From Janibacter alkaliphilus (GTDB lineage: Bacteria > Actinomycetota > Actinomycetes > Actinomycetales > Dermatophilaceae): a DNA stretch of 64,000 nucleotides. Positions 1 through 64,000 of the stretch are shown here, piece by piece. How positions within the stretch are numbered: position 1 is the first letter of the stretch; each line of letters starts with the position of its first letter. The notes beneath the pieces were generated by a model. It was given only the letters and a program-made list of their open reading frames with translations. It was not told the DNA's origin and did not search any database. The DNA lies in assembly GCF_013408565.1 (NCBI RefSeq), contig NZ_JACBZX010000001.1:1426001-1490000 (forward strand), in the 5' to 3' direction. Made by a program: the position numbers and the translations under genes.

Positions 1-1
1 C

Positions 2-658
2 CTCGGCGAGTACCTCAAGGAGCAGCGACAGAGCGCACGGCTCTCGGTGCGTCAGCTCTCCGACCTCGCGGGCATCTCCAACCCCTACCTCTCCCAGATC
101 GAGCGCGGGGTGAAGCGGCCCAGCGCCGAGATCCTGCAGCAGATCGCCAAGGGCCTGTCGATCTCCGCCGAGACCCTCTACGTCCAGGCCGGGCTGCTCG
201 ACCCCAGCGAGACCCCGGAGTCGGGCGGCAACGCCACCCGGACCGCGATCCGCTCGGACGCCGCGCTGACCAGCCGGCAGCGGCAGACGCTGCTGGAGAT
301 CTACGACAGCTTCGTCGGCGCGACGAGCGAGCCGGCCGAGGCCGCCGTGCCGACCGCCGCGTCGAAGGCCCCGGCCACGACGCAGCCGGCCACGAAGAAG
401 TCGGGCACGAAGAAGCCGGCTGCGAGGACGAGCGCCGGCACCAAGGCGAAGCCGGCGAAGAAGTCCACCGCCACGAAGGCGAAGAAGACCACGGCCAGCA
501 CGGCCGGCACGACCTCGACGGGCACCTCCCGTCGACGCACCAGCGCCGCGGGCACCCGCTCCGCGACGACGAAGACCTCGGGCGCCACCGGAGCCGCCCG
601 CACATCGACCAGCGGACGAGGAGCTGCCGCCGGTCGCAACCGAAGGAGTGACTCATGA
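2..658 (+). CDS. XRE-family DNA-binding regulator with Lys/Ala/Thr-rich tail, 5' truncated
   Basis: The reading frame is open from base 2, so the true start lies outside the window; 218 residues are visible. Residues 1-65 form a classical XRE helix-turn-helix (SVRQLSDLAGISNPYLSQIE, then RPSAEILQQIAKGL). From about residue 115 the protein becomes a low-complexity Ala/Lys/Thr/Ser/Arg tail resembling histone-H1-type or DNA-compacting tails. Its stop overlaps the next start (ATGA at 655-658), so it is co-translated with the HbhA-like gene. The order XRE, hbhA, DUF2516 matches Rv0474-Rv0476 in mycobacteria. Targets are unknown; the tail may add non-specific DNA affinity (inference). Confidence 0.85.
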   Translation, partial: LGEYLKEQRQSARLSVRQLSDLAGISNPYLSQIERGVKRPSAEILQQIAKGLSISAETLYVQAGLLDPSETPESGGNATRTAIRSDAALTSRQRQTLLEIYDSFVGATSEPAEAAVPTAASKAPATTQPATKKSGTKKPAARTSAGTKAKPAKKSTATKAKKTTASTAGTTSTGTSRRRTSAAGTRSATTKTSGATGAARTSTSGRGAAAGRNRRSDS

Positions 659-1314
659 GCATCAGCACCACCGTCAAGAAGGTCGTCACCGACCAGGCCT
701 ACGCCACCCTCGGCGCCACCGACCTCGCCGTCGAGCAGGTCCGCACCACCGGTGACCGGATCAGCGCCGCCGGCGCCGAGCTGGCCCCGGCCAAGGTCCA
801 GGCCCGCGTGAAGTCGGCCCCGGCCGACGCCCGCACCTTCGTCGAGAAGGGCTACGCCGACCTGACCGACCGCGGCGAGAAGCTCGCCGAGCGGATCGCC
901 AACCAGCAGTCCACCAAGGACCTGGTCAACCAGGCCGAGTCCACCATCTCCATGGGCAAGGGCTTCGTCACCACCGTCCGCAACGCGGTCGCCGAGGTGG
1001 AGCGCTCCGCCAAGGCCACCCTGACCATCGGCCGCAACCAGGCCGAGAAGGCCGCCGAGGGCGTCGCGGACAGCGTCGAGGTCAAGACCACCGACGGCAA
1101 GACCACCGTCTCGGTCGACGCCAAGAAGGCCGAGAAGGCCGTCGAGGACTCCGCCAAGGCCACCCGCACCGCGGCCAAGCGGACCTCCACCACCGCCAAG
1201 AACGCCTCCAAGAAGAGCAGCGCCGCGGCCAAGCGGACCACCACCTCGGCCCGCAAGACCGCCAACGCCTCGAGCAAGGCCACCAAGAAGGCCGCCGAGA
1301 AGGTCGGCGACTGA
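655..1314 (+). CDS. HbhA-like coiled-coil protein with lysine-rich C-terminus
   Basis: 219 residues. Residues 1-150 are helical and heptad-like, without Cys or Pro-rich breaks. From about residue 155 to the end there is a KKA/AAKRT/SARKT-type Lys-Ala-Thr repeat tail, the layout of mycobacterial heparin-binding hemagglutinin. In mycobacteria HbhA is surface-exposed, binds sulfated glycans through the tail and also associates with lipid bodies. No signal peptide is visible here, as in HbhA. The start overlaps the XRE regulator stop and has GGAG at 645-648. Because the organism need not be a pathogen, a role in aggregation or nucleoid/lipid binding is equally possible. The N-terminal part is less conserved than the tail, so orthology rests partly on gene order. 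Confidence 0.75.
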   Translation: MSISTTVKKVVTDQAYATLGATDLAVEQVRTTGDRISAAGAELAPAKVQARVKSAPADARTFVEKGYADLTDRGEKLAERIANQQSTKDLVNQAESTISMGKGFVTTVRNAVAEVERSAKATLTIGRNQAEKAAEGVADSVEVKTTDGKTTVSVDAKKAEKAVEDSAKATRTAAKRTSTTAKNASKKSSAAAKRTTTSARKTANASSKATKKAAEKVGD

Positions 1315-1327
1315 GCATCACCGACCC

Positions 1328-1347
1328 GGAGCCACCCCTGAGGCTCC
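1328..1347 (+). terminator. Short GC hairpin after the hbhA-like gene
   Basis: GGAGCC (1328-1333) and GGCTCC (1342-1347) can pair around an 8-nt loop, 14 nt after the stop codon. The stem is short and has no U-tract, so this is only a possible terminator. Confidence 0.35.
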
Positions 1348-1359
1348 TGCCAGGGCCGC

Positions 1360-1365
1360 TATCGT
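1360..1365 (+). promoter_or_regulatory. Candidate leaderless -10 box (TATCGT)
   Basis: TATCGT fits TANNNT and ends 7 nt before the GTG at 1373, with no Shine-Dalgarno sequence between them. A transcript starting at or next to the GTG is expected. Confidence 0.5.
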
Positions 1366-1372
1366 CGCTCGC

Positions 1373-2362
1373 GTGAGCGCGACCCCCGGCCCGCACCCCT
1401 TGGGCGACGCCCCCGCACTGGTCCACGTGACCCGCGGGGGCGTCGTCGAGTCCGTGCACCACGCCCGCCTCGTGGTGACCGGCCCGGACGGCCGCGCCAC
1501 CATCGAGCACGGCGCCGTCGCGGAGCCGGTGCTGCCCCGCTCCTGCCTCAAGCCGGTCCAGGCGCTGGCGATGGTCCGCCTCGGGCTCGACCTGCCGCCG
1601 CACCTGCTCGCCCTGGTCTGCGCCAGCCACTCCGCCGAGCCGGCCCACCGGGAGGGGGTCGCCGAGATCCTCGCCCGGGCCGGGCTGACCCCGGACGACC
1701 TCGGCAACGCCCCCGAGCTGCCGCTCGGCGAGGTCGAGCGGGCCCGCTGGATCGCCGCCGGCCGCGACCCCGAGCCGATCGCCCAGGACTGCTCCGGCAA
1801 GCACGCCGGGATGCTGCTCACCTGCCACCTGCGCGGCTGGCCCACCACCGGCTACCTCGACCCCGACCACCCGCTGCAGCAGGCCATCCGGGACACGGTC
1901 GCCGAGCGCTGCGGCCCGGTCACGGCCACCACCGTGGACGGCTGCGGGGCGCACCTCTTCGCCGTCCCGCTGATCGGCGTCGCCCGGGCGTTCGGCGGGC
2001 TGGCCGCCGCCACCGACGGGCCGGAGCGCACGGTCGCCGACGCGATGCGCGCCGCCCCGGAGATGGTCGGTGGCGAAGGGCGCGACGTCACCGCCGTGAT
2101 GCGGGCCCTGCCGGGCGGCATCGCCAAGGACGGCGCCGAGTCGGTCTACGCCGCCGGGACGCCGGACGGCACCGGGATCGCGCTCAAGGTGGTCGACGGC
2201 GCCGCCACCCCACGGGCCCGGGTCGCGCTGCTCGTGGCCGCGCTGCGCGCCGGCGGGCACGACACCCCCGGGCTCGCCGCCCTCGCCGACCAGCCGGTGC
2301 TCGGCGGCGGGCGCCCGGTCGGCGCGGTGACCGCCCTCGACCTCAGCGAGGACCACGGGTGA
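1373..2362 (+). CDS. Asparaginase (Asparaginase_II family)
   Basis: 329 residues resembling the Asparaginase_II family (PF06089), which is distinct from AnsA/AnsB-type L-asparaginases. Family-like segments include [12 protein letters not shown] near residue 47, [11 protein letters not shown] near residue 84, [10 protein letters not shown] near residue 140 and [11 protein letters not shown] near residue 245. It probably hydrolyses asparagine to aspartate and ammonia in the cytoplasm; no signal peptide is seen. The GTG start is chosen because it gives full family length and follows a TATCGT box by 7 nt. It precedes dtd by 7 bp and is probably co-transcribed with it. Confidence 0.85.
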
Positions 2363-2369
2363 CCGGCCG

Positions 2370-2810
2370 ATGAGGACCGTGCTGCAACGGGTCAGCGCCG
2401 CCCGGGTGCGCGTCGCCGGCGAGACCGTCGGCGAGATCGGTCCCGGGCTGGTCGCGCTGGTCGGCGCCACCCACGACGACGGCCCGGCGCAGGTGGCCAC
2501 CACCGTCCGCAAGATCGCCGAGCTGCGGATCATGGCCGGCGAGACCTCGGTGCTCGACGCCGGCGGCGAGGTGCTCGTGGTCAGCCAGTTCACCCTCTAC
2601 GCCGACACCCGCAAGGGCCGCCGCCCCTCCTGGGGCGCGGCCGCTCCCGGCGACGTGGCCGAGCCGCTGGTCGACGCGGTCGCCGACGGTCTGCGCGAGC
2701 GCGGCCTGACCGTCGCCACCGGCCGGTTCGGCGCCGACATGGCCGTGGACGTCCACGGCGACGGGCCGGTGACGATCCTGGTCGACGCCCCGCCCGAGCC
2801 GCCGTCGTAG
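2370..2810 (+). CDS. dtd: D-aminoacyl-tRNA deacylase
   Basis: 146 residues, full length for DTD. The two signature motifs are present: SQFTLYAD at residues 72-79 and GPVT at 132-135 (within GDGPVT). The dimer uses them to hydrolyse D-amino acids, and glycine mischarged on tRNA-Ala, from tRNAs in the cytoplasm. ATG at 2370 lies 7 bp after the asparaginase stop. The TAG stop (2808-2810) is also the first half of the TAGGCT box of the next gene. Confidence 0.95.
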
Positions 2811-2813
2811 GCT
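2808..2813 (+). promoter_or_regulatory. Candidate leaderless -10 box (TAGGCT) overlapping the dtd stop codon
   Basis: TAGGCT ends 6 nt before ATG 2820. Its first three bases are the dtd stop codon, so promoter and coding sequence share bases. Confidence 0.5.
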
Positions 2814-2819
2814 GAGCAG

Positions 2820-3140
2820 ATGGCCTCCCTCGTCGGCGACATCCAGATGCTCATCATCTACGGCCTCGGCCTGGTCGCCCTGATCGTCGAGGTCTACGCG
2901 CTGCAGCACGCGCTGCGCCAGCGCCCGGACGCCTTCGTGGCCGCCGGCAAGCGGACGAAGACGTTCTGGGGGGTCGCCCTCGGCGTCGGCGCCCTGCTCG
3001 GCTTCGCGGTGCTCGGTGGGGGCATCGGTCTGCTGTCCATCATCGGCTTCGTCATCGCGGCGATCTACCTCGCCGACGTCAAGCCGGCCATCGAGCAGGT
3101 CCTCGGCCGGGGCAACCGCTCGCACGGCCGCTGGGGCTGA
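2820..3140 (+). CDS. DUF2516 family membrane protein
   Basis: 106 residues with hydrophobic segments at about 9-26 and 48-82 (one long or two short helices) and a basic C-terminus. It resembles the actinobacterial DUF2516 family; the mycobacterial homologue Rv0476 also sits just after hbhA. No function is known. No Shine-Dalgarno sequence is visible, but TAGGCT lies 6 nt upstream of the ATG, suggesting its own leaderless mRNA in addition to read-through from dtd. Confidence 0.8.
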   Translation: MASLVGDIQMLIIYGLGLVALIVEVYALQHALRQRPDAFVAAGKRTKTFWGVALGVGALLGFAVLGGGIGLLSIIGFVIAAIYLADVKPAIEQVLGRGNRSHGRWG

Positions 3141-3278
3141 GCGGACCCACCAGGAGGGCCCGACCCCGCCCGCGTGCCGCCCCACCGACGCGTCCGACCG
3201 GTGGCGGCAGGAGATCACCGGCCGCGTCATGCACAATGGCGGGCGCACGTCCTGACGTCCGACCGAAGGGGGATCGTG

Positions 3279-3644
3279 GTGACGGGGATCGAGGACCCGC
3301 GCGAGGCGACGTTCGTCTCCGAGCGACCGTGGGGGAGCTTCCAGCAGCTCACCCTCAACGAGCCGACCACGGTGAAGATCATCACCGTCGACCCGGGCCA
3401 CCGGCTGTCGCTGCAGACCCATCAGCACCGCGCCGAGCTGTGGCAGGTGCTCGACGTGCCGATCGACGTCACCGTCGGCGAGGAGACCTGGAGCGCCGCA
3501 CCCGGAGAGCAGGTCTGGGTGGCCCAGGGGGCCGTGCACCGGATGGCGAACTCCGGCGAGCGCCCGGGCCGGGTCCTCGAGGTGGGCTACGGGCACTTCG
3601 ACGAGGACGACATCGTCCGGCTCGAGGACGACTACTCGCGCTGA
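3279..3644 (+). CDS. Cupin protein, type II phosphomannose isomerase-like
   Basis: 121 residues from GTG 3279; GTG 3276 is the alternative. AAGGGGG at about 3265-3272 gives better spacing to 3279. It is a single cupin barrel like the isomerase domain of type II GDP-mannose pyrophosphorylase/phosphomannose isomerase, with likely metal ligands His48, His50, Glu53 and His87. Similar stand-alone domains isomerise mannose-6-phosphate and fructose-6-phosphate, but substrate is not proved. A longer in-frame start at 3174 would add a basic low-complexity leader and is unlikely. Its end overlaps the convergent methyltransferase by 13 bp. Confidence 0.75.
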   Translation: MTGIEDPREATFVSERPWGSFQQLTLNEPTTVKIITVDPGHRLSLQTHQHRAELWQVLDVPIDVTVGEETWSAAPGEQVWVAQGAVHRMANSGERPGRVLEVGYGHFDEDDIVRLEDDYSR

Positions 3645-4474
3645 CCGGCCTCCGGGCGACCCGTCTCGCCGGGTCCGCCGGACGGCGCCACCAGCGTCCA
3701 CGGCACGGTCACCTCGCCGAGGCGCCACCGCTCCCGGCCGCCGATCACCGCGTGCTGCGCGGCCAGCGTGTCCACCGCGGCGAGGAAGCGCTGCCGGGCG
3801 CCGTAGGGCGCCCACCCGGCGGCACGGGACCAGGCCTCGTCGAGATCGGCGAGCAGCCGGTGCACCGGCTCCCCCGGCACGTTGCGGTGGATCAGCGCCT
3901 TGGGCAGCCGCTCGGCGACGACCGAGGGCGGCCGGTCCACCGCGAGCTCGCGCACCCGCCACGACAGCGTCAGGGTGCGCGGCCCCTCGCGCCCCAGGGT
4001 CACCCAGGACCCGAGCCGGCCGAGCTCGTCGCAGGTGCCGTCGACGACGATCCCGTCGGGGTCCAGCCGGTCCCGGAGCGTGGCCCAGGCCGCGGGCACC
4101 TCCCCTTCGTCGTACTGGCGCAGCACGTTCAGCGCCCGGATCACCCGGGCGGTGCCGCCCCCCTGCAGCGGGACCTCGAACCCGCCCCGGGCGAAGGTGA
4201 GCCCCGGCCGGGACATCGGGCGGGCGGCCTCCACCCGGTCCGGGTCGATCTCCAGCCCGACCACCTGCGCGTCCGCGCGCACCGCCCGGACCCGGGCGTG
4301 CCACTCGGCCGTGGTGGTCCCGGTGGCGCCGTACCCCAGGTCGACGAGCATCGGCGCCGGTCCGGAGGTCAGCAGCCGCCGGTGCGTGCCCAGCAGCCAG
4401 CGGTCGACCCGTCGCAGCCGGTTGGGGTTGGTGGTGCCCCGGGTGATGCTGCCGACGGGTCGGGGGCTGGGCAC
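3632..4474 (-). CDS. Class I SAM-dependent methyltransferase-like protein
   Basis: 280 residues. LVDLGYGATG at residues 43-52 is the SAM-binding motif I, and VVGLEIDPDRV near residue 75 is motif II with the acidic residue that binds the ribose. A conserved actinobacterial N-terminal section (TTNPNRLRRVDRWL) precedes the Rossmann domain. Substrate is unknown. GTG 4474 lies 6 nt after TAGGCT (4486-4481 on this strand), suggesting leaderless initiation. It is divergent from the membrane-anchored gene at 4499 with only 24 bp between start codons. Confidence 0.7.
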   Translation of the reverse strand: MPSPRPVGSITRGTTNPNRLRRVDRWLLGTHRRLLTSGPAPMLVDLGYGATGTTTAEWHARVRAVRADAQVVGLEIDPDRVEAARPMSRPGLTFARGGFEVPLQGGGTARVIRALNVLRQYDEGEVPAAWATLRDRLDPDGIVVDGTCDELGRLGSWVTLGREGPRTLTLSWRVRELAVDRPPSVVAERLPKALIHRNVPGEPVHRLLADLDEAWSRAAGWAPYGARQRFLAAVDTLAAQHAVIGGRERWRLGEVTVPWTLVAPSGGPGETGRPEAGQRE

Positions 4475-4480
4475 GTCGCC

Positions 4481-4490
4481 AGCCTAGGCC
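4481..4490. promoter_or_regulatory. Overlapping divergent -10 boxes (AGCCTAGGCC)
   Basis: On the minus strand TAGGCT (4486-4481) ends 6 nt before GTG 4474. On the plus strand TAGGCC (4485-4490) ends 8 nt before ATG 4499. The two boxes share the CTAG core, so polymerase could occupy only one at a time. The plus-strand box lacks the preferred final T and is weaker. Confidence 0.5.
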
Positions 4491-4498
4491 GCCCGCCT

Positions 4499-5287
4499 AT
4501 GGTGGACCTCGTGTGGCGACCCGACCGACGCGTGAGCTGGAGCATGGTGGCCCTGCTCGTGTCGCTGTGCGGTGCGCTGGTCATCGGGGTGCGCACCTAC
4601 GGGCCGGGCCTGGTCGGCCGCGACTCCGGGGTGCAGCTGACCCCGCCGGGCCTGCTGCAGATCGCCCCGGGCGCCAGCGGGCTGATCACCCTCGGTGACG
4701 GGCGGGCGGTCTCCCTCGACACCGGCGGTCTGACGATCAGCGACGACGGCGACACCCTCTTCCGCACCGTCCGCGGCGGCTCCCCGGTCACCGCGGTCCG
4801 CGGGGACGTCAGCGGCGAGGGCAGCGACCGCCGCGAGGACCTCGACCGTGCGGTGAGCAACCTGCAGATCGAGCGGCTGGTCACCACCACCCCGGGCGAG
4901 GTGCGCTGGACCGGGGTGCTCGTCGACGGGGACGAGCGCCTGCCGACGATCATCACCGTCCGCTACGAGGACGACGTGATCGCTCTGGACGTGCACGTCG
5001 AGGGCGCCGCCGGGGTGGTCGTGCACTCGGCCCAGGAGTCAGCCAGCAACGGTCTGGACCCGTGGCTGCCCGAGCGCGACCTCAAGCGCCGGGCGTGGTG
5101 GGTGCACGACGACGCGCCGGCCGACGACGGGGTCTACCGGCACGGGCTGAGCACCGACGTGACCGTCGGGCCGGCGCAGGTCGACCGGGCGGTGGACCTG
5201 CGCGAGGTGGGGCACACCGACATCCATGTGTGGGCGCCGACCGCCGAGCTGACCGTCACCAGCGAGCGTCAGGGGCCGGGGGCATGA
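4499..5287 (+). CDS. Membrane-anchored protein of unknown function upstream of mshA
   Basis: 262 residues. One transmembrane helix (about residues 14-31) follows a short basic N-terminus, so the remaining roughly 230 residues should be extracytoplasmic. That part is rich in Val, Asp, Thr and Gly, has a beta-strand-like pattern and no Cys motif. I do not recognise the family. ATG 4499 is chosen because it keeps the helix near the N-terminus; upstream in-frame sequence is antisense to the methyltransferase gene. The stop overlaps the mshA start (ATGA at 5284-5287), so the two are translationally coupled. Confidence 0.75.
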
Positions 5288-6561
5288 GCGTGCAGCGGGT
5301 GGCCATGCTCAGCGTGCACACCTCGCCGCTGGACCAGCCGGGCAGCGGTGACGCCGGCGGCATGAACGTCTACGTCGTCGAGACCGCCCGTCAGCTGGCG
5401 GCTCGGGGGGTCGAGGTGGAGATCTTCACCCGGCGCACCGCCGCCGACCAGCCCGCGACGGTGCCGATGGCGCCCGGGGTGGTCGTCCACCACGTCGATG
5501 CCGGGCCCTACGAGGGGCTGTCGAAAGACGAGCTGCCGGGTCAGCTGTGCGCCTTCACCGCCGGGCTCAGCCGGGTGCTCGCGGCGGCGCCGGACGGCTA
5601 CTACGACGTCGTGCACTCGCACTACTGGCTCTCCGGGCAGGTGGGATGGCTGGTCGCCGACCGCTGGCGGGTGCCGCTGGTGCACACCATGCACACCATG
5701 GCGCGGGTGAAGAACGCCCAGCTCGCCGCCGACGACGTGCCCGAGCCGCCCGGCCGGGAGATCGGTGAGGCCCAGGTCGTCGAGGTGGCCGACCGGCTGG
5801 TGGCCAGCACCGACCGCGAGGCCGAGGAGCTCGTCGACCTCTACGCGGCCGACCCCGCCTCGGTGGTCGTCGTGCCGCCCGGGGTGGACCTGACCACCTT
5901 CGCCCCCGGTGACCAGGATGCGGCCCGGGAGGGGCTGGCCGTCCCGGCCGACGCGCTGCTGCTGCTCTACGTCGGCCGCATCCAGCCGCTGAAGGCCCCC
6001 GACGTGCTCGTCCGGGCCGCGGCCGAGCTGCTCGAGCGGCGCCCCGAGCTGCGCGAGCGGCTGCACGTCGCCGTCCTCGGTGGAGCCTCCGGCCGGGGCC
6101 TGGAGGCGCCGGACAGCCTGCGCGAGCTGGCCGCCGAGCTCGGCGTCGACGACGTCGTGCACCTGCACCCGCCGGTCAGCCGGGAGACCCTGGCCGCCTG
6201 GTACCGCGCCGCCGACGTCGTCGCGGTCCCGTCCTACAACGAGTCCTTCGGGCTCGTCGCGGTCGAGGCGCAGGCCAGCGGCGCGGTGGTGCTCGCCGCC
6301 GACCGGGGCGGCCTGCCGACCGCCGTCGGCGACGCCGGCATCCTGCTCGGCGACCACGACTCGGCGCGGTGGGCGGCCGAGATCACCCGGGTGCTCGACG
6401 ACCCGGCCCTGGCCGCCGAGCTCTCGGTGCGCGCTCGTGCGCACGCCCAGGACTTCGGCTGGGACCGCACCACCGACCGGCTGCTCGAGGTCTACCGTGG
6501 GGCGGTGGCCGAGCGCGCCGCCCGAGAGGCGACGACCAACCCCCAGGAGGCGATCCGATGA
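5284..6561 (+). CDS. mshA: D-inositol-3-phosphate glycosyltransferase (mycothiol biosynthesis, step 1)
   Basis: 425 residues, GT4 family, GT-B fold. The N-terminal [28 protein letters not shown] and [11 protein letters not shown] segments are characteristic of MshA, and the C-terminal donor site ends with [16 protein letters not shown]. The enzyme transfers GlcNAc from UDP-GlcNAc to 1L-myo-inositol-1-phosphate, the first committed step to mycothiol. It overlaps the gene before and the ybjN-like gene after by ATGA. Mycothiol supply fits the mycothiol-dependent formaldehyde dehydrogenase at 24942. Confidence 0.95.
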
Positions 6562-7079
6562 CGGCCGGCAGCGACCTGAGCCCGCAGCGTGCCGAAGTGG
6601 TGAGCACCGTCCGGCAGGTGCTCCAGGACTCCGAGCTGGAGTGGGAGCACGGGGCCCGCGGCGAGGAGGAGCTCGTCGTCACCCTCCCCGGGGAGAAGAA
6701 GTTGCGCACGGTCACCTCCCTGGTGGTCGGCGAGCAGGCGCTCTCGGTGTCCGCCTTCGTCATCCGCAACGCCGACGAGAACCACGCCGAGGTCTATCGC
6801 TACCTGCTCCGGCGCAACCTGCGGATGCCGTGGCTGGCCTACGCGATCGACGCCTCCGGTGACGTCTACGTCACCGGCCGGATCCCGCTGGGCGCGGTCA
6901 CCGCCGAGCTGGTGGACCAGCTCTTCGGGGTGGTGCTGGACGCCGCGGACGCGCCCTTCAACGAGCTGCTGCTGCTCGGCTTCCGCTCCTCGATGCAGAA
7001 GGAGTGGGACTGGCGGGTCAAGAACGGCGAGTCGCTGCGCAACCTCGAGGCCTTCCGCTCGGTGCTCGAGCACGACTGA
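6558..7079 (+). CDS. YbjN-domain (type III secretion chaperone-like fold) protein
   Basis: 173 residues from an ATG overlapping the mshA stop; an N-terminal segment (residues 1-25) precedes a YbjN domain with the [21 protein letters not shown] stretch. YbjN proteins are putative chaperone or stress-related factors with no defined biochemical activity. The position immediately after mshA and before gpm is conserved in Actinobacteria (Rv0487 in M. tuberculosis). No membrane segments or cysteines of note are present. Confidence 0.8.
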
Positions 7080-7135
7080 ACGCCTGGCTGCGCGGGCCGC
7101 GTGGTCACGGGCCGCGTCGGCCACGCTCGCGCGGC

Positions 7136-7141
7136 TAGGCT
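7136..7141 (+). promoter_or_regulatory. Candidate leaderless -10 box (TAGGCT) of gpmA
   Basis: TAGGCT ends 6 nt before ATG 7148, with no Shine-Dalgarno sequence. Confidence 0.55.
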
Positions 7142-7147
7142 GGCCGC

Positions 7148-7879
7148 ATGTCGACACTCATCCTGCTGCGTCACGGCCGCTCCGACTGGAACGAGAAGAA
7201 CCTCTTCACCGGGTGGGTCGACGTCGACCTCATCGAGGCCGGCCGGTCCGAGGCGGTCCGCGGCGGGGAGCTGCTGCGCGACAACGGCCTGCTGCCGGAC
7301 GTGCTGCACACCTCGCTGCTGCGCCGAGCCATCACCACCGCCAACCTCGCCCTCGACGTCTGCGACCGGCACTGGATCCCGGTACGCCGCGACTGGCGGC
7401 TCAACGAGCGGCACTACGGCGCGCTGCAGGGCCTGGACAAGGCGGCGACCCGGGAGAAGTACGGCGAGGAGCAGTTCATGCTGTGGCGCCGCTCCTTCGA
7501 CACCCCGCCCCCGGAGATCGAGGCCGGCAGCGAGTACGACCAGTCCGGCGACCCGCGCTACGCGGACATCGAGGTGCCACGCACCGAGTGCCTCAAGGAC
7601 GTCATCGCGCGCCTCATGCCGTACTGGGAGGGGCCGATCCAGGAGGACCTCGACGCCGGCCGGACCGTGCTGGTGACCGCGCACGGCAACAGCCTGCGGG
7701 CCCTGGTCAAGCACCTCGACGGGATCAGCGACGAGGACATCGCCGGGCTGAACATCCCCACCGGCATGCCGCTGGTCTACGAGCTCGGCGAGGACCACAT
7801 GCCGACCGCGCCCGGGCGCTACCTCGACCCGGAGGCCGCCGCAGCCGAGGCGGCCGCGGTCGCCAGCCAGGGGCGCTGA
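7148..7879 (+). CDS. gpmA: 2,3-bisphosphoglycerate-dependent phosphoglycerate mutase
   Basis: 243 residues, full length for d[13 protein letters not shown] places the phosphorylated histidine at residue 9; RHYGALQGL and [11 protein letters not shown] give the remaining catalytic arginine, glutamate and second histidine. It interconverts 3- and 2-phosphoglycerate in glycolysis and gluconeogenesis. The gene is monocistronic: a leaderless-type box precedes it and a strong hairpin (7924-7967) follows. Its place before phoU/senX3 matches other actinobacteria. Confidence 0.95.
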
Positions 7880-7923
7880 GGGCCCGGCGCGACAAGCACT
7901 GAGCACGACGAGCACCCGGGCAC

Positions 7924-7967
7924 GACGAAGGGGGTGGACCACCAGCTGGTGGTCCACCCCCTTCGTC
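7924..7967. terminator. Perfect 44-nt palindrome, bidirectional terminator
   Basis: A 20-bp perfect stem flanks AGCT; the outer arms end in GACGAAGGGGG/CCCCCTTCGTC. It lies 45 nt after the gpmA stop and 133 nt beyond the phoU stop, so it mainly ends gpmA. There is no long U-tract, as is common in this GC-rich group. Confidence 0.75.
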
Positions 7968-7991
7968 ATGCCGGTGCGGTGGAACGGGCGA

Positions 7992-8042
7992 GGCGAGAAC
8001 CTGCGGTGGGCGAGAACCCGCGGCGGGCGAGAACCTCTCGCT
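7992..8042. repeat. Three 17-bp tandem repeats (GGCGAGAACC core)
   Basis: GGCGAGAACC occurs at 7992, 8009 and 8026, exactly 17 bp apart; the 7-bp tails are similar in the first two units. The third unit runs into the 68-bp dispersed repeat that starts at 8029. Confidence 0.75.
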
Positions 8043-8096
8043 TCCCGGAGAAGCCTTCCCCCGCGACCGAGCCTTTATCGGGTTACCCGATAAAGG
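8029..8096. repeat. 68-bp dispersed palindromic element, copy 1
   Basis: It aligns without gaps to 24830-24897 with 61 of 68 identical bases. It ends in CCTTTATCGGG-TTA-CCCGATAAAGG (11-bp arms at 8072-8082 and 8086-8096), identical in both copies. Two smaller inverted units lie before it (GAGA-ACC-TCTC type and GAGAA-GCC-TTC type). This copy abuts the 3' end of phoU. Confidence 0.8.
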
Positions 8097-8099
8097 GGG

Positions 8100-8777
8100 T
8101 CAGATGATGTCGTCGCGCTCGTCGACGTCGGGGAGGCCGTCGAGCTCGCCGGTGACCATGTAGTTCACCCGGCGGGCGACCGAGACGGCGTGGTCGCCGA
8201 AGCGCTCGTAGTAGCGGCCGAGCAGGGCCATGTCGACCGCGGTACCCGGGCCGTAGGTCCACGACTCGCTGGTGATCCGGGTGTACATCTCGCGGTGCAG
8301 CGCGTCGAGCTCGTCGTCGATGAGCTCGACCTCGTGCACCTCCAGGCCGTCGTGCTCGGCGACGACGACCCCGGCCTTGGCGACGATCCGGTTGGCGACG
8401 TCACCCATCCGGGTGATCAGGTCGCGCAGCTCGTCGGGGACCGCCGGCTCGGGGTAGCGCAGCCGGGTCAGCTTGGCGACGTGGCGGGCGAGGTCGCCCA
8501 TCCGCTCGATCTCGCCGGACATGCGCATGGCGGTGACCACCCGGCGCAGGTCGGTGGCCACCGGAGCCTGCCGGGCGAGCAGGTCGATGGCCAGCGCGTC
8601 CAGCTCGTGGCGGGTCTGGTCGATGGTGTGGTCGTCGGCGATGACCTGCTCGGCGACCTGGACGTCGGCGTCGAGGATCGCCTGGGTGGCACGCTCGACG
8701 GCGGTGCGGACCAGGGCGCACATCTCGACGAGGTCGCTGGTGACCTGGTCGAGGTCGCCGTGGAAGACTTCACGCAC
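8100..8777 (-). CDS. phoU: Phosphate transport/regulation protein PhoU
   Basis: 225 residues with two PhoU repeats, each a three-helix bundle with the metal-binding E/DxxxD-type pattern (SGEIERMGDLARHV in repeat 1, YYERFGDHAVSVARR in repeat 2). PhoU links the Pst transporter to the phosphate-sensing kinase and keeps the Pho response off when phosphate is ample. The GTG at 8777 (VREVFHGDLDQ) is chosen for its AGGAG at 7-nt spacing; 15 extra upstream codons are open but unsupported. It is divergent from senX3-regX3 and shares with it the PHO-box-like array at 8833-8872. Confidence 0.92.
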   Translation of the reverse strand: MREVFHGDLDQVTSDLVEMCALVRTAVERATQAILDADVQVAEQVIADDHTIDQTRHELDALAIDLLARQAPVATDLRRVVTAMRMSGEIERMGDLARHVAKLTRLRYPEPAVPDELRDLITRMGDVANRIVAKAGVVVAEHDGLEVHEVELIDDELDALHREMYTRITSESWTYGPGTAVDMALLGRYYERFGDHAVSVARRVNYMVTGELDGLPDVDERDDII

Positions 8778-8832
8778 TACGGGCTCCTGTGGGCAGGGTC
8801 GGCCGGGGACGCGCGCCAGCAAAGCGCGCCCG

Positions 8833-8872
8833 TATGAACGTACCCGGGACGCCAGGTGAACAGGCGGTAGTC
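8833..8872. promoter_or_regulatory. PHO-box-like array, four units at 11-bp period
   Basis: Read on the minus strand the units are GACTACC, GTTCACC, GTCCCGG and GTTCATA, each followed by a 4-nt spacer (unit starts exactly 11 bp apart). This is the GTTCACC-N4 direct-repeat layout bound by PhoB/PhoP-type regulators such as RegX3. It sits between divergent phoU and senX3, which suggests autoregulation. Confidence 0.55.
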
Positions 8873-8919
8873 ACCCGTTGGCCGCCCGGGACCGCGGCGG
8901 CGCAGGTGCCCTCGCCGCG

Positions 8920-8925
8920 TACTCT
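8920..8925 (+). promoter_or_regulatory. Candidate leaderless -10 box (TACTCT) of senX3
   Basis: TACTCT ends 7 nt before GTG 8933; there is no Shine-Dalgarno sequence. Confidence 0.45.
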
Positions 8926-8932
8926 CGGTGAC

Positions 8933-10123
8933 GTGCAGCCAACGACCGCGGCAATCCTGGGTGGCCTCGCCGGGATCTTCCTCTCGCTGCTGGTCTGGGC
9001 TGCCATCGTCTGGAGCGACCACGAGCGGGCGGTGCCGGCCGAGCCGGAGCCCGAGCTGCCCCCGGGCGTCGGCGACGTGCTGGCCGTGCTGCGCTCCAGC
9101 GGGATCGTCGTCGACGAGGCCGGTCTGGTGGTCACGACCAGCCCGGCGGCGCTCACCTTCGGCCTGGTCCGGCACGGCCGCCTGGTGCACCCCGAGCTGG
9201 CCGAGATCGTCGACCAGGTGCGCCGCGACGGCACCATCCGCGAGCACCATCTCGACCTGGCCCGCCGCGGCGGCCTCGGGCTGACCGCGCACGTCCAGGC
9301 GCGGGTCGCCCCGCTGGGCGCCCGGCACGTGCTGCTGCTCGTCGAGGACCAGTCCCAGGCGCGCCGGGTCGAGGAGGTCCGCCGCGACTTCGTCGCCAAC
9401 GTCAGCCACGAGCTGAAGACCCCGGTCGGCGGCATCGCCATCCTCGCCGAGGCGCTCGTCGACGCCAAGGACGACCCGGAGACCGTGCACCGCTTCGCCC
9501 AGCGCATGCAGACCGAGGCCAAGCGGCTCTCCGCGCTCATCCAGGAGATCGTCGAGCTCTCCCGGCTGCAGGGCGCCTCGGCGCTGCTCGACCCGGGCCT
9601 CGTCGACATCGAGGACGTCGTCCAGCTCGCCCTGGACCACCTGCGGGTCGGCGCCGAGACCAAGCGGATCACCCTCACCGACAAGGTCGCCGACGACCTC
9701 TACGTCCGCGGCGACGTCGACCTGCTGGTGACCGCGGTGCGCAACCTCGTCGGCAACGCGATCACCTACTCCGAGGCCGGCACCCAGGTGGGCGTCGGCG
9801 CCCGGCTGCGCGGCGAGACCGTCGAGATCGCCGTCACCGACCAGGGGCCCGGCATCGCGGCGGCCGAGCAGGAGCGCATCTTCGAGCGCTTCTACCGCAT
9901 CGACGCGGCCCGCTCCCGGTCCACCGGCGGCACCGGCCTGGGGCTGTCCATCGTCAAGCACGTCTGCGCCAACCACGGCGGCGACGTGCAGGTCTGGAGC
10001 GACGGCGAGCACGGCTCCACCTTCACCATCCGTCTGCCGGCAGCACCAGAGTCGCTGCCCGGCCGGCCGGCGGCGAACGCACCGTCCACCCTGGACGCAT
10101 CATCGAAGGAGAACGCCCGATGA
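8933..10123 (+). CDS. senX3: Phosphate-responsive sensor histidine kinase
   Basis: 396 residues. One transmembrane helix (about 6-26), a PAS-like region (about 45-145), HisKA with phosphorylated His159 in NVSHELKTP, and HATPase_c with N box (NLVGNAITYS), DQGPGI and GGTGLGLSIV. In mycobacteria SenX3 phosphorylates RegX3 when phosphate is low and is restrained by PhoU and Pst. GTG 8933 is chosen over an open upstream extension because it places the membrane helix at the N-terminus and has a TACTCT box. The stop overlaps regX3 by ATGA. Confidence 0.93.
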   Translation: MQPTTAAILGGLAGIFLSLLVWAAIVWSDHERAVPAEPEPELPPGVGDVLAVLRSSGIVVDEAGLVVTTSPAALTFGLVRHGRLVHPELAEIVDQVRRDGTIREHHLDLARRGGLGLTAHVQARVAPLGARHVLLLVEDQSQARRVEEVRRDFVANVSHELKTPVGGIAILAEALVDAKDDPETVHRFAQRMQTEAKRLSALIQEIVELSRLQGASALLDPGLVDIEDVVQLALDHLRVGAETKRITLTDKVADDLYVRGDVDLLVTAVRNLVGNAITYSEAGTQVGVGARLRGETVEIAVTDQGPGIAAAEQERIFERFYRIDAARSRSTGGTGLGLSIVKHVCANHGGDVQVWSDGEHGSTFTIRLPAAPESLPGRPAANAPSTLDASSKENAR

Positions 10124-10800
10124 CCCGCATCCTCGTCGTCGAGGACGAGGTGTCCTTCTCGGACCCTCTGTCGTACCTGCTGAGCAAGGAGGGCTACGAC
10201 GTCGACGTGGCCGAGGACGGCAACGCCGCCCTGGCCTCCTTCACCAGCCAGGGCGCCGATCTCGTGCTGCTCGACCTCATGCTGCCCGGGCTCTCCGGGG
10301 TCGACGTCTGCCGGGAGATCCGGGCGACCTCCAACGTCCCGGTGATCATGCTGACCGCCAAGGACGGCGAGATCGACAAGGTCGTCGGGCTGGAGATCGG
10401 CGCCGACGACTACGTCACCAAGCCGTACAGCTCGCGCGAGCTGCTGGCCCGGATCAAGGCGGTGCTGCGGCGCGGCGCCGAGCCCGAGGAGCTGGTCCCG
10501 GCGACCGTGGAGGCGGGGCCGGTGCGGATGGACGTCGAGCGGCACGTGGTCACCGTCGACGGGCAGACCACCCCGCTGCCGCTGAAGGAGTTCGAGCTGC
10601 TCGAGCTGCTGCTGCGCAACTGCGGCCGGGTGCTCACCCGGGTCCAGCTCATCGACCGGGTCTGGGGCAGCGACTACGTCGGCGACACCAAGACCCTCGA
10701 CGTGCACGTCAAGCGGCTGCGGGCGAAGATCGAGCCGGACCCGGCCCGGCCGCAGCACATCGTCACCGTGCGCGGGCTGGGCTACAAGTTCGAGGCCTGA
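10120..10800 (+). CDS. regX3: OmpR/PhoB-family response regulator of the phosphate response
   Basis: 226 residues. The receiver domain has acidic pocket E8/D9, phospho-acceptor Asp52 (LLDLML), Thr in MLTAKD and Lys in VTKPY. The C-terminal winged helix ends with LDVHVKRLRAKIE and the YKF terminal hairpin. It is co-translated with senX3. In related species it activates high-affinity phosphate uptake genes and binds GTTCACC-like direct repeats, consistent with the array at 8833-8872. Confidence 0.95.
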   Translation: MTRILVVEDEVSFSDPLSYLLSKEGYDVDVAEDGNAALASFTSQGADLVLLDLMLPGLSGVDVCREIRATSNVPVIMLTAKDGEIDKVVGLEIGADDYVTKPYSSRELLARIKAVLRRGAEPEELVPATVEAGPVRMDVERHVVTVDGQTTPLPLKEFELLELLLRNCGRVLTRVQLIDRVWGSDYVGDTKTLDVHVKRLRAKIEPDPARPQHIVTVRGLGYKFEA

Positions 10801-10830
10801 GCCGAGCGGAACCTCGGGCGACATCCCGCG

Positions 10831-10877
10831 GGTCGAGGTGATCGGCGCCCCCTTCGGCGGCGTGGATCACCTCGACC
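10831..10877. terminator. Hairpin with GGTCGAGGTGATC/GATCACCTCGACC arms
   Basis: 13-bp perfect arms (10831-10843, 10865-10877) around a 21-nt loop, between the convergent regX3 and lipoprotein genes. The same arm sequence recurs in the hairpin at 26695-26755. Confidence 0.7.
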
Positions 10878-10917
10878 GGAGGCGAAGGGGAGACGGGCGA
10901 AGGGGGACAGCCGCGGG

Positions 10918-11430
10918 TCAGTGCCCGCCCTCGCCCTCCTCGTGCTCGCTCTCGGTGGGGCTCGGGGTCCAGCCCTCGGGGGCGTACTCCTCGTAGTAGC
11001 CGTGCGGCTCGAGCAGCGGCACCGCGGCGGTGGTCTCGTCCGCGCCGGTGCTCATCGCCAGCTCGACGACGTCGCCGGGATTCGCCTCGCCCTGCCCCAG
11101 CGAGACGGTCTCGCCGTCGCCGGAGATCTGCACGATCTCGCCGGCCGGGACCTCGATCTCGACGTTCTCCGCCTGGCCGCCGACGGTCAGGGTGACCGCC
11201 TCGCTGCCGGAGTTCTCCACGGCACCGGTGAGCGTCGCCTCGCTCGTCTCGCGGCCGCCGACCAGCGCCAGGCTGCGGATGTCGACGTCGCCGAGGTCGA
11301 CGTTGACGCCGTCGCTGGGGTCCATCGTCTCGGCGGTCTGGACCGGGGAGTTCACCCCGCAGCCGGTCGCCCCGGCCAGCGCGACCAGGGTCAGGGCCAT
11401 ACCGCCACGGTGCAGGAGGGAGCGCTTCAC
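10918..11430 (-). CDS. Secreted lipoprotein of unknown function
   Basis: 170 residues from GTG 11430 (VKRSLLHRGG). The lipoprotein signal peptide has a hydrophobic stretch at 11-22 and cysteine at residue 24 (ATGC). The mature part looks like a small beta-rich domain resembling periplasmic copper-chaperone-like or DUF4352-like lipoproteins, but no Met/His copper motif is clear, so I give no function. The C-terminus is Glu/Gly/His rich (SEHEEGEGGH). A longer upstream frame exists but would bury the signal peptide. It diverges from carD. Confidence 0.7.
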   Translation of the reverse strand: MKRSLLHRGGMALTLVALAGATGCGVNSPVQTAETMDPSDGVNVDLGDVDIRSLALVGGRETSEATLTGAVENSGSEAVTLTVGGQAENVEIEVPAGEIVQISGDGETVSLGQGEANPGDVVELAMSTGADETTAAVPLLEPHGYYEEYAPEGWTPSPTESEHEEGEGGH

Positions 11431-11602
11431 GGGGGCCAGCCTACCGGCGCAGCAACGGCTGTCGTGGACAGGTCGCCGGGCGTGCGTGACGGGCTCCGGC
11501 AGCCCCGCCACCAGGCCAGGTGTCGACGGGCGCGGCCCGTCTCGGATGGCGAGCGGTGGAGTCTAGGGCGGGGTGAGGTGAGCATGACCTACGACACGCC
11601 GT

Positions 11603-11637
11603 GATAATCTGGAGGTCGCGAAAGGGGAATCCTCCAT
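11603..11637 (+). promoter_or_regulatory. carD promoter and leader
   Basis: GATAAT (11603-11608) is a likely -10 element. The leader then contains GGAGG (11611-11615) and CCTCC (11631-11635), which can pair across AAAGGGG (11621-11627), the only purine-rich ribosome-binding candidate before ATG 11638. Folding could influence translation of carD. Confidence 0.45.
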
Positions 11638-12120
11638 ATGGTTTTCAAGGTCGGCGAGACGGTCGTGTACCCCCATCACGGGGCAGCGCTCATCGAAGAG
11701 ATCAAGGTCCGCACCATCAAGGGTGTGGAGAAGCAGTACCTCAAGCTGAAGGTCGCCCAGGGCGATCTCACCATCGAGGTTCCCGCAGAGAACTGCGACC
11801 TCGTCGGCGTCCGGGACGTCGTCAACAAGGAGGGCCTGGACCGCGTCTTCGAGGTGCTGCGCACCCCGCACGCGGAGGAGCCGACCAACTGGTCGCGCCG
11901 CTACAAGGCCAACCTCGAGAAGCTCGCCTCCGGCGACGTCATCAAGGTCGCCGAGGTCGTCCGTGACCTGTGGCGCCGCGAGCAGGACCGGGGCCTGTCC
12001 GCCGGCGAGAAGCGGATGCTGGCCAAGGCCCGGCAGATCCTCGTCTCCGAGCTGGCGCTGGCCGAGAAGACCGACGAGGACAAGGCCGAGGTCATGCTCG
12101 ACGAGGTCCTCGCCTCCTGA
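11638..12120 (+). CDS. carD: CarD, RNA polymerase-binding transcription factor
   Basis: 160 residues, same length class as mycobacterial CarD. Residues 1-55 form the Tudor-like RNAP-interaction domain that binds the beta subunit; the helical C-terminal domain carries Trp85 ([10 protein letters not shown]), which wedges into the upstream edge of the transcription bubble. CarD stabilises open complexes at rRNA and many other promoters and is usually essential in actinobacteria. It precedes ispD with an 11-bp gap (counted to the proposed CTG start). Confidence 0.95.
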
Positions 12121-12130
12121 GGCAGCCCCG

Positions 12131-12850
12131 CTGAGCACCGACGACTGCACGCACGACGCCCGCACCCTCGAGGGTGCGGGCGTCGTCGTCGTCGCCGCCG
12201 GGTCCGGCACCCGCCTCGGGGCGGACCGGCCCAAGGCCTTCGTCGAGGTCGGCGGCGACAGCCTCATCGAGCACGCCCTGCACGTCATCGCCGTCACCGG
12301 GATCGGCGAGGTCGTGCTCGTCGTGCCCGCCGACCGGGTCGCGCACGCGCAGGAGATGGTCGAGCTCGAGACCGGCTGCGGCTGCGTGCACGCCACGGTG
12401 GTCGCCGGCGGGGCCGAGCGCACCGACTCGGTGGCGGCCGGGCTGGCCGCGCTGCCGCCGCAGACCGAGGTGGTGCTCGTCCACGACGCGGCGCGCTGCC
12501 TCACCCCGCCGGAGGTCTTCACCCGGGTCGTCGACGCGGTGCGCGCCGGCGCGGCCGGGGTGGTCCCCGGGCTGCCGGTCGTGGACACCATCAAGGTCGT
12601 CGACGAGCGCGGCGTCATCACCGCCACCCCCGAGCGTGCCGGGCTGCGCGCGGTGCAGACCCCGCAGGGCTTCGCCGCCGACGTGCTCCGCGCGGCCTAC
12701 GCCAGCGCCACCACGGCCACCGACGACGCCGCCCTCGTCGAGGCGCTGGGCCACGAGGTGGTCGTGGTCGAGGGTCACCCGCACGCCTTCAAGATCACCG
12801 GCCCGGCCGACCTGGCCGACGCCGAGCGCCTGCTGGCGCAGATGCGGTGA
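12131..12850 (+). CDS. ispD: 2-C-methyl-D-erythritol 4-phosphate cytidylyltransferase
   Basis: 239 residues from a proposed CTG start. Residues 17-36 carry the cytidylyltransferase motif (VVVVAAGSGTRLGADRPKAF, catalytic Arg28 and Lys35); VHDAARCL and TDDAALVEALG follow. It makes CDP-methylerythritol in the non-mevalonate isoprenoid pathway. No in-frame ATG, GTG or TTG exists between the carD stop and the motif; CTG 12131 is preceded by GAGG (12119-12122), spacing 8. Its first codons contain a perfect 30-nt palindrome. IspF, normally adjacent, is at 23498, after the nitrate block. Confidence 0.88.
   Translation: MSTDDCTHDARTLEGAGVVVVAAGSGTRLGADRPKAFVEVGGDSLIEHALHVIAVTGIGEVVLVVPADRVAHAQEMVELETGCGCVHATVVAGGAERTDSVAAGLAALPPQTEVVLVHDAARCLTPPEVFTRVVDAVRAGAAGVVPGLPVVDTIKVVDERGVITATPERAGLRAVQTPQGFAADVLRAAYASATTATDDAALVEALGHEVVVVEGHPHAFKITGPADLADAERLLAQMR
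12155..12184. repeat. Perfect 30-nt palindrome in the first codons of ispD
   Basis: GACGCCCGCACCCTC followed directly by its exact reverse complement. It lies 34 nt after the carD stop and encodes about residues 9-18 of IspD. It looks like a terminator for carD or an attenuator/translation-control hairpin for ispD. Confidence 0.75.
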
Positions 12851-12869
12851 CGCAGATGCGGTGACCCGG

Positions 12870-12909
12870 ATCACCTCTCACACAGGGCTGCCGGCGCCTG
12901 TGAGGTGAT
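12870..12909 (+). terminator. Hairpin after ispD with ATCACCTC/GAGGTGAT arms
   Basis: ATCACCTC-(TCAC)-ACAGG (12870-12886) pairs with CCTGTGAGGTGAT (12897-12909) leaving a 4-nt bulge. It ends 1 nt before the GlnR-like site of narK. Confidence 0.55.
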
Positions 12910-12910
12910 G

Positions 12911-12949
12911 GTTACGGGCGTTTTACCGCCGCTGCCCGCCCCGCGTAAC
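12911..12949 (+). promoter_or_regulatory. GlnR-like site upstream of narK
   Basis: GTTAC-N6-TTTAC (12911-12926) followed 18 nt later by GTAAC (12945-12949). The half-sites resemble the GTnAC-N6-GAAAC consensus for the nitrogen regulator GlnR. The same three-part spacing occurs before nirB. Confidence 0.55.
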
Positions 12950-13015
12950 ACGAGGTGAGCAGGGTGTGCTGCTGAGCGTCCCCGCCCTGGGGGACGACGG
13001 CGAAGGAGTGGCCCG

Positions 13016-14425
13016 ATGACCCTCAGCGGCACGCCCCCGCAGGCACCGGACGGCACGACCACGGCCGCCGCGGCCGGCCCGAGCTCCGCGGCGCCGGCCA
13101 CCGGCAGCGACGACAGCTTCGGCCTGGTCACCACCCCCGGCCGCTGGATCGAGGGCTGGGACCCGGAGAACCGCGGCCAGTGGCTCGCCCGCGGACGACG
13201 GATCGCCCGGCGCAACCTCGGCTGGTCGGTCTACGCCGAGTTCCTCGGCTTCTGCGTCTGGGCGGTGTGGAGCGTCGTCGTCCCGCAGCTCAACGACGCC
13301 GGCTTCGCGCTCAGCCTCGACCAGCAGTTCTGGCTCATCGCCCTGCCCAGCCTCGTCGGGGCGACGCTGCGGGTGCCCTACACCTTCGCCGTGCCGCTGG
13401 TCGGCGGCCGCAACTGGACGATCATCAGCTCGCTGCTGCTCATCCTCCCGGCCACCGCGCTGGCCGTCGTCGTCACCCGGCCGGAGACCTCCTTCGGCGT
13501 CCTGCTGCTCTGCGCGGCCCTGGCCGGGTTCGGCGGCGGCAACTTCGCCAGCTCGATGACGAACATCTCCTTCTTCTACCCGGAGGCGGAGAAGGGCAAG
13601 GCGCTGGGCATCAACGCCGCCGGCGGCAACCTCGGGACCGGCATCGTCCAGATGCTCGTGCCGCTGGTCATCACCATCGGTGCCGGGGTCCACCTGGAGC
13701 GGGCCGGGCTCGTCTTCGTCCCGCTGGCCCTGATCAGCGCGATCGCCGCCTGGCGCGGCATGGACAACCTGCGCGGCACGACCAACGACGTCGGCGCCTT
13801 CGCCGTGGCGCTGCGCCACCCGCACACCTGGATCATCTCCTTCCTCTACATCGGCACCTTCGGCTCGTTCATCGGCTACGCCGGTGCCTTCCCGACCCTG
13901 CTGGCCACCCAGTTCCCCGAGGCGCCGACCTCGCTGGCCTTCGTCGGCGCGATCATCGGCGCCGTCTCCCGGCCGCTCGGCGGGTCGCTGGCGGACAAGG
14001 TCGGCGGCGCCCGGCTGACCATCGTCGCCCTGCTCGGCCTGGCCGTCGGCGCGCTCGGCGCCATCGCCGCCCTGCGGGCGGAGAGCTTCGTCGGCTTCTT
14101 CGCCGCCTTCCTGCTGCTCTTCACCTGCTCCGGGATCGGCAACGGCTCGACCTACCGGATGATCCCGGCGGTCTTCCGCTCCGGCGTCAGCGCCGCCGAC
14201 CTGCCGGTGGCCCGCAAGGCCGCGGCCGGGTGCATCGGCATCGCCGGTGCGGTGGGTGCCTTCGGCGGCTTCTTCATCCCCCGCGGCTTCGCCATGAGCA
14301 CGAACGCCGTCGGCACCCTCGAGCCCGCGCTGCTCGTCTTCGTCGGGGCCTACCTGCTCATGGCCGCGCTCACCTGGACCGTCTACCGCCGCCGTGGCGC
14401 GGCCCTGGCGGCCGAGTCCATCTGA
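13016..14425 (+). CDS. narK: Nitrate/nitrite transporter, MFS family
   Basis: 469 residues. After a Pro/Ala/Ser-rich cytoplasmic start (about 1-55) come about 12 membrane segments. NarK-type nitrate-binding motifs are visible (FGGGNFASSMTNISFFYPE near residue 175 and the Gly-rich INAAGGNLGTG near 200). It imports nitrate or exchanges nitrate and nitrite. It is first in the assimilatory block; its stop TGA shares a base with the nasA ATG (TGATG). GAAGGAG precedes the start. The GlnR-like site upstream suggests induction in nitrogen limitation. Confidence 0.9.
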   Translation: MTLSGTPPQAPDGTTTAAAAGPSSAAPATGSDDSFGLVTTPGRWIEGWDPENRGQWLARGRRIARRNLGWSVYAEFLGFCVWAVWSVVVPQLNDAGFALSLDQQFWLIALPSLVGATLRVPYTFAVPLVGGRNWTIISSLLLILPATALAVVVTRPETSFGVLLLCAALAGFGGGNFASSMTNISFFYPEAEKGKALGINAAGGNLGTGIVQMLVPLVITIGAGVHLERAGLVFVPLALISAIAAWRGMDNLRGTTNDVGAFAVALRHPHTWIISFLYIGTFGSFIGYAGAFPTLLATQFPEAPTSLAFVGAIIGAVSRPLGGSLADKVGGARLTIVALLGLAVGALGAIAALRAESFVGFFAAFLLLFTCSGIGNGSTYRMIPAVFRSGVSAADLPVARKAAAGCIGIAGAVGAFGGFFIPRGFAMSTNAVGTLEPALLVFVGAYLLMAALTWTVYRRRGAALAAESI

Positions 14426-16572
14426 TGACCGCGACCACCCCGGCGCCGACGGCGCTGCGCACCGTCGACAGCCACTGCCCGTACTGCGCGCTGCAGTGCG
14501 GGCAGCGGCTGCGGCCGACCACCGACGGGGTCGAGGTCGCGCCACGGGAGTGGCCCACCAGCGGCGGCGGGATGTGCCAGAAGGGGTGGACCAGCGCCTC
14601 CGTGCTCACCGCGCCCGGGCGCCTGGTCACCCCGTGGATACGCCCGGCGAAGGGGGCCCCGCTGCAGCCGGTCAGCTGGGACGCCGCGCTCACCCGGGTC
14701 GCCGACGGCATCCGTGAGGTGCAGGCCGCCCACGGCCACGACGCGGTCGCCGTCTTCGGCGGGGGCGGGCTGACCAACGAGAAGGCCTACACCCTGGGCA
14801 AGTGGACCCGCACGGTGCTGCGCAGCCGCTCCATCGACTACAACGGGCGCTTCTGCATGTCCTCGGCCGCGGCGGCCGCCAACCGCCAGCTCGGGATGGA
14901 CCGCGGGCTGCCCTTCCCGCTGACCGACGTCGCCGGGGCGCAGGCGGTGCTGCTGCTGGGCAGCAACCTCGCCGAGACCATGCCGCCGGCGGTCGGCCAC
15001 CTCACCGGGGCCCGCGGCGCCGGCGGGCTCGTCGTCGTCGACCCGCGGCGCAGCGTCACCGCCGAGCTCACCGACGACGGCGCCGGGGTGCACCTCGACC
15101 CGGTCCCCGGCACCGACATCGTCGTGCTGCTGGCGCTCATCCACGTCGTGCTCGCCGAGGGGCTCGCCGACGAGGACTACCTGACGGCGCGGACCACCGG
15201 GCTGGAGGACCTGCGCCGCAGCGCCTCCCGGTGGTGGCCGGAGCGGGCCGAGCAGGTCTGCGGGGTGCCGGCCGGTCGGCTGCGGGCGGTCGCCCGCACC
15301 CTGGCCGTCGCCGCGCCCGGGCACGGTGGGGCGGGCGCCTACATCCTCACCGGGCGCGGCGTGGAGCAGTCCAGCCACGGCACGGACACGGTCACCGCGG
15401 CGATCGACCTGGCGCTGCTGCTCGGGCTGGTCGGCCGGCGCGGCAGCGGCTACGGCGCGATCACCGGGCAGGGCAACGGTCAGGGCGGCCGCGAGCACGG
15501 GCAGAAGGCCGACCAGCTGCCCGGCTACCGCTCGATCGAGGACCCGGCCGCCCGGGCGCACGTCGCCGCGGTCTGGGGCGTCGACCCGGACGACCTGCCC
15601 GGCAAGGGGCCGGCGGCGATCGCGCTGCTCCGCTCGCTCGGCGAGGAGGGCGGCCCCCGGGCGCTGCTCGTGCACGGCGCGAACGTGCGGGTCAGCGTGC
15701 CCGGGGCCACCGACGTCGACCGGCGGCTGGCGGCGCTGGACCTGCTCGTCGTCGCCGACGTCGTCATGTCCGAGACCGCGCAGGCCGCCGACGTCGTGCT
15801 GCCGGTGACCCAGTGGGCCGAGGAGGAGGGGACGATGACCAACCTCGACGGGCGGGTGATCCGCCGTCGCCGCGCCGTGCAGCCGCCGGCGGGGGTGCGC
15901 ACCGAGCTCGAGGTGTGGGCCGAGCTGGCCGACCGGCTGGGCTCGGGGGTGCGGATCGAGACGGAGGCGTCGGCCGTCTTCGACGAGCTCGCCCGGGCCA
16001 GCGCCGGCGGGGTCGCCGACTACTCCGGCATCGACCACGCCCGGCTCGACGCCGGCGAGGTGCTGCACTGGCCCTGCCCGGCGACGGGCGTCGGGCAGGC
16101 CGCCCACCCGGGCACCCCGCGCCCCTTCGCCGACGGCTTCCCCACCCCGGACGGGCGGGCCCGGCTGCTGCCGGTGACCTGGCGCCCGGCCAGCGACGAC
16201 CGCCGCCCGGGGGCCCCGGTGCGGCTGCTCACCGGGAGGGTGCTGGCGCACTACCAGTCCGGCGCGCAGACCCGTCGGGTGCCCGAGCTCGAGGAGGCGG
16301 CCGGGGCCCCCTTCGTCGAGATCCACCCCACCCACGCCGCGGAGATCGGCGTCGCCGAGGGCGACCTGGTCCGACTGGCCGGGGCGCACGGCGAGGCCGT
16401 CGCCCAGGCGCGGGTCAGCGACCGGGTGCGCCCGGGCGAGGTCTTCATGGCCTTCCACTGGAGCGGCGAGGGGCAGGCCAACCGGCTGATCGGCGACGCC
16501 GTCGATCCGGTCAGCTCGATGCCCGAGCTCAAGCTCGCCGCGGTCACCGTCACCCGGGTCGGTGCCCGATGA
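14425..16572 (+). CDS. nasA: Assimilatory nitrate reductase, molybdopterin catalytic subunit
   Basis: 715 residues. Cys18, Cys21, Cys25 and Cys51 (CPYCALQCGQ... MCQKG) are the N-terminal [4Fe-4S] ligands. The Mo-bisPGD oxidoreductase domain and the C-terminal molydopterin-dinucleotide-binding domain (about 590-710, LTGRVLAHYQSGAQTRR) follow. No Tat signal is present, so the enzyme is cytoplasmic and assimilatory: nitrate to nitrite. Electrons probably come from the co-translated NasB-like flavoprotein. Some annotators would call it narB or nasC. Confidence 0.9.
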   Translation: MTATTPAPTALRTVDSHCPYCALQCGQRLRPTTDGVEVAPREWPTSGGGMCQKGWTSASVLTAPGRLVTPWIRPAKGAPLQPVSWDAALTRVADGIREVQAAHGHDAVAVFGGGGLTNEKAYTLGKWTRTVLRSRSIDYNGRFCMSSAAAAANRQLGMDRGLPFPLTDVAGAQAVLLLGSNLAETMPPAVGHLTGARGAGGLVVVDPRRSVTAELTDDGAGVHLDPVPGTDIVVLLALIHVVLAEGLADEDYLTARTTGLEDLRRSASRWWPERAEQVCGVPAGRLRAVARTLAVAAPGHGGAGAYILTGRGVEQSSHGTDTVTAAIDLALLLGLVGRRGSGYGAITGQGNGQGGREHGQKADQLPGYRSIEDPAARAHVAAVWGVDPDDLPGKGPAAIALLRSLGEEGGPRALLVHGANVRVSVPGATDVDRRLAALDLLVVADVVMSETAQAADVVLPVTQWAEEEGTMTNLDGRVIRRRRAVQPPAGVRTELEVWAELADRLGSGVRIETEASAVFDELARASAGGVADYSGIDHARLDAGEVLHWPCPATGVGQAAHPGTPRPFADGFPTPDGRARLLPVTWRPASDDRRPGAPVRLLTGRVLAHYQSGAQTRRVPELEEAAGAPFVEIHPTHAAEIGVAEGDLVRLAGAHGEAVAQARVSDRVRPGEVFMAFHWSGEGQANRLIGDAVDPVSSMPELKLAAVTVTRVGAR

Positions 16573-17993
16573 GGCTGGTCGTCGTCGGCGGCGGCATGGT
16601 CGGCGCGCGGCTCGTCGAGGACCTCGTCGCCGGGGACGGCGACGGACGCTTCACCATCACCGTGCTCGGCGACGAGCCCGGCCCGAGCTACAACCGGGTG
16701 CTGCTCTCCGAGGTCGTCGCCGGCCGGGCCAGCGAGGAGTCCATCCGCTCGGCACCGCTGACCCACCCCCGGGTCCGGCACGTCACCGCGGCCGCCACCC
16801 GGATCGACCGGCAGGACCGGGTCGTCGTCGACAGCACCGGCGAGCGTCACCGCTACGACTTCCTCGTGCTGGCCACCGGGGCCGCCGCGCGGGTGCCCGA
16901 GGTCCCCGGGCTGGACCCGCTGCCGGGCGGGGTGCACGTGCTGCGCTCCCTCGCCGACGCCCGGGAGGTCGTCGCGGGCTGCGCCGACGCCACCCGTGCG
17001 GTCGTCGTCGGGGGCGGGGTGCTCGGCCTCGAGGTCGCCACCGGGCTGCGCGGCCGGGGGCTCGGCGTCTCGGTCGTCCACCCGGGCGGCTCGGTGATGG
17101 ACCGCCAGCTCGACGCCGGCGCCGGCGGGGTCGTCGACCTGGCCATGGACGACCTCGGCATCGGCCGCCACCTCGGGGTCGGGCTGGCCCAGGTGCGCAG
17201 CGAGGCCGGGAGCATCACCGGTGTCGGGCTGAGCGACGAGCGGGTGGTGCCGACCGACCTCGTCGTCATCACCGCCGGGACGCAGCCCCGGACCGGGCTC
17301 GCCGAGCGCGCCGGGCTGCCGGTGCGCCGCGGGATCGTCGTGGGCGACGACCTGGCGAGCCCCGACGACCGGCGGATCTTCGCGGTCGGTGACTGCGCCG
17401 AGCCGCCGGAGGGCGGCAGCGGGCTGGTCGCTCAGGGCTGGGCCCAGGCCGAGCGCCTGGTGCACCGGCTGCTCGACCGCACCGGCGCGGGCGCCACCGC
17501 GGCACCGGCGGCGCCCGACGACGTCGTGAAGGTCAAGTCCGCGACCCTCGACGTGGTGACCATGGGGCTCAGCGGGCCCGGCGCCCGCCGCCCCGACGAC
17601 CGCGCGCTGACCCTCTCCGATCCCGGCGCGGGGAGGCACCTGGAGGTGGTCGTCCGCGACGGCCGGCTGGTCGCCGCCACCTGCGTCGGCGCGGGCGAGC
17701 TGGCCACCCGGCTGGTGCTCGCCTACACCCAGCGCGAGCCGGTGCCGGCCGACCCGGCGCACCTGCTGCTGCCGGTGCGCCAGCCCGTCGCGGCTCCCGC
17801 CGACCCCGGCGCCCAGGTGGTCTGCCGGTGCACCGGGGTCAGCCGAGCCCGGATCGAGCAGGCCGTCGCCGACGGCGCGCAGGACGTGGCGGCGGTCTCG
17901 GCCACCACCCGCGCGGCCACCGGGTGCGGTGGCTGCCGGGACGAGGTGTGCGCGCTGGTGCGCGACCTCACCGCCGTCCCGGCCGAGGCGTGA
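16569..17993 (+). CDS. nasB: FAD-dependent NAD(P)H oxidoreductase with BFD [2Fe-2S] domain (nitrate reductase electron-transfer subunit)
   Basis: 474 residues. Two Rossmann motifs, VVVGGGMVGARLVE (residues 4-17, FAD) and VVVGGGVLGLEVA (about 140, NAD(P)H), and a C-terminal bacterioferritin-associated-ferredoxin-like domain with Cys419, Cys421, Cys453 and Cys456. The fold resembles the N-terminal half of NirB. It should pass electrons from NAD(P)H to NasA in the cytoplasm. It overlaps the nasA stop by ATGA and ends just before the GlnR-like site of nirB. The symbol is given by role; homologues are variously named. Confidence 0.8.
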   Translation: MRLVVVGGGMVGARLVEDLVAGDGDGRFTITVLGDEPGPSYNRVLLSEVVAGRASEESIRSAPLTHPRVRHVTAAATRIDRQDRVVVDSTGERHRYDFLVLATGAAARVPEVPGLDPLPGGVHVLRSLADAREVVAGCADATRAVVVGGGVLGLEVATGLRGRGLGVSVVHPGGSVMDRQLDAGAGGVVDLAMDDLGIGRHLGVGLAQVRSEAGSITGVGLSDERVVPTDLVVITAGTQPRTGLAERAGLPVRRGIVVGDDLASPDDRRIFAVGDCAEPPEGGSGLVAQGWAQAERLVHRLLDRTGAGATAAPAAPDDVVKVKSATLDVVTMGLSGPGARRPDDRALTLSDPGAGRHLEVVVRDGRLVAATCVGAGELATRLVLAYTQREPVPADPAHLLLPVRQPVAAPADPGAQVVCRCTGVSRARIEQAVADGAQDVAAVSATTRAATGCGGCRDEVCALVRDLTAVPAEA

Positions 17994-18000
17994 GGGGAGT

Positions 18001-18039
18001 TTTACGACCGTGAAACACCGAGGTTGCCCACCCGGTAAC
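18001..18039 (+). promoter_or_regulatory. GlnR-like site upstream of nirB
   Basis: TTTAC-N6-GAAAC-N6-GTTGC-N7-GTAAC (18001-18039). The first pair matches the GlnR half-site arrangement closely; distance from the second half-site to GTAAC is 18 nt, the same as before narK. It separates nirBD-cobA-nnaR into its own transcription unit. Confidence 0.6.
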
Positions 18040-18062
18040 ACCCCCTTCGTAGAGTCCCGGCC

Positions 18063-20666
18063 ATGAGCACCGAGACCCCCTCGCAGACAGGCCGACGGCA
18101 CCTCGTCGTCGTCGGTGGCGGCATGGTCGCCCGACGTCTCGTCGACGCGATGATCGACCGCGGCGCCGCCGCCGACTGGCAGGTCACCGTGCTGGCCGAG
18201 GAGCCGCGCGCCCCCTACGACCGGGTGGCCCTCACCTCCTACTTCACCGGCCGGGACCCCGACGACCTGGCCCTCGGCGACCAAGAGCTGTGGGCGCACG
18301 AGGCGGTCACCCTGCGCCGCGGGGTCGCCGTCACCGGGCTGGACCGGCAGGCCCGCACGGTCAGCACCAGCGACGGCCGCACCCTCGGTTACGACCACCT
18401 CGTGCTGGCCACCGGCAGCCGGGCCGCGGTGCCGCCGGTGCCCGGCACCGACCTCACCGGCTGCTTCGTCTACCGCACCATCGACGACGTCGCCGCGCTG
18501 CGCCAGGACGTCGAGTCGCTGCGCCCCCGGGTGGGGGAGCGGCCGGTCCGCGGGGTCGTCGTCGGCGGCGGCCTGCTCGGCCTGGAGGCCGCCGGGGCGC
18601 TGCGGGCGCTGGAGGTCGAGACCACCGTCGTGGAGTTCGCCGACCGGCTCATGCCGCTGCAGGTGGACGCCGGCGGCGGCGAGGCGCTGCGTCGGCTCAT
18701 CGAGGGCCTCGGGGTCAGCGTTCGCACCTCGACCGCCACCTCCAAGATCACCTCGCGCCGGGGCCGGGTGCACCGCATGCACGTCGGCGACGGGGACCCG
18801 CTGCCGGTCGACGTCGTCGTCCTGGCCACCGGGGTGCGCCCCCGCGACGAGCTGGCCCGGGAGAGCGGGCTGCCGGTCGGCGAGCGTGGCGGGGTGCTCG
18901 TCGACGACGGCTGCCGCACCGAGGACCCGGCGGTCTCGGCGATCGGCGAGGTGGCCTGCATCGGCGGCGCGGTCTGGGGGATCGTCGCGCCCGGCTACGC
19001 CATGGCCGAGGTGGCCGCGGACCGGCTGCTCGGCGGCAGCGCCACCTTCCCCGGGGCGGACACCGCCACCAAGCTCAAGCTGCTCGGCGTCGACGTCGCC
19101 AGCTTCGGCGACGCCTTCGCCGCCGCCGAGGACACCCTCGAGGTGACCATCTCCGACCCGGTGGCCGGGGTCTACAAGAAGCTCGTCATGAGCGACGACG
19201 CCCGCACCCTGCGCGGCGGGATGCTCGTCGGCGACGCCAGCGCCTACGCCGGGCTGCGCCCGATGCTGGACCGCGAGCTCGGCGGGGACCCGTCGGCCTA
19301 CCTGCTGCCCGAGGGGGCCGCCGCACCCACCGGCGACGGGCTGCCGGACGAGGCCACGGTCTGCTCGTGCAACAACGTCAGCGCCGGCGAGATCCGCTCC
19401 GCGGTCTGCGACGGGGGGTGCACCGACCTGCCCGCGGTCACCGGCTGCACCAAGGCCGGCACCTCGTGCGGCTCCTGCCTGCCGCTGGTGAAGTCGCTGG
19501 TCACCGACGAGCTGAGCAAGGCCGGGATCGAGGTGAGCAACGCCCTCTGCGAGCACTTCGAGCTCTCCCGCGCGCAGCTCTTCGACGTCGTCAAGGTCAC
19601 CGGGCTGACCACCTTCACCGAGGTGGTCGAGCGCCACGGAACCGGGCGCGGCTGCGACATCTGCCGGCCGACGGTCGCCTCGATCCTCTCCTCGCTGGGT
19701 CGCGGGCACGTCCTCGACGGGGAGAACGCCACCCTCCAGGACACCAACGACCACGTCATGGCGAACATGCAGAAGGACGGCACCTACTCCGTCGTCCCGC
19801 GCGTGCCCGGCGGCGAGATCACCCCCGAGGGGCTCATCGCCATCGGCGAGGTCGCCCGCGAGTTCGGGCTCTACACGAAGATCACCGGCGGGCAGCGGAT
19901 CGACCTCTTCGGCGCCCGGCTGGACCAGCTACCGGTGATCTGGGAGCGGCTCATCGCGCACGGCTTCGAGTCCGGGCACGCCTACGGCAAGTCGCTGCGC
20001 ACCGTGAAGTCGTGCGTCGGCTCCACCTGGTGCCGCTTCGGGGTGCAGGACTCGGTCGGCCTCGCGGTGGCGCTCGAGGAGCGCTACCGCGGGCTGCGCA
20101 GCCCGCACAAGATCAAGCTCGGGGTCTCCGGGTGCGCCCGGGAGTGCGCCGAGGCCCGCGGCAAGGACGTCGGCGTCATCGCCACCGAGAAGGGGTGGAA
20201 CGTCTACGTCGGCGGCAACGGCGGCTTCACCCCCAAGCACGCGGTGCTGCTGGCCGAGGACCTGGACACCGAGACCCTGGTGCGCACCATCGACCGCTTC
20301 CTCATGTACTACGTCACCACCGCCGACCGGCTGCAGCGCACCGCGCCCTGGGTGGCCGGCTACGAAGGAGGCCTGGACGCGCTGCGCGAGGTGCTGCTCG
20401 AGGACAGCCTGGGCATCGGCGCCGAGCTGGACACGATGATGGCCGAGCACGTCGGGGCCTACGAGGACGAGTGGGCGGCCACCCTCGCCGACCCGGAGAA
20501 GCTGGCCCGGTTCACCCCCTTCGTCAACGCGCCGGAGACGGTCGACGACTCCCTGGCCTACGTCGCCGAGCGCGGCCAGGCCCGCCCCGCCACCGCGCAG
20601 GAGCGCGACGGATCAGCCGGCCCGGTGCTCGTCGCCGGCTCCACCCTGGAGGTGCGTTCCTCATGA
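18063..20666 (+). CDS. nirB: Assimilatory nitrite reductase [NAD(P)H], large subunit
   Basis: 867 residues. FAD/NAD(P)H oxidoreductase part (residues 1-330), a [2Fe-2S] BFD domain with Cys434, Cys436, Cys469 and Cys472, then the siroheme/[4Fe-4S] domains with Cys651-x5-Cys657 and Cys691-x3-Cys695. The enzyme reduces nitrite to ammonium with six electrons in the cytoplasm. Start ATG 18063 lies 24 nt after the GlnR-like site. The stop overlaps nirD by ATGA. Length and domain order are normal for the family. Confidence 0.95.
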   Translation: MSTETPSQTGRRHLVVVGGGMVARRLVDAMIDRGAAADWQVTVLAEEPRAPYDRVALTSYFTGRDPDDLALGDQELWAHEAVTLRRGVAVTGLDRQARTVSTSDGRTLGYDHLVLATGSRAAVPPVPGTDLTGCFVYRTIDDVAALRQDVESLRPRVGERPVRGVVVGGGLLGLEAAGALRALEVETTVVEFADRLMPLQVDAGGGEALRRLIEGLGVSVRTSTATSKITSRRGRVHRMHVGDGDPLPVDVVVLATGVRPRDELARESGLPVGERGGVLVDDGCRTEDPAVSAIGEVACIGGAVWGIVAPGYAMAEVAADRLLGGSATFPGADTATKLKLLGVDVASFGDAFAAAEDTLEVTISDPVAGVYKKLVMSDDARTLRGGMLVGDASAYAGLRPMLDRELGGDPSAYLLPEGAAAPTGDGLPDEATVCSCNNVSAGEIRSAVCDGGCTDLPAVTGCTKAGTSCGSCLPLVKSLVTDELSKAGIEVSNALCEHFELSRAQLFDVVKVTGLTTFTEVVERHGTGRGCDICRPTVASILSSLGRGHVLDGENATLQDTNDHVMANMQKDGTYSVVPRVPGGEITPEGLIAIGEVAREFGLYTKITGGQRIDLFGARLDQLPVIWERLIAHGFESGHAYGKSLRTVKSCVGSTWCRFGVQDSVGLAVALEERYRGLRSPHKIKLGVSGCARECAEARGKDVGVIATEKGWNVYVGGNGGFTPKHAVLLAEDLDTETLVRTIDRFLMYYVTTADRLQRTAPWVAGYEGGLDALREVLLEDSLGIGAELDTMMAEHVGAYEDEWAATLADPEKLARFTPFVNAPETVDDSLAYVAERGQARPATAQERDGSAGPVLVAGSTLEVRSS

Positions 20667-21052
20667 CCGCGACGACCGGACCGACGACCGGAGCGACGGC
20701 CGCAGCGACGGGCGCCACCGTGGACGTGTGCGCGCTGGAGGCGCTGGTGCCCGAGCGTGGTGCCGCCGCGATGGTCGAGGGCCAGCAGGTGGCCCTGGTG
20801 CGGCTGCATGACGGACAGGTCGCCGCCGTCCAGCAGCGCGACCCCTACTCTGGCGCGATGGTCCTCTCACGCGGTCTCGTGGGCACCCGGGGCGATCGCC
20901 CGGTGCTCATCTCGCCGATGTACAAGCAGGCCTTCGACCTCGAGACCGGGGCGTGCCTGGACAGCAAGGGCGAGGAGCCGCGCGACCTCACGGTGCACGA
21001 CTGCCAGGTCGTCGCCGGGCGGGTGCACGTGCGCCTCGCCGGCGCGCGATGA
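20663..21052 (+). CDS. nirD: Nitrite reductase small subunit (Rieske-like, clusterless)
   Basis: 129 residues; the first 20 are a Thr/Ala-rich extension. The Rieske-type fold (DVCALEALVPERGAAAMVEG, GDRPVLISPMYKQAFDL) lacks the CxH and CxxH cluster ligands, as is usual for NirD. It partners NirB. Overlaps nirB and cobA by ATGA on each side, so the three are translated as a coupled set. Confidence 0.92.
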   Translation: MTATTGPTTGATAAATGATVDVCALEALVPERGAAAMVEGQQVALVRLHDGQVAAVQQRDPYSGAMVLSRGLVGTRGDRPVLISPMYKQAFDLETGACLDSKGEEPRDLTVHDCQVVAGRVHVRLAGAR

Positions 21053-21861
21053 CCCGCCCCGGCATCCTCGGGCTGCGCCGCGCCCGCACCCACCGCCGTC
21101 CTGGCCCGGGTCGGGTGCTGGTCGTGGGCGGCGGCCCCGGGGCGGAGGACCTCATCACCGTGCGGGCCGCCCGGGCGCTGGCCGAGGCGGACGTCGTCGT
21201 CACCGACCGGCTCGGCCCCAGCGGTCTGCTCAGCGACCTGCCGCCGCACGTCGAGGTCATCGACGTCGGGAAGGCGCCAGGCCACCACCGGGCCACCCAG
21301 GAGGAGATCAACGCGCTGCTCGTCGAGCGCGCCGGCCGCGGGCTGGTCGTCGTCCGGCTGAAGGGGGGAGACCCCTTCGTCTTCGGGCGCGGCGGCGAGG
21401 AGGTCCGGGCCTGCCGGGCGGCCGGCGTCGACGTCGAGGTCGTGCCGGGGCTGAGCAGCGCGGTGGCGGTGCCGGCGCTCGGCGACGTGCCGGTGACCCA
21501 CCGCGGCCTGGTCTCGGGCGCGCTGGTGGTGCACGGCCACGACGAGCTGCCGGAGTCGGCCCGCGCGGTGGCCGCGGTCGGCGGCAGCACCATCGTCATC
21601 CTCATGGGGGTCATGCACCTCGCCCGGCACGCCGCCGACCTGGTCGCGGCCGGTGCCGACCCGGCGACGCCGGTGGCCGTCGTCGAGGAGGGCAGCACGC
21701 CCCGGCAGCGGGTGGTGCGCGCCGACCTGGGCAGCATCGGCGAGGTCGCGGCGCATGCCCAGGTCCGCTCGCCCGCGGTGATCGTCGTCGGGGAGGTCGC
21801 CGCCGAGGGCTTCCTCGGCGAGATCAGCACGGTCGCGACGGACGTCGCGGCGAGCGCCTGA
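21049..21861 (+). CDS. cobA: Uroporphyrinogen-III C-methyltransferase (siroheme branch)
   Basis: 270 residues. SUMT motifs: VGGGPGAEDLITVRA near residue 25 (SAM-binding loop), VRLKGGDPFVFGRGGEE near 103 and VPGLSSAVAVPA near 129. It makes precorrin-2 from uroporphyrinogen III, the first step to siroheme needed by NirB. It is a single-domain SUMT without the CysG oxidase/chelatase part, so later siroheme steps must be encoded elsewhere. It overlaps nirD and ends 1 bp before nnaR. Confidence 0.92.
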   Translation: MTRPGILGLRRARTHRRPGPGRVLVVGGGPGAEDLITVRAARALAEADVVVTDRLGPSGLLSDLPPHVEVIDVGKAPGHHRATQEEINALLVERAGRGLVVVRLKGGDPFVFGRGGEEVRACRAAGVDVEVVPGLSSAVAVPALGDVPVTHRGLVSGALVVHGHDELPESARAVAAVGGSTIVILMGVMHLARHAADLVAAGADPATPVAVVEEGSTPRQRVVRADLGSIGEVAAHAQVRSPAVIVVGEVAAEGFLGEISTVATDVAASA

Positions 21862-21862
21862 C

Positions 21863-23011
21863 GTGGCCGCCCTGGGGCAGGCCCTCGCCGGCGTCACCGC
21901 CCTGGTCACCGCCGACCGCCGCGCCGACGACCTCGGTGCGGCGCTGGAGCGTCGCGGCGCCCGGGTGCTGCACACCCCGGCGATGACGATCATCCCGACC
22001 ACCGAGGACGAGCAGGTCGTCGAGCGCACCCGCGAGCTCATCGCCCGGCCCCCGGACGTCGTCGTGGTGACCACGGCCATCGGGCTGCGGGCCTGGGTGG
22101 AGGCGGCCGACGCGGCCGGGCTGGGGGCGCGGCTGGTCGAGGTGCTGGCCGGTGCCCGGGTGCTCGTCCGCGGGCCCAAGGCGCAGGGCGCCGCGCAGGC
22201 GGTCGGGCTCACCCCGGACTGGATCGCCGAGTCGGAGACCACCGCCGAGATCACCGAGATGCTCCTGGACGACGGGGTGCGCGGCCGCCGGGTGGCGGTG
22301 CAGCACCACGGCGCGGGGGCGGACGGGCTGGACGAGGCGGTCGCGGCCGCGGGAGCCGAGGTGGTGGCCGTCGAGGTCTACCGCTGGGGTCCCCCGCCGG
22401 ACCAGCAGGCGGTCGACGACGGGGTCCGTCAGGTGGCCGCCGGGCAGGTGGACGTCGTGCTCTTCACCTCCGCCCCGGCGGCGGAGGCGTGGATGCGCCG
22501 GGCCGAGGAGATCGGGGTGGTCGATCAGGTCGTCGGGGCGGAACGGGTGACCTACGCGGCGGTGGGGCCGACGACGGCCGGGCCGCTGCGGCGGCGGGGG
22601 ATCGAGCCGCTGGTGCCGGACCGCAGCCGGCTGGGCGCGCTGGTGCGCGCGGTGGTGCACCACGTCGAGGAGCACCGGGAGACCGCGGTGACCACGGTGG
22701 CCGGTCAGCTGCACGTGCGCTCCTCGGTGGCGCTGCTCGAGGACCGGGTGCTGCCGCTGTCGCCGTCTGCGCTTGCCGTGCTGCGGCTGCTCGTCGACCG
22801 TGGCGGCGCGGTGGTCACCCGCGAGGAGGTGCTCGAGGTGCTGCCCGGCAGCTCGCAGGACCCGCACACCGCGGAGGTCGCCGTCGGCCGGCTGCGCACC
22901 GCGCTGGAGGACAAGCGGGTGGTGCAGACGGTGGTCAAGCGCGGCTACCGGCTCGCGCTGGCCGAGCCAACCACCGCCCCCGCACCCCCCTCCCAGATCG
23001 GACAGTCCTAG
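21863..23011 (+). CDS. nnaR: HemD-like/winged-helix fusion regulator of nitrate assimilation
   Basis: 382 residues. Residues about 7-265 are a uroporphyrinogen-III synthase-like (HemD) domain; residues about 285-370 are an OmpR-type winged helix (LSPSALAVLRLLVDRGGAVVTREEVL, KRGYRLALAEP). This fusion is the actinobacterial NnaR, which with GlnR activates nitrate and nitrite assimilation genes. It is unlikely to be the housekeeping HemD. Position at the end of the nirBD-cobA unit supports the call. GTG 21863 directly follows the cobA stop. The stop codon sits inside an 18-nt perfect palindrome. Confidence 0.85.
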   Translation: MAALGQALAGVTALVTADRRADDLGAALERRGARVLHTPAMTIIPTTEDEQVVERTRELIARPPDVVVVTTAIGLRAWVEAADAAGLGARLVEVLAGARVLVRGPKAQGAAQAVGLTPDWIAESETTAEITEMLLDDGVRGRRVAVQHHGAGADGLDEAVAAAGAEVVAVEVYRWGPPPDQQAVDDGVRQVAAGQVDVVLFTSAPAAEAWMRRAEEIGVVDQVVGAERVTYAAVGPTTAGPLRRRGIEPLVPDRSRLGALVRAVVHHVEEHRETAVTTVAGQLHVRSSVALLEDRVLPLSPSALAVLRLLVDRGGAVVTREEVLEVLPGSSQDPHTAEVAVGRLRTALEDKRVVQTVVKRGYRLALAEPTTAPAPPSQIGQS

Positions 23012-23018
23012 GACTGTC
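23001..23018. repeat. 18-nt perfect palindrome spanning the nnaR stop codon
   Basis: GACAGTCCTAGGACTGTC; the TAG at 23009-23011 is the nnaR stop. It may be a short hairpin or a protein-binding site; no loop separates the arms. Confidence 0.6.
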
Positions 23019-23126
23019 GCCCCGGACCGCCTGCGCGCGCGGTCCTGGGCGACGGTGCCGGTCCTTCGTCGTTGCGTGGACCTTGTGGTGGCGACGTGGC
23101 CGTCTGGTGCGTGCTCGCGTCTCGGC

Positions 23127-23429
23127 TCAGCGCCCGGTCTTCTCGCGGTGGCTGCACCCAGGCCAGCAGCACGGTCGGCGCATGCCCTCCTCGAGCTCCT
23201 CGATGGTGCGGCGCACCCGGCGCTCGCGGGTCGCCGGCTGCTTGGCGTCCTCGACCCAGCAGATGAACTCGTTGCGCGCGAGCACGGTGATGTCCTCCCA
23301 CGCTGCACCGGCCTCGGCGCTGGCGGAGAGGGCCTGGCGAAGGTCGTCGGGCAGGGTGTGCACCGCGCCGTCGCTGAGGGTGCCCGTGCCCGTGCCGCTG
23401 CTCGCACCGCCGCTCGTGCCGCTGCTCAT
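23127..23429 (-). CDS. YdeI/OmpD-associated-like small protein
   Basis: 100 residues from ATG 23429. The C-terminal half ([20 protein letters not shown], then [20 protein letters not shown]) matches the YdeI C-terminal (bacteriocin-protection/OmdA) region in which a conserved xxICWVxxAKxxxTRxRR stretch recurs. The N-terminal 20 residues are Ser/Gly/Thr low complexity. The usual DUF1905 domain is absent, so it is a C-terminal-only version. Function is unknown. It is convergent with nnaR and divergent from ispF. Confidence 0.65.
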
Positions 23430-23497
23430 GCCGTCCAGTGTGCCCCTCGGCCCGCGGCCCGGACAGTCGTGGCCCGGCCGGCTGGCACACTGCCCGC

Positions 23498-23986
23498 ATG
23501 ACGCAGCTGCCGAGGGTCGGGGTCGGGGTCGACGTGCACGCGCTGGCGCCTGCGGACAGTGCCCGTGAGCTGTGGGTCGCCGGTCTGCGCTGGCCCGGGG
23601 AGCGCGGGCTGGACGGGCACTCCGATGCCGACGTGGCCGCGCACGCCTGCTGCGACGCCCTCTTCTCCGCGGCCGGGATCGGCGACCTCGGCGCCCACTT
23701 CGGCACCTCCCGGCCCGAGCTGGCCGGCGCCTCCGGGACGACCCTGCTGGCCGAGGCCGCACGCCTGGTGCGAGCGGCCGGCTTCGAGATCGGCAACGTG
23801 GCGGTCCAGGTCGTCGGCAACCGGCCGAAGGTGGGGACCCGCCGGGAGGAGGCCGAGGCGGCCCTGTCGGCCGCCTGCGGCGCGCCGGTGTCGGTGAGCG
23901 GCACCACCACCGACGGTCTCGGGCTCACCGGGCGGGGCGAGGGGTGCGCGGCGATCGCCACCGCCCTGGTCGTCGCCGCGGGCTGA
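23498..23986 (+). CDS. ispF: 2-C-methyl-D-erythritol 2,4-cyclodiphosphate synthase
   Basis: 162 residues. Metal and substrate motifs: Asp12 and His14 (GVDVHAL), LDGHSDADV with His41, and [14 protein letters not shown] at the C-terminus. The trimer cyclises CDP-ME-2-phosphate to MEcPP in the MEP pathway. ATG at 23498 follows CACACT by 6 nt, a weak leaderless-type signal. It is separated from ispD by the 10-kb nitrate block. Its stop lies within the hairpin at 23981-24042. Confidence 0.95.
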
Positions 23987-24042
23987 GCCGCCGTCAGCAG
24001 ACGGTGGCCAGCCGACGGTGGCCAACCGACGGCGGCTCAGCC
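23981..24042. terminator. Bidirectional hairpin containing both convergent stop codons
   Basis: GGCTGAGCCGCCGTC (23981-23995) pairs perfectly with 24028-24042. The left arm holds the ispF TGA (23984-23986) and the right arm the GATase stop (24037-24039). The loop holds two copies of ACGGTGGCCA. Confidence 0.75.
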
Positions 24043-24753
24043 GCCGGCGGGTGCCGCGACGAGCCCCGCCCAGGCCTCGACCACCGGTCGCCAGGCCGCG
24101 ACGACCTCGTCGGCGCCCTCCGTCACGCGGCGCAGCATCGCCTCACGGTCCACGTCGGCGGGCGGCGGGTTCGTGGTCGCCCACGCGGCGAGCATGTCGG
24201 CGCTCGCCTCGGGGTGGCCCTGGATGCCCCAGACCGTCGCGGCGAAGCGGACCATCATGAGGTCGCCGAGGTCGTTGCGGGCCAGCACCTCGCTGCCGTC
24301 GGGCAGGTCGAGGACGACGTCGGTGTTCCACTGCGGCACCGCCGAGGTGGGCGCCAGCGCCGCGGCCAGCGGGTCGCCGCCCCCTTCGCCGGCCGCGGTG
24401 CGGGTCACCTCGTGCAGGCCGACGGTGTGCCCGGACGGGTTGCGCCCGATCCGACCGCCGAGCGCGACCGCCGCGATCTGGTGGCCGAGGCAGATCCCGA
24501 GCACCGGCCGCGACCGGGCCGCCGCGTCCGCGACCAGTGCCCGGGTGGCCGGCAGCCAGGGACCGTCCTCGTCGTCGGTGGCGCCCACGGTGCCGCCGAG
24601 GACGAGCAGGCCGTCGTGCTCGAGGCGCCCGGGGAGGGGGTCGCCGAGGTCGGGACGGCGGACGTCGAGGGTGAGGCTGCTCCCTTCGAGCCAGGCACCC
24701 ACCCGGGCCGGCGGGCAGGTCTCCTGGTGCTGGATCACGAGCACCGTGCTCAT
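24037..24753 (-). CDS. Class I glutamine amidotransferase-like protein
   Basis: 238 residues from ATG 24753. Catalytic triad: Cys88 in GICLGHQ, and His/Glu in GIQGHPEAS near residue 186. The fold is that of GMP-synthase-type GATase domains used as stand-alone proteins (GuaA-like, YfeJ/TrpG-like). The amide acceptor is unknown; such proteins can act in glutamine or gamma-glutamyl compound breakdown. A longer frame upstream of ATG 24753 is Arg-rich and would read into the regulatory region. It diverges from the formaldehyde dehydrogenase gene across the 68-bp repeat. Confidence 0.8.
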
Positions 24754-24829
24754 CGGCGGACCTCGACGGAGTCGGCACGGGTGAGAGCGACGATCATGCG
24801 GCGAGACTAGCCCGGCCGCCGACACGTCA

Positions 24830-24897
24830 GAGAACCTCTCTCTCACCCGAGAAGCCTTCTCCGGGGACCGAGCCTTTATCGGGTTACCCGATAAAGG
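24830..24897. repeat. 68-bp dispersed palindromic element, copy 2
   Basis: Copy of 8029-8096 (61/68 identical). Arms CCTTTATCGGG (24873-24883) and CCCGATAAAGG (24887-24897) around TTA. Here it lies in the divergent 188-bp region between the GATase and formaldehyde dehydrogenase genes, 45 nt before the latter's ATG, so it is not simply a terminator. GAGAA-GCC-TTCTC (24850-24862) is a perfect small inverted unit in this copy. Confidence 0.8.
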
Positions 24898-24941
24898 CAG
24901 GATGGGGCGGGAGAGTGCACGCCGAGCCGAAGGAGATCGTC

Positions 24942-26030
24942 ATGCCGCAGACCGTCAAGGGTGTCGTCGCCCGCACGAAGGGGGCCGAGGTCGAGCTGCT
25001 CGACGTCGTCGTCCCCGACCCGGGACCGGGTGAGGCCGTCGTCGACATCCGCTCCTGCGGGGTCTGCCACACCGACCTGCACTACCGCGAAGGGGGCATC
25101 AACGACGAGTTCCCGTTCCTCCTCGGGCACGAGGCCGCCGGCGTCGTCGAGGCCGTCGGCGAGGGCGTCACCGAGGTCGCCCCGGGCGACTTCGTCGTCC
25201 TCAACTGGCGCGCCGTCTGCGGCCAGTGCCGCGCCTGCGCCAAGGGCAAGCCCTGGTACTGCTTCGCCACCCACAACGCCGAGCAGAAGATGACCCTCGC
25301 CGACACCGGCGAGGAGCTCTCCCCGGCGCTGGGCATCGGCGCCTTCATCGAGAAGACCCTGGTCGCCGCCGGCCAGTGCACCAAGGTCGACCCGGAGGCG
25401 GACGCCGCCGCCGTCGGCCTGCTCGGCTGCGGCGTCATGGCCGGCTTCGGCGCGGCCGTCAACACCGGCGGCGTCACCCGCGGCGACTCGGTCGCCGTCA
25501 TCGGCTGCGGCGGCGTCGGGGACGCGGCCATCGCCGGGGCGCACGTGGCCGGGGCGACGACGATCGTCGCCGTGGACCGCGACCCCCGCAAGCTCGAGAC
25601 GGCGAAGGGCTTCGGCGCCACCCACACCGTCGACGCCAGCAGCGAGGACGTCGTCGAGCGGGTCCGCGAGCTCACCGGCGGCTTCGGCGCGGACGTCGTC
25701 GTCGAGGCGGTGGGGCTGCCGCAGACCTACGAGCAGGCCTTCTACGCCCGCGACCTCGCCGGCACCCTGGTGCTCGTCGGGGTGCCCACCCCGGAGAAGG
25801 AGGTGACCCTGCCGATGATCGAGATGTTCGGGCGCGGCGGGGCGCTGAAGTCCAGCTGGTACGGCGACTGCCTGCCCAGCCGCGACTTCCCGATGCTCGT
25901 CGACCTCTACCAGCAGGGCCGCTTCGACCTGGACGCCTTCGTCACCGAGCGGATCGGTCTCGGCGACGTCGAGGCCGCCTTCGCCAAGATGCACGGCGGT
26001 GACGTGCTCCGCTCGGTGGTGGTGCTCTGA
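24942..26030 (+). CDS. mscR: S-(hydroxymethyl)mycothiol dehydrogenase (mycothiol-dependent formaldehyde dehydrogenase)
   Basis: 362 residues, zinc alcohol dehydrogenase family. Catalytic zinc region CGVCHTD with Cys39, and GHEAAG with His63; structural zinc Cys94, Cys97, Cys100 and Cys108. NAD site [13 protein letters not shown] near residue 188. It oxidises the formaldehyde-mycothiol adduct and can reduce S-nitrosomycothiol. ATG 24942 has AAGGAG at 24930-24935. The MBL hydrolase that follows with a shared TGATG is its usual partner (Rv2259-Rv2260 type pair). Mycothiol supply is supported by mshA at 5284. Confidence 0.92.
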
Positions 26031-26659
26031 TGACCGCACGCATCGAGCACCTGACCACCTCGGGCACCTTCGAGCTGGACGGCGGCTCCTGGGAGGTCGA
26101 CAACAACGTGTGGCTGGTCGGCGACGACGAGGAGGTCGTCGTCATCGACGCCGGCCACGAGGCCGCGCCGATCCTGGAGCAGGTCGGCGAGCGCCGGGTG
26201 GTCGCCGTGGTCTGCACGCACGCCCACAACGACCACGTGAACGCGGCCGCCGAGGTCGCCGACGCCTCGGTCGCCCCGATCCTGCTGCACCCGGCCGAGG
26301 CGCCGCTGTGGGAGATGACCTATCCCGATCGGCAGCCCGACGGCGAGCTGACCGACGGGCAGACGATCACCGTCGCCGGCACCGAGCTCGAGGTGCGGCA
26401 CACCCCCGGCCACTCGCCGGGCGCCTGCTGCCTCTACGCACCGGAGCTCGGCGTGCTCTTCTCCGGGGACACCCTCTTCAACGGGGGTCCCGGCGCGACC
26501 GGTCGCTCCTACAGCGACTTCCCGACGATCGTGGCGTCGATCACCGACCGGCTGCTCGGGCTGCCGCCGGAGACGCAGGTGCGCACCGGGCACGGCGACA
26601 GCACCACCATCGGCGACGAGGCGCCGCACCGGCAGGAGTGGCTCGACCGCGGCCACTGA
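26030..26659 (+). CDS. MBL-fold hydrolase, probable S-formylmycothiol thioesterase
   Basis: 209 residues. Metal-binding THAHNDH at residues 63-69 (His64, His66, Asp68, His69), HTPGHSPG near 125 and FSGDTLF near 145, as in glyoxalase-II-like hydrolases. Its start shares a base with the dehydrogenase stop, and this pair is conserved in actinobacteria. The inferred role is hydrolysis of S-formylmycothiol to formate and mycothiol. Ends before a strong bidirectional hairpin. Confidence 0.85.
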   Translation: MTARIEHLTTSGTFELDGGSWEVDNNVWLVGDDEEVVVIDAGHEAAPILEQVGERRVVAVVCTHAHNDHVNAAAEVADASVAPILLHPAEAPLWEMTYPDRQPDGELTDGQTITVAGTELEVRHTPGHSPGACCLYAPELGVLFSGDTLFNGGPGATGRSYSDFPTIVASITDRLLGLPPETQVRTGHGDSTTIGDEAPHRQEWLDRGH

Positions 26660-26694
26660 GCCCACCCCGACCAGCACCCACCCACGCACCGACG

Positions 26695-26755
26695 ACGAAC
26701 GGGTCGAGGTGATCCACGCCGCGTGAGACGGCGCGGATCACCTCGACCCGTTCGT
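26695..26755. terminator. 21-bp perfect-stem bidirectional terminator
   Basis: Arms 26695-26715 and 26735-26755; the 19-nt loop itself folds (CGCCG/CGGCG at 26717-26721 and 26729-26733). It separates the convergent MBL and ptsH genes and contains the GGTCGAGGTGATC arm shared with 10831-10877. Confidence 0.85.
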
Positions 26756-26780
26756 GCGTGTGCGTGAGCGCGTGAGGCGA

Positions 26781-27041
26781 CTACTCGGCGTCGAGGTCCT
26801 GCGCGACCAGGGCGGCGATGGTCTCCACCGCGTCCTGGCTGTCGGACTCCACGGTGACCTCGGTGCCCTTCTCGGCGCCGAGGGTCATGATGAGCAGGGC
26901 GGAGGCGGCGTCCACCGGCTCGCCGCCCTCGACGGCGAGGGTGACCTCGGCGTCCAGCTCGTCCGCCTTCTCGGCGATGATCCCGGCGGGGCGGGCGTGC
27001 AGGCCGACGGCAGAGCCGACGACGACCTTCTGGCTGGGCAT
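26781..27041 (-). CDS. ptsH: HPr phosphocarrier protein
   Basis: 86 residues, standard HPr length. GLHARPAG puts the phosphorylated histidine at residue 15. HPr accepts phosphate from EI (ptsI, 31253) and gives it to the fructose EIIA. It is last in the fruR-fruK-fruA-ptsH series; AGGAG precedes its ATG and only 16 bp separate it from fruA. The Gram-positive regulatory serine site (near residue 47, ASALLIM) is atypical, as usual in actinobacteria without HPr kinase. Confidence 0.95.
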   Translation of the reverse strand: MPSQKVVVGSAVGLHARPAGIIAEKADELDAEVTLAVEGGEPVDAASALLIMTLGAEKGTEVTVESDSQDAVETIAALVAQDLDAE

Positions 27042-27057
27042 GTCCTTCTCCTTCTCG

Positions 27058-29199
27058 TCAGGCCGCGACGGTCGCGGTCTCGGTGGTGCTCGTGCTGGCG
27101 CCCTTCGGCTCCCGCTTCCACAGCGTCTTCAGGGCGATCACCGCGGCCGCTGCGACGACCGTACCGATGGCGATGGCCAGCGCGAAGAGCAGGAAGCGGT
27201 CGATCGCGAAGAAGACGAAGATGCCGCCGTGCGGGGCCTGCGACTCGGCGCCGAAGATCATGCACAGCGCGCCGGTGACGGCGCCGCCGGCCATCATCGA
27301 GGGGATCACTCGCAGCGGGTCCGCGGCGGCGAAGGGGATCGCCCCCTCGGAGATGAATGAGGCGCCCAGCAGCCAGGCGGCGCGGCCGTTCTCCTGCTCC
27401 TGCTCGGTGAAGAGCGCCTTGCGCACGGTGCTGGCCAGGGCCAGCGCCAGCGGCGGCACCATGCCGGCGGCCATCACCGCGGCCATGATCTTCATCGAGG
27501 CCGGGTTGTCGATCGACAGGCCGGTGGTGGCGAAGAGGTAAGCCGCCTTGTTCACCGGGCCGCCGAGGTCGAAGCACATCATCAGCCCCAGGATGATCCC
27601 GAGCAGGGCCAGCGAGCTGCCGGTCATCCCGTTGAGCTGCTCGGTCAGCCACTCGGTCACCGAGGCCAGCGGCCGGGCGAGGAAGAGGTACATCAGCCCG
27701 CCGACGACGAGGCTGGTGAAGAGCGGGATGATCACCACCGGCATGAGGCCGGCCAGCCAGCGCGGCGGGTTCAGCCGGGTGAAGCCGTAGGCGACGAGAC
27801 CCGCCAGCAGACCACCGACGAGACCGCCGATGAAGCCTGCCCCGGTGGCCACGGCGACCGCGCCGGCGACAAAGCCGGGGGCGATGCCGGGCCGGTCGGC
27901 GAGGCCGAAGGCGATGTAGCCGGCCAGCGCCGGGACGAGGAAGCTGAACGCCAACGACCCCAGCGTGTAGAGGATCGCCCCGAGGTAGGTGAGGAGGGCC
28001 GAGCCGAAGAGGGCGTTCCCGCCCGCCTCGGGCAGGTTGGTCAGTGAGCTGTCGGCAACGATGTCGGCGGCAATGTCGGTGATGTCGTACCCGCCGAAGA
28101 GGAAGCCCAGGGCGATGAGCAGACCGCCGGCGGCGACGAAGGGGATCATGTAGCTGACCCCGGTCATCAGCGCCTGCTGGATCCGCTTGCCCCAGCCGAG
28201 CCCGGCGCCGCCACCGGCCGTGGCGGAGTCGTCCCGGCCGCTGCCGGCGGCGACCTTCCGCGAGGAGGGGTCGTCGGCCGCGGCCAGCGCCTCGTCGATC
28301 ATCTCGCCGGGCTCGTTGATCGCCCGCTTCACCCCGGACTCGATGACCGGCTTGCCGGCGAAGCGGTCCTTGCCCTTGACGCCGACGTCGGTGGCGAAGA
28401 TGACCGCGTCGGCGGCGTCGATCTGCGCCTGGGTCAGCGCCTGGGTGGTCGAGCTGCCCTGCGGCTCGACGTGGACGTCCACGCCCTTCTCGGTGCCCTT
28501 GTCGGTGAGGTAGTCCGCGGCCATGTAGGTGTGCGCGATCCCGGTCGGGCAGGCGGTCACCGCGACGATCGAGCGGCGCCGTCCGCCGTCGCCTCCGGAG
28601 GTGCCACCGTCCCCGGCAGCCGTGCCGGCGGCAGCACCACCACCAGCTGCGCCACCAGCCGCGGCTGCGGACGAGCCGTCGCCCGCGGCACCCGCGCCCT
28701 GCCCGGCGGCGGTGCTCCCGCCGTCGGCGGCGGGCTGGGGGTTGATCACCCCGTCGACGAGGGCGACCACCTCGGCGTCGCTGCCGGCCTCACGCAGCGA
28801 GGCGACGAAGTCCTTCTTCACCAGCGCCCGGGCCAGCTTGGTCAGCAGCTTCATGTGCTCGCTGCCACCGCCCTCCGGGGCGGCGATGAGGAAGACGAGG
28901 TCGGCCGGGCCGTCCTTGGCGCCGAAGTCGACGGCGGGGGAGAGCCGGGCGAAGCCGAGCGAGGCCTGGGTGACCGACGCGGAGCGGCAGTGCGGGATGG
29001 CGAAGCCGCCGGGCATGCCGGTCGGCGACTTGCCCTCGCGGGTCATCGCGTCGGCGATGAGCCCGTCGGTCGAGGTGGCCCGTCCGGCGTCGGCGACCAG
29101 ACCGGCGAGCGCGGCGATCACCTCCTCCTTGCTCTCGCCCAGGGAGGCGTCGAGTCGGACGAGGTCGGGGGTGATGAGTGCCGGTGACTGCTCGGTCAT
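27058..29199 (-). CDS. fruA: PTS fructose transporter, EIIABC fusion
   Basis: 713 residues, domain order A-B-C. EIIA about 5-150 with His70 (GFAIPHCRS); an Ala/Gly/Ser-rich linker (about 155-205); EIIB about 210-310 with the phosphocysteine in VAVTACPTGIAHTY; EIIC about 335-690 with 8-10 membrane helices. It imports fructose as fructose-1-phosphate, the substrate of FruK. The IIA domain receives phosphate from HPr directly, so no FPr protein is needed. A 103-bp gap with a 16-bp tandem repeat separates it from fruK. Confidence 0.95.
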   Translation of the reverse strand: MTEQSPALITPDLVRLDASLGESKEEVIAALAGLVADAGRATSTDGLIADAMTREGKSPTGMPGGFAIPHCRSASVTQASLGFARLSPAVDFGAKDGPADLVFLIAAPEGGGSEHMKLLTKLARALVKKDFVASLREAGSDAEVVALVDGVINPQPAADGGSTAAGQGAGAAGDGSSAAAAGGAAGGGAAAGTAAGDGGTSGGDGGRRRSIVAVTACPTGIAHTYMAADYLTDKGTEKGVDVHVEPQGSSTTQALTQAQIDAADAVIFATDVGVKGKDRFAGKPVIESGVKRAINEPGEMIDEALAAADDPSSRKVAAGSGRDDSATAGGGAGLGWGKRIQQALMTGVSYMIPFVAAGGLLIALGFLFGGYDITDIAADIVADSSLTNLPEAGGNALFGSALLTYLGAILYTLGSLAFSFLVPALAGYIAFGLADRPGIAPGFVAGAVAVATGAGFIGGLVGGLLAGLVAYGFTRLNPPRWLAGLMPVVIIPLFTSLVVGGLMYLFLARPLASVTEWLTEQLNGMTGSSLALLGIILGLMMCFDLGGPVNKAAYLFATTGLSIDNPASMKIMAAVMAAGMVPPLALALASTVRKALFTEQEQENGRAAWLLGASFISEGAIPFAAADPLRVIPSMMAGGAVTGALCMIFGAESQAPHGGIFVFFAIDRFLLFALAIAIGTVVAAAAVIALKTLWKREPKGASTSTTETATVAA

Positions 29200-29233
29200 G
29201 GCGGGCTCCTCGGGTCGGCTCCGGGGTGGAGCG

Positions 29234-29293
29234 GGTGCTGCGGTCGGTGCTGGTGAGGTCGGGTGCTGCTGAGGTCGGGTGCTGCGGCGGTCG
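29234..29293. repeat. 16-bp tandem repeats between fruK and fruA
   Basis: GGTGCTG(G/C)TGAGGTCG at 29246 and 29262, a diverged third unit at 29278 and a 13-bp partial unit at 29234. They fill most of the 103-bp gap between the two genes and overlap the region upstream of the fruA start on the minus strand. Confidence 0.65.
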
Positions 29294-29302
29294 GGAGAGC
29301 GG

Positions 29303-30286
29303 TCAGCCGGTGCTGATCGCCGAGGCGGTGATGTCGGTGGCGGTGCCGTCGCCGGCGAGACCGGCGTGCTCAGGGGTGGGCAGCCCGGTCCCGGGCAGCT
29401 GCGCCGCGGCCGAGCCGTAGGCGACCGCCAGAGCCAGCCGCTGCGGCTCGGCGAGCCCCCGCAGCGAGCCGAGCAGGTAGCCGGACAACGCCGAGTCGCC
29501 GGCGCCGACGGTGCTGCGCACGGTGATCCGCGGGGCGGCCGCGAACCAGGCGCCGTCCGCGGTGGTCAGCACCGCCCCGGAGCCGCCGAGGGTGGTCAGC
29601 ACGGCGCCGACCCCGCGCTCCATGAGCCGACGGGCGGCCGCCACCGTGGGCGCGTGGTCGCCGGCGGCGGCCGCCGACTCCAGCTCCTCGGGGTCGCCGC
29701 CACCGAGCTGGGTGAGCTCCTCGGCGTTGGGCTTCATGAGGTCCGGCGCCGCCTCGGGGAAGGCCTCGGCCAGCGCCACCAGCGGCGCGTCCGAGGTGTC
29801 CACGGCCACGCGGGTCCCGGCGGCACGCAGCCGCGGCACCAGCCGGGCGTACCAGTCGGTGGGGGCGCCCGGCGGCAGCGACCCGCACAGCGCCACCCAG
29901 CGCGAGCCGGCCGCCTGCTGCACCAGCAGCTCCTCCAGCGCCGCGACGTCCGACCCGGTGAGGGTGGCCCCGGGCTCGTTGAGCTTGGTGGTGGTGCCGT
30001 CCGGCTCGGTGATCGTCAGGTTGGTCCGGACCGGGTGCTCGGTGGTGTGCTCGGCGGCGCGCACCCCGGCCTGCTGCAGCAGCGGGCGCAGCGGGTCCTG
30101 GGCTCCCATCGGCAGCACCGCGGTGGCCTCCACCCCGGCCATGGTGATCACCTTGGCGACGTTGACCCCCTTCCCCCCGGGGTCGTCGCGGACGTCGCCG
30201 AGGCGCAGCACGCCGCCGCGGACCAGCTCGCCGGGCAGCGAGGCGGCCCGGTCGACGCTGGGGTTGGCGGTGAAGGTGGTGATCAC
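29303..30286 (-). CDS. fruK: 1-phosphofructokinase
   Basis: 327 residues, PfkB/ribokinase family. DDPGGKGVNVAK at about 34-45 is the first signature and STVGAGDSALSG near 255 the second, with catalytic Asp in GAGDS. It phosphorylates fructose-1-phosphate made by FruA to fructose-1,6-bisphosphate. The ATG overlaps the fruR stop (ATGA), so the two are coupled. Confidence 0.93.
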   Translation of the reverse strand: MITTFTANPSVDRAASLPGELVRGGVLRLGDVRDDPGGKGVNVAKVITMAGVEATAVLPMGAQDPLRPLLQQAGVRAAEHTTEHPVRTNLTITEPDGTTTKLNEPGATLTGSDVAALEELLVQQAAGSRWVALCGSLPPGAPTDWYARLVPRLRAAGTRVAVDTSDAPLVALAEAFPEAAPDLMKPNAEELTQLGGGDPEELESAAAAGDHAPTVAAARRLMERGVGAVLTTLGGSGAVLTTADGAWFAAAPRITVRSTVGAGDSALSGYLLGSLRGLAEPQRLALAVAYGSAAAQLPGTGLPTPEHAGLAGDGTATDITASAISTG

Positions 30287-31050
30287 GCCGTCATCACCCG
30301 CACGCCGGTCTGCTCCAGGGCGGCCAGCGCCCGGGCGTCGATGCCGGTGTCGGTGACGACGACGTCCACGTCGTCCAGGCGGGCGAAGCAGTGCAAGAGC
30401 TCACGTCCGATCTTCGAGGAGTCGACGAGCGCGACCACCGAGCGCGCGCTGCGGTGCATCGCGCGCTTGACCGACGCCTCGCTCTGGTCGGGGGTGGACA
30501 GGCCGTGCTCGACGGTGATCCCGTCCGATCCGAGGAAGGCGACGTCGGTCCGCAGCCGCTCCAGCTGGCGCACCCCGGTCTCGCCGACGGTGGCCTGGGT
30601 GACCCCGCGGACGCGGCCACCGAGCAGGTGCACCTCGCCGGGGTGGGTCACCCCGAGCCGGGCGGCGATCGGCACGGCGTTGGTGACGACGAGCAGCTCG
30701 GAGCGGGCCGGCAGCACCTCGGCCAGCTGGGCGGTGGTGGTCCCCGCGTCCAGGACGACCGAGGAGCGTCCCTCGGGGAGCAGGCTCAGCGCGGTGCGGG
30801 CGATCCGGGTCTTGGCCTCGGCGTGCTCCAGCGCGCGCTGGGCGACCGGGGCCTCGCTGCCGGAGGTCTCGTCGACCGGCACGGCGCCGCCGTGCACCCG
30901 GCGGACCAGGCCCTGGGTGGCCAGCGCGTCCAGGTCGCGGCGCACGGTCTCCGGGGCGACGTCCAGCTCGGCGGCCAGGGTGGTCACCACGACCCGGCCG
31001 TCGCGGCGCGCCAGGTCGGCGATCAGCTGCTGCCTCTCGTCGGCGAACAC
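30283..31050 (-). CDS. fruR: DeoR-family regulator of the fructose operon
   Basis: 255 residues from GTG 31050, which has AAGGAGG 5-6 nt upstream. Residues 1-57 are the DeoR helix-turn-helix (VVTTLAAELDVAPETVRRDL) and the rest is the sugar-phosphate-binding DeoRC domain (LDAGTTTAQLAEVL, SSKIGR). It probably represses the operon until fructose-1-phosphate or a related effector binds. The open frame continues upstream past 31050 but that part covers the intergenic operators. Confidence 0.88.
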   Translation of the reverse strand: MFADERQQLIADLARRDGRVVVTTLAAELDVAPETVRRDLDALATQGLVRRVHGGAVPVDETSGSEAPVAQRALEHAEAKTRIARTALSLLPEGRSSVVLDAGTTTAQLAEVLPARSELLVVTNAVPIAARLGVTHPGEVHLLGGRVRGVTQATVGETGVRQLERLRTDVAFLGSDGITVEHGLSTPDQSEASVKRAMHRSARSVVALVDSSKIGRELLHCFARLDDVDVVVTDTGIDARALAALEQTGVRVMTA

Positions 31051-31149
31051 GACGCCTCCTTGCGCTGCCCGGTCGGCTCTGACGAACTCCACCGACCCGG
31101 CTGAACCTGCCCGATCGTGTGGACTTCGCCTAAGTTCTATGCCCGGATC

Positions 31150-31196
31150 TGTGGCTTTGTCAAGGATGGACGGATACGATTGTGGCATCAGCCACA
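31150..31196. promoter_or_regulatory. Candidate FruR operators (TGTGGC half-sites)
   Basis: TGTGGC at 31150-31155 and 31181-31186, and its inverse GCCACA at 31191-31196, giving the inverted repeat TGTGGC-ATCA-GCCACA. They lie in the 202-bp region between divergent fruR and ptsI, which is noticeably less GC-rich than its surroundings. Confidence 0.5.
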
Positions 31197-31252
31197 GCGC
31201 CGTGGGACGGCGCGCCACCCCTGACACGCAGGACTGACACGCAGGAGACGTG

Positions 31253-32950
31253 ATGACGACGACGTCAGCAGCCGCGACCACCGCAGCGACCGTCCAGGGC
31301 ACCGGTGTGGTGCCCGGGGTCGCCTACGCGAAGGCGGTCTGGACCAGGCCGCAGCCGGAGGTCGCGCTGCGCAGCGACGAGGTGCCCGAGGCCGACCGCG
31401 AGGCCGAGGCGCAGCGGCTGGCCCAGGCCGCGGCCACCGTCGCCGAGCGGCTGGAGCAGCGCGCCGCCCAGGTCACCGGGGTCGCCGCCGAGGTGCTCGG
31501 CGCCACCGCCGGGATGGCCCGGGACAAGGGCTGGCTCAAGGCGGGCACCAAGCGGGTCATGCAGGGCGAGGACGCCACCCGGGCGGCGATCGGGGCGACC
31601 GACCAGTTCGTGGCGATGTTCGAGAAGGCGGGCGGCCTCATGGCCGAGCGCACCACCGACCTCAAGGACATCCGCTCCCGGGTCGTCGCCGAGCTGGAGG
31701 GGCAGCCCGAGCCCGGCGTCCCGCACCCGGACCACCCCTTCGTGCTGCTCGCCGACGACCTCGCCCCCGCGGACACCGCCGACCTCGACCCCGAGCTGGT
31801 GCGCGCCCTGGTCACCTCGCTCGGCGGCCCGACCAGCCACACCTCGATCATCGCCCGCCAGCGGGGCATCCCCTGCGTCGTCGCCGCGGCCGACCTCGAG
31901 CAGGTCGAGGACGGCGCGATGGTGCTCGTCGACGGGGGCACCGGCACCATGGAGGTCGAGCCCGACGCCGAGCAGGCGCAGGCCCGGGCCGCGGCCTCGG
32001 CCGAGGAGCTCGAGCGGGTCCGGGCCTGGCGCGGCCCGGCGGCCACCAGCGACGGCGAGCGGGTGGACGTCCTGGCCAACGTCCAGCACGGCGAGTCGGC
32101 GCGGCAGGCGGCCGGTGGCCAGGCCGAGGGGGTCGGCCTCTTCCGCACCGAGCTGTGCTTCCTCGGGCGGGACAAGGAGCCCTCGGTCGAGGAGCAGGCG
32201 CAGATCTACGCCGAGGTGCTGGCCGCCTTCCCCGAGGGCAAGGTGGTCACCCGCACCCTGGACGCCGGCTCGGACAAGCCGCTGGCCTTCATCACCCAGC
32301 CGGACGAGCCCAACCCGGCGCTGGGGGTGCGCGGGGTGCGGATCGCCTCGCTCGACCCCGGGGTGCTCACCCGTCAGCTGGACGCGCTCGCCCAGGCCGC
32401 CGAGCAGGCCAGCCGGCCGCTCGCGGACACCTGGGTGATGGCGCCGATGATCGCCACCCCGGAGGAGGCGGAGAGCTTCGCCGGGCTGGTCCGCGATCGC
32501 GGCATGAAGCCTGGCGTCATGGTCGAGGTGCCCTCGGTGGCGCTGCAGGCCGAGCAGGTGCTGGCGCACGTCGACTTCCTCTCGATCGGCACCAACGACC
32601 TCTCCCAGTACGCCATGGCCGCCGACCGGATGAGCCCCTCGCTGGCCGGGCTCACCGACCCCTGGCAGCCGGCGGTGCTGCGGCTCATCGCGATGACCGC
32701 GGCCGCCGGGCAGCAGGTCGGCAAGCCGGTCGGGGTGTGCGGCGAGGCGGCCGCGGACCCGGCGCTGGCGGCGGTGCTCGTCGGGCTCGGGGTGACCTCG
32801 CTGTCCATGGCCGCCGGGGCCGTCCCCGGGGTGGGCGCCCGGCTCGCCCAGGTCTCCCGGGAGCAGTGCCGTCGGGCAGCGTCCGCGGCCAGCGCCGCGG
32901 CGTCCCCGGCGCAGGCCCGTCAGGCCGCCGGCGAGGCGCTCGCCGGCTGA
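31253..32950 (+). CDS. ptsI: PTS enzyme I (phosphoenolpyruvate-protein phosphotransferase)
   Basis: 565 residues. The phosphorylated histidine is His196 in GGPTSHTSII; the PEP site includes GLFRTELCFLGRD and the active-site cysteine lies in PVGVCGEAAADP near residue 500. It starts the phosphate relay to HPr and FruA. ATG 31253 is preferred to GTG 31250 because AGGAGA at 31243-31248 needs the longer spacing. It is divergent from fruR and probably co-controlled by it. It ends 7 bp before the convergent TetR gene. Confidence 0.95.
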   Translation: MTTTSAAATTAATVQGTGVVPGVAYAKAVWTRPQPEVALRSDEVPEADREAEAQRLAQAAATVAERLEQRAAQVTGVAAEVLGATAGMARDKGWLKAGTKRVMQGEDATRAAIGATDQFVAMFEKAGGLMAERTTDLKDIRSRVVAELEGQPEPGVPHPDHPFVLLADDLAPADTADLDPELVRALVTSLGGPTSHTSIIARQRGIPCVVAAADLEQVEDGAMVLVDGGTGTMEVEPDAEQAQARAAASAEELERVRAWRGPAATSDGERVDVLANVQHGESARQAAGGQAEGVGLFRTELCFLGRDKEPSVEEQAQIYAEVLAAFPEGKVVTRTLDAGSDKPLAFITQPDEPNPALGVRGVRIASLDPGVLTRQLDALAQAAEQASRPLADTWVMAPMIATPEEAESFAGLVRDRGMKPGVMVEVPSVALQAEQVLAHVDFLSIGTNDLSQYAMAADRMSPSLAGLTDPWQPAVLRLIAMTAAAGQQVGKPVGVCGEAAADPALAAVLVGLGVTSLSMAAGAVPGVGARLAQVSREQCRRAASAASAAASPAQARQAAGEALAG

Positions 32951-32957
32951 CGGCCGG

Positions 32958-33590
32958 TCAGTCGGTCGTGCCGCGGGCGCCCTGGCGCCGCCCGGTGCGG
33001 AAGAGTCCTGCCCGGGCGGCGGCGACCGTCGTCGCGGCGGCATGCTCGCCCAGCGGCTCGTCCGGCGTGCGGCGGTCCACCATGAGGCGGTAGTAGATCG
33101 GCGCGGCCACCGACCGGATCACCGCGTCCGGCTCGGTGCCCTCGGGCAGCTGCTCGCGCTCCACGGCCCGGACGGCCACCACCCGCACCATCCGGTACCA
33201 CTCGCGGAAGATCGTCTGCAGCTGCCCGTCGAGGCCCTCGTCGTGGGTGCGGGCGGCGAGCAGCTCGGCGAACATCCGGCCGTTGTCCCCGGAGAGGGTG
33301 GCCGCCAGCGACCGGCCGTAGATGCGCAGGTCCTGCTCGAAGCAGCCGGTGTCCGGGACGACGACGTGCACCGCCGCGAGCGCGGTGACCAGGTCCGAGA
33401 CGACCCCGTCGCGGGTCTGCCAGCGCCGGTAGATCGTCGTCTTGTGCACCCCGGCGCGCAGGGCGATCCGCTCGATCGTCAGCCCGGCGAACCCGACCCG
33501 CAGCAGCTCCTCGCGGGTCGCTTCGAGGACCGCGGTGCGGGTACGGGCGGTCCGCCCGCCGGGGCGCACCGAGCCGACGGGCTGAGGCAT
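32958..33590 (-). CDS. TetR-family transcriptional regulator
   Basis: 210 residues. Helix-turn-helix at about 17-63 ([20 protein letters not shown]), followed by an all-helical ligand domain resembling TetR_C_11-type proteins. Ligand and target are unknown. A GCAAC-N5-GTTGC inverted repeat 14 bp upstream of the start is a likely autoregulatory operator. There is no adjacent transporter gene; cysS is divergent 269 bp away. Confidence 0.85.
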
Positions 33591-33604
33591 GGTGCCACCC
33601 TAAC

Positions 33605-33619
33605 GCAACCGCTAGTTGC
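33605..33619. promoter_or_regulatory. Candidate TetR operator (GCAAC-N5-GTTGC)
   Basis: 15-bp inverted repeat directly upstream of the TetR start codon. ACCGCTA (33608-33614) also pairs with TAGCGGT (33646-33652), suggesting a second half-site. The rest of the 269-bp gap to cysS holds no recognisable gene. Confidence 0.5.
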
Positions 33620-33846
33620 CCCGGGGGGTTATCGCCGTTCCACAATAGCGGTCTCCACCGTCGACCTCCGGTCGTGACGCCGGGACAGCACCTGGGTGCT
33701 CGCTCTCGTCCGTGCCGCTGCCGCGGCGACGGTGCTCCGGGGGGAGGGAAGCGGGTGGCGGGTTGCGTCTGGCCGGTGCACGGTCGGCTGCCTCGCCGCC
33801 CGCGACCCGGGGCCCGCCGGAGGACGGCGCGCGTCAGGAGCGCCGG

Positions 33847-33852
33847 TAGCCT
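33847..33852 (+). promoter_or_regulatory. Candidate leaderless -10 box (TAGCCT) of cysS
   Basis: TAGCCT ends 7 nt before GTG 33860. AGGAG at 33836-33840 is too far away (19 nt) to act as the ribosome-binding site. Confidence 0.5.
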
Positions 33853-33859
33853 TGCGCGG

Positions 33860-35293
33860 GTGACGCTCCAGCTCTACGACACCGCCACCCGCAGCCAGCG
33901 AGACTTCGTCCCGGTGGTCCCCGGCCAGGTGGGCATGTACATCTGCGGGCTGACCACCCAGGGGGCGCCGCACATCGGCCACCTGCGCTTCGCCGTCGCC
34001 TTCGACGTGCTGCGCCGCTGGCTGGTCCGCGGCCACGGCTACCAGGTGACGATGGTCCGTAACGTCACCGACATCGACGACAAGATCCTCGTCCGGGCCG
34101 CCGAGCAGGGCGAGGACTGGTGGGCGCTGAGCTACCGCAACGAGCGGCTCACCGCGGAGGCGCTGGACACCCTCGGCGTGCTGCCGGCCACCTACGAGCC
34201 GCGGGCCACCGGGCACGTCCCGGAGATGCTCACCCTGGTGGACGCGCTCGTCGAGGCCGGCCACGCCTACCCGGCCGAGGACGGCAGCGGCGACGTCTAC
34301 TTCGACGTGCGCAGCTGGCCCGGCTACGGCGAGCTCTCGCACCAGTCGCTGGACGACATGGTCGCCGCCGACGACGCCGACCCGCGCGGCAAGCGCGACC
34401 CTCGCGACTTCGCGCTGTGGAAGGGGCACAAGGAGGGCGAGCCGGACACCGCCTCGTGGCCCACCCGCTTCGGCGCCGGCCGCCCCGGCTGGCACCTGGA
34501 GTGCTCGGCGATGGCCCGCAAGTACCTCGGCGACACCTTCGACATCCACGGCGGCGGCATCGACCTGCGCTTCCCGCACCACGAGAACGAGCAGGCCCAG
34601 TCGCGGGCCGCGGGGCTCGGCTTCACCCGGCACTGGCTGCACAACGGCTGGGTGACGGTGCGCGGGGAGAAGATGGGCAAGTCCCTGGGCAACTCCCTCG
34701 AGGTGCGCGAGCTGGTGCGCCGGCACGACCCGCTGACCGTGCGCTACTTCCTCACCGCGGCCCACTACCGCTCGATGATCGAGTACCACGAGGGCTCGCT
34801 GGAGGAGGCCGGCGCCGCGGTGGAGCGCATCGAGGGCTTCCTGCGGCGCGCGCTGCCGCAGGCCGGGATCCACGAGGCCGACCCCGAGGTCACGCTGCCC
34901 GACGGCTTCGCCGCGGCGATGGACGACGACCTGGGCGTGGCCGGGGCGCTCGCCGTCGTCCACGAGACGGTCCGGGCGGGCAACACGGCGCTGGACGAGG
35001 GCGACCGGGCCGAGGCCGCGCAGCTGGCCGAGCAGGTGGTGGCGATGACCGACGTGCTCGGCATCAACCCGCTCTCGGCGACCTGGGGCCGGGGCGGCGG
35101 CAGCCGCGAGGCCGACCTGACCGCGGCGCTGGACGTCCTGGTGCAGATGCAGGTCGAGGCCCGGGCCTCGGCCCGCGCGGCGCGGGACTACGCGACCGCC
35201 GACGCCATCCGTGACGGCCTCGCCGAGGCCGGGGTCGCGGTGGCCGACACCGCCACCGGGGCCACCTGGTCGCTGGCGAAGAAGGAGCAGTAG
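33860..35293 (+). CDS. cysS: Cysteinyl-tRNA synthetase
   Basis: 477 residues, class I synthetase. HIGH motif (APHIGHLRF) near residue 35 and KMSKS-type motif ([10 protein letters not shown]) near 272; zinc ligands in YICGLT, HLECSAM and FPHHENE. It charges tRNA-Cys and contains the C-terminal helical anticodon-region domain. A mycothiol ligase MshC is related, but the length and the C-terminal domain fit CysS. The upstream open frame is not used because the N-terminus matches the family from VTLQLYDT. It is followed immediately by rlmB. Confidence 0.93.
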
Positions 35294-36247
35294 ATGGCCG
35301 GCAACAGCCAGCGCAAGGGAGCGGTCCGCCGCACCGGCAGCAAGAAGGGGGCGACCGTCGGCTCCGGCGGGCAGCGCCGCCGTGGCCTGGAGGGCAAGGG
35401 CCCGACGCCGAAGGCGGCCGACCGGCCCAACCACAAGGCCTACCGCAGCGGCACGTCCTCGGGCTCGCGCCCGCCGGCCGGCGGCGGCCGGCGCCGCGGG
35501 GGCAGCACCGAGATGGTCGCCGGGCGCAACTCCGTGCTGGAGGCGCTGCGTGCCGGTATCCCGGTGCAGACCGTCTACCTGGCCCACCGGGTGGACAGCG
35601 ACGACCGGGTCAAGGAGGCGCTCAAGGTCGTCTTGGACCGCGGCCTGGAGGTCCTGGAGGTGCCGCGCCAGGAGCTCGACCGGCTCACCGACGGCGCGGT
35701 GCACCAGGGGCTGGCGATCCAGGTGCCGCCCTACGACTACGCGCACCCGCGCGACCTGCTGGCCGCCGCGGCCGATGCCGGTGAGGATCCCCTGGTGGTG
35801 GCGCTCGACGGGATCACCGACCCGCGCAACCTCGGGGCGGTGGTCCGCTCGGTCGCCGCCTTCGGCGGGCACGGGGTGCTGGTCCCGGGGCGCCGCTCGG
35901 CCGGGATGACCGCCTCGGCGTGGAAGACCTCGGCGGGCGCCGCCGCGCGGGTCCCGGTAGCCCAGGCGAGCAACCTCACCCAGGCGCTGCAGGACTACCA
36001 GAAGGCGGGGGTCTTCGTCGCCGGGCTGGACATGGACGGCGACGTCTCGCTGCCGGACCTGGAGCTGGCCACCGGGCCGTTGGTGCTCGTCCTCGGCTCC
36101 GAGGGCAAGGGGCTCTCCCGTCTGGTGCGCGAGACCTGCGACCAGGTGGTCTCGGTGCCGATGAGCAGCAGCGTCGAGTCGCTCAACGCCGGGGTCGCCG
36201 CCGGGGTCTCGCTCTACGAGGTGGCCCGGCGCCGGTCCGGCCGATGA
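35294..36247 (+). CDS. rlmB: 23S rRNA (guanosine-2'-O)-methyltransferase, TrmH/SpoU family
   Basis: 317 residues. A basic disordered N-terminus (1-70, Lys/Arg/Gly rich) precedes a substrate-binding domain (about 72-145) and the SPOUT knot: [29 protein letters not shown] and [16 protein letters not shown]. It probably methylates G2251 (E. coli numbering) of 23S rRNA. ATG directly follows the cysS stop, so the genes form an operon. The N-terminal extension is typical of the actinobacterial version. Confidence 0.9.
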
Positions 36248-36723
36248 GCACCGACCAGGGCGGGCCGCGGCAGGTGCAGATCGCGGCCACGCTGATGCGC
36301 GTCGGGGCCGGCTTCTCGCTGCTCGGCGCGGTCGCCGCGCCGCTGCTGCTGGGACGCAGCCGGGAGCTCGCCGAGCAGGCCTTCGAGGAGACCGGCGCGA
36401 GCTACACCGCCTCGGACGTCGACAACGCGGTCTCCGTCGGCGCCGTCTACGCGGTCGTGATGGGCCTGCTCGCGGTGCTGCTGTGGCTGGTCCTGGCGCA
36501 CTTCGTCACCCGCGGTCGGGCCTGGGCCCGCTTCGCCTCGACGGCGCTCTTCGTCATCGGGCTGATCTCCTACGGGCTGACCCTGCTGCAGGCGCCCACG
36601 CTGGTCGCGCTGCTCCTCGACGGTGCCGCGCTGCTCGTCGGCGCGATCGCCCTGATCTACCTCTGGCACCCGGCGACCCGGCCGTGGTTCCACCCCTTCG
36701 CCAGCCAGGAGGCTCGCTCGTGA
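36244..36723 (+). CDS. Four-helix membrane protein of unknown function
   Basis: 159 residues, overlapping the rlmB stop by ATGA. Hydrophobic segments at about 15-36, 60-82, 92-112 and 115-137. Charged loops are short and no motif is recognised. It shares a layout (and a RGRxWAR motif between helices 2 and 3) with the next gene, suggesting the two are paralogues or partners. Confidence 0.75.
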
Positions 36724-37379
36724 CCCAGCCCGGACCCACGCCGCCGACCGATCCCTTCCAGGGTCAGCCGTCCTACCAGGGCCCGCAGCAGAGCCACCCG
36801 CAGCAGGGTTACCCGCAGCAGCAGGGTTACCCGCCGCAGCCCGCTCCCGGGATGCAGACCTGGGGGGCCCAGCCCTACGGCGCTCCGCGCCCGCAGGCCG
36901 GGCCGCGCCCGGGCGCGGCCACCGCCGCGGTCTGGCTCACCGTGCTCGGCGGGGTGCTCATGCTGATCTCCTTCATCGTCAGCGCCGTGGTCACCGCCAC
37001 CGGAGACACCCGGGACGAGCTCATCACGGACCTGACCACGGGGCCGGATCCGATGAGCTACTCGGCAGCCGAGGGCACGATCCTCGTCGCGGTCGTCCTC
37101 GTGGTCGTCCTCGGTGCGGTGCTCGCCGCGGTGTGGTGGGGCCTGGCCGCCTTCCTCGCCCGCGGTCGGGGCTGGGCCCGGATCACCGCGACCGTGCTGG
37201 CCACCCTCGCCGGAGTCGTCATGATCTGCGGGGCCCTCGGTCTGCTGATCGACACCACCGGCTGGGAGTCGGTCATCCTCAGCGCGCTGTCCACCGTGTG
37301 CGGGATCGCCGCCGTGGTGCTGCTGTGGCTGCCGGCCTCGTCCCGCTGGTTCGAGGCGAAGGCCCTGGAGCGCGGCTGA
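36720..37379 (+). CDS. Membrane protein with Pro/Gln-rich N-terminus
   Basis: 219 residues from GTG 36720 (overlap GTGA with the previous gene). Residues 1-70 are Pro/Gln/Gly/Tyr rich with repeated QQGYPQ units; four hydrophobic segments follow at about 72-95, 118-142, 152-175 and 180-200. The RGRGWARIT motif matches RGRAWARFA in the preceding protein. Such tails often occur in actinobacterial membrane proteins of the divisome or secretion. Function unknown. Convergent with the RDD gene, 21 bp apart. Confidence 0.75.
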   Translation: MTQPGPTPPTDPFQGQPSYQGPQQSHPQQGYPQQQGYPPQPAPGMQTWGAQPYGAPRPQAGPRPGAATAAVWLTVLGGVLMLISFIVSAVVTATGDTRDELITDLTTGPDPMSYSAAEGTILVAVVLVVVLGAVLAAVWWGLAAFLARGRGWARITATVLATLAGVVMICGALGLLIDTTGWESVILSALSTVCGIAAVVLLWLPASSRWFEAKALERG

Positions 37380-37400
37380 GGCCGACCCGCAGGCGCGCGC

Positions 37401-38135
37401 TCAGCGCTCGGTGCGCACCACCGCGGTCTTGGCGACGATGTCGCCCAGGGTCCGCCGGTCGGCGTCGAAGAGCATCCAGATCCAGTCGACGATGCCCAGC
37501 ATGAGCACCAGCAGCTCGCGCAGCACCATGGCACCGAGGGTCGGCCGCCCGCCGTCCGCGGCGTTGACCACCTTCAGCCCGGTGACCCGGCGACCGATGC
37601 TCTGCCCGGTGCGCGAGACCCGCCAGATCCGGTTCCAGAACCACACGACGTAGATGAGCAGCGAGCTGACGGCGATGAGCACGATGCCGGTGATCCACAT
37701 CGCGCTGCTGCCGGTGCCGGGGACCTCGCAGTCGGTCATGCTGCCGTAGGAGCACGGCTCGTAGTCGGGCAGGCCGACGACGAAGAGGACCGCCCCGACC
37801 GTGAGGAGGATCGCCGTGGGGACGCTGGCGAGGACCTGGTCGATGAGCCGCGGCAGCACCCGGTCGCTGAAGTCGGTGACCGGCCCGTAGCGCTGCTCCA
37901 CCCACGCCCGCGAGCCTGGGCGGTTCGGGTCGTCGCCGGGGGAGGGGACGACGTAGGGGTTGTAGCCGTAGGGCCCGGGGTAGCCGTGAGCGGCGCCCGG
38001 GTGCTGCGGCGACGGGTGCGCGGGCGCGGGCTCCGGCGGGCGACGACCCTGCGGCGCGGGCGTGCCCTGCGGCGGTCCCTGGGGCGGCGGCCACTGCGGG
38101 GGCGGGCCCTCCGGGGGACCAGGGGTGCTGCTCAT
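37401..38135 (-). CDS. RDD-family membrane protein with Pro-rich N-terminus
   Basis: 244 residues. Residues 1-75 are Pro/Gln/Gly rich; the RDD domain (about 85-240) begins with RVLPRLIDQVLASV, whose Arg and Asp give the family name, and contains QSIGRRVTGLKVV and RRTLGDIVAKTAVV. Three or four membrane segments. RDD proteins are poorly defined; some are Na+/H+ antiporters. The ATG overlaps the DUF4032 stop, so it is the third gene of the ABC-ATPase/DUF4032/RDD series. Confidence 0.85.
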   Translation of the reverse strand: MSSTPGPPEGPPPQWPPPQGPPQGTPAPQGRRPPEPAPAHPSPQHPGAAHGYPGPYGYNPYVVPSPGDDPNRPGSRAWVEQRYGPVTDFSDRVLPRLIDQVLASVPTAILLTVGAVLFVVGLPDYEPCSYGSMTDCEVPGTGSSAMWITGIVLIAVSSLLIYVVWFWNRIWRVSRTGQSIGRRVTGLKVVNAADGGRPTLGAMVLRELLVLMLGIVDWIWMLFDADRRTLGDIVAKTAVVRTER

Positions 38136-39382
38136 GCGCGTCCTTCCTCGGTGTCCGGCGGCAGGTAGCGGGCGTCGGTGCCCAGCACCGCGGCCTCGTC
38201 CGGCTTCTCCGGCAGCACGTCACGGACGTACTCGGTGATGGCGTCCTCGATGGGCACATCGTGCCCCAGCCGCTCGGCCATGTACCACCGGTGCTCGAGG
38301 ATCTCGTGGAAGACCTCGGCCGGCTCCAGCTTGGCGCGCATCCCCGGCGGGATCGCCCGGCTCATCGGCTCGTAGACCTGACGCAGCCAGTCCCCGGCGA
38401 CGATCGCCTCGTCCTCGCCCTGACGGTCGGTGGCCGCCCGGTAGGCGTCGAGGTCGTTGAGCAGCCGCCGCGCCTGGTTCTCCTCGACGTCCAGCCCGGT
38501 GATCCGCATCAGCCGCCGGCTGTGGTGCCCGGCCTCGACGACCTTCGGCTGGATCCGCACCGAGGTGCCGTCGAGGTCGGTGGAGATCTCCAGCTCGTCG
38601 ACGTCGAAGCCCAGCGCGTTCAGCCGGCGGATCCGCTCGTCCACCCGCCAGCGCTCGCCGGCCTCGAACCACTCGTCGCCGGTCAGCTCGTCCCACAGGC
38701 TGCGGTAGCGGGTGATGATCTCGTGCGCCGTGGTGATCGGGTCGACGTCCTCGGGCAGCACGCCGGCGGCGGCCAGGTCCATGAACTCGCCGGCGATGTT
38801 GACCTGGGCGATGTCCAGGTCGTGCTCGCGCTGGCCGTCGCTGAGGCTGTCGTGCAGCTCACCGGTCTCGGCGTCGACGAGGTAGGCGGAGTAGGAGCCG
38901 GCGTCGCGGCGGAAGAGGACGTTGCTCAGCGAGACGTCGCCCCACCAGAAGCCGATGAGGTGCAGCCGCACCAGCAGCACCGCCAGGGCGTCGATGACCC
39001 GGGTGGCCGTGTCGGCCCGCAGATGCTGGCTGACCACCACCCGGTAGGGCAGCGAGAACTGCAGGTGCCGGGTGACCAGGCAGGCGTCCAGCGGCTCGCC
39101 GTCGGCGTCGGTGCGCCCGGTGACCACCCCGATCGGGTGCACGCACGGCTCCCCGAGACGCTCCAGGGCGCGCAGCATCCGGTACTCCGAGCGGGCCAGC
39201 TCGGCCTTGATCTCCTTGACCGCGACCACCCCGCCGGAGAGCTTGGCGAAGCGGACCACGTGCCGGGAGATGCCGCGGGGCAGGGCGGCCAGCCGCTCCT
39301 CGGGCCAGTCCTCGAGCGGCACCGACCACGGCAGGTCGAGCAGGGCGGAGTCGGGTCCGGCCGAGGAGATCTGCAAGGACAT
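38132..39382 (-). CDS. DUF4032 protein with kinase-like fold
   Basis: 416 residues. The N-terminal half looks like an atypical kinase: GGVVAVKEIK with Lys56 (beta-3 lysine), GFWWGDVSLSNVLF with Asp149 and Asn154 (catalytic loop D-x4-N) and YLVDAET with Asp170 (DFG-like). The C-terminal half (about 270-400) is the DUF4032-specific region. The substrate is unknown; similar folds phosphorylate lipopolysaccharide sugars or aminoglycosides. It is conserved in actinobacteria and sits between the degenerate ABC ATPase and the RDD protein. Confidence 0.75.
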   Translation of the reverse strand: MSLQISSAGPDSALLDLPWSVPLEDWPEERLAALPRGISRHVVRFAKLSGGVVAVKEIKAELARSEYRMLRALERLGEPCVHPIGVVTGRTDADGEPLDACLVTRHLQFSLPYRVVVSQHLRADTATRVIDALAVLLVRLHLIGFWWGDVSLSNVLFRRDAGSYSAYLVDAETGELHDSLSDGQREHDLDIAQVNIAGEFMDLAAAGVLPEDVDPITTAHEIITRYRSLWDELTGDEWFEAGERWRVDERIRRLNALGFDVDELEISTDLDGTSVRIQPKVVEAGHHSRRLMRITGLDVEENQARRLLNDLDAYRAATDRQGEDEAIVAGDWLRQVYEPMSRAIPPGMRAKLEPAEVFHEILEHRWYMAERLGHDVPIEDAITEYVRDVLPEKPDEAAVLGTDARYLPPDTEEGRA

Positions 39383-39398
39383 GCCCCCCAGTGTGCCC

Positions 39399-40115
39399 TC
39401 AGACCCCCAGGTAGGCGGCGACGAAGGGGTTCGCCGGCGCCTCCCGCAGCCGCTGCGGGGTGTCGCACTGCTGCAGCACCCCGTCGCGCAGCACCGCGAC
39501 CCGGTCGCCGATCGCCAGCGCCTCGTCCGGCTGGCTGGTGGCGTACAGCGTGGTCACGCCCAGCCGGCGCTGCAGCGCGGAGAGCTGGTCGCGGGTCGCC
39601 GCGCGCACGGCTGGGTCCAGGGTCACCAGCGGGTCGTCCATGATGAAGACCTGCGGGGCGCGCACGATCGCCCGGCCCATCGCCACCCGGTGGCGCAGGT
39701 CCCGGGTCAGCTCGGCGGGGGTCTGGTCGAGCTGGTCGGTCAGGTCCAGCACCTCGGCGGCCTCGGCGACCCGCCGGGCCACCTCGTCGTCGTCGATCCC
39801 GGCCACCCGCATGGCGAAGCCGAGGTTGTCGCCGACCGTGAGGTGCGGGTAGAGCGCGTAGCTCTGCAGCACCATCGCCACGTCCCGCTCCCGCGAGGAG
39901 AGCCGGGTGACGTCCTGGCCGTCGAGCAGCACCCGGCCGGCGTCGACCTCCTCGAGCCCGGCGAGCAGCCGCAGCGTGGTGGAGCGGCCGCACCCGGCCG
40001 GACCGGCCAGCACGAGCAGCTCGCCGTCGGCGACCTCGAGGTGCAGGTCGCCCACGGCCGGCACGTCGAGGCCGGGGTAGGTCAGGGTCACCCCGTCGAA
40101 GGTGACTGCTGCCAT
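39399..40115 (-). CDS. Degenerate MalK/UgpC-like ABC ATPase domain protein
   Basis: 238 residues from ATG 40115. The overall fold is a sugar-ABC-importer ATPase (YPGLDVPAVGDLHLEV, MVLQSYALYPHLTVGDNLGF, GDRVAVLRDG), but catalytic motifs are altered: Walker A GPAGCGRST has Arg44 for the lysine, the signature LSGGQ is LTRDL (136-140), Walker B has Asp161 for the catalytic glutamate, and the H-loop histidine is Ser194. The Q-loop Gln84 remains. It also lacks the roughly 120-residue C-terminal regulatory domain. No permease gene is near. It is probably an ATP-binding or scaffold protein rather than a transporter motor (inference). Confidence 0.8.
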   Translation of the reverse strand: MAAVTFDGVTLTYPGLDVPAVGDLHLEVADGELLVLAGPAGCGRSTTLRLLAGLEEVDAGRVLLDGQDVTRLSSRERDVAMVLQSYALYPHLTVGDNLGFAMRVAGIDDDEVARRVAEAAEVLDLTDQLDQTPAELTRDLRHRVAMGRAIVRAPQVFIMDDPLVTLDPAVRAATRDQLSALQRRLGVTTLYATSQPDEALAIGDRVAVLRDGVLQQCDTPQRLREAPANPFVAAYLGV

Positions 40116-40268
40116 CCTCGGCCCTCGTTCCCGTCTCGGCGCGGCGACGTCGCTCGCGGTTGCCCCCACCGTACGCGGCCCACCCCGGCGGCGCCCCCCG
40201 ACCACCAGGCGTGACGTGCGCCTCTCTCCGGCTGGCCGGGCCGCTCGGATCGGCGCCGCCCCGCCGGC

Positions 40269-41051
40269 TCAGCCGGACCCGGCCCGCAGCTCCCGCAGCC
40301 GGCGCAGCACCGCCGGCACGTCCTCGGTGGTGGCCACCCGGTGGCCGGCCGCGGTCTCGCCGTCGCCGACCTTGATCCCCAGGTCGTCCGGTCCGAGCAC
40401 GGCGAAGGCGTGCTCGTCGGTGACGTCGTCGCCCAGGTAGACGGTGGCGGCGACCCCGAGCTCGTCGGTCAGCCGCCGCAGCGCGCTGCCCTTGTCGGCC
40501 GGGACGACGGTGAGCTCGAAGATCCCCTTGCCGGCCATGAGCCGCACCCCGTCGCGGGCCGCGGCTCGCTCCGCGATCTCCTGGGCCTGCTGGGCTCCCA
40601 CCTCGTCCTGCCCGCGGGAGTGGACCACCACGGCAGAGGGCTTGTGCTCCAGCCGGATCGGGCGGCCGGCCTCGGCCACCGCCGCCTCGACCTCGTCGGT
40701 GAGCGCCGCCAGCAGCTGCTGCTGGTCGTCGGTGAGCCCGAAGCCGTCGTCGCGGCTGCTCTGCGCCCCGTGGCTGCCGATCCGGGTGACCGCGGCGCCA
40801 CGCTCGCCCTGCAGCCCGGTGAGCGTGCTGAGGGTCTCCAGGTCGCGCCCCGAGACCACCGCCACCCAGGTGCCGGGGCGCTCGCCGAGGGCCAGCAGGT
40901 CCTCGACGGTGCCCGCCTGCGGGCGGGCGTCCAGCGGGTCGAGGACGAAGGGGGCCAGCACCCCGTCGAAGTCGGTGGCCACGAGCAGCGTCTCCGCGGC
41001 GGCGACCCTGGCCAGGGCGCGCTCCAGCTCGGCCGCCGGGGTGGCGCTCAC
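40269..41051 (-). CDS. otsB: Trehalose-6-phosphate phosphatase
   Basis: 260 residues from GTG 41051, overlapping the otsA stop by GTGA. HAD motifs: DFDGVLAPF (residues about 27-35, nucleophile Asp), VVSGRD, the Lys in ADKGSAL and YLGDDVTDEHAF. The Val in DFDGV replaces the commoner Thr. It converts trehalose-6-phosphate from OtsA into trehalose, a compatible solute and stress protectant. Confidence 0.9.
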   Translation of the reverse strand: MSATPAAELERALARVAAAETLLVATDFDGVLAPFVLDPLDARPQAGTVEDLLALGERPGTWVAVVSGRDLETLSTLTGLQGERGAAVTRIGSHGAQSSRDDGFGLTDDQQQLLAALTDEVEAAVAEAGRPIRLEHKPSAVVVHSRGQDEVGAQQAQEIAERAAARDGVRLMAGKGIFELTVVPADKGSALRRLTDELGVAATVYLGDDVTDEHAFAVLGPDDLGIKVGDGETAAGHRVATTEDVPAVLRRLRELRAGSG

Positions 41052-42517
41052 CGCTCTCCACCCGTCGTCGCGGCGGTCCCGGCGTCGCTGGCCGTCGCGG
41101 TGCCCGGCCGCTGCGGGGCCTGCTCGAGGTTGGTGAGGAAGCGGTCCGCCCAGCGCTGCACGTCGTGGTCGGCCACCCGACGCCGCAGCGCGCGCATGTA
41201 GCGGCGGCGGCTGCTCTCGTCGGTGCGCACCGCCCGGACGATCGTCTGCTTCAGCCCCTCGATGTCGTGCGGGTTGCACACGAACGCCTGGTGCAGCTCG
41301 TGGTAGGCGCCGGTGAACTCGGAGAGCACCAGCGCGCCGCCGTCGTCGTGACGGCAGGTGACGTACTCCTTGGCGACGAGGTTCATCCCGTCGCGCAGCG
41401 GGGTGACCAGCATGACGTCGGCGGCCTGGAAGAGCGCGGCCATCTCCTCCCGCGGGTAGGACTGGTGCAGGTAGTGCACCGCCGGCGAGCCGATCGCCGA
41501 GTGGGTGCCGTTGATCCGCCCGACGGTGCGCTCCACCTCGGTGCGCAGCTCCTTGTACGCCTCGACCCGCTCCCGGCTGGGCGTGGCCACCTGGACGAAG
41601 GTGACGTCCGGCGGGCTGATGACGCCGTCCTCGAGCAGCTCCTCGTAGGCCTTGAGCCGGTGCCGGATGCCCTTGGTGTAGTCCAGCCGGTCGACGCCGA
41701 GCAGGACCACCCCGGGGTCGCCGAGGGAGTGCCGGATCTCCTCGGCCCGCTCCTGCACGGCCGGCTCCTTGGCCAGCCTCTCCAGGCCGCGGTAGTCGAT
41801 GCTGATCGGCACCGCGCTGGCCCGCACCACCCGCTGCCCGGCCTCGTCGGCGACGGTGACGGTCTCCCCCTTCGTCGTGGCGCCGATGAGCCGGCGGCAG
41901 GCCCGCACGAAGTTCTGCGCGTCGGCCACCCGCTGGAAGCCGAGGTAGTCCGCCCCGAGCAGCCCCTCGAGGATCTGGGCGCGCCAGGGCAGCTGGGCGA
42001 AGAGCTCCACCGGGGGGAAGGGGATGTGGTCGAACCAGCCGATCCGCACGTCCGGCCGCAGCCGGCGCACCAGGGCGGGGACGAGCTGCAGCTGATAGTC
42101 GTGCACCCACACCTTGGCGCCCGGCGCGGCGACCTCGCAGATCTGCTCGGCGAAGCGCTGGTTCACCCGCTCGTAGGCCTGCCACCAGGCCCGGTGGAAG
42201 CGCGCCGGGACGATGACGTCGTGGTAGATCGGCCACAGCGTGTCGTTGCTGAAGCCCTCGTAGTAGAGCTGGATCTCCTCGGCGGACAGGGCCACCGGGT
42301 GCAGCCACATGCCCTTGTCGGCGAAGGGCGCCGGCGCCTCGCCGGGCTCGCCGGCCCAGCCGACCCAGGCCCCCTCGCGGTCGCTCATCACCGAGTCCAT
42401 GGCGGTGACCAGGCCCCCGGGGGAGCGGCGCCAGACGCTGCCCTCGGGGGTGCTCACCCGGTCGACCGGGAGGCGGTTGGCGGCGATGACCAGGTCGTAG
42501 GTGCGACGGGTGGTCAC
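41048..42517 (-). CDS. otsA: Trehalose-6-phosphate synthase
   Basis: 489 residues, GT20 family. ANRLPV (residues 10-15), HDYQLQLVPALVRRLRPD, GWFDHIPFPP and DRLDYTKGI mark the UDP/GDP-glucose and glucose-6-phosphate sites; the C-terminal donor region includes LRDGMNLVAKEYV. GTG 42517 is chosen for AAGGAG 8 nt upstream and because further upstream sequence overlaps the CBS promoter. The gene is translationally coupled to otsB. Confidence 0.93.
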   Translation of the reverse strand: MTTRRTYDLVIAANRLPVDRVSTPEGSVWRRSPGGLVTAMDSVMSDREGAWVGWAGEPGEAPAPFADKGMWLHPVALSAEEIQLYYEGFSNDTLWPIYHDVIVPARFHRAWWQAYERVNQRFAEQICEVAAPGAKVWVHDYQLQLVPALVRRLRPDVRIGWFDHIPFPPVELFAQLPWRAQILEGLLGADYLGFQRVADAQNFVRACRRLIGATTKGETVTVADEAGQRVVRASAVPISIDYRGLERLAKEPAVQERAEEIRHSLGDPGVVLLGVDRLDYTKGIRHRLKAYEELLEDGVISPPDVTFVQVATPSRERVEAYKELRTEVERTVGRINGTHSAIGSPAVHYLHQSYPREEMAALFQAADVMLVTPLRDGMNLVAKEYVTCRHDDGGALVLSEFTGAYHELHQAFVCNPHDIEGLKQTIVRAVRTDESSRRRYMRALRRRVADHDVQRWADRFLTNLEQAPQRPGTATASDAGTAATTGGER

Positions 42518-42581
42518 GGGTGGGCTCCTTGTCGTGCGGGTGATCCCCACGATAGGCCTACCGCGGCACCCGCTTCGGGCG

Positions 42582-42587
42582 TACCGT
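42582..42587 (+). promoter_or_regulatory. Candidate leaderless -10 box (TACCGT)
   Basis: TACCGT ends 6 nt before ATG 42594; no Shine-Dalgarno sequence is visible. Confidence 0.5.
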
Positions 42588-42593
42588 CCTGTC

Positions 42594-43022
42594 ATGAAGA
42601 TCTCGGACGTGCTGCGCAGCAAGGGCTCGGACGTCGTCACCGTCCGGCCAGAGACCAGCGTCGGTGAGCTGCTCGGGGTGCTCGCCGACCACGGCATCGG
42701 AGCGGTGGTGGTCACCGGTGAGCAGGACGAGGTGGTCGGCATCGTCTCCGAGCGGGACATCGTGCGGCGGCTGCACGCCCAGGGGCGGGACGTCGTCGAC
42801 GGCCCGGTCTCGGGGATCATGACCGCCGAGGTGCAGACCTGCGTCGCCGCGGACGACCTGACCAGCGTCGAGGCGACGATGACCGAGCGGCGGATCCGTC
42901 ATCTGCCGGTGGTGCACGACGGCTCGCTGGTGGCCATCGTCAGCATCGGCGACGTGGTCAAGCACCGGATGCGCGACCTCACCGCCGAGCGGGACCAGCT
43001 CGAGGCCTACATCCACCAGTGA
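42594..43022 (+). CDS. Two-CBS-domain protein
   Basis: 142 residues with tandem CBS domains at about 8-62 and 73-130 (VVGIVSERDIVRRLH and LVAIVSIGDVVKHRM are the adenosine-ligand edges). CBS pairs bind AMP, ATP, SAM or NAD and usually regulate other proteins. It resembles stand-alone hypoxia or stress CBS proteins. Followed by a 10-bp GC hairpin and then the Ser/Thr kinase gene; divergent from otsA. Confidence 0.88.
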   Translation: MKISDVLRSKGSDVVTVRPETSVGELLGVLADHGIGAVVVTGEQDEVVGIVSERDIVRRLHAQGRDVVDGPVSGIMTAEVQTCVAADDLTSVEATMTERRIRHLPVVHDGSLVAIVSIGDVVKHRMRDLTAERDQLEAYIHQ

Positions 43023-43040
43023 GCCGGGCTCCTGCCCACC

Positions 43041-43066
43041 GCGTCGCCCGCCACGCCGGGCGACGC
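43041..43066 (+). terminator. GC hairpin after the CBS gene
   Basis: GCGTCGCCCG and CGGGCGACGC (10-bp stem) around CCACGC, 18 nt after the stop codon. Confidence 0.6.
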
Positions 43067-43141
43067 GCCGGTGTCCCGCACCAGCCGGGAGGCACAGCCG
43101 GCTGTCAGGTTTCCCTCCGGGACCGTACAGCCGGTTGGCTC

Positions 43142-43147
43142 TACCCT
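43142..43147 (+). promoter_or_regulatory. Candidate -10 box (TACCCT) of the kinase gene
   Basis: TACCCT ends 7 nt before ATG 43155. GGAGG at 43148-43152 is too close to the start to be an ordinary ribosome-binding site, favouring leaderless initiation. Confidence 0.45.
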
Positions 43148-43154
43148 GGAGGAC

Positions 43155-44870
43155 ATGGAGACAGAGCTCATCGGGGACGGGCGCACCCCTGAGGAGCCCG
43201 AGGACGACGCCAGCGTGCCCGGCTTCCACAAGATCGGGCCCTACCGGGTGCTGCAGCAGCTCGGTGAAGGGGGCATGGGCGTGGTCCACCTGGCCCTCGA
43301 CGGCCGGGGCAAGGCGGTCGCGGTCAAGGTGCTCCGGCCGCACGTCGCCGACGACCCGGACGCCCGGGCCCGGCTGGCCCGCGAGGTGGAGACCCTCGGG
43401 CGGGTGCGCTCGCCGCGGGTGGCGCCGGTCTTCGACGCCGACCTGGAGGCCGACCAGCCCTACATCGTCACCCGCTACGTGCCCGGACCGTCGCTGGACG
43501 CCAAGGTCCGCGACGACGGCCCGCTGGGCCCGGACGAGCTGCTCCGGCTGGCCCGCGGCCTGACCGAGGCGCTGGCCGCGATCCACGAGGTCGGGGTGGT
43601 CCACCGCGACCTCAAGCCCGGCAACGTGCTGCTCCTGGACGGCGACCCGGTGGTCATCGACTTCGGCATCGCGCACGTCGCCGAGGCCTCCCGGATGACC
43701 ATGACCGGCCTGGTCATGGGCACCCCGGGCTACCTCTCCCCGGAGATCGTCGAGGGCGCGGACGTCGGCCCGGAGACCGACTGGTGGGCCTGGGCGGCCA
43801 CGCTGGTGCACGCCTCGACCGGCCGTCCCCCCTTCGGTCGAGGCGGCATGGAGGCGGTGCTCGCCCGGGTCTGCCGCGGCGACGCCGACCTGCGCGACGT
43901 CGACCCGGGGCTGGCCCCGCTGCTGCACGCCGCGCTCGACCCGGACCCCGCCCGCCGGCCGCGCTCGCCGGAGGTGCTCACCGCCCTGGAGGCCTACGCG
44001 CAGGGGCGCCCGGTGACCGAGGCGCTGCCCTCGCGCTCGCGGGTCATGCCGACCCAGCAGCCGGCCGGCAGCACCCGGGTGCTGCCGGCGGAGCAGGCGG
44101 CGCCGCCGGCCCGGCCGCAGACCGACCCCTGGGGCGGTCCGGTGCACCCCGCCTACCAGGCGGTGCCGCCGCCGGCCCCGCGCCCGGCACCCGCGCCCCT
44201 CCAGCCGCGACCCGGGTCCTCGGCCTGGCCGATGCCCGGGCCCGACCGGCAGGGCGACCCGCGGATCGGCCGTGCCCGGCGCAGCGACGTGCTGGCCGCC
44301 GCGCTGGCCGCGCTCGTCGCGCTGACCGCGGTGGCCCCGCTGGTGGCGCTGACCGTCGGCATCCTCTTCTCGCTGGTCGCCCGCACCGTGGACCGGTCGA
44401 TGACCGCGACCGTGATGCGCCGGCACCGCCAGGGGGTGCGGCGCAGCGACACCGCGATGGCCGTGGCCGCCTCGCCCTGGCACGTCGTCATGGCCGCCCT
44501 GGCCACGCTGCTGGCGATGATCTTCCCGCTCGTCGTCGGCGGCTGCGCCACCGTGGCGGTGGCCGTGCTGCAGTCGCTCGTCGACGGCTTCGGGGTCCGG
44601 CTCGGCTCGCCGCTGCCGCTGGCCGCGGGCGGCCTCGTCGCCGCGCTGGTGGGCTGGTTCGGGCCCGCCTCGCCGTCGCTGCGCCGCGGCAGCCGCAGCC
44701 TGGCGCGCGGCGCCACGCCGTCCTCGCCGATGCGCTGGGCGGTGGTCGGCGTGCTCGTCGGCATCGCGCTGCTGCTCGTCGGTGCGATCCTCGTCGACGG
44801 CCTCGACGTCTCCTGGTGGCCGCTGGCGGAGTCGCCGCTGCCCGACGCGACCGAGCTGCCTGGTCGATGA
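43155..44870 (+). CDS. Ser/Thr protein kinase with C-terminal membrane domain
   Basis: 571 residues. Hanks-type kinase at about 27-275: glycine loop LGEGGMG, Lys58 (VAVKVL), HRDLKPGN with Asp152, DFG Asp169, MGTPGYLSPEI. A Pro/Ala-rich linker (about 310-375) leads to five or six hydrophobic segments (about 385-545) instead of the usual PASTA sensor. The stop overlaps thrE by ATGA, suggesting functional coupling with the exporter. The substrate is unknown; control of transport is an inference from gene order. Confidence 0.9.
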   Translation: METELIGDGRTPEEPEDDASVPGFHKIGPYRVLQQLGEGGMGVVHLALDGRGKAVAVKVLRPHVADDPDARARLAREVETLGRVRSPRVAPVFDADLEADQPYIVTRYVPGPSLDAKVRDDGPLGPDELLRLARGLTEALAAIHEVGVVHRDLKPGNVLLLDGDPVVIDFGIAHVAEASRMTMTGLVMGTPGYLSPEIVEGADVGPETDWWAWAATLVHASTGRPPFGRGGMEAVLARVCRGDADLRDVDPGLAPLLHAALDPDPARRPRSPEVLTALEAYAQGRPVTEALPSRSRVMPTQQPAGSTRVLPAEQAAPPARPQTDPWGGPVHPAYQAVPPPAPRPAPAPLQPRPGSSAWPMPGPDRQGDPRIGRARRSDVLAAALAALVALTAVAPLVALTVGILFSLVARTVDRSMTATVMRRHRQGVRRSDTAMAVAASPWHVVMAALATLLAMIFPLVVGGCATVAVAVLQSLVDGFGVRLGSPLPLAAGGLVAALVGWFGPASPSLRRGSRSLARGATPSSPMRWAVVGVLVGIALLLVGAILVDGLDVSWWPLAESPLPDATELPGR

Positions 44871-46456
44871 GCGTCCCCCCACCAGGCGTGCCGGGGGCGG
44901 ACGACACCCCGCTCGCCGTCCCGCAGCGACGCCCGCGACGCCGTCCCACCCTGCGCGGCGAGGCACCCACCGACACCATGCCGCTGGTCGGCTCGCTGCG
45001 CGGCACCCCCTACCGCGACCCCCGCGTCACCAAGGCGGTCGCCGAGGAGCGCTCGGCCAACGAGGCGATCGACCTGGCCCTGCGGGTGGCCGAGGTGATG
45101 CTGCGCTGCGGCGCCAGCGCCCGGACCGTCGAGGCGGCCGCGGTCGCCGTCGGCGTCGCCTCCGGCCTGGACGACATGGACGTCGACCTGACCATGCAGT
45201 CGATGCTCATCCAGTGCCGCACCTCCACCGGCGCGACCTACATGCGGCTGCGGGTGGTGCGCTCGCCCACCCAGGACTTCGGGCGGCTGTCGGCGGTGCA
45301 CGCCCTGGTCGACGACCTGGTCTCCGGCGAGATCGACACAGAGCAGGCGAGCACCCGGCTGCGCGAGATCAGCCACACCCCGCGCACCTGGTCGCGCTGG
45401 ATGACCGCGCTGGCGCACGGCTTCATCGGCGCCGGCGTGGCGCTCTCCCTCGGTGCCGGCTGGGTCGGCGTGCTGGTGGCCATCCTCAGCGCCGGGGCGG
45501 TCGACGGGGCGCTGCGCCTGGCGGACCGGCTGCGGCTGCCCGACTTCTACCTCGGCGCCATCGGTGGCGTCGTCTCCACGGTGGTGGCCTTCACCGCCTA
45601 CGCCCTGGGCAACGCCGGCCTCGAGCTCATCCCGATGAGCTCACGGGACTTCGCCTTCGTCATGGCCGGCGGCATCGTCATGCTGCTGCCCTCGCGCTCG
45701 CTGACCTCGGCGATGGAGGACGTGCTCACCGGCTACCCGGTCACCGGGACCGCCCGGCTGCTCGAGGTCATGCTGCACACGGTCGGTCTGATCGTCGGTG
45801 TCGCGGTCGGCCTGGGGGTCTCGCTGCAGCTCGCCGGGACGCTCGACCTGGGGCTGCTGCGGCCGCCGATCGACCAGCTCGGGTACGCCTCGGCGAACCA
45901 GCAGAGCGTGCTCATCGGCTCGCTCGTCGTCGGCGTCGGCGGCACGATCCTCGCCCAGAACCGGCCCAAGATGATCGTCCCGGCCGGTCTGCTGGCGACC
46001 CTCGTCGTCTATCTGGCGACCCTGCTGGGCAGCGCCAGCGTCGGCCGGGTCACCGCCGCCGGGATCGCCGCCGTCGTGCTGGGCTTCACCGCGCGGTGGG
46101 TGGCGCTGCGGCTGGACGCGCCGCCGGTGACCCTGGCGGTCCCCGCCTCCTACGGGCTGATGCCCGGTCTGTCGATCTTCATCGGGCTGTACCAGATGGC
46201 GGACGAAGGGGAGGCCGCGCTGACCACGAGCACGGACAGCGGCCTGGTCTCGGTGCTGCTGGCCCTCGGTGTGATCTTCGCCATCGCCACCGGCACCACC
46301 CTCGGCGAGCTGCTGGCCGCCCCGCTGGACCGGACGGTGGCGATGCGTCGTCGCCAGGTCGCCCCTGGTCAGCGGCCCGCGGCGGTGGGCTACTCCCAGG
46401 CGCCCGCGGGGGAGCGGGCCTCTGCCGAGCCGGATCCGGAGGGCTGGTCGAGCTGA
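44867..46456 (+). CDS. thrE: Threonine/serine exporter, ThrE family
   Basis: 529 residues. A basic N-terminus (1-60), the cytoplasmic ThrE N-domain (about 65-190, ALRVAEVMLRCGASARTVE, YMRLRVVRSPTQDF), then about ten membrane helices (about 195-500). Corynebacterial ThrE exports L-threonine and L-serine by proton motive force. It is co-translated with the membrane-linked Ser/Thr kinase. The C-terminal tail (500-529) is polar and disordered. Confidence 0.9.
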   Translation: MSVPPPGVPGADDTPLAVPQRRPRRRPTLRGEAPTDTMPLVGSLRGTPYRDPRVTKAVAEERSANEAIDLALRVAEVMLRCGASARTVEAAAVAVGVASGLDDMDVDLTMQSMLIQCRTSTGATYMRLRVVRSPTQDFGRLSAVHALVDDLVSGEIDTEQASTRLREISHTPRTWSRWMTALAHGFIGAGVALSLGAGWVGVLVAILSAGAVDGALRLADRLRLPDFYLGAIGGVVSTVVAFTAYALGNAGLELIPMSSRDFAFVMAGGIVMLLPSRSLTSAMEDVLTGYPVTGTARLLEVMLHTVGLIVGVAVGLGVSLQLAGTLDLGLLRPPIDQLGYASANQQSVLIGSLVVGVGGTILAQNRPKMIVPAGLLATLVVYLATLLGSASVGRVTAAGIAAVVLGFTARWVALRLDAPPVTLAVPASYGLMPGLSIFIGLYQMADEGEAALTTSTDSGLVSVLLALGVIFAIATGTTLGELLAAPLDRTVAMRRRQVAPGQRPAAVGYSQAPAGERASAEPDPEGWSS

Positions 46457-46575
46457 CCGCGGGACGACCGTCCTGGCCGTGACCGTCGGCGGCAGGCGCC
46501 CGTCGGTCGGGTGCTCGGGCCGGTGCCCGCCTGGGTATCTCAGGGTCGTTGGGCCCGGCCCCGCGGCCGAGCGTG

Positions 46576-46605
46576 TTGACCTTCTAGGTCACGGGACGGT
46601 AACGT
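46576..46605 (+). promoter_or_regulatory. Promoter of the first rpf-like gene with embedded inverted repeat
   Basis: TTGACC (46576-46581), 18-nt spacer, TAACGT (46600-46605). GACCT-TCT-AGGTC (46578-46590) overlaps the -35 box and spacer and is a candidate repressor site. About 70 nt of leader precede ATG 46675. Confidence 0.55.
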
Positions 46606-46674
46606 CGCCGCCGGTCGCGACCGAGAGCGTCGGGCCGCCTCCCCTGAATCACCCCTGGAAGGACCCCTTCTCGC

Positions 46675-47448
46675 ATGTTCTACGCGCCCAAGCACGCCAA
46701 GGTCGCGCCGACGTCGCCGACCCGTCGCCGGGTCGCGGGTGTGGCCCTCGCCGGTGCCACCGCCACCGCGGGCACCGTCGCCACCGCCGCCTCCGCCTCC
46801 GCCACCACGTCCGCTCCCTCGGCCTCGACCGCCTCGAGCGCCGCCACCGCGAACGTCTGGGACCGCGTCGCCGCCTGCGAGAGCGGGGGCAACTGGTCGA
46901 TCAACACCGGTAACGGCTTCTACGGCGGTCTGCAGTTCACCGCGCAGACCTGGCGCGGCTTCGGCGGCGCCCGCTACGCCCCCTACGCCCACCAGGCCTC
47001 GAAGTCGGAGCAGATCACCATCGCCAAGAAGGTGCTGCGCGGGCAGGGCCCCGGCGCCTGGCCGGTCTGCTCCCGGCGTGCGGGTCTGACCACCGCCAAC
47101 GGGCTCGCCGCCAGCAGCGGCAGCAGCACCTCCTCCCGCTCGACCTCCCGGGTGAGCCTGACCTCCGGTCGGCTGACCGAGGACGGCCAGCTCGGCGCCC
47201 GCACCAAGGCCGCCATCGAGGAGTGGATCGGTGCGCCGACCGACGGTCGCCTCGGCACCAAGTGGGACATCCACCGCCTGCAGCGTGAGGTCGGCGTCCC
47301 GCAGTCCGAGCGCAACGGCTGGATGCACAAGCGTTCCTTCGTGCTCAAGCTGCAGAAGCGCTTCGGCGCCACCCAGAACGGCGTCTGGGGCCAGGAGCTC
47401 ACCCGCGAGATGCAGGAGTACCTGAACTGGAAGCTCGCCCGCCGCTGA
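46675..47448 (+). CDS. Secreted Rpf-like transglycosylase with C-terminal wall-binding-like repeats
   Basis: 257 residues. A signal region with RRR before a hydrophobic/Ala-Thr stretch (about 17-45); transglycosylase (resuscitation-promoting-factor) domain about 60-140 with catalytic Glu69 in VAACESGGNW and Cys68/Cys near 130 for a disulfide; after a Ser-rich linker, residues about 160-255 contain three peptidoglycan-binding-1-like repeats (LTEDGQLGARTKAAIEEWIG and similar). It should cleave peptidoglycan outside the cell to aid growth or revival. A GGAAGGA sequence precedes the ATG. Paralogue of the gene at 47763. Confidence 0.88.
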   Translation: MFYAPKHAKVAPTSPTRRRVAGVALAGATATAGTVATAASASATTSAPSASTASSAATANVWDRVAACESGGNWSINTGNGFYGGLQFTAQTWRGFGGARYAPYAHQASKSEQITIAKKVLRGQGPGAWPVCSRRAGLTTANGLAASSGSSTSSRSTSRVSLTSGRLTEDGQLGARTKAAIEEWIGAPTDGRLGTKWDIHRLQREVGVPQSERNGWMHKRSFVLKLQKRFGATQNGVWGQELTREMQEYLNWKLARR

Positions 47449-47473
47449 GCCCGGCCGCAGCCACCTGCACCCA

Positions 47474-47512
47474 CGAAGGGGGCCCGCACCGTCACGGTGC
47501 GGGCCCCCTTCG
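47474..47512 (+). terminator. 18-bp GC-rich terminator hairpin
   Basis: Arms 47474-47491 and 47495-47512 with a 3-nt loop, 26 nt after the rpf-like stop codon. Confidence 0.8.
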
Positions 47513-47556
47513 CCGTCCCCTCCCGCGCTCCCCTTCACCGCACCCACGACGACCCG

Positions 47557-47604
47557 GCTACCACGCAGTAAGTGCTGTGATCACGACACTTACTGCGTGG
47601 TAGC
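47557..47604. repeat. 48-nt inverted repeat between the rpf-like genes
   Basis: Perfect 18-bp arms (GCTACCACGCAGTAAGTG at 47557-47574 and its complement at 47587-47604) around CTGTGATCACGA, whose TGATCA centre is itself palindromic. It is less GC-rich than nearby terminators and lies after an already complete terminator, so it is more likely a protein-binding or RNA element. Confidence 0.75.
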
Positions 47605-47676
47605 TCGGTCTCTGGGCGAGGGTGCGAACGGGGCTGGAGCGGCTGGAGTTACAGGTCTGTATTTATGTGGCAACTG

Positions 47677-47706
47677 TTGTTTGTGTGACGTGAGGGTCTC
47701 TAGCGT
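47677..47706 (+). promoter_or_regulatory. Promoter of the second rpf-like gene
   Basis: TTGTTT (47677-47682), 18-nt spacer, TAGCGT (47701-47706), in the most AT-rich part of this stretch (47645-47690). About 50 nt of leader and GAAGGA (47751-47756) precede ATG 47763. Confidence 0.5.
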
Positions 47707-47762
47707 CGTGCGGCGGCGGCACCCGTGTGCCGCTGACTGCCCCTGACGACGAAGGACGCCAC

Positions 47763-48485
47763 ATGCTCAGCACCAACGACTTCCCTGATCGCCGCGCGCC
47801 GCGGATCGGCCGGCGTGCTCGGATCGCCGCCGGCGCCCTCGGTGTGGTCGGGCTGGCCGCCGGTGGCATCACCGTCGCCTCCAACGCTGGCGCCTCGGAC
47901 ACGGTCTGGGACCGGGTGGCCATGTGCGAGAGCACCGGCAACTGGTCGATCAACACCGGCAACGGCTACTACGGCGGCCTGCAGTTCTCCTTCCAGACGT
48001 GGAAGGGGTTCGGCGGCCAGCGCTACGCCTACACCGCCGACCGGGCGAGCAAGGCCCAGCAGATCGCCATCGCCCAGGAGGTCCTCAAGGTGCAGGGCCC
48101 CGGCGCCTGGCCGGTCTGCTCGGTGCGCGCCGGGCTGACCCGCAGCAACGGCCTCGCGGTCAACCCGTGGACCGGTGGCCAGCGCCCCTCGCGGGACAGC
48201 GGCCGCACCACGGTGAGCACCAACGGCGAGCTCGCCGTCGACGGGATCCGCGGGCCGAAGACCAACGCCGGCATCGAGCGCTGGATCGGCGCCTCGCCGG
48301 ACGGCGTGCTCAGCTCCAACGACAACCGCCTGCTGCAGCGCAAGCTCGGCGTCGGCCAGGACGGGATCGTCGGCCCGGTCACCACGAAGGCCCTGCAGCG
48401 GCGGGTCGGCTCGTCCCCTGACGGCGCCTGGGGCCCGAAGACCACCGCGGCGCTGCAGCGCTACCTCAACCGGAACGTGCTCTGA
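47763..48485 (+). CDS. Secreted Rpf-like transglycosylase, second paralogue
   Basis: 240 residues from ATG 47763 (GAAGGA, spacing 6). Signal region with RRARIAAGALGVVGLAAG (18-35); transglycosylase domain about 46-125 with catalytic Glu56 (VAMCESTGNW); C-terminal part about 150-240 with three peptidoglycan-binding-1-like repeats (DGIRGPKTNAGIERWIG, DGIVGPVTTKALQRRVG, DGAWGPKTTAALQRYL). Same architecture as the upstream paralogue with a different promoter, so the pair is probably differently expressed. Confidence 0.9.
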   Translation: MLSTNDFPDRRAPRIGRRARIAAGALGVVGLAAGGITVASNAGASDTVWDRVAMCESTGNWSINTGNGYYGGLQFSFQTWKGFGGQRYAYTADRASKAQQIAIAQEVLKVQGPGAWPVCSVRAGLTRSNGLAVNPWTGGQRPSRDSGRTTVSTNGELAVDGIRGPKTNAGIERWIGASPDGVLSSNDNRLLQRKLGVGQDGIVGPVTTKALQRRVGSSPDGAWGPKTTAALQRYLNRNVL

Positions 48486-48550
48486 GCCGGACGGGCACCG
48501 ACCACCAGGGAGCGGTCCTGCCGACCCGGCAGGCGTGACGGCAGGCATGA

Positions 48551-48600
48551 CGACGGGCGTGGTCAGGCTCGATAGCATCGAGCCTGGCCACGCCTGTCGT
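48551..48600 (+). terminator. Long hairpin between the rpf-like gene and tRNA-Thr
   Basis: 23-bp stem with two mismatched positions that can form G-U pairs (48551-48573 with 48577-48599) and a 3-nt loop. It ends 10 nt before the tRNA and could be a terminator or be removed from the tRNA precursor. Confidence 0.6.
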
Positions 48601-48610
48601 GCGTGGTCAC

Positions 48611-48683
48611 GCTGGCGTGGCGCAACCGGTAGCGCACCTGTCTTGTAAACAGGTGGTTGGGGGTTCGAGTCCCCCCGCCAGCT
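48611..48683 (+). tRNA. tRNA-Thr (anticodon TGT)
   Basis: 73-nt cloverleaf: acceptor GCTGGCG/CGCCAGC, anticodon stem CCTGT/ACAGG with loop CTTGTAA (anticodon TGT, reading ACA), T arm GGGGG-TTCGAGT-CCCCC, discriminator T. The 3' CCA is not encoded. Confidence 0.93.
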
Positions 48684-48732
48684 CCGGAAGGGGGCGCCTG
48701 CCCCGGGTCGGCCGGCAGGCCGAGCCGCCGCC

Positions 48733-49041
48733 TCAGGCCAGGCCGAACAACCGCCCCAGCGCGGCCGCCCCGGCACCGGCGAGGACGACGACGAGGAAGG
48801 GCGCCCGCAGCACCAGCGCCACGACCGCGGCCCCCAGCGCCAGCAGCCGGGCGTCGAGCACGACGGCCTGGCCGTCGCCGACGGCGTTCATCGTCACCAG
48901 CGAGGCCAGCAGGCCGACGGTCATGCACGCCGAGACCCGGACGATCTCCGGCCGCTCGAGCACCCGCTGCGGCACGAGGTAGCCGGCGAGCTTGGTGACG
49001 TAGGCCAGCGCGCTGGCCGCGAGGATCCACAGCAGGCTCAT
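48733..49041 (-). CDS. azlD: AzlD-family branched-chain amino-acid exporter subunit
   Basis: 102 residues, typical for AzlD, with about three or four membrane segments and the conserved LAYVTKLAGYLVPQRVL near residues 12-28. With AzlC it forms the BrnFE-type exporter of branched-chain amino acids and methionine. Its ATG overlaps the azlC stop by one base. Confidence 0.88.
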   Translation of the reverse strand: MSLLWILAASALAYVTKLAGYLVPQRVLERPEIVRVSACMTVGLLASLVTMNAVGDGQAVVLDARLLALGAAVVALVLRAPFLVVVLAGAGAAALGRLFGLA

Positions 49042-49724
49042 CAGGCCACCCGCTCGCGCCGCGACCAGCCGATCGCGCCGGCCACGGCGGCGGCGACGAT
49101 GATCGGCACCCCCGGCGGCAGCAGCGGCAGGCAGACCACGGTGACCACCGCGCAGACCGCGGCGATCGCCCACGGCTCCCGGCCGTGCAGCCGTGGCCAC
49201 AGCAGCCCCGTGAAGGCGGCCACCGCCGCCCCGTCATGGCCCCACTGCTTCGGGTCGCCGAGCGCGTCGCCGGCCAGGGCCCCGACGAGGGTCATGAGGT
49301 TCCACAGCGCGAAGACCCCGAGCCCGGCGGTCCAGAAGCCGCGGATCTGCTCCTCGCGCTCCTCCTGGGCGAGCCCGGTCGCGGTCGACTCGTCGATCGT
49401 CACGTGCGCCGCGAGCAGCCGTCGCCAGCCGCTGGGGCGCAGGAAGGCGTTGACCTGCATCCCGTAGATGCCGTTGCGCAGGCCGAGCAGGCTGGCCGCG
49501 CCGAGCGCCGAGGCCGGGGTGCCGCCACCGCCGATGACCCCGATGTAGGCGAACTGCGAGCCGCCAGTGAACATCAGCAGGCTGAGCGCGCAGGTCTCCA
49601 GCACGGAGAGGCCGTTGGCGACCCCGAGCGCGCCGAAGGAGATGCCGTACGCCCCGGTCGCGACGGCGATGGACAGCCCGGCGCGGACGGCGGGGCTGCT
49701 GCGGTCGAGGGTCGTGGCGGTCAC
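49041..49724 (-). CDS. azlC: AzlC-family branched-chain amino-acid exporter subunit
   Basis: 227 residues from GTG 49724. AzlC features: GAYGISFGALGVANGLSVLET near residue 25, MFTGGSQFAYIGVIG near 51, LGLRNGIYG near 80 and HVTIDESTA near 106; about seven helices. Large subunit of the AzlCD/BrnFE exporter. It is divergent from the XRE-cupin regulator with 18 bp between starts, a layout implying control by that regulator. Confidence 0.9.
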   Translation of the reverse strand: MTATTLDRSSPAVRAGLSIAVATGAYGISFGALGVANGLSVLETCALSLLMFTGGSQFAYIGVIGGGGTPASALGAASLLGLRNGIYGMQVNAFLRPSGWRRLLAAHVTIDESTATGLAQEEREEQIRGFWTAGLGVFALWNLMTLVGALAGDALGDPKQWGHDGAAVAAFTGLLWPRLHGREPWAIAAVCAVVTVVCLPLLPPGVPIIVAAAVAGAIGWSRRERVA

Positions 49725-49729
49725 GGGTC

Positions 49730-49735
49730 TAGACT
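49730..49735 (+). promoter_or_regulatory. Candidate leaderless -10 box (TAGACT)
   Basis: TAGACT ends 7 nt before ATG 49743; it is part of the palindrome GTCTAGAC (49728-49735) in the 18-bp gap to azlC. Confidence 0.5.
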
Positions 49736-49742
49736 GACCACC

Positions 49743-50336
49743 ATGCCAAGCGTTCGTCAAGCCGAACACCATGATCGCCATGGAGAACGAGGTGACGCGG
49801 TGGCCCGGCTGGCCGCCGCGGTGCGGACCGAGCGCGAACGGGCCGGCCTGAGCCTGTCCGAGCTGGCCCGCCGCGCCGACGTGGCGAAGTCGAGCCTCTC
49901 CACCCTGGAGTCTGGGCAGGGCAACCCCGGCGTGGAGACGGTCTGGGCGCTGGCCACCGCGCTGGGGGTCCCCTTCGCCGCGCTCATCGACCCGCCGGAG
50001 CCGGAGCGCCAGCTGGTCCGCGCCGGGGACGGCGAGGTGACCTGGTCGGAGTCGGCCGAGTACGCCGCGCTGGTGCTCTCGCACAGCCCGCCGCAGGTGC
50101 GGCGCGACATCTACCGGATCGACGCCGAGCCGGGCCGGGTCAAGCGCTCGGCGGCCCACGCCGCCGGCACCGTTGAGCACGTCGTGCTGGTCAACGGCCG
50201 CGCGCGGGTCGGTGAGGTGGACGCGCTCGTCGAGCTCGGTCCCGGCGACTACTACCGCTACCCCGGCGACGTGCCGCACGACTTCGAGGCGCTGCAGCCG
50301 GGCACCAGCGCGGTGATGATCTCCCAGCAGCGCTGA
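49743..50336 (+). CDS. XRE-family regulator with C-terminal cupin domain
   Basis: 197 residues. Helix-turn-helix about 24-78 (LSLSELARRADVAKSSLSTLE), cupin sensor about 115-195 (HAAGTVEHVVLVNGRARVG, GDYYRYPGDVPHDF). Such proteins commonly sense amino acids and control adjacent transport genes; here the divergent azlCD is the obvious target. The first 20 residues are His/Arg rich and lie over an inverted repeat (GTTCG-N6-CGAAC, 49752-49767) that could be its operator. A start further downstream is possible. Confidence 0.85.
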   Translation: MPSVRQAEHHDRHGERGDAVARLAAAVRTERERAGLSLSELARRADVAKSSLSTLESGQGNPGVETVWALATALGVPFAALIDPPEPERQLVRAGDGEVTWSESAEYAALVLSHSPPQVRRDIYRIDAEPGRVKRSAAHAAGTVEHVVLVNGRARVGEVDALVELGPGDYYRYPGDVPHDFEALQPGTSAVMISQQR

Positions 50337-50351
50337 CGGCCCACGACCGGC

Positions 50352-50765
50352 TCAGCCGCCGAGGTGCTCGGCCATCGAGTCGCGCAGCGCCTCCTCGTCG
50401 TCGGTGACCAGGGCGCTGGCCCCGTCGCGCTCGGCGGCGACCGTCATCCCGTCGGGCACCTGGTCGGCCGGGATCCCGATGACCACGTCGATCTCACCGC
50501 GCTCCGCCGCGGCGGCCAGGGCGTCCGGCTCGCCCACCTGCCAGGTGGGCTCGGCGCCGATCGACTCGGCGTAGCCGGTGATCGCGTCGGCGAGGCCGCC
50601 GGTGACCTCGCCCCCTTCGCCAGGAACCACCGCCGGCGGGCTGTCCACCGCCCCGACGGTGAGGATGCCGGTGCTCTCCGCCCGCCCCAGCGCACCCGGC
50701 GAGGACGAGCAGGCGACGACCGTCAGCAGCAGGGTGAGCGCGGCGGCGCGCAGGGCAGGACGCAT
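50352..50765 (-). CDS. Short lipoprotein resembling a solute-binding protein fragment
   Basis: 137 residues. Signal peptide with lipobox VVAC (Cys19). The following sequence ([53 protein letters not shown]) matches the first lobe of family-3 solute-binding proteins, but the family normally has about 250 residues. No frameshift is visible downstream: the next 23 bp end at the LuxR-type gene. It is either a truncated relic or a one-lobe lipoprotein. No transporter genes adjoin it. Confidence 0.65.
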   Translation of the reverse strand: MRPALRAAALTLLLTVVACSSSPGALGRAESTGILTVGAVDSPPAVVPGEGGEVTGGLADAITGYAESIGAEPTWQVGEPDALAAAAERGEIDVVIGIPADQVPDGMTVAAERDGASALVTDDEEALRDSMAEHLGG

Positions 50766-50788
50766 GGCGCCATCATCCCCGACGAGCC

Positions 50789-51460
50789 TCAGGAGGCCTC
50801 GCCGTTGGGGTGGGCGATCCGCACCCGGTTGCGGGCGAAGCCGTGGTCGATGCCCCAGAGCACCGCCTGGCTGCGCGAGGTCACCCCCATGGTCCGGTAG
50901 GCCGAGCGGATGTAGGACTTCACCGAGTTGATGCTCAGGTAGGCGCGGGTGGCGATCTCCTGGTTGCTCAGCCCGTCGGTGATCAGCGCGACCACCTCCG
51001 ACTCGCGCGCGGTCAGCCCCTCCCGCTGCCCGGGCCAGGAGACACCCTCGGCCGGGGTGTCGTCCTCGTCGTGGATGAGATCGAGTAGCACCTCGCCGGC
51101 GTGGATCCGCTCCAGCGCCCGCACCAAGGCGCCGGCCTCGATCCCCTTCGGCAGCGCCGCCTCGATGCCGCGCCGACGGGCGTCGGCGACGAGCTCGGGG
51201 GTGAGCACCCAGGTGTAGAGCACGGTGCGCCGGACGCGGGGGTTGCGGATGACGTCGTCGACGCTGTCGTCCTCCAGCGCGGGGGTGGAGAAGGTGTCAT
51301 ACAGCGCGATGTCGACCTCGCGGATCACCCCGGCGTCGGAGTCCATCTCGACGATCTGGACGCGGTCGCCGAAGGGCGCGAGCATGGCGGCGATGCCACG
51401 GACCACGACCTCGTAGTCGTTGACCACGGCGAGCCGGATGGGGGACGCGGGCTCGGTCAC
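50789..51460 (-). CDS. LuxR-family response-regulator-like transcription factor
   Basis: 223 residues from GTG 51460 (GGAGG upstream). Receiver-like domain about 8-125: Asn-Asp instead of the usual acidic pair (VVNDYEVV), Asp near residue 53 (ALYDTF), Thr in VLYTW and Lys in ALPKGI. LuxR helix-turn-helix about 145-205 (LTARESEVVALITDGLSNQE, SVKSYIRSAYRTMG). No partner kinase gene is nearby, so it may be an orphan or act without phosphorylation. Divergent from gabT. Confidence 0.82.
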   Translation of the reverse strand: MTEPASPIRLAVVNDYEVVVRGIAAMLAPFGDRVQIVEMDSDAGVIREVDIALYDTFSTPALEDDSVDDVIRNPRVRRTVLYTWVLTPELVADARRRGIEAALPKGIEAGALVRALERIHAGEVLLDLIHDEDDTPAEGVSWPGQREGLTARESEVVALITDGLSNQEIATRAYLSINSVKSYIRSAYRTMGVTSRSQAVLWGIDHGFARNRVRIAHPNGEAS

Positions 51461-51571
51461 GCCTCCACGGTACTCCGCACCGGATGGTGGACGCCTCAAC
51501 CGGGTGGGCCCGGCCATCGCCGCGTCCTCTCCCGGGCTCCGGGGGTGAGGGCGCCCGCCGACGCCCAGGTC

Positions 51572-51577
51572 TAGGCT
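51572..51577 (+). promoter_or_regulatory. Candidate leaderless -10 box (TAGGCT) of gabT
   Basis: TAGGCT ends 6 nt before GTG 51584, with no Shine-Dalgarno sequence. Confidence 0.55.
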
Positions 51578-51583
51578 CGACCC

Positions 51584-52930
51584 GTGAGCGAGATCACCCA
51601 GCAGCGCATCCTGACCACCGCGATCCCGGGCCCCCGGTCCGCCGAGCTGCACGCCCGCAAGGCCGCCACGGTGGCTGCCGGCGTCGCCCCCGGGCTGCCG
51701 GTCTACGTCGAACGGGCGGCCGGCGGGGTGCTCCGTGACGTCGACGGCAACCAGCTCATCGACCTCGGCTCGGGCATCGCCGTGACCACGGTCGGCAACG
51801 GCAACCCGCGGGTGGTCGAGGCGGTCCAGCGCCAGGTCGCCGACTTCACCCACACGTGCTTCATGGTGACCCCCTACGAGGAGTACCTGCAGGTGTGCGA
51901 GCAGCTCGCTGCACGCACCCCGGGGGAGCACGAGAAGCGCACCGCCCTCTTCAACTCCGGCGCGGAGGCGGTGGAGAACGCGGTGAAGGTCGCCCGGGTC
52001 ACCACCGGCCGGCAGGCGGTGCTCGCCTTCGAGCACGGCTACCACGGCCGGACCAACCTCACCATGGCCCTGACCGCCAAGAACATGCCCTACAAGCAGG
52101 GCTTCGGCCCCTTCGCCGGCGAGGTCTACCGCGCGCCGATGGCCTACCCCTACCGGTGGCCGACCGGGGAGAAGCAGTGCGCCCAGGAGGCCTACGACGC
52201 CTTCGCCAGCATGGTAACCACCCAGGTCGGCGCCGAGAACGTCGCCGCCGTGGTGGTCGAGCCGATCCAGGGCGAAGGGGGTTTCATCGTCCCGCCGGAG
52301 GGATGGCTGGCCCGGATCCGGGACTTCTGCACCGAGCACGGGATCGTGCTCATCGCCGACGAGGTGCAGTCCGGCTTCTGCCGCACCGGCGACTGGTTCG
52401 CCTGCGACCACGAAGGGGTGGTCCCCGACCTCATCACCACGGCGAAGGGGATCGCCGGCGGGATGCCGCTGGCCGCGGTCACCGGCCGGGCCGAGCTCAT
52501 GGACGCCGTGCACCCCGGCGGGCTGGGCGGCACCTACGGCGGCAACCCGGTGGCCTGCGCCGCGGCGCTGGCGTCGATCGAGACGATGGCCGCCGACGAC
52601 CTCGCCAGTCGGGCCCGGGAGATCGAGGCGCTCATGCGCCCGCGCCTGGAGGCGCTGGCCGACCGCACCGGGATCGTCGGCGAGATCCGCGGCCGCGGCG
52701 CGATGCTGGCCGTCGAGCTCGTCGAGGACCTCGACCTGCGCACCCCCGCGCCGCAGCTGGCCGCGGCGATCAACCGGGCCTGCCACGAGCGGGGCGTGGT
52801 CACCCTCACCGCCGGGACCTTCGGCAACGTCTTCCGCTTCCTGCCGCCGCTGACCATCACCGACGCGCTGCTCACCGAGGCGATGGACGTCCTCGACGAG
52901 GCGGTCGACCAGGTGCTCGCCGCCCGCTGA
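51584..52930 (+). CDS. gabT: 4-aminobutyrate aminotransferase
   Basis: 448 residues, class III PLP aminotransferase. NSGAEAVENAVKVAR near residue 127, EPIQGEGGFIVPP near 225, LIADEVQSGFCRTG near 257 with the PLP aspartate, and the PLP lysine in TTAKGIAGGMPLAAV near 288. It converts GABA and 2-oxoglutarate to succinate semialdehyde and glutamate. No succinate-semialdehyde dehydrogenase gene adjoins it. Followed by a threefold 32-bp repeat. Confidence 0.9.
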   Translation: MSEITQQRILTTAIPGPRSAELHARKAATVAAGVAPGLPVYVERAAGGVLRDVDGNQLIDLGSGIAVTTVGNGNPRVVEAVQRQVADFTHTCFMVTPYEEYLQVCEQLAARTPGEHEKRTALFNSGAEAVENAVKVARVTTGRQAVLAFEHGYHGRTNLTMALTAKNMPYKQGFGPFAGEVYRAPMAYPYRWPTGEKQCAQEAYDAFASMVTTQVGAENVAAVVVEPIQGEGGFIVPPEGWLARIRDFCTEHGIVLIADEVQSGFCRTGDWFACDHEGVVPDLITTAKGIAGGMPLAAVTGRAELMDAVHPGGLGGTYGGNPVACAAALASIETMAADDLASRAREIEALMRPRLEALADRTGIVGEIRGRGAMLAVELVEDLDLRTPAPQLAAAINRACHERGVVTLTAGTFGNVFRFLPPLTITDALLTEAMDVLDEAVDQVLAAR

Positions 52931-52943
52931 CCCACCCGGCGCC

Positions 52944-53039
52944 GGGCCTCGTGCGCAACTGCCCGGGCAAATGTCGGGCCCTGTGCGCAACTGCCCGGGC
53001 AAATTGCGGGCCCTGTGCGCAACTGCCCGGGCAGTTTCT
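52944..53039. repeat. Three 32-bp tandem repeats after gabT
   Basis: Units start at 52944, 52976 and 53008. Each holds GTGCGCAACTGCCCGGGCA, with the palindromes TGCGCA and TGCCCGGGCA; they differ only near the ends. No other sequence is interposed, so it is not a CRISPR array. Confidence 0.85.
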
Positions 53040-53061
53040 CTGGAGTGTGCCGCGCACGGTC

Positions 53062-53111
53062 AGTACTTGTCTTCCGCAGTACTTGTCATTGTATAGTACT
53101 GGCCATAGTAT
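53062..53111 (+). promoter_or_regulatory. padR promoter with three AGTACT motifs
   Basis: TTGTCA (53083-53088), 17-nt spacer, TAGTAT (53106-53111), ending 6 nt before ATG 53118. AGTACT occurs at 53062, 53078 and 53095, the first two inside identical CAGTACTTGTC copies 16 bp apart. Likely PadR autoregulatory sites. Confidence 0.65.
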
Positions 53112-53117
53112 CGACGC

Positions 53118-53453
53118 ATGCCCGGACACGACCCGCAGATGCTCAAGGGGGTTCTCGCGCTGCTGCTGCTGCAGCTGCTCGAGCGCGAGGACGCCTACGG
53201 CTACGCGGTCGTCGTCCGGCTTCGTGAGGCCGGCATCACCGAGCTGGCCGAGGGCAGCGTCTACCCGGCGCTGACCCGGATGCAGCAGGCCGGCTGGCTG
53301 GAGTCCTATCTCGAGGCCTCCGGGTCCGGCCCGGCGCGCAAGTACTACCGGATCACCGACGCGGGACGGGCCGAGCTCACCGAGCGCCGGGCCGCCTGGG
53401 GTCGGCTGCAGCAGACCGTCCGCACCGTTCTCGAGACGAAGGGGTCGTCATGA
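53118..53453 (+). CDS. PadR-family transcriptional regulator
   Basis: 111 residues. Winged helix typical of PadR: MLKGVLALLLLQLLEREDAY (8-27), EGSVYPALTRMQQAGWL (about 45-61), GPARKYYRITDAG (about 71-83). Short form without a long C-terminal dimerisation domain (subfamily 2). It is co-translated with the HAAS-type membrane protein, a pairing common in actinobacteria and Firmicutes. Ligand unknown. Confidence 0.9.
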   Translation: MPGHDPQMLKGVLALLLLQLLEREDAYGYAVVVRLREAGITELAEGSVYPALTRMQQAGWLESYLEASGSGPARKYYRITDAGRAELTERRAAWGRLQQTVRTVLETKGSS

Positions 53454-53974
53454 GTGCACTGGACACCGTCCGCCGAGAGATGCTGATCAACCGGTTCTCC
53501 GGCTGGCTCGAGTACTACGGGGTGCCGCGGCGACAGCGCCGGGCCGAGTGCGCCGAGCTGCGCGGCAACCTCGACCAGGCGATCGCCGCCGAGGGCTACC
53601 GGGCCGCGGCCGACAACCTCGGCCATCCCCGCGACCTCGCCCGGGCCGTCGGGGAGGGCTTCGCCTCTCGTCCGCGCTGGGTGCTCGGCCTCTACGCCCT
53701 GCTCGCGGTCGTCGTGGTGCAGACCCTGGCGCTGATGGGCACCATGATCGCCTTCGCGGGCGGCGTCGAGGCCAGCGGTGTCACCGGCCGGGAGGTCTCC
53801 GGCAGCGTCTTCCCGTGGGTCGGCGCGACCTTCTTCTACGAGGAGAGCGGCGAGACCCTCTCCCTCGGGGTGGACTGGCCCTGGCTGTGGCCGATCACCC
53901 TGCCGCTGCTGGCCTGGTTCGTCACCGCCCGTCCCTGGCGTCTGCTCACCAGGCGAGACGCTACCCACTCCTAG
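53450..53974 (+). CDS. HAAS-like membrane protein paired with PadR
   Basis: 174 residues overlapping padR by ATGA. The N-terminal part (5-65: RFSGWLEYYGVPRRQRRAEC, ELRGNLDQAI, ADNLGHPRDLA) resembles the HAAS (DUF1700-like) signalling domain with its LG-P-LA pattern. Two membrane segments follow at about 77-100 and 144-160, enclosing an outside loop. HAAS proteins are thought to sense membrane state and act with PadR; ABC transporter genes are absent here. Confidence 0.7.
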   Translation: MSALDTVRREMLINRFSGWLEYYGVPRRQRRAECAELRGNLDQAIAAEGYRAAADNLGHPRDLARAVGEGFASRPRWVLGLYALLAVVVVQTLALMGTMIAFAGGVEASGVTGREVSGSVFPWVGATFFYEESGETLSLGVDWPWLWPITLPLLAWFVTARPWRLLTRRDATHS

Positions 53975-53981
53975 CAGGCGT

Positions 53982-54001
53982 AGTACTACCTGATGTAGTA
54001 C
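53982..54001. promoter_or_regulatory. AGTAC motifs downstream of the padR pair
   Basis: AGTACT (53982-53987) and AGTAC (53997-54001), 15 bp apart, resemble the three motifs before padR. They lie in the 279-bp gap before gpgS, otherwise without recognisable genes; TAGCGT (54202-54207) is a possible gpgS -10 box. Confidence 0.45.
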
Positions 54002-54253
54002 GGTCGCACGGTCAGTCAGAGGTCGTGTCCACCTCCCCCCGATCCACGACCTGCTGGCCATCGACCGGCGGTCACCGGCTCCTCTGGGGGACAGGGGGCC
54101 GGTGGCCGCCACCTTCGTCTCCGGGCGCCGCGGCGCTGAGAGGTTCGACTGGGACGTCGCGGCCGGGCGCTCCCGACCGGACGCCGGTCACCGCCGTGGA
54201 CTAGCGTCGTGCCCGGACCGACCGGACCGCGGCCGGCGACGAGACGAGGTGCG

Positions 54254-55252
54254 ATGCGCGCAGGCACGACCGCGTGGCTGACGCAGCGCACCCGCACGCA
54301 CACCGACTGGTCCCTGGCTGAGCTGCTCGCCGCCAAGACGGACTCCGACCACCGGGTCAGCGTGGTCATCCCGGCCAAGGACGAGGCAGCCACCGTCGGC
54401 GAGGTCGTCGCCGGGATCCGCGCCGCGCTCATCGACGACGCGACCGCCGACCTCGGCGCGCCGCTCGTCGACGAGCTCGTGGTCATCGACTCGGACTCCG
54501 AGGACGGGACGGCCACGGTGGCCCGTGAGCACGGTGCCGAGGTCTACCGCAGCGAGGCCGTCCGCCCCGAGCTCGGCAGCCACCCGGGCAAGGGCGAGGC
54601 GTTGTGGAAGTCGCTCTTCGTCAGCACCGGCGACCTGCTCGTCTTCGTCGACGCCGACCTGCGGCTCTGGGGGCCGCACTTCGTCACCGGGCTGCTCGGG
54701 CCGCTGCTGACCACACCGCACGTGCAGCTGGTCAAGGGCTTCTACGACCGGGTCCTCGACCACGGCGACGGCCGCCCCAGCACCGAAGGGGGACGGGTCA
54801 CCGAGCTCGTCGCCCGACCTGTGCTCGACCTCTGGTGGCCGGACCTGGCCGGGGTGATCCAGCCGCTGGCCGGCGAGTGGGCCGCCCGCCGGGAGCTCAT
54901 GGACGCGTTGTCGCTGCCCACCGGCTACGGCGTCGAGATCGCGACGCTCATCGACACCTACGAGCGGCACGGGCTGCACGCCGTCGCCCAGGTCGACCTG
55001 GGGGCTCGCGCCCACGAGCACCAGAAGGACCACGACCTCGCGGTGATGGCCGCCGAGCTGCTCGCCGTGGCCCGGGCGCGCTGCGACGGCGCGACCCCTC
55101 CCGGGGACCGGCTGGAGCAGCACACCCGCGACGGTGGCTGGCGCTCGCGACCGGTCCCGCTGCTCACCCGACCGCCGGCCGGCCCGCTGCGCGCCGAGAC
55201 CGACCCGGGACCGGCCGGCGCCGCGGTCCCGGTCGGGGTCGAGCCGCGATGA
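54254..55252 (+). CDS. gpgS: Glucosyl-3-phosphoglycerate synthase
   Basis: 332 residues, GT81 family, GT-A fold. VVIPAKDEAATVGEVV near residue 37, VVIDSDSEDGT near 76, and the metal-binding DxD in FVDADLR (Asp133, Asp135); LAGEWAARRELMDALSLPTGYGVEI is characteristic. It joins glucose from NDP-glucose to 3-phosphoglycerate for glucosylglycerate, the primer of methylglucose polysaccharides or a compatible solute. ATG 54254 has ACGAGG upstream; GTG 54209 would add 15 unsupported residues. Co-translated with a folP2-like gene, as in mycobacteria. Confidence 0.92.
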   Translation: MRAGTTAWLTQRTRTHTDWSLAELLAAKTDSDHRVSVVIPAKDEAATVGEVVAGIRAALIDDATADLGAPLVDELVVIDSDSEDGTATVAREHGAEVYRSEAVRPELGSHPGKGEALWKSLFVSTGDLLVFVDADLRLWGPHFVTGLLGPLLTTPHVQLVKGFYDRVLDHGDGRPSTEGGRVTELVARPVLDLWWPDLAGVIQPLAGEWAARRELMDALSLPTGYGVEIATLIDTYERHGLHAVAQVDLGARAHEHQKDHDLAVMAAELLAVARARCDGATPPGDRLEQHTRDGGWRSRPVPLLTRPPAGPLRAETDPGPAGAAVPVGVEPR

Positions 55253-56115
55253 CCCTGCGGCTCGGGCGGGGCAGCTTCGTCGACACCGACCTGCTCGTCA
55301 TGGCGATCGTCAACCGCACCCCGGACTCCTTCTACGACCGGGGCGCCACCTTCGCCGACGAGGCGGCGATGGCCCGCGTGGACGAAGCCGTCGCGCACGG
55401 CGCCGACCTCGTCGACATCGGCGGGGTGAAGGCGGCGCCCGGCGGCGACGTCGGGGTCGCCGAGGAGATCGACCGGGTGGCCGGCTTCGTCGCGGCCGTC
55501 CGGGAGCGCCACCCCGAGCTCGTCATCAGCGTCGACACCTGGCGCCACGAGGTGGCCCAGGAGGTCTGCGCCGCCGGCGCGGACGTTCTCAACGACGCCT
55601 GGGGCGGGGTCGACCCCGGGCTGCTCGACGTCGCGGCGGCCCACGACGCCGCCGTGGTGTGCACGCACACCGGCGGGGCCGCGGTGCGCACCCGCCCCTT
55701 CCGCACGACGTACGCCCAGGACGTCGTCGCCGACGTCCGCGACGGGGTGCTCGACTACGCCCGGCGGGCCCTGGAGGCCGGGGTCGCCCCGGAGTCGATC
55801 CTCATCGACCCCGCCCACGACTTCGGCAAGAACACCCACCACACCCTCGAGGTGACCCGGCGCCTCGACGAGCTCGTCGGCACCGGCTGGCCGGTGCTCG
55901 TCTCGCTGTCGAACAAGGACTTCGTCGGCGAGACCCTCGACCGGCCGGTGGACCAGCGGGTGGTCGGCACCCTGGCCACCACCGCCGTCTCGGCGTGGCT
56001 CGGTGCCCGCGTCTTCCGGGTGCACGAGGTGGCCGAGACCCGGCAGACGTTGGACATGGTGGCCACGCTGCGCGGCGAGCGGCCCCCGGCCCGGACGATG
56101 CGGGGGCTGGCATGA
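55249..56115 (+). CDS. folP2: Dihydropteroate synthase homologue, FolP2 type
   Basis: 288 residues, TIM barrel of the pterin-binding family. NRTPDSFYD (22-30) is kept, but the canonical DIGGESTRPG substrate loop is DIGGVKAAPG (about 60-69), so the Ser/Thr-Arg-Pro residues that position p-aminobenzoate are missing. This is the pattern of FolP2 (Rv1207), which lacks normal DHPS activity in mycobacteria and is neighbour to gpgS. The real reaction is unknown. ATGA overlaps link it to gpgS and to the next gene. Confidence 0.85.
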   Translation: MTLRLGRGSFVDTDLLVMAIVNRTPDSFYDRGATFADEAAMARVDEAVAHGADLVDIGGVKAAPGGDVGVAEEIDRVAGFVAAVRERHPELVISVDTWRHEVAQEVCAAGADVLNDAWGGVDPGLLDVAAAHDAAVVCTHTGGAAVRTRPFRTTYAQDVVADVRDGVLDYARRALEAGVAPESILIDPAHDFGKNTHHTLEVTRRLDELVGTGWPVLVSLSNKDFVGETLDRPVDQRVVGTLATTAVSAWLGARVFRVHEVAETRQTLDMVATLRGERPPARTMRGLA

Positions 56116-56864
56116 GCCTGGTCGCGGCGGCCGTCGTACCGGCGGCGCCGGCCCTCATCCCCGGCCTCGGTGGCGCCGCCGACCCGCTCGCCGAGGTGCG
56201 CGAGGTGGCCCGCAACGCGGTCGCCGACGCCGTGGCCGAAGGGGGAACCGACCCGTACGTCGTCGTCGTCTCGAGCGTCGAGGCGAGCCTTCTAGGAGGC
56301 AGGACCGTCCGGCGCTGGGCCATCGGTGCCCCGTCGGGGGCCGGCCGCTTCCTCGGCACCGGCGCCCCCGACCGGGCGCTCCCGGCCGGGCTGGAGATCG
56401 GCCGGATGCTGCTGCCCGAGGGGCTGGAGGCGGAGCTGCTGGGCGTCGCCCAGGACGCCGGTACCCAGGAGTGCCTGACCGTCGGGCGGCACCAGACCGA
56501 TGGCGCGGACACGGTGCTGATCGTCGTCGCCGACGGCTCGGCCACCCGCACCGAGAAGGCACCCGGTCACCTCGACCCGAGGGCGGAGGGATTCGACGCC
56601 GGGCTGGCCCGGGCCCTGGCCGAGGTCGACGGGCGGGCGCTCGCGGACCTCGACCCGGAGCCCGCCGAGGCGCTGTGGTGCCGAGGGAGGGCCGCCCTCC
56701 AGGTGCTCGCCGGTGCGCTCGCCGCGGGATCCGGCGCGGGAGCCGGTGCGGACCCGAGATCCGGTGCGGATCTTGGGCCCGGCGGCCGGTCGCGGCTGCG
56801 GGGTGAGGTGCTGCTGGACGAGGCGCCCTTCGGCGTCGGCTACCTCGTCGCCACCTGGCGCTGA
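56112..56864 (+). CDS. LigB-like (class III extradiol dioxygenase-fold) protein
   Basis: 250 residues. The start LVAAAVVPAAPALIPGLGG and VVVVSSVEASLLGGRTVRRW, DEAPFGVGYLVATW at the end fit the actinobacterial proteins annotated as class III extradiol dioxygenase subunit B-like, often found next to miaA or dapF. The iron-ligand histidines of true dioxygenases are not evident (the usual early PHPP motif is PAAP here), so it may be non-catalytic. Residues 205-225 are a Gly/Ala/Asp-rich linker. Last gene of the gpgS-folP2 unit. Confidence 0.65.
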   Translation: MSLVAAAVVPAAPALIPGLGGAADPLAEVREVARNAVADAVAEGGTDPYVVVVSSVEASLLGGRTVRRWAIGAPSGAGRFLGTGAPDRALPAGLEIGRMLLPEGLEAELLGVAQDAGTQECLTVGRHQTDGADTVLIVVADGSATRTEKAPGHLDPRAEGFDAGLARALAEVDGRALADLDPEPAEALWCRGRAALQVLAGALAAGSGAGAGADPRSGADLGPGGRSRLRGEVLLDEAPFGVGYLVATWR

Positions 56865-56871
56865 GGCCGGC

Positions 56872-57636
56872 TCAGCGCGGCGGCATCCGCAGCGCGCCGT
56901 CGAGACGGATGACCTCGCCGTTGAGCATGCCGTTGGCCACGACGTGCCCGACGAGCTCGCCGTACTCCGGGGGCTGGCCCAGCCGGGAGGGGTGCGGGAT
57001 GCCGGCGGCCAGCGCGGCGGTGGCCTCCTCGGGCAGCCCGGCGAGCATCGGGGTCATGAAGGTGCCCGGCGCGATGGTCACCACCCGCACCGCCTTGTCC
57101 GCGAGGTCGCGCGCGGCCGGCAGGGTGAGCCCGACGACTCCACCCTTGCTCGAGGCGTAGGCGGCCTGGCCGATCTGCCCGTCGTAGGCGGCGATCGAGG
57201 CGGTCATGACGACGACGCCGCGGTCGCCGTCGACCGGCTCGAGCTCGGCCATCGCGGCCGCCGCCAGCCGCAGCGTGTTGAAGGTGCCGATGAGGTTGAC
57301 CTCGATGACCTTCCGGTAGTCGGCCAGCACGTGCGGACCGCGCTTGCCGACGACCCGCCCCGGGGTGCCGATCCCGGCGCAGGTCACCGCGATCCGCAGC
57401 TCCCCGAGCTCGCCGGCGGCGTCCACCGCGGCCTGGACCTGGTCCTCGTCGGTGACGTCCGCCGCGACGAAGCGGGCCCGGTCGCCGAGCTCGGCGGCGA
57501 GCTCGTCCCCCTTCGCCCCGGGGAGGTCGACGATGACGACGGCGGCACCGGCGCCGTGCAGGTGCCGCACGGTGGCCTCTCCGAGCCCGGAGGCTCCACC
57601 GGTGACGAGGGCGACGGTCGAGTCGGTGATCTGCAT
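56872..57636 (-). CDS. Short-chain dehydrogenase, 3-hydroxyacyl-CoA dehydrogenase-like
   Basis: 254 residues from ATG 57636. [10 protein letters not shown] (12-21) binds NAD(P); the Asp in VIVDLPG near 36 favours NAD. Catalytic Ser in MTASIAAY and YASSKGG Tyr/Lys about 160-164. The family member type is the HSD10-like 2-methyl-3-hydroxybutyryl-CoA dehydrogenase. With the upstream acyl-CoA dehydrogenase it suggests acyl-CoA or branched-chain amino-acid breakdown. Start chosen from TATGCT 7 nt upstream; ATG 57648 is the alternative. Confidence 0.85.
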
Positions 57637-57643
57637 GCCGCTG

Positions 57644-57649
57644 AGCATA
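57644..57649 (-). promoter_or_regulatory. Candidate leaderless -10 box (TATGCT) of the SDR gene
   Basis: On the minus strand TATGCT ends 7 nt before ATG 57636, with no Shine-Dalgarno sequence. Confidence 0.5.
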
Positions 57650-57682
57650 GTGACGACCACCACAGGGCCCTCGACCGCGTCG

Positions 57683-57787
57683 GGATACCTCCACCCAGGG
57701 TGGTGGGGACTCGGTGGAGGTGATGGGACGCGCCCCGGCGCGTGCGGATACCTCCACCCAGGGTGGTGGGGACTCGGTGGAGGTGAT
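57683..57787. repeat. Two identical 42-bp hairpin repeats
   Basis: 57683-57724 and 57746-57787 are identical. Each folds via ACCTCCACC and GGTGGAGGT arms. The 21-nt spacer contains ACGCGC/GCGCGT. They lie just after the acyl-CoA dehydrogenase stop (57793) on the minus strand and upstream of the SDR gene, so they could act as a double terminator. The arms belong to the ACCTC/GAGGT group seen in other hairpins. Confidence 0.8.
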
Positions 57788-57792
57788 CGAGC

Positions 57793-58950
57793 TCAGCCGG
57801 TGAGGTCCTTGAGCAGGTTCCGGGAGATCACCAGCCGCTGGATCTGGTTGGTCCCCTCGAAGATCTGGGTCACCTTGGCCTCGCGGAAGTAGCGCTCCAC
57901 CGGGAAGTCGGCCGTGTACCCGGCGCCGCCGAGCACCTGGATGGCGTCGGTGGTCACCCGCATCGCGGCGTCGGTGGCGATGAGCTTCGCCACCGCCGCC
58001 TGGGTGGAGAAGGCGCGGCCGGCGTCGCGCAGCCGGGCCGCGTGCAGGTAGGTGGCCCGCGCCGAGGTCACCGCCGCCTCCATGTCGGCGAGCATGAAGG
58101 CCAGGCCCTGGTGCTGGGCGATCGGCCGGCCGAACTGCTCCCGCTCGGCGGCGTACCGGGCGGAGACGTCGAGCGCGGCCTGGGCCAGCCCGGTCGCCGC
58201 CGCGGCGATGCCGAGCCGACCGGCGTCCAGCCCGGCGAGCGCCATGCCGATCCCACGGCCCTCCTGCCCGACGAGCCGGTCGCCGGAGACCGGCACGTCG
58301 TCGTAGATGACCTCCCGCACGGTGTCGCCGTGCAGGCCCATCTTCTTCTCCGGGGCGGCGAAGGAGAGCCCGGGGGCGTCCGCCGGGACGACGAAGCAGC
58401 TGGCCCGGTCGTCGCCGGTCTTGGCGAAGGTGGTGTAGAAGTTGGCGTGCCCGGCGTGGCTGATCCACGCCTTGCGTCCGCGGATGCGCCAGTCGTCGCC
58501 GTCCGCGGTGGCCCGGGTGGTCATCGCGCCGATGTCGCTGCCGGCCAGCGGCTCGGAGAGCGCGTAGGCGCCCAGCTGCTCGCCGGAGAGCATGCCGGGC
58601 AGCAGCGCCGCCTGCTGCTCCGGGGTGCCGAAGGTGTGCACCGCGTAGCAGGTGAGCGAGTGCACCGAGACGCCGACCGCCACCGACATCCACGCGGAGG
58701 CGATCTCTTCGACCACCTGCAGGTAGACCTCGTAGGGCTGGTCACCGCCGCCGTGCTCCTCCGGGAAGGGCAGCGACAGCAGCCCTGCGGCGCCGAGCTC
58801 GGCGAAGACCTCCCGCGGGAAGTGCTCTCCCGCTGCGGCGGCCGCCTCGGTCTCGTCGACCGCAGGTCGCAGCGACCGGTCGCAGATCGTGCGGGTGAGC
58901 TCGATGAGGTCGTCACCGATCTCGGTGGGCATCAGCCTCGTTGCTGGCAT
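57793..58950 (-). CDS. Acyl-CoA dehydrogenase
   Basis: 385 residues. YALSEPLAGSDIGAMTTRA near residue 132 (FAD/substrate signature), GRKAWISHAG near 157, and at the C-terminus GGAGYTADFPVERYFREAKVTQIFEGTNQIQRLVISR, which contains the catalytic Glu in YFREAK-IFEGTN position. It oxidises acyl-CoA to the 2-enoyl-CoA with electrons to ETF. It pairs with the SDR gene downstream. ATG 58950 lies 6 nt after TATCGT. Confidence 0.92.
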   Translation of the reverse strand: MPATRLMPTEIGDDLIELTRTICDRSLRPAVDETEAAAAAGEHFPREVFAELGAAGLLSLPFPEEHGGGDQPYEVYLQVVEEIASAWMSVAVGVSVHSLTCYAVHTFGTPEQQAALLPGMLSGEQLGAYALSEPLAGSDIGAMTTRATADGDDWRIRGRKAWISHAGHANFYTTFAKTGDDRASCFVVPADAPGLSFAAPEKKMGLHGDTVREVIYDDVPVSGDRLVGQEGRGIGMALAGLDAGRLGIAAAATGLAQAALDVSARYAAEREQFGRPIAQHQGLAFMLADMEAAVTSARATYLHAARLRDAGRAFSTQAAVAKLIATDAAMRVTTDAIQVLGGAGYTADFPVERYFREAKVTQIFEGTNQIQRLVISRNLLKDLTG

Positions 58951-58956
58951 GTCCCG

Positions 58957-58962
58957 ACGATA
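58957..58962 (-). promoter_or_regulatory. Candidate leaderless -10 box (TATCGT) of the acyl-CoA dehydrogenase gene
   Basis: On the minus strand TATCGT ends 6 nt before ATG 58950. Confidence 0.5.
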
Positions 58963-58996
58963 TCGCTGCCTGCGAGGGGTGTGATGCCATGGTCGG

Positions 58997-60166
58997 GTGA
59001 CCCCGCACCGTCGCCGCCCCGCCAGGACTCGTCCCCGCCTCGTCACCGGCGTCGCCGCCGCGAGCGCGCTCGCGCTGCTCGCCGGGTGCTCCGCCGGCGA
59101 CGAGGGCAGCGGCGCCAGCAGCGGCTCCGGGAGCTCCTCCGGGACGACGTCGTCCGGCGCCTCCAGCGCGAGCCCGAGCAGCCCGGTCGCGACCACCGAC
59201 ATCGGTGACGCCCCCGAGCCGCTCGTCGAGGCGGTGGCCCGCCGCTACGGCGGCGAGGACGTCGAGGGCAGCACCCACCTCGGCCGCTGGCGCGGCCAGC
59301 GGGTCGCCGTGGTCACCGCCGAGCAGGACGTCACCCTGGCGATCGAGTCGACCACCCGGCGGAGCTGGAAGGTGGTCGGCGGCTGGTGGCCCAGCCTCGG
59401 CGAGACCGAGGGGGCCGAGGACCTCGGGGGGCGCCGGCACGTCCTCGTCCTGGGCAGCGACGCCCGGGAGGGCCAGGACCCGACGCGCACCCGGGCCGAC
59501 GCCATCCAGCTGCTCGGGCTCGACGGCGACGGGGGCGCCGGGCTGATGGGCTTCGCCCGCGACCTGTGGGTGCCGATCCCGGGTCACGGCACCGGCAAGC
59601 TCAACTCGGCGCTCACCCTCGGCGGCCCGGACGCCGAGGTCGGCGCGGTCGAGGACGTCTCCGGGATTGATGTCGACGGTTACGTGCTCACCGGCTTCGA
59701 GGGGTTCGAGAGCATCGTCGACGAGCTGGGAGGGCTCTCCTTCGTCGCCCCCTTCGACATGGACAGCGACCTGGCCGGCGGGAAGATCAGCGCCGGCCGG
59801 CACACCCTCGACGGCGGCGAGGCGCTCGCCTGGGCGCGCGAGCGCAAGTCCCTGCCCGGTGGCGACCTCGACCGCTCCGGCAACCAGGGGCTGCTGCTCG
59901 CCGCCGCCGCGGTGCAGGCCCGGGCCGAGGGCCCGGCCCGGCTGCCGCGGGCGTTGAGCATCCTCGACGAGCACACCGAGTCCGACCTCAGCGCCGAGGA
60001 GATGCTGCTCTTCTCGGCGAGCTTCTACCGGGTCAGCCCGACCCGGGTGGGCCGGGAGGTGGCCGGCGGGTCGCCGGCCACCCGATCCGGGCAGTCGGTG
60101 ATCTTGCTCGACGACGACGCCCGCTCGGGCTTCGCCGACTTCCGGGACGGGCGGATCGGCGGCTGA
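58997..60166 (+). CDS. LytR-CpsA-Psr family protein, predicted lipoprotein
   Basis: 389 residues from GTG 58997. Lipobox LAGC with Cys near residue 31, then a Ser/Gly-rich stretch to about 65. LCP domain about 140-300 with VLVLGSDAREGQDPTRTRAD, FARDLWVPIPGHG and GEALAWARERK, the arginines and aspartates that bind the polyprenyl-pyrophosphate substrate. LCP enzymes attach secondary polymers to peptidoglycan; they usually have a membrane helix, so the lipid anchor is less common. It is divergent from the acyl-CoA dehydrogenase gene by 46 bp. Confidence 0.85.
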   Translation: MTPHRRRPARTRPRLVTGVAAASALALLAGCSAGDEGSGASSGSGSSSGTTSSGASSASPSSPVATTDIGDAPEPLVEAVARRYGGEDVEGSTHLGRWRGQRVAVVTAEQDVTLAIESTTRRSWKVVGGWWPSLGETEGAEDLGGRRHVLVLGSDAREGQDPTRTRADAIQLLGLDGDGGAGLMGFARDLWVPIPGHGTGKLNSALTLGGPDAEVGAVEDVSGIDVDGYVLTGFEGFESIVDELGGLSFVAPFDMDSDLAGGKISAGRHTLDGGEALAWARERKSLPGGDLDRSGNQGLLLAAAAVQARAEGPARLPRALSILDEHTESDLSAEEMLLFSASFYRVSPTRVGREVAGGSPATRSGQSVILLDDDARSGFADFRDGRIGG

Positions 60167-60202
60167 CCCCCCGCGCCCGGTCCGGTCAGCCGCCTCGTGC
60201 GA

Positions 60203-60991
60203 TCAGCCGCCGAGCGGTGTGATCTCCGGCCGCTTGGCGTCCCGCAGGTCGCCGGAGGAGATCCCCTTGACCCGCCGCTGCACCCACGGACCGGCGTAGG
60301 TGCGTGCCCAGGCGGCCCCCTTCGCCGCCCGCTCCCGCGCCGGCAGCGGCGGGGCCGGGTCGAGCCGGTCGCGCCAGCCGTCACCGGTGGACTGCCCGAG
60401 CGCGTGCAGGGCCGCCTGCGCGACCCGGTGGTGGCCCTCGGTGGAGAGGTGGATCCGGTCCTCGCCCCACATCCGCCAGTCCCGCACCGACTCCAGGCCC
60501 CACAGGTCGAGCACGTGCGCCGCGTGCCGCTGGGCGATGGAGAAGACGTTGGCGCTGTGGATCGCGTGCCGCCCGAGCAACCCGCGGAAGAGGCCTGCCT
60601 CGGCGGGGTTGCTCGGGGTGGCCATGAGCACGTCGGCGCCGGCCGCACGCGCCCGGGCCACCGCGCTCTCCAGGGTGGCCGCCAGCCGGTCGAGGTCCAC
60701 CCGCGGGCGCAGGATGTCGTTGCCGCCGCCGACGATCGAGACGAGGTCGGGGCCCATCGCCAGCGCCTCGTCGAGCTGGCGCCCGACGACGTCGTCGACC
60801 TTGCGGCCGCGGATGGCCAGGTTGGCGTAGCCGAAGGGGGCCTCGGTCCGCTCGGCGAGCTCGGCGGCGAGCAGGTCGGCCCAGCCGCGGTAGGCGTCGG
60901 GCCGCGCCGGGTCGGGGTCGACCATGCCCTCGGTGAAGGAGTCGCCGACGGCGACGTAGCGGGTCCAGGGGTGGGTGGTGCGGCCGGTCAC
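60203..60991 (-). CDS. SGNH/GDSL hydrolase
   Basis: 262 residues from GTG 60991. Block I GDSFTEG with Ser18, block III GGGNDIL near 93, block [15 protein letters not shown] near 187 with catalytic Asp and His. No signal peptide is visible, so it is cytoplasmic or uses another route. Such enzymes cleave esters, including acylated sugars and lipids; substrate unknown. Start overlaps the ung stop (GTGA), so the two are coupled. The C-terminal 50 residues are basic. Confidence 0.87.
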
Positions 60992-61665
60992 GGCAGCCTC
61001 CAGTCGATCGGGTCGGCGCCCTGCCTCACGAGCAGGTCGTTGGTGCGGCTGAAGGGGCGGGAGCCGAAGAAGCCGCCCCGGACGGACAGCGGCGAGGGGT
61101 GCGCGGACTCGATCCGCGGCACCTCGCCGAGCAGCGGCGCGAGGTTGCGGGCGTTGCGGCCCCAGAGGATCGCGACCAGCGGCCCGCCGCGCGCAGCCAG
61201 CACCTCGATGGCCCGCTGGGTGACCTGCTCCCAGCCCTTGCCCTGGTGCGAGTTGGGTCGGCCCGGGCCGACGGTGAGCGAGCGGTTGAGCAGCATGACG
61301 CCCTGCTCGGCCCACGGGGTGAGGTCGCCGCTGCTCGGCGGGTCGGCGCCGAGGTCGTCGACCAGCTCGGCGTAGATGTTGATGAGGCTCTTCGGCAGCG
61401 GCCGCACGTCCGGGGCCACGGCGAAGGAGAGCCCGATCGGGTGCCCGGGGGTGGGGTAGGGGTCCTGCCCGACGACGAGGACCCGCACCTCGGGAAGCGG
61501 GACGGTGAAGGCCCGCAGGATGTGCTCCCCGGCCGGGAGGTAGCCGCGGCCGGCGGCGACCTCCTCCCGCAGGAAGTCGCCGAGCCCGGAGATCGTCTCC
61601 TCCACCGGGGCCAGGGCCTGCGCCCAGGTCGGGTGGACGAGGTCGGCGAGGGGACGTGCAGGCAC
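60988..61665 (-). CDS. ung: Uracil-DNA glycosylase
   Basis: 225 residues, family 1 [21 protein letters not shown] holds catalytic Asp68; LLNRSLTV and [10 protein letters not shown] hold the uracil-binding and His motifs. It removes uracil from DNA. GTG 61665 is chosen because TAGGTT ends 7 nt before it; TTG 61674 would place the start inside that box. Divergent from the decarboxylase gene with paired -10 boxes between them. Confidence 0.93.
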
Positions 61666-61672
61666 GACCGCC

Positions 61673-61693
61673 AACCTACCGGCGCCCTAGAGT
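61673..61693. promoter_or_regulatory. Divergent leaderless -10 boxes for ung and the decarboxylase gene
   Basis: Minus strand TAGGTT (61678-61673) ends 7 nt before GTG 61665; plus strand TAGAGT (61688-61693) ends 6 nt before GTG 61700. The two start codons are only 34 bp apart. Confidence 0.55.
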
Positions 61694-61699
61694 GCCCTC

Positions 61700-63061
61700 G
61701 TGCACAGCCATCGTGACCCCACCCTGCACGACCTCGGCCGCTCGGTCCTGCGCTACGCCGACGAGCGGCTGCGGCTGGACCCGGTGCCGCTGGACCGGCC
61801 GATGACCCCGGAGGAGCTGCAGCAGCGGGCCGGGCGGACGATCACCCCCGACGGGATCGGCGGCGACCGGGCGATGGACGTCTTCACCGAGGTGCTCGCC
61901 CCGGCCTGCCTGAGCATCGACCACCCGCGATACCTCGCCTTCATCCCCTGCGCCCCGACCAACGAGGCGACGATGTTCGACCTCGTCGTCGCGGCCAGCT
62001 CGATCTACGGCGGCTCCTGGCTCGAGGGCTCCGGCGCGGTGCACGCCGAGAACGAGACGCTGCGCTGGATCGCCGACCTGGCCGGGCTGCCCGAGCAGGC
62101 CGGCGGCGTCTTCACCCCCGGCGGGACCATCGGCAACCTCTCCGCCCTGGTGGCCGCCCGTTGGTCGGCCCGGCGCGAGGCGGCCCGTCGCGGCGACGGC
62201 AGCCGGCCCTACCGGGTCGCCGCGAGCGCCGGGGCGCACTCCTCGATCGCCTCCGCGTGCGAGGTGATGGACGCCGAGCTGGTGCCGGTCCCGCTCGACG
62301 AGAGCTGGCGGCTGACCGGGGAGAACCTGCGCGCGGTGCTCGCCGAGCACGGCCCGGAGAGCTTCGTCGCCGTGGTCGCCACCGCCGGCACGACGAACTT
62401 CGGCATCGTCGACGACCTGGACTCCATCGCCGAGGTCTGCGCCGAGCACGGCATCTGGCTGCACGTCGACGCCGCCTACGGCGGGGCCGGGCTGGCCGCC
62501 CCCTCGATCCGGGAGCGCTACGTCGGCATCGAGCGCTGCGACTCCTTCATCGTCGACCCGCACAAGTGGCTCTTCGCGCCCTTCGACTGCTGCGCGCTGC
62601 TCTATCGCGACCCCACGGTGGCCCGGGCCGCGCACACCCAGCGGGCCGGCTACCTCGACGTGCTCACCGAGGCCGCCGACTGGAACCCGGCCGACTACTC
62701 GGTGGGCCTGACCCGCCGGGCCCGCGGGCTGCCGCTGTGGTTCAGCCTCGCGGTCAACGGCACCGACCGCTACGCCGCCGCCGTCGAGCGGACGCTGGAG
62801 GTCGCCGCGGTCGCCGAGGCGGAGATCGCCCGGCGCCCGGAGCTGGAGCTGGTGCACGAGCGGGACCTGACGGTGGTGGTCTTCCGGCGCCTCGGCTGGA
62901 CGGCCGCCGACTACCACGCCTGGTCGGACCGGTTGCTGGCCGAGGAGCTCGCCTTCGTCGTGCCCACCACCCACGACGGCGAGACGCTGGCCCGCTTCGC
63001 CGTCGTCAACCCGGAGACGACGCCGGAGGACATCACGATGATCCTCGACACGATGGCCTGA
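61700..63061 (+). CDS. PLP-dependent decarboxylase, aromatic-L-amino-acid decarboxylase family
   Basis: 453 residues. HVDAAYGG near residue 255 (PLP aspartate) and VDPHKWLFAPFDCCALL with PLP lysine Lys289; FTPGGTIGNLSALVAAR near 136. Group II decarboxylases act on aromatic L-amino acids, glutamate or diaminobutyrate; the length and FAPFDCC segment suit the aromatic/diaminobutyrate side, but the substrate cannot be set from sequence alone. Leaderless-type start. No transporter or acyltransferase adjoins it. Confidence 0.87.
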   Translation: MHSHRDPTLHDLGRSVLRYADERLRLDPVPLDRPMTPEELQQRAGRTITPDGIGGDRAMDVFTEVLAPACLSIDHPRYLAFIPCAPTNEATMFDLVVAASSIYGGSWLEGSGAVHAENETLRWIADLAGLPEQAGGVFTPGGTIGNLSALVAARWSARREAARRGDGSRPYRVAASAGAHSSIASACEVMDAELVPVPLDESWRLTGENLRAVLAEHGPESFVAVVATAGTTNFGIVDDLDSIAEVCAEHGIWLHVDAAYGGAGLAAPSIRERYVGIERCDSFIVDPHKWLFAPFDCCALLYRDPTVARAAHTQRAGYLDVLTEAADWNPADYSVGLTRRARGLPLWFSLAVNGTDRYAAAVERTLEVAAVAEAEIARRPELELVHERDLTVVVFRRLGWTAADYHAWSDRLLAEELAFVVPTTHDGETLARFAVVNPETTPEDITMILDTMA

Positions 63062-63152
63062 GGGCGGCCCGACCCCTGACCCACGTGTGACGGATGTGGC
63101 TGATGAGGTCGAAGGGGGAGGAGTGTCTCCTGTCCAGCCGCCACGCCGAGAA

Positions 63153-63185
63153 GGAATGACACTGCTGTCATTCCATGGGTAGGCT
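63153..63185 (+). promoter_or_regulatory. Promoter with palindrome over the -35 region upstream of the DUF3263 gene
   Basis: GGAATGACA-CTGC-TGTCATTCC (63153-63174), a perfect 9-bp inverted repeat; TGACAC (63157-63162), 17-nt spacer and TAGGCT (63180-63185) form a promoter overlapping it. The 177-bp gap holds no other visible feature. Confidence 0.55.
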
Positions 63186-63238
63186 GCGGTCACGACGCAG
63201 CCCACGCGTCGCTCGAGCCGCCGCACGAAGGGTCCGCC

Positions 63239-63526
63239 GTGAACCTCGCCAACCAGCCCGCCCGGTCCACGACCGAGCCGCTCAGCGACCGCGACCGCGA
63301 GATCCTCGCCTTCGAGCGGCAGTGGTGGAAGTACGCCGGCTCCAAGGAGCAGGCGATCAAGGAGCTCTTCGACATGAGCTCGACGCGCTACTACCAGGTG
63401 CTCAACGGTCTCATCAACAACCCCGCCGCCCTCGCCGAGGACCCGATGCTCGTCAAGCGGCTGCGCCGGCTGCGCGACCAGCGCCAGCGCACCCGCTCGG
63501 CCCGCCGCCTCGGCTTCGACGGCTGA
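63239..63526 (+). CDS. DUF3263 family small protein
   Basis: 95 residues from GTG 63239 (GAAGG upstream). Residues 18-85 match DUF3263: ILAFERQWWKYAGSKEQAI, LFDMSSTRYYQVLNGLINNP, then a basic LVKRLRRLRDQRQR. It is small, helical and DNA-binding-like (helix-turn-helix pattern around residues 40-60), found throughout actinobacteria. Function unknown. It has its own promoter with a palindrome. Confidence 0.85.
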   Translation: MNLANQPARSTTEPLSDRDREILAFERQWWKYAGSKEQAIKELFDMSSTRYYQVLNGLINNPAALAEDPMLVKRLRRLRDQRQRTRSARRLGFDG

Positions 63527-63534
63527 GCCGAGCC

Positions 63535-63978
63535 GTGCGCATCGTCCGGGCTGAGGCCGACGATGCCTTCATCGTCGCCGCGCTGCTGCTGCAGCAGGCC
63601 CGCGAGGCCGCGGGCGCCCCGGTCCCGGGATACCTCGACCGGGCGGCGACCGCCTGGCTGCAGGCGGGCGCACCCCCGACCTGGTACGCCGAGCACGACG
63701 GCGCCCACGCCGGACTGGTCCTCGGCTCGCCGCTGCCGCAGGCGCCGCGACCCGGCATGACCCCGGGGATCGGCCCGTTCTGGATCAGCGAGCTCTTCGT
63801 CGTGCCCGACCACCGTCGGCAGGGGGTCGGCACCGCCCTGGTCCGGCACGTCGAGGGATGGGTGCGTGGCCAGGGCGGCACGGCGCTGCGGCTGCACGCC
63901 CAGGCCGGCTCCGAGCCCTTCCTGGCGGCCCTCGGGTACGCCCGCAGCGACAGTCTCCGAGAGCGACGCCTGGCCTGA
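63535..63978 (+). CDS. GNAT-family N-acetyltransferase
   Basis: 147 residues from GTG 63535, 8 bp after the DUF3263 stop. Acetyl-CoA-binding motif A: ELFVVPDHRRQGVGTALVRHVE at about 82-103 (R/Q-x-x-G-x-G/A), with the usual C-terminal FLAALGYARSD. It transfers an acetyl group to an unknown amine or protein. The gene is complete; the last 22 bases of the window follow it. Confidence 0.85.
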   Translation: MRIVRAEADDAFIVAALLLQQAREAAGAPVPGYLDRAATAWLQAGAPPTWYAEHDGAHAGLVLGSPLPQAPRPGMTPGIGPFWISELFVVPDHRRQGVGTALVRHVEGWVRGQGGTALRLHAQAGSEPFLAALGYARSDSLRERRLA

Positions 63979-64000
63979 TCTGCGCCGACGCTTCGGCGGC

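What the first reader, a model, noticed from the sequence alone, without database searches (positions are those of the whole stretch)
38132..40115. MalK-like ATPase with all four catalytic motifs degenerate, next to an atypical kinase (DUF4032)
In the 238-residue ABC protein the Walker A lysine is Arg44, LSGGQ is LTRDL, the Walker B glutamate is Asp161 and the H-loop histidine is Ser194, while the Q-loop and overall fold are intact. The C-terminal regulatory domain and any permease are absent. The DUF4032 neighbour (17 bp downstream) keeps a kinase-like Lys56/Asp149/Asn154/Asp170 set, and an RDD membrane protein is co-translated with it. This looks like a non-transport signalling or scaffold module rather than a broken transporter, because the frame is open and long.
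Basis: partly seen in the sequence, partly recalled or inferred. Interest (0 to 1): 0.75.

Follow-up and report, generated by a model that had tools for sequence, protein, structure and literature searches.

The report
Dead sugar-importer ATPase beside atypical kinase
A sugar-importer motor protein in a Janibacter bacterium has lost all its ATP-burning residues and its tail, yet its sequence still changes like that of a working protein, and similar crippled copies sit beside the same kinase-like gene in two other lineages, which hints at a second, non-transport job.

Summary
In detail: a 238-residue ABC domain (P0001, 39399-40115, minus) has R44, LTRDL, D161 and S194 and lacks the C-terminal domain. 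It lies 16 bp upstream of DUF4032, which overlaps an RDD gene. Its kin are CUT1 sugar-importer ATPases (MsiK/UgpC type). Of 113 distinct DUF4032 loci, 66 carry an intact full-length copy upstream, 5 a degenerate one, 5 fragments, 35 none, 2 unreadable. Three results disagree. (1) Neutral drift fits poorly: omega=1 is rejected on its branch, and its replacements are more conservative than in any simulation. (2) Janibacter massiliensis has a second truncated degenerate copy in the same slot. (3) Dermatophilus-type genomes have a full-length degenerate copy there (same Glu-to-Asp and His-to-Ser) under strong purifying selection (dN/dS 0.088; ABC domain 0.035). The five genomes with degenerate copies show no intact MsiK and only 3-4 SBP_bac_1 matches. 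Best reading: catalysis became dispensable once client importers were lost, and the fold persisted for a non-catalytic role, perhaps with the Bud32/WaaP-like DUF4032 kinase. That partnership is inference; a fading relic is the main rival.

The parts
39399..40115 (-). Degenerate, truncated MsiK/UgpC-type ABC nucleotide-binding domain (P0001, 238 aa)
39984..39986 (-). Codon 44, Walker A lysine position, Arg
   Evidence: window coordinates worked out from the residue number
39864..39866 (-). Codon 84, Q-loop glutamine, kept
39696..39710 (-). Codons 136-140, LTRDL in place of LSGGQ
39633..39635 (-). Codon 161, Asp in place of the Walker B glutamate
39534..39536 (-). Codon 194, Ser in place of the H-loop histidine
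39383..39398 (-). 16-bp gap to DUF4032; in two intact sister-genus loci (L125, L127) full-length MsiK ends close before DUF4032, in a third (L126) about 110 bp before
38132..39382 (-). DUF4032 protein (416 aa): Bud32/WaaP-like kinase fold, residues about 1-234, plus helical DUF4032 domain
37401..38135 (-). RDD membrane protein, 4-bp overlap with DUF4032
40269..41051 (-). Trehalose-phosphatase gene (otsB-like), next gene upstream
   Evidence: PF02358 73.6 bits, cut-off 27
41048..42820 (-). Glycosyltransferase family 20 gene (otsA-like, trehalose-phosphate synthase by recalled function); true start may lie further in
   Evidence: PF00982 478.5 bits from residue 110 on

Best explanation
P0001 is a stand-alone pseudo-ATPase. 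Shown: it has the fold of a CUT1 sugar-importer ATPase (MsiK/UgpC/MsmX type), and many relatives hold an intact, full-length gene of this type in the same slot beside DUF4032. Shown: the Walker A lysine, signature, Walker B glutamate and H-loop histidine are all altered and the C-terminal domain is gone, but its sequence has evolved under protein-level constraint, weaker than in intact MsiK. Inferred: it cannot hydrolyse ATP at a useful rate. Inferred: once the genome lost the importers that borrowed this ATPase, catalysis and the C-terminal domain became dispensable, while the folded domain kept a second, non-catalytic task. Inferred further: that task is tied to the neighbouring DUF4032 Bud32/WaaP-like kinase, as partner, regulator or scaffold. 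The A-loop Tyr, Q84 and D160 remain, so weak nucleotide binding without turnover is possible.
Against: No direct evidence links the ABC domain to DUF4032. Of the 15 other Janibacter genomes, 14 (1,500 bp read upstream) have DUF4032 and no ABC gene there; the 15th was read for only 500 bp. So DUF4032 does not need it. Simple pairwise dN/dS against J. melonis is 0.60, much weaker constraint than the branch model gives; synonymous sites are saturated, and a long constrained phase followed by a shorter relaxed one would fit the codon model too. Neutral runs with 100 replacements stayed free of stops in 6.5-32% of cases, so the open frame alone is weak; with only 60 replacements GC2 at most 0.456 is common (up to 50%), though GC3 at least 0.979 was never reached with 60 or 80. 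Motif residues were not lost significantly more than other invariant residues. The exact motif set is private to this species. The L157 branch test was uninformative (2dlnL 0.3). The Dermatophilus congolensis entry P0239 departs from L159 after residue 299 and is named 'partial'. Low SBP counts also occur where no copy is left (3-8 in 14 other Janibacter genomes) and in G198 (4), so they explain loss of catalysis, not retention of the domain.
Confidence: 0.45

Rival explanations
1. A fading relic: an msiK gene released from selection after its client importers were lost, on its way to the absence already seen in the rest of Janibacter, with no present function.
For: Intact copies in relatives; 14 other Janibacter genomes without it at the locus; fragments at the same place in G197 and G198 and a split frame in G137; few SBP matches in genomes with degenerate copies; raised omega (0.19 vs 0.063) and pairwise 0.60; private motif changes.
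Against: The wrecks found in the family look different: broken pieces, 64-89% identical to intact MsiK and canonical at most motif positions that survive. Here the frame is whole, replacements are conservative and third-position GC is high. The Dermatophilus-type degenerate copy is under strong purifying selection.
Confidence: 0.38
2. Non-catalytic half of an asymmetric importer: P0001 pairs with an intact ATPase (such as the paralogue at 1753252 of the genome) under a CUT1 permease, as in exporters with a degenerate nucleotide-binding site.
For: Such sites are established, including Pdr5 with all four motifs changed and ABCG5/G8 with Walker A Lys to Arg (PMC7756269, passages). In the G058/G059 copy the Q-loop/permease groove is fully kept (18 of 18 invariant residues, p=0.002) and in J. 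massiliensis 16 of 18 (p=0.03).
Against: In the window copy the groove is not preferentially kept (12 of 18, p=1.0). No permease gene among its immediate neighbours. The 15 other Janibacter genomes keep the 44-47% paralogue, and 14 of them have no P0001-like gene at the locus.
Confidence: 0.1
3. One ancient DUF4032-linked pseudo-ATPase family, spread by descent or transfer, rather than separate losses of catalysis (a question of origin that can hold together with the best explanation).
For: Window and J. massiliensis share 12 identical replacements among 31 MsiK-invariant sites changed in both (17.4 such sites expected if independent). AU test rejects the window copy grouping with the sister genus's MsiK (p 0.002) and does not reject window + J. 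massiliensis (0.20) or these + Dermatophilus types (0.25).
Against: Very long branches and shared GC pressure can pull such rows together, and the AU test shares that pull; the DUF4032 tree sets the window species with Janibacter and J. massiliensis elsewhere.
Confidence: 0.2

Closest known systems
MsiK / MsmX / UgpC CUT1 sugar-importer ATPases
   Same: Fold; 47-48% identity to solved SugC, best structural match MsmX; same genomic slot as the UgpC-named copy of J. melonis (P0266)
   Different: All four catalytic motifs altered, C-terminal domain missing, below the UgpC curated cut-off (263.7 vs 432 bits; intact J. melonis copy 475.7)
Degenerate nucleotide-binding sites of heterodimeric ABC transporters (Pdr5, ABCG5/G8, TAP)
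   Same: Altered Walker A, signature, Walker B and H-loop; Glu to Asp and Lys to Arg are known there (PMC7756269, passages)
   Different: Those are parts of full transporters with a partner site; this is a lone soluble domain without a neighbouring permease gene
Bud32/PRPK, WaaP and RIO atypical kinases (for DUF4032)
   Same: Fold of residues about 1-234; kinase-like K56/E66/D149/N154/D170 invariant
   Different: C-terminal DUF4032 domain; low identity (13-18%); activity untested

Membership tests
CUT1 importer ATPase (MsiK/UgpC/MalK) | ABC_tran domain | tested here: met
   PF00005 87.4 bits, cut-off 25
CUT1 importer ATPase (MsiK/UgpC/MalK) | Walker A Lys, LSGGQ, Walker B Glu, H-loop His | tested here: not met
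   R44, LTRDL, D161, S194
CUT1 importer ATPase (MsiK/UgpC/MalK) | C-terminal OB/TOBE regulatory domain | tested here: not met
   protein ends at 238; no OB/TOBE match versus intact P0266
CUT1 importer ATPase (MsiK/UgpC/MalK) | NCBIfam UgpC curated score | tested here: not met
   263.7 vs 432
CUT1 importer ATPase (MsiK/UgpC/MalK) | ATP hydrolysis and sharing by importers | not testable with these tools
   needs biochemistry
Degenerate half of a heterodimeric ABC transporter | encoded with a permease and an intact partner | tested here: not met
   neighbours are trehalose-phosphatase, glycosyltransferase 20, DUF4032 and RDD genes; a partner encoded elsewhere is not excluded
Pseudogene | frame disruption or neutral evolution | tested here: not met
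   open frame, no gap; omega=1 rejected; simulations. Recent loss of function is not excluded
DUF4032 (P0002) | PF13224 | tested here: met
   245.6 bits, cut-off 23.8
Bud32/WaaP-like kinase (P0002) | kinase fold and Lys/Asp/Asn/Asp set | tested here: met
Bud32/WaaP-like kinase (P0002) | phosphotransfer or ATPase activity | not testable with these tools
   needs biochemistry

The most novel reading that the evidence does not exclude
DUF4032-linked MsiK-type domains form a recurrent class of bacterial pseudo-ATPases: after importers are lost, catalysis is shed and the C-terminal domain is lost or diverges, but the ABC fold stays on as a non-catalytic subunit of a Bud32-like kinase system, exposing a second function that intact MsiK also has.
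Probability: 0.3. Interest if true: 0.8.

Novelty: new variant of a known kind. Interest (0 to 1): 0.55.

Why it matters
Degenerate ABC sites are known as halves of transporters. A lone soluble ABC domain that has lost its catalytic residues yet shows protein-level constraint beside one kinase-like gene, with kindred cases in two further lineages, would point to a transport-independent role of shared sugar-import ATPases. A full-text search of the held library for the word DUF4032 found no paper, so it would also give that family a first testable partner.

Tried and rejected
Rejected: sequencing error (a copy differing by one residue exists). Rejected as evidence: 'open and long frame'. Tried: preferential loss of motif residues over other invariant residues, not significant (window 17/32 vs 91/131 kept, p=0.10; J. 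massiliensis 22/32 vs 77/120, p=0.68). Tried: gene trees of the ABC domain, unsettled because of long branches. The codon fit for J. massiliensis ran to the branch-length bound, so its omega value is not used, only the rejection of 1. L157 branch test uninformative. The pairwise L125/L127 figure compares unaligned sequences and is not used. In one search, L146 and L155 are counted as fragments but may be cut by a locus or contig end; many 'none' loci were read for only about 1,500 bp upstream, so a copy one gene further away would be missed. SBP counts are matches at E 0.001, not curated genes; one of G060's four lies under the family cut-off. Paper searches: DUF4032 (0 papers); a narrow five-term search for catalytically inactive, moonlighting ABC ATPases; broader searches on degenerate or pseudo-ATPase ABC proteins, MsiK, MsmX and msiK loss were seen as listings only. 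PMC7658222 and PMC7756269 were read as passages, no paper in full.

Full report
What is there. On the minus strand, in order: a glycosyltransferase-20 gene (otsA-like, 42820-41048), a trehalose-phosphatase gene (otsB-like, 41051-40269), the ABC domain P0001 (40115-39399), DUF4032 (39382-38132) and RDD (38135-37401). P0001 has R44, LTRDL, D161 and S194 where intact relatives have K, LSGGQ, E and H; A-loop Y13, Q84 and D160 are kept. It ends where relatives enter the OB/TOBE domain. Its model is a complete ABC domain (pLDDT 89.6), closest to B. subtilis MsmX (TM 0.95), an ATPase shared by several importers; such exchange has been reported for the CUT1 subfamily (PMC7658222, passages).

Relatives. 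DUF4032 is near-universal in the family: 180 of 186 genomes at E 1e-100. I read the slot upstream of DUF4032 in 113 distinct loci: 66 intact ABC copies (all full-length), 5 degenerate, 5 fragments, 35 none, 2 with too little sequence. The DUF4032 tree places the window species as the first branch of its genus, next to the J. melonis group; the three genomes read from that group have intact, full-length MsiK between otsA/otsB and DUF4032. Among the other 15 genomes of the window's genus, 14 read for 1,500 bp have no ABC gene there; one could be read for 500 bp only. Six of those 15 carry a 57-58% relative elsewhere, and all 15 a 44-47% paralogue.

Other degenerate copies. J. massiliensis (L084) has a 224-residue domain, GRST / LGGDE / DEPLSSLS / TDDL, just before DUF4032. 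Three genomes of one genus have full-length degenerate copies: G058/G059 GKST / L(S or N)HGA / MDDPL / ATSSP, and G060 LTGGE / NLEP / ATTDQ. The G058 protein equals a Dermatophilus congolensis database protein over its first 299 residues, so I call these genomes Dermatophilus-type; the name is by inference. In the four types compared (window, J. massiliensis, G058, G060) the H-loop histidine and the intact LSGGQ are lost in all four, the Walker A lysine and the Walker B glutamate in two each.

Is it drifting? Branch codon model on the DUF4032 topology: omega 0.19 (window) against 0.063; omega=1 rejected, 2dlnL 38.1; J. massiliensis 56.2; two intact controls 94.1 and 63.5. Weaknesses: synonymous saturation, and a branch average cannot exclude a late relaxed phase; a simple pairwise count gives 0.60. 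Independent checks: 237 residues align without a gap. In 200 neutral runs per setting with 100 replacements, GC3 at least 0.979 arose in 0-0.5% and GC2 at most 0.456 in 0-4.5%, at opposite ends of the GC settings; with 60 or 80 replacements the GC3 value never arose, while the GC2 value did (up to 50%). Runs with 100 replacements were free of stops in 6.5-32%. Mean BLOSUM of the replacements is 0.29 against -0.62 to -0.67, reached in 0 of 300 runs per setting. Between G058 and G059 the degenerate copy shows 9 nonsynonymous and 32 synonymous changes (dN/dS 0.088, p 1.9e-12 against neutral); ABC domain 2 and 18 (0.035); C-terminal part 7 and 14 (0.157); DUF4032 0.061.

Why catalysis could go. 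SBP_bac_1 matches number 4 (window), 3 (J. massiliensis), and 4, 4, 4 (G058-G060), against 7-17 in nine genomes with an intact copy at the locus (G109, G110, G111, G016, G047, G107, G164, G022, G199; motifs read); the other 23 genomes tested have 3-10. G060 is 75% complete, so its count is a lower bound. In one search no degenerate-copy genome has another MsiK above 55% identity, while intact ones are at 66-100%. Three of the window genome's four SBP matches lie within about 2.5 kb of an ABC ATPase gene (coordinates; the fourth is not listed). Low counts also occur where no copy is left, so they explain loss of catalysis, not retention.

One origin or several? The AU test rejects P0001 with the J. 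melonis MsiK (p 0.002) and does not reject P0001 with J. massiliensis (0.20) or with these and the Dermatophilus types (0.25); 12 identical changes are shared with J. massiliensis. Long branches and GC pressure could cause this, so I leave it open.

Verdict. 'Simply broken' and 'conserved module with this motif set' both fit poorly. The best-supported reading is a pseudo-ATPase descended from a shared sugar-import ATPase, still constrained as a protein, with a possible but unproven link to DUF4032.

Noticed in passing
genome G132 (same family): 100% complete by its record, 5 contigs, yet no DUF4032 match at E 0.001 and no MsiK-type match at the thresholds used (1e-50, 1e-70); loss of both coincides.
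   Followed up: partly
L121, L122, L123 upstream of DUF4032: Fragmentary or frame-split msiK in G197, G198 and G137, 64-89% identical to intact MsiK; the G137 case may be a sequencing error.
   Followed up: partly
L158 and L159, C-terminal part of the degenerate copy: The C-terminal part is less constrained (dN/dS 0.157) than the ABC domain (0.035), and the L158 protein no longer matches OB/TOBE models.
   Followed up: partly
L100-L105, L107, L114 (Streptomyces), L089-L091, L118 (Kribbella): DUF4032 without an ABC gene in the 2.6 kb upstream that was searched, so the linkage is not universal.
   Followed up: no
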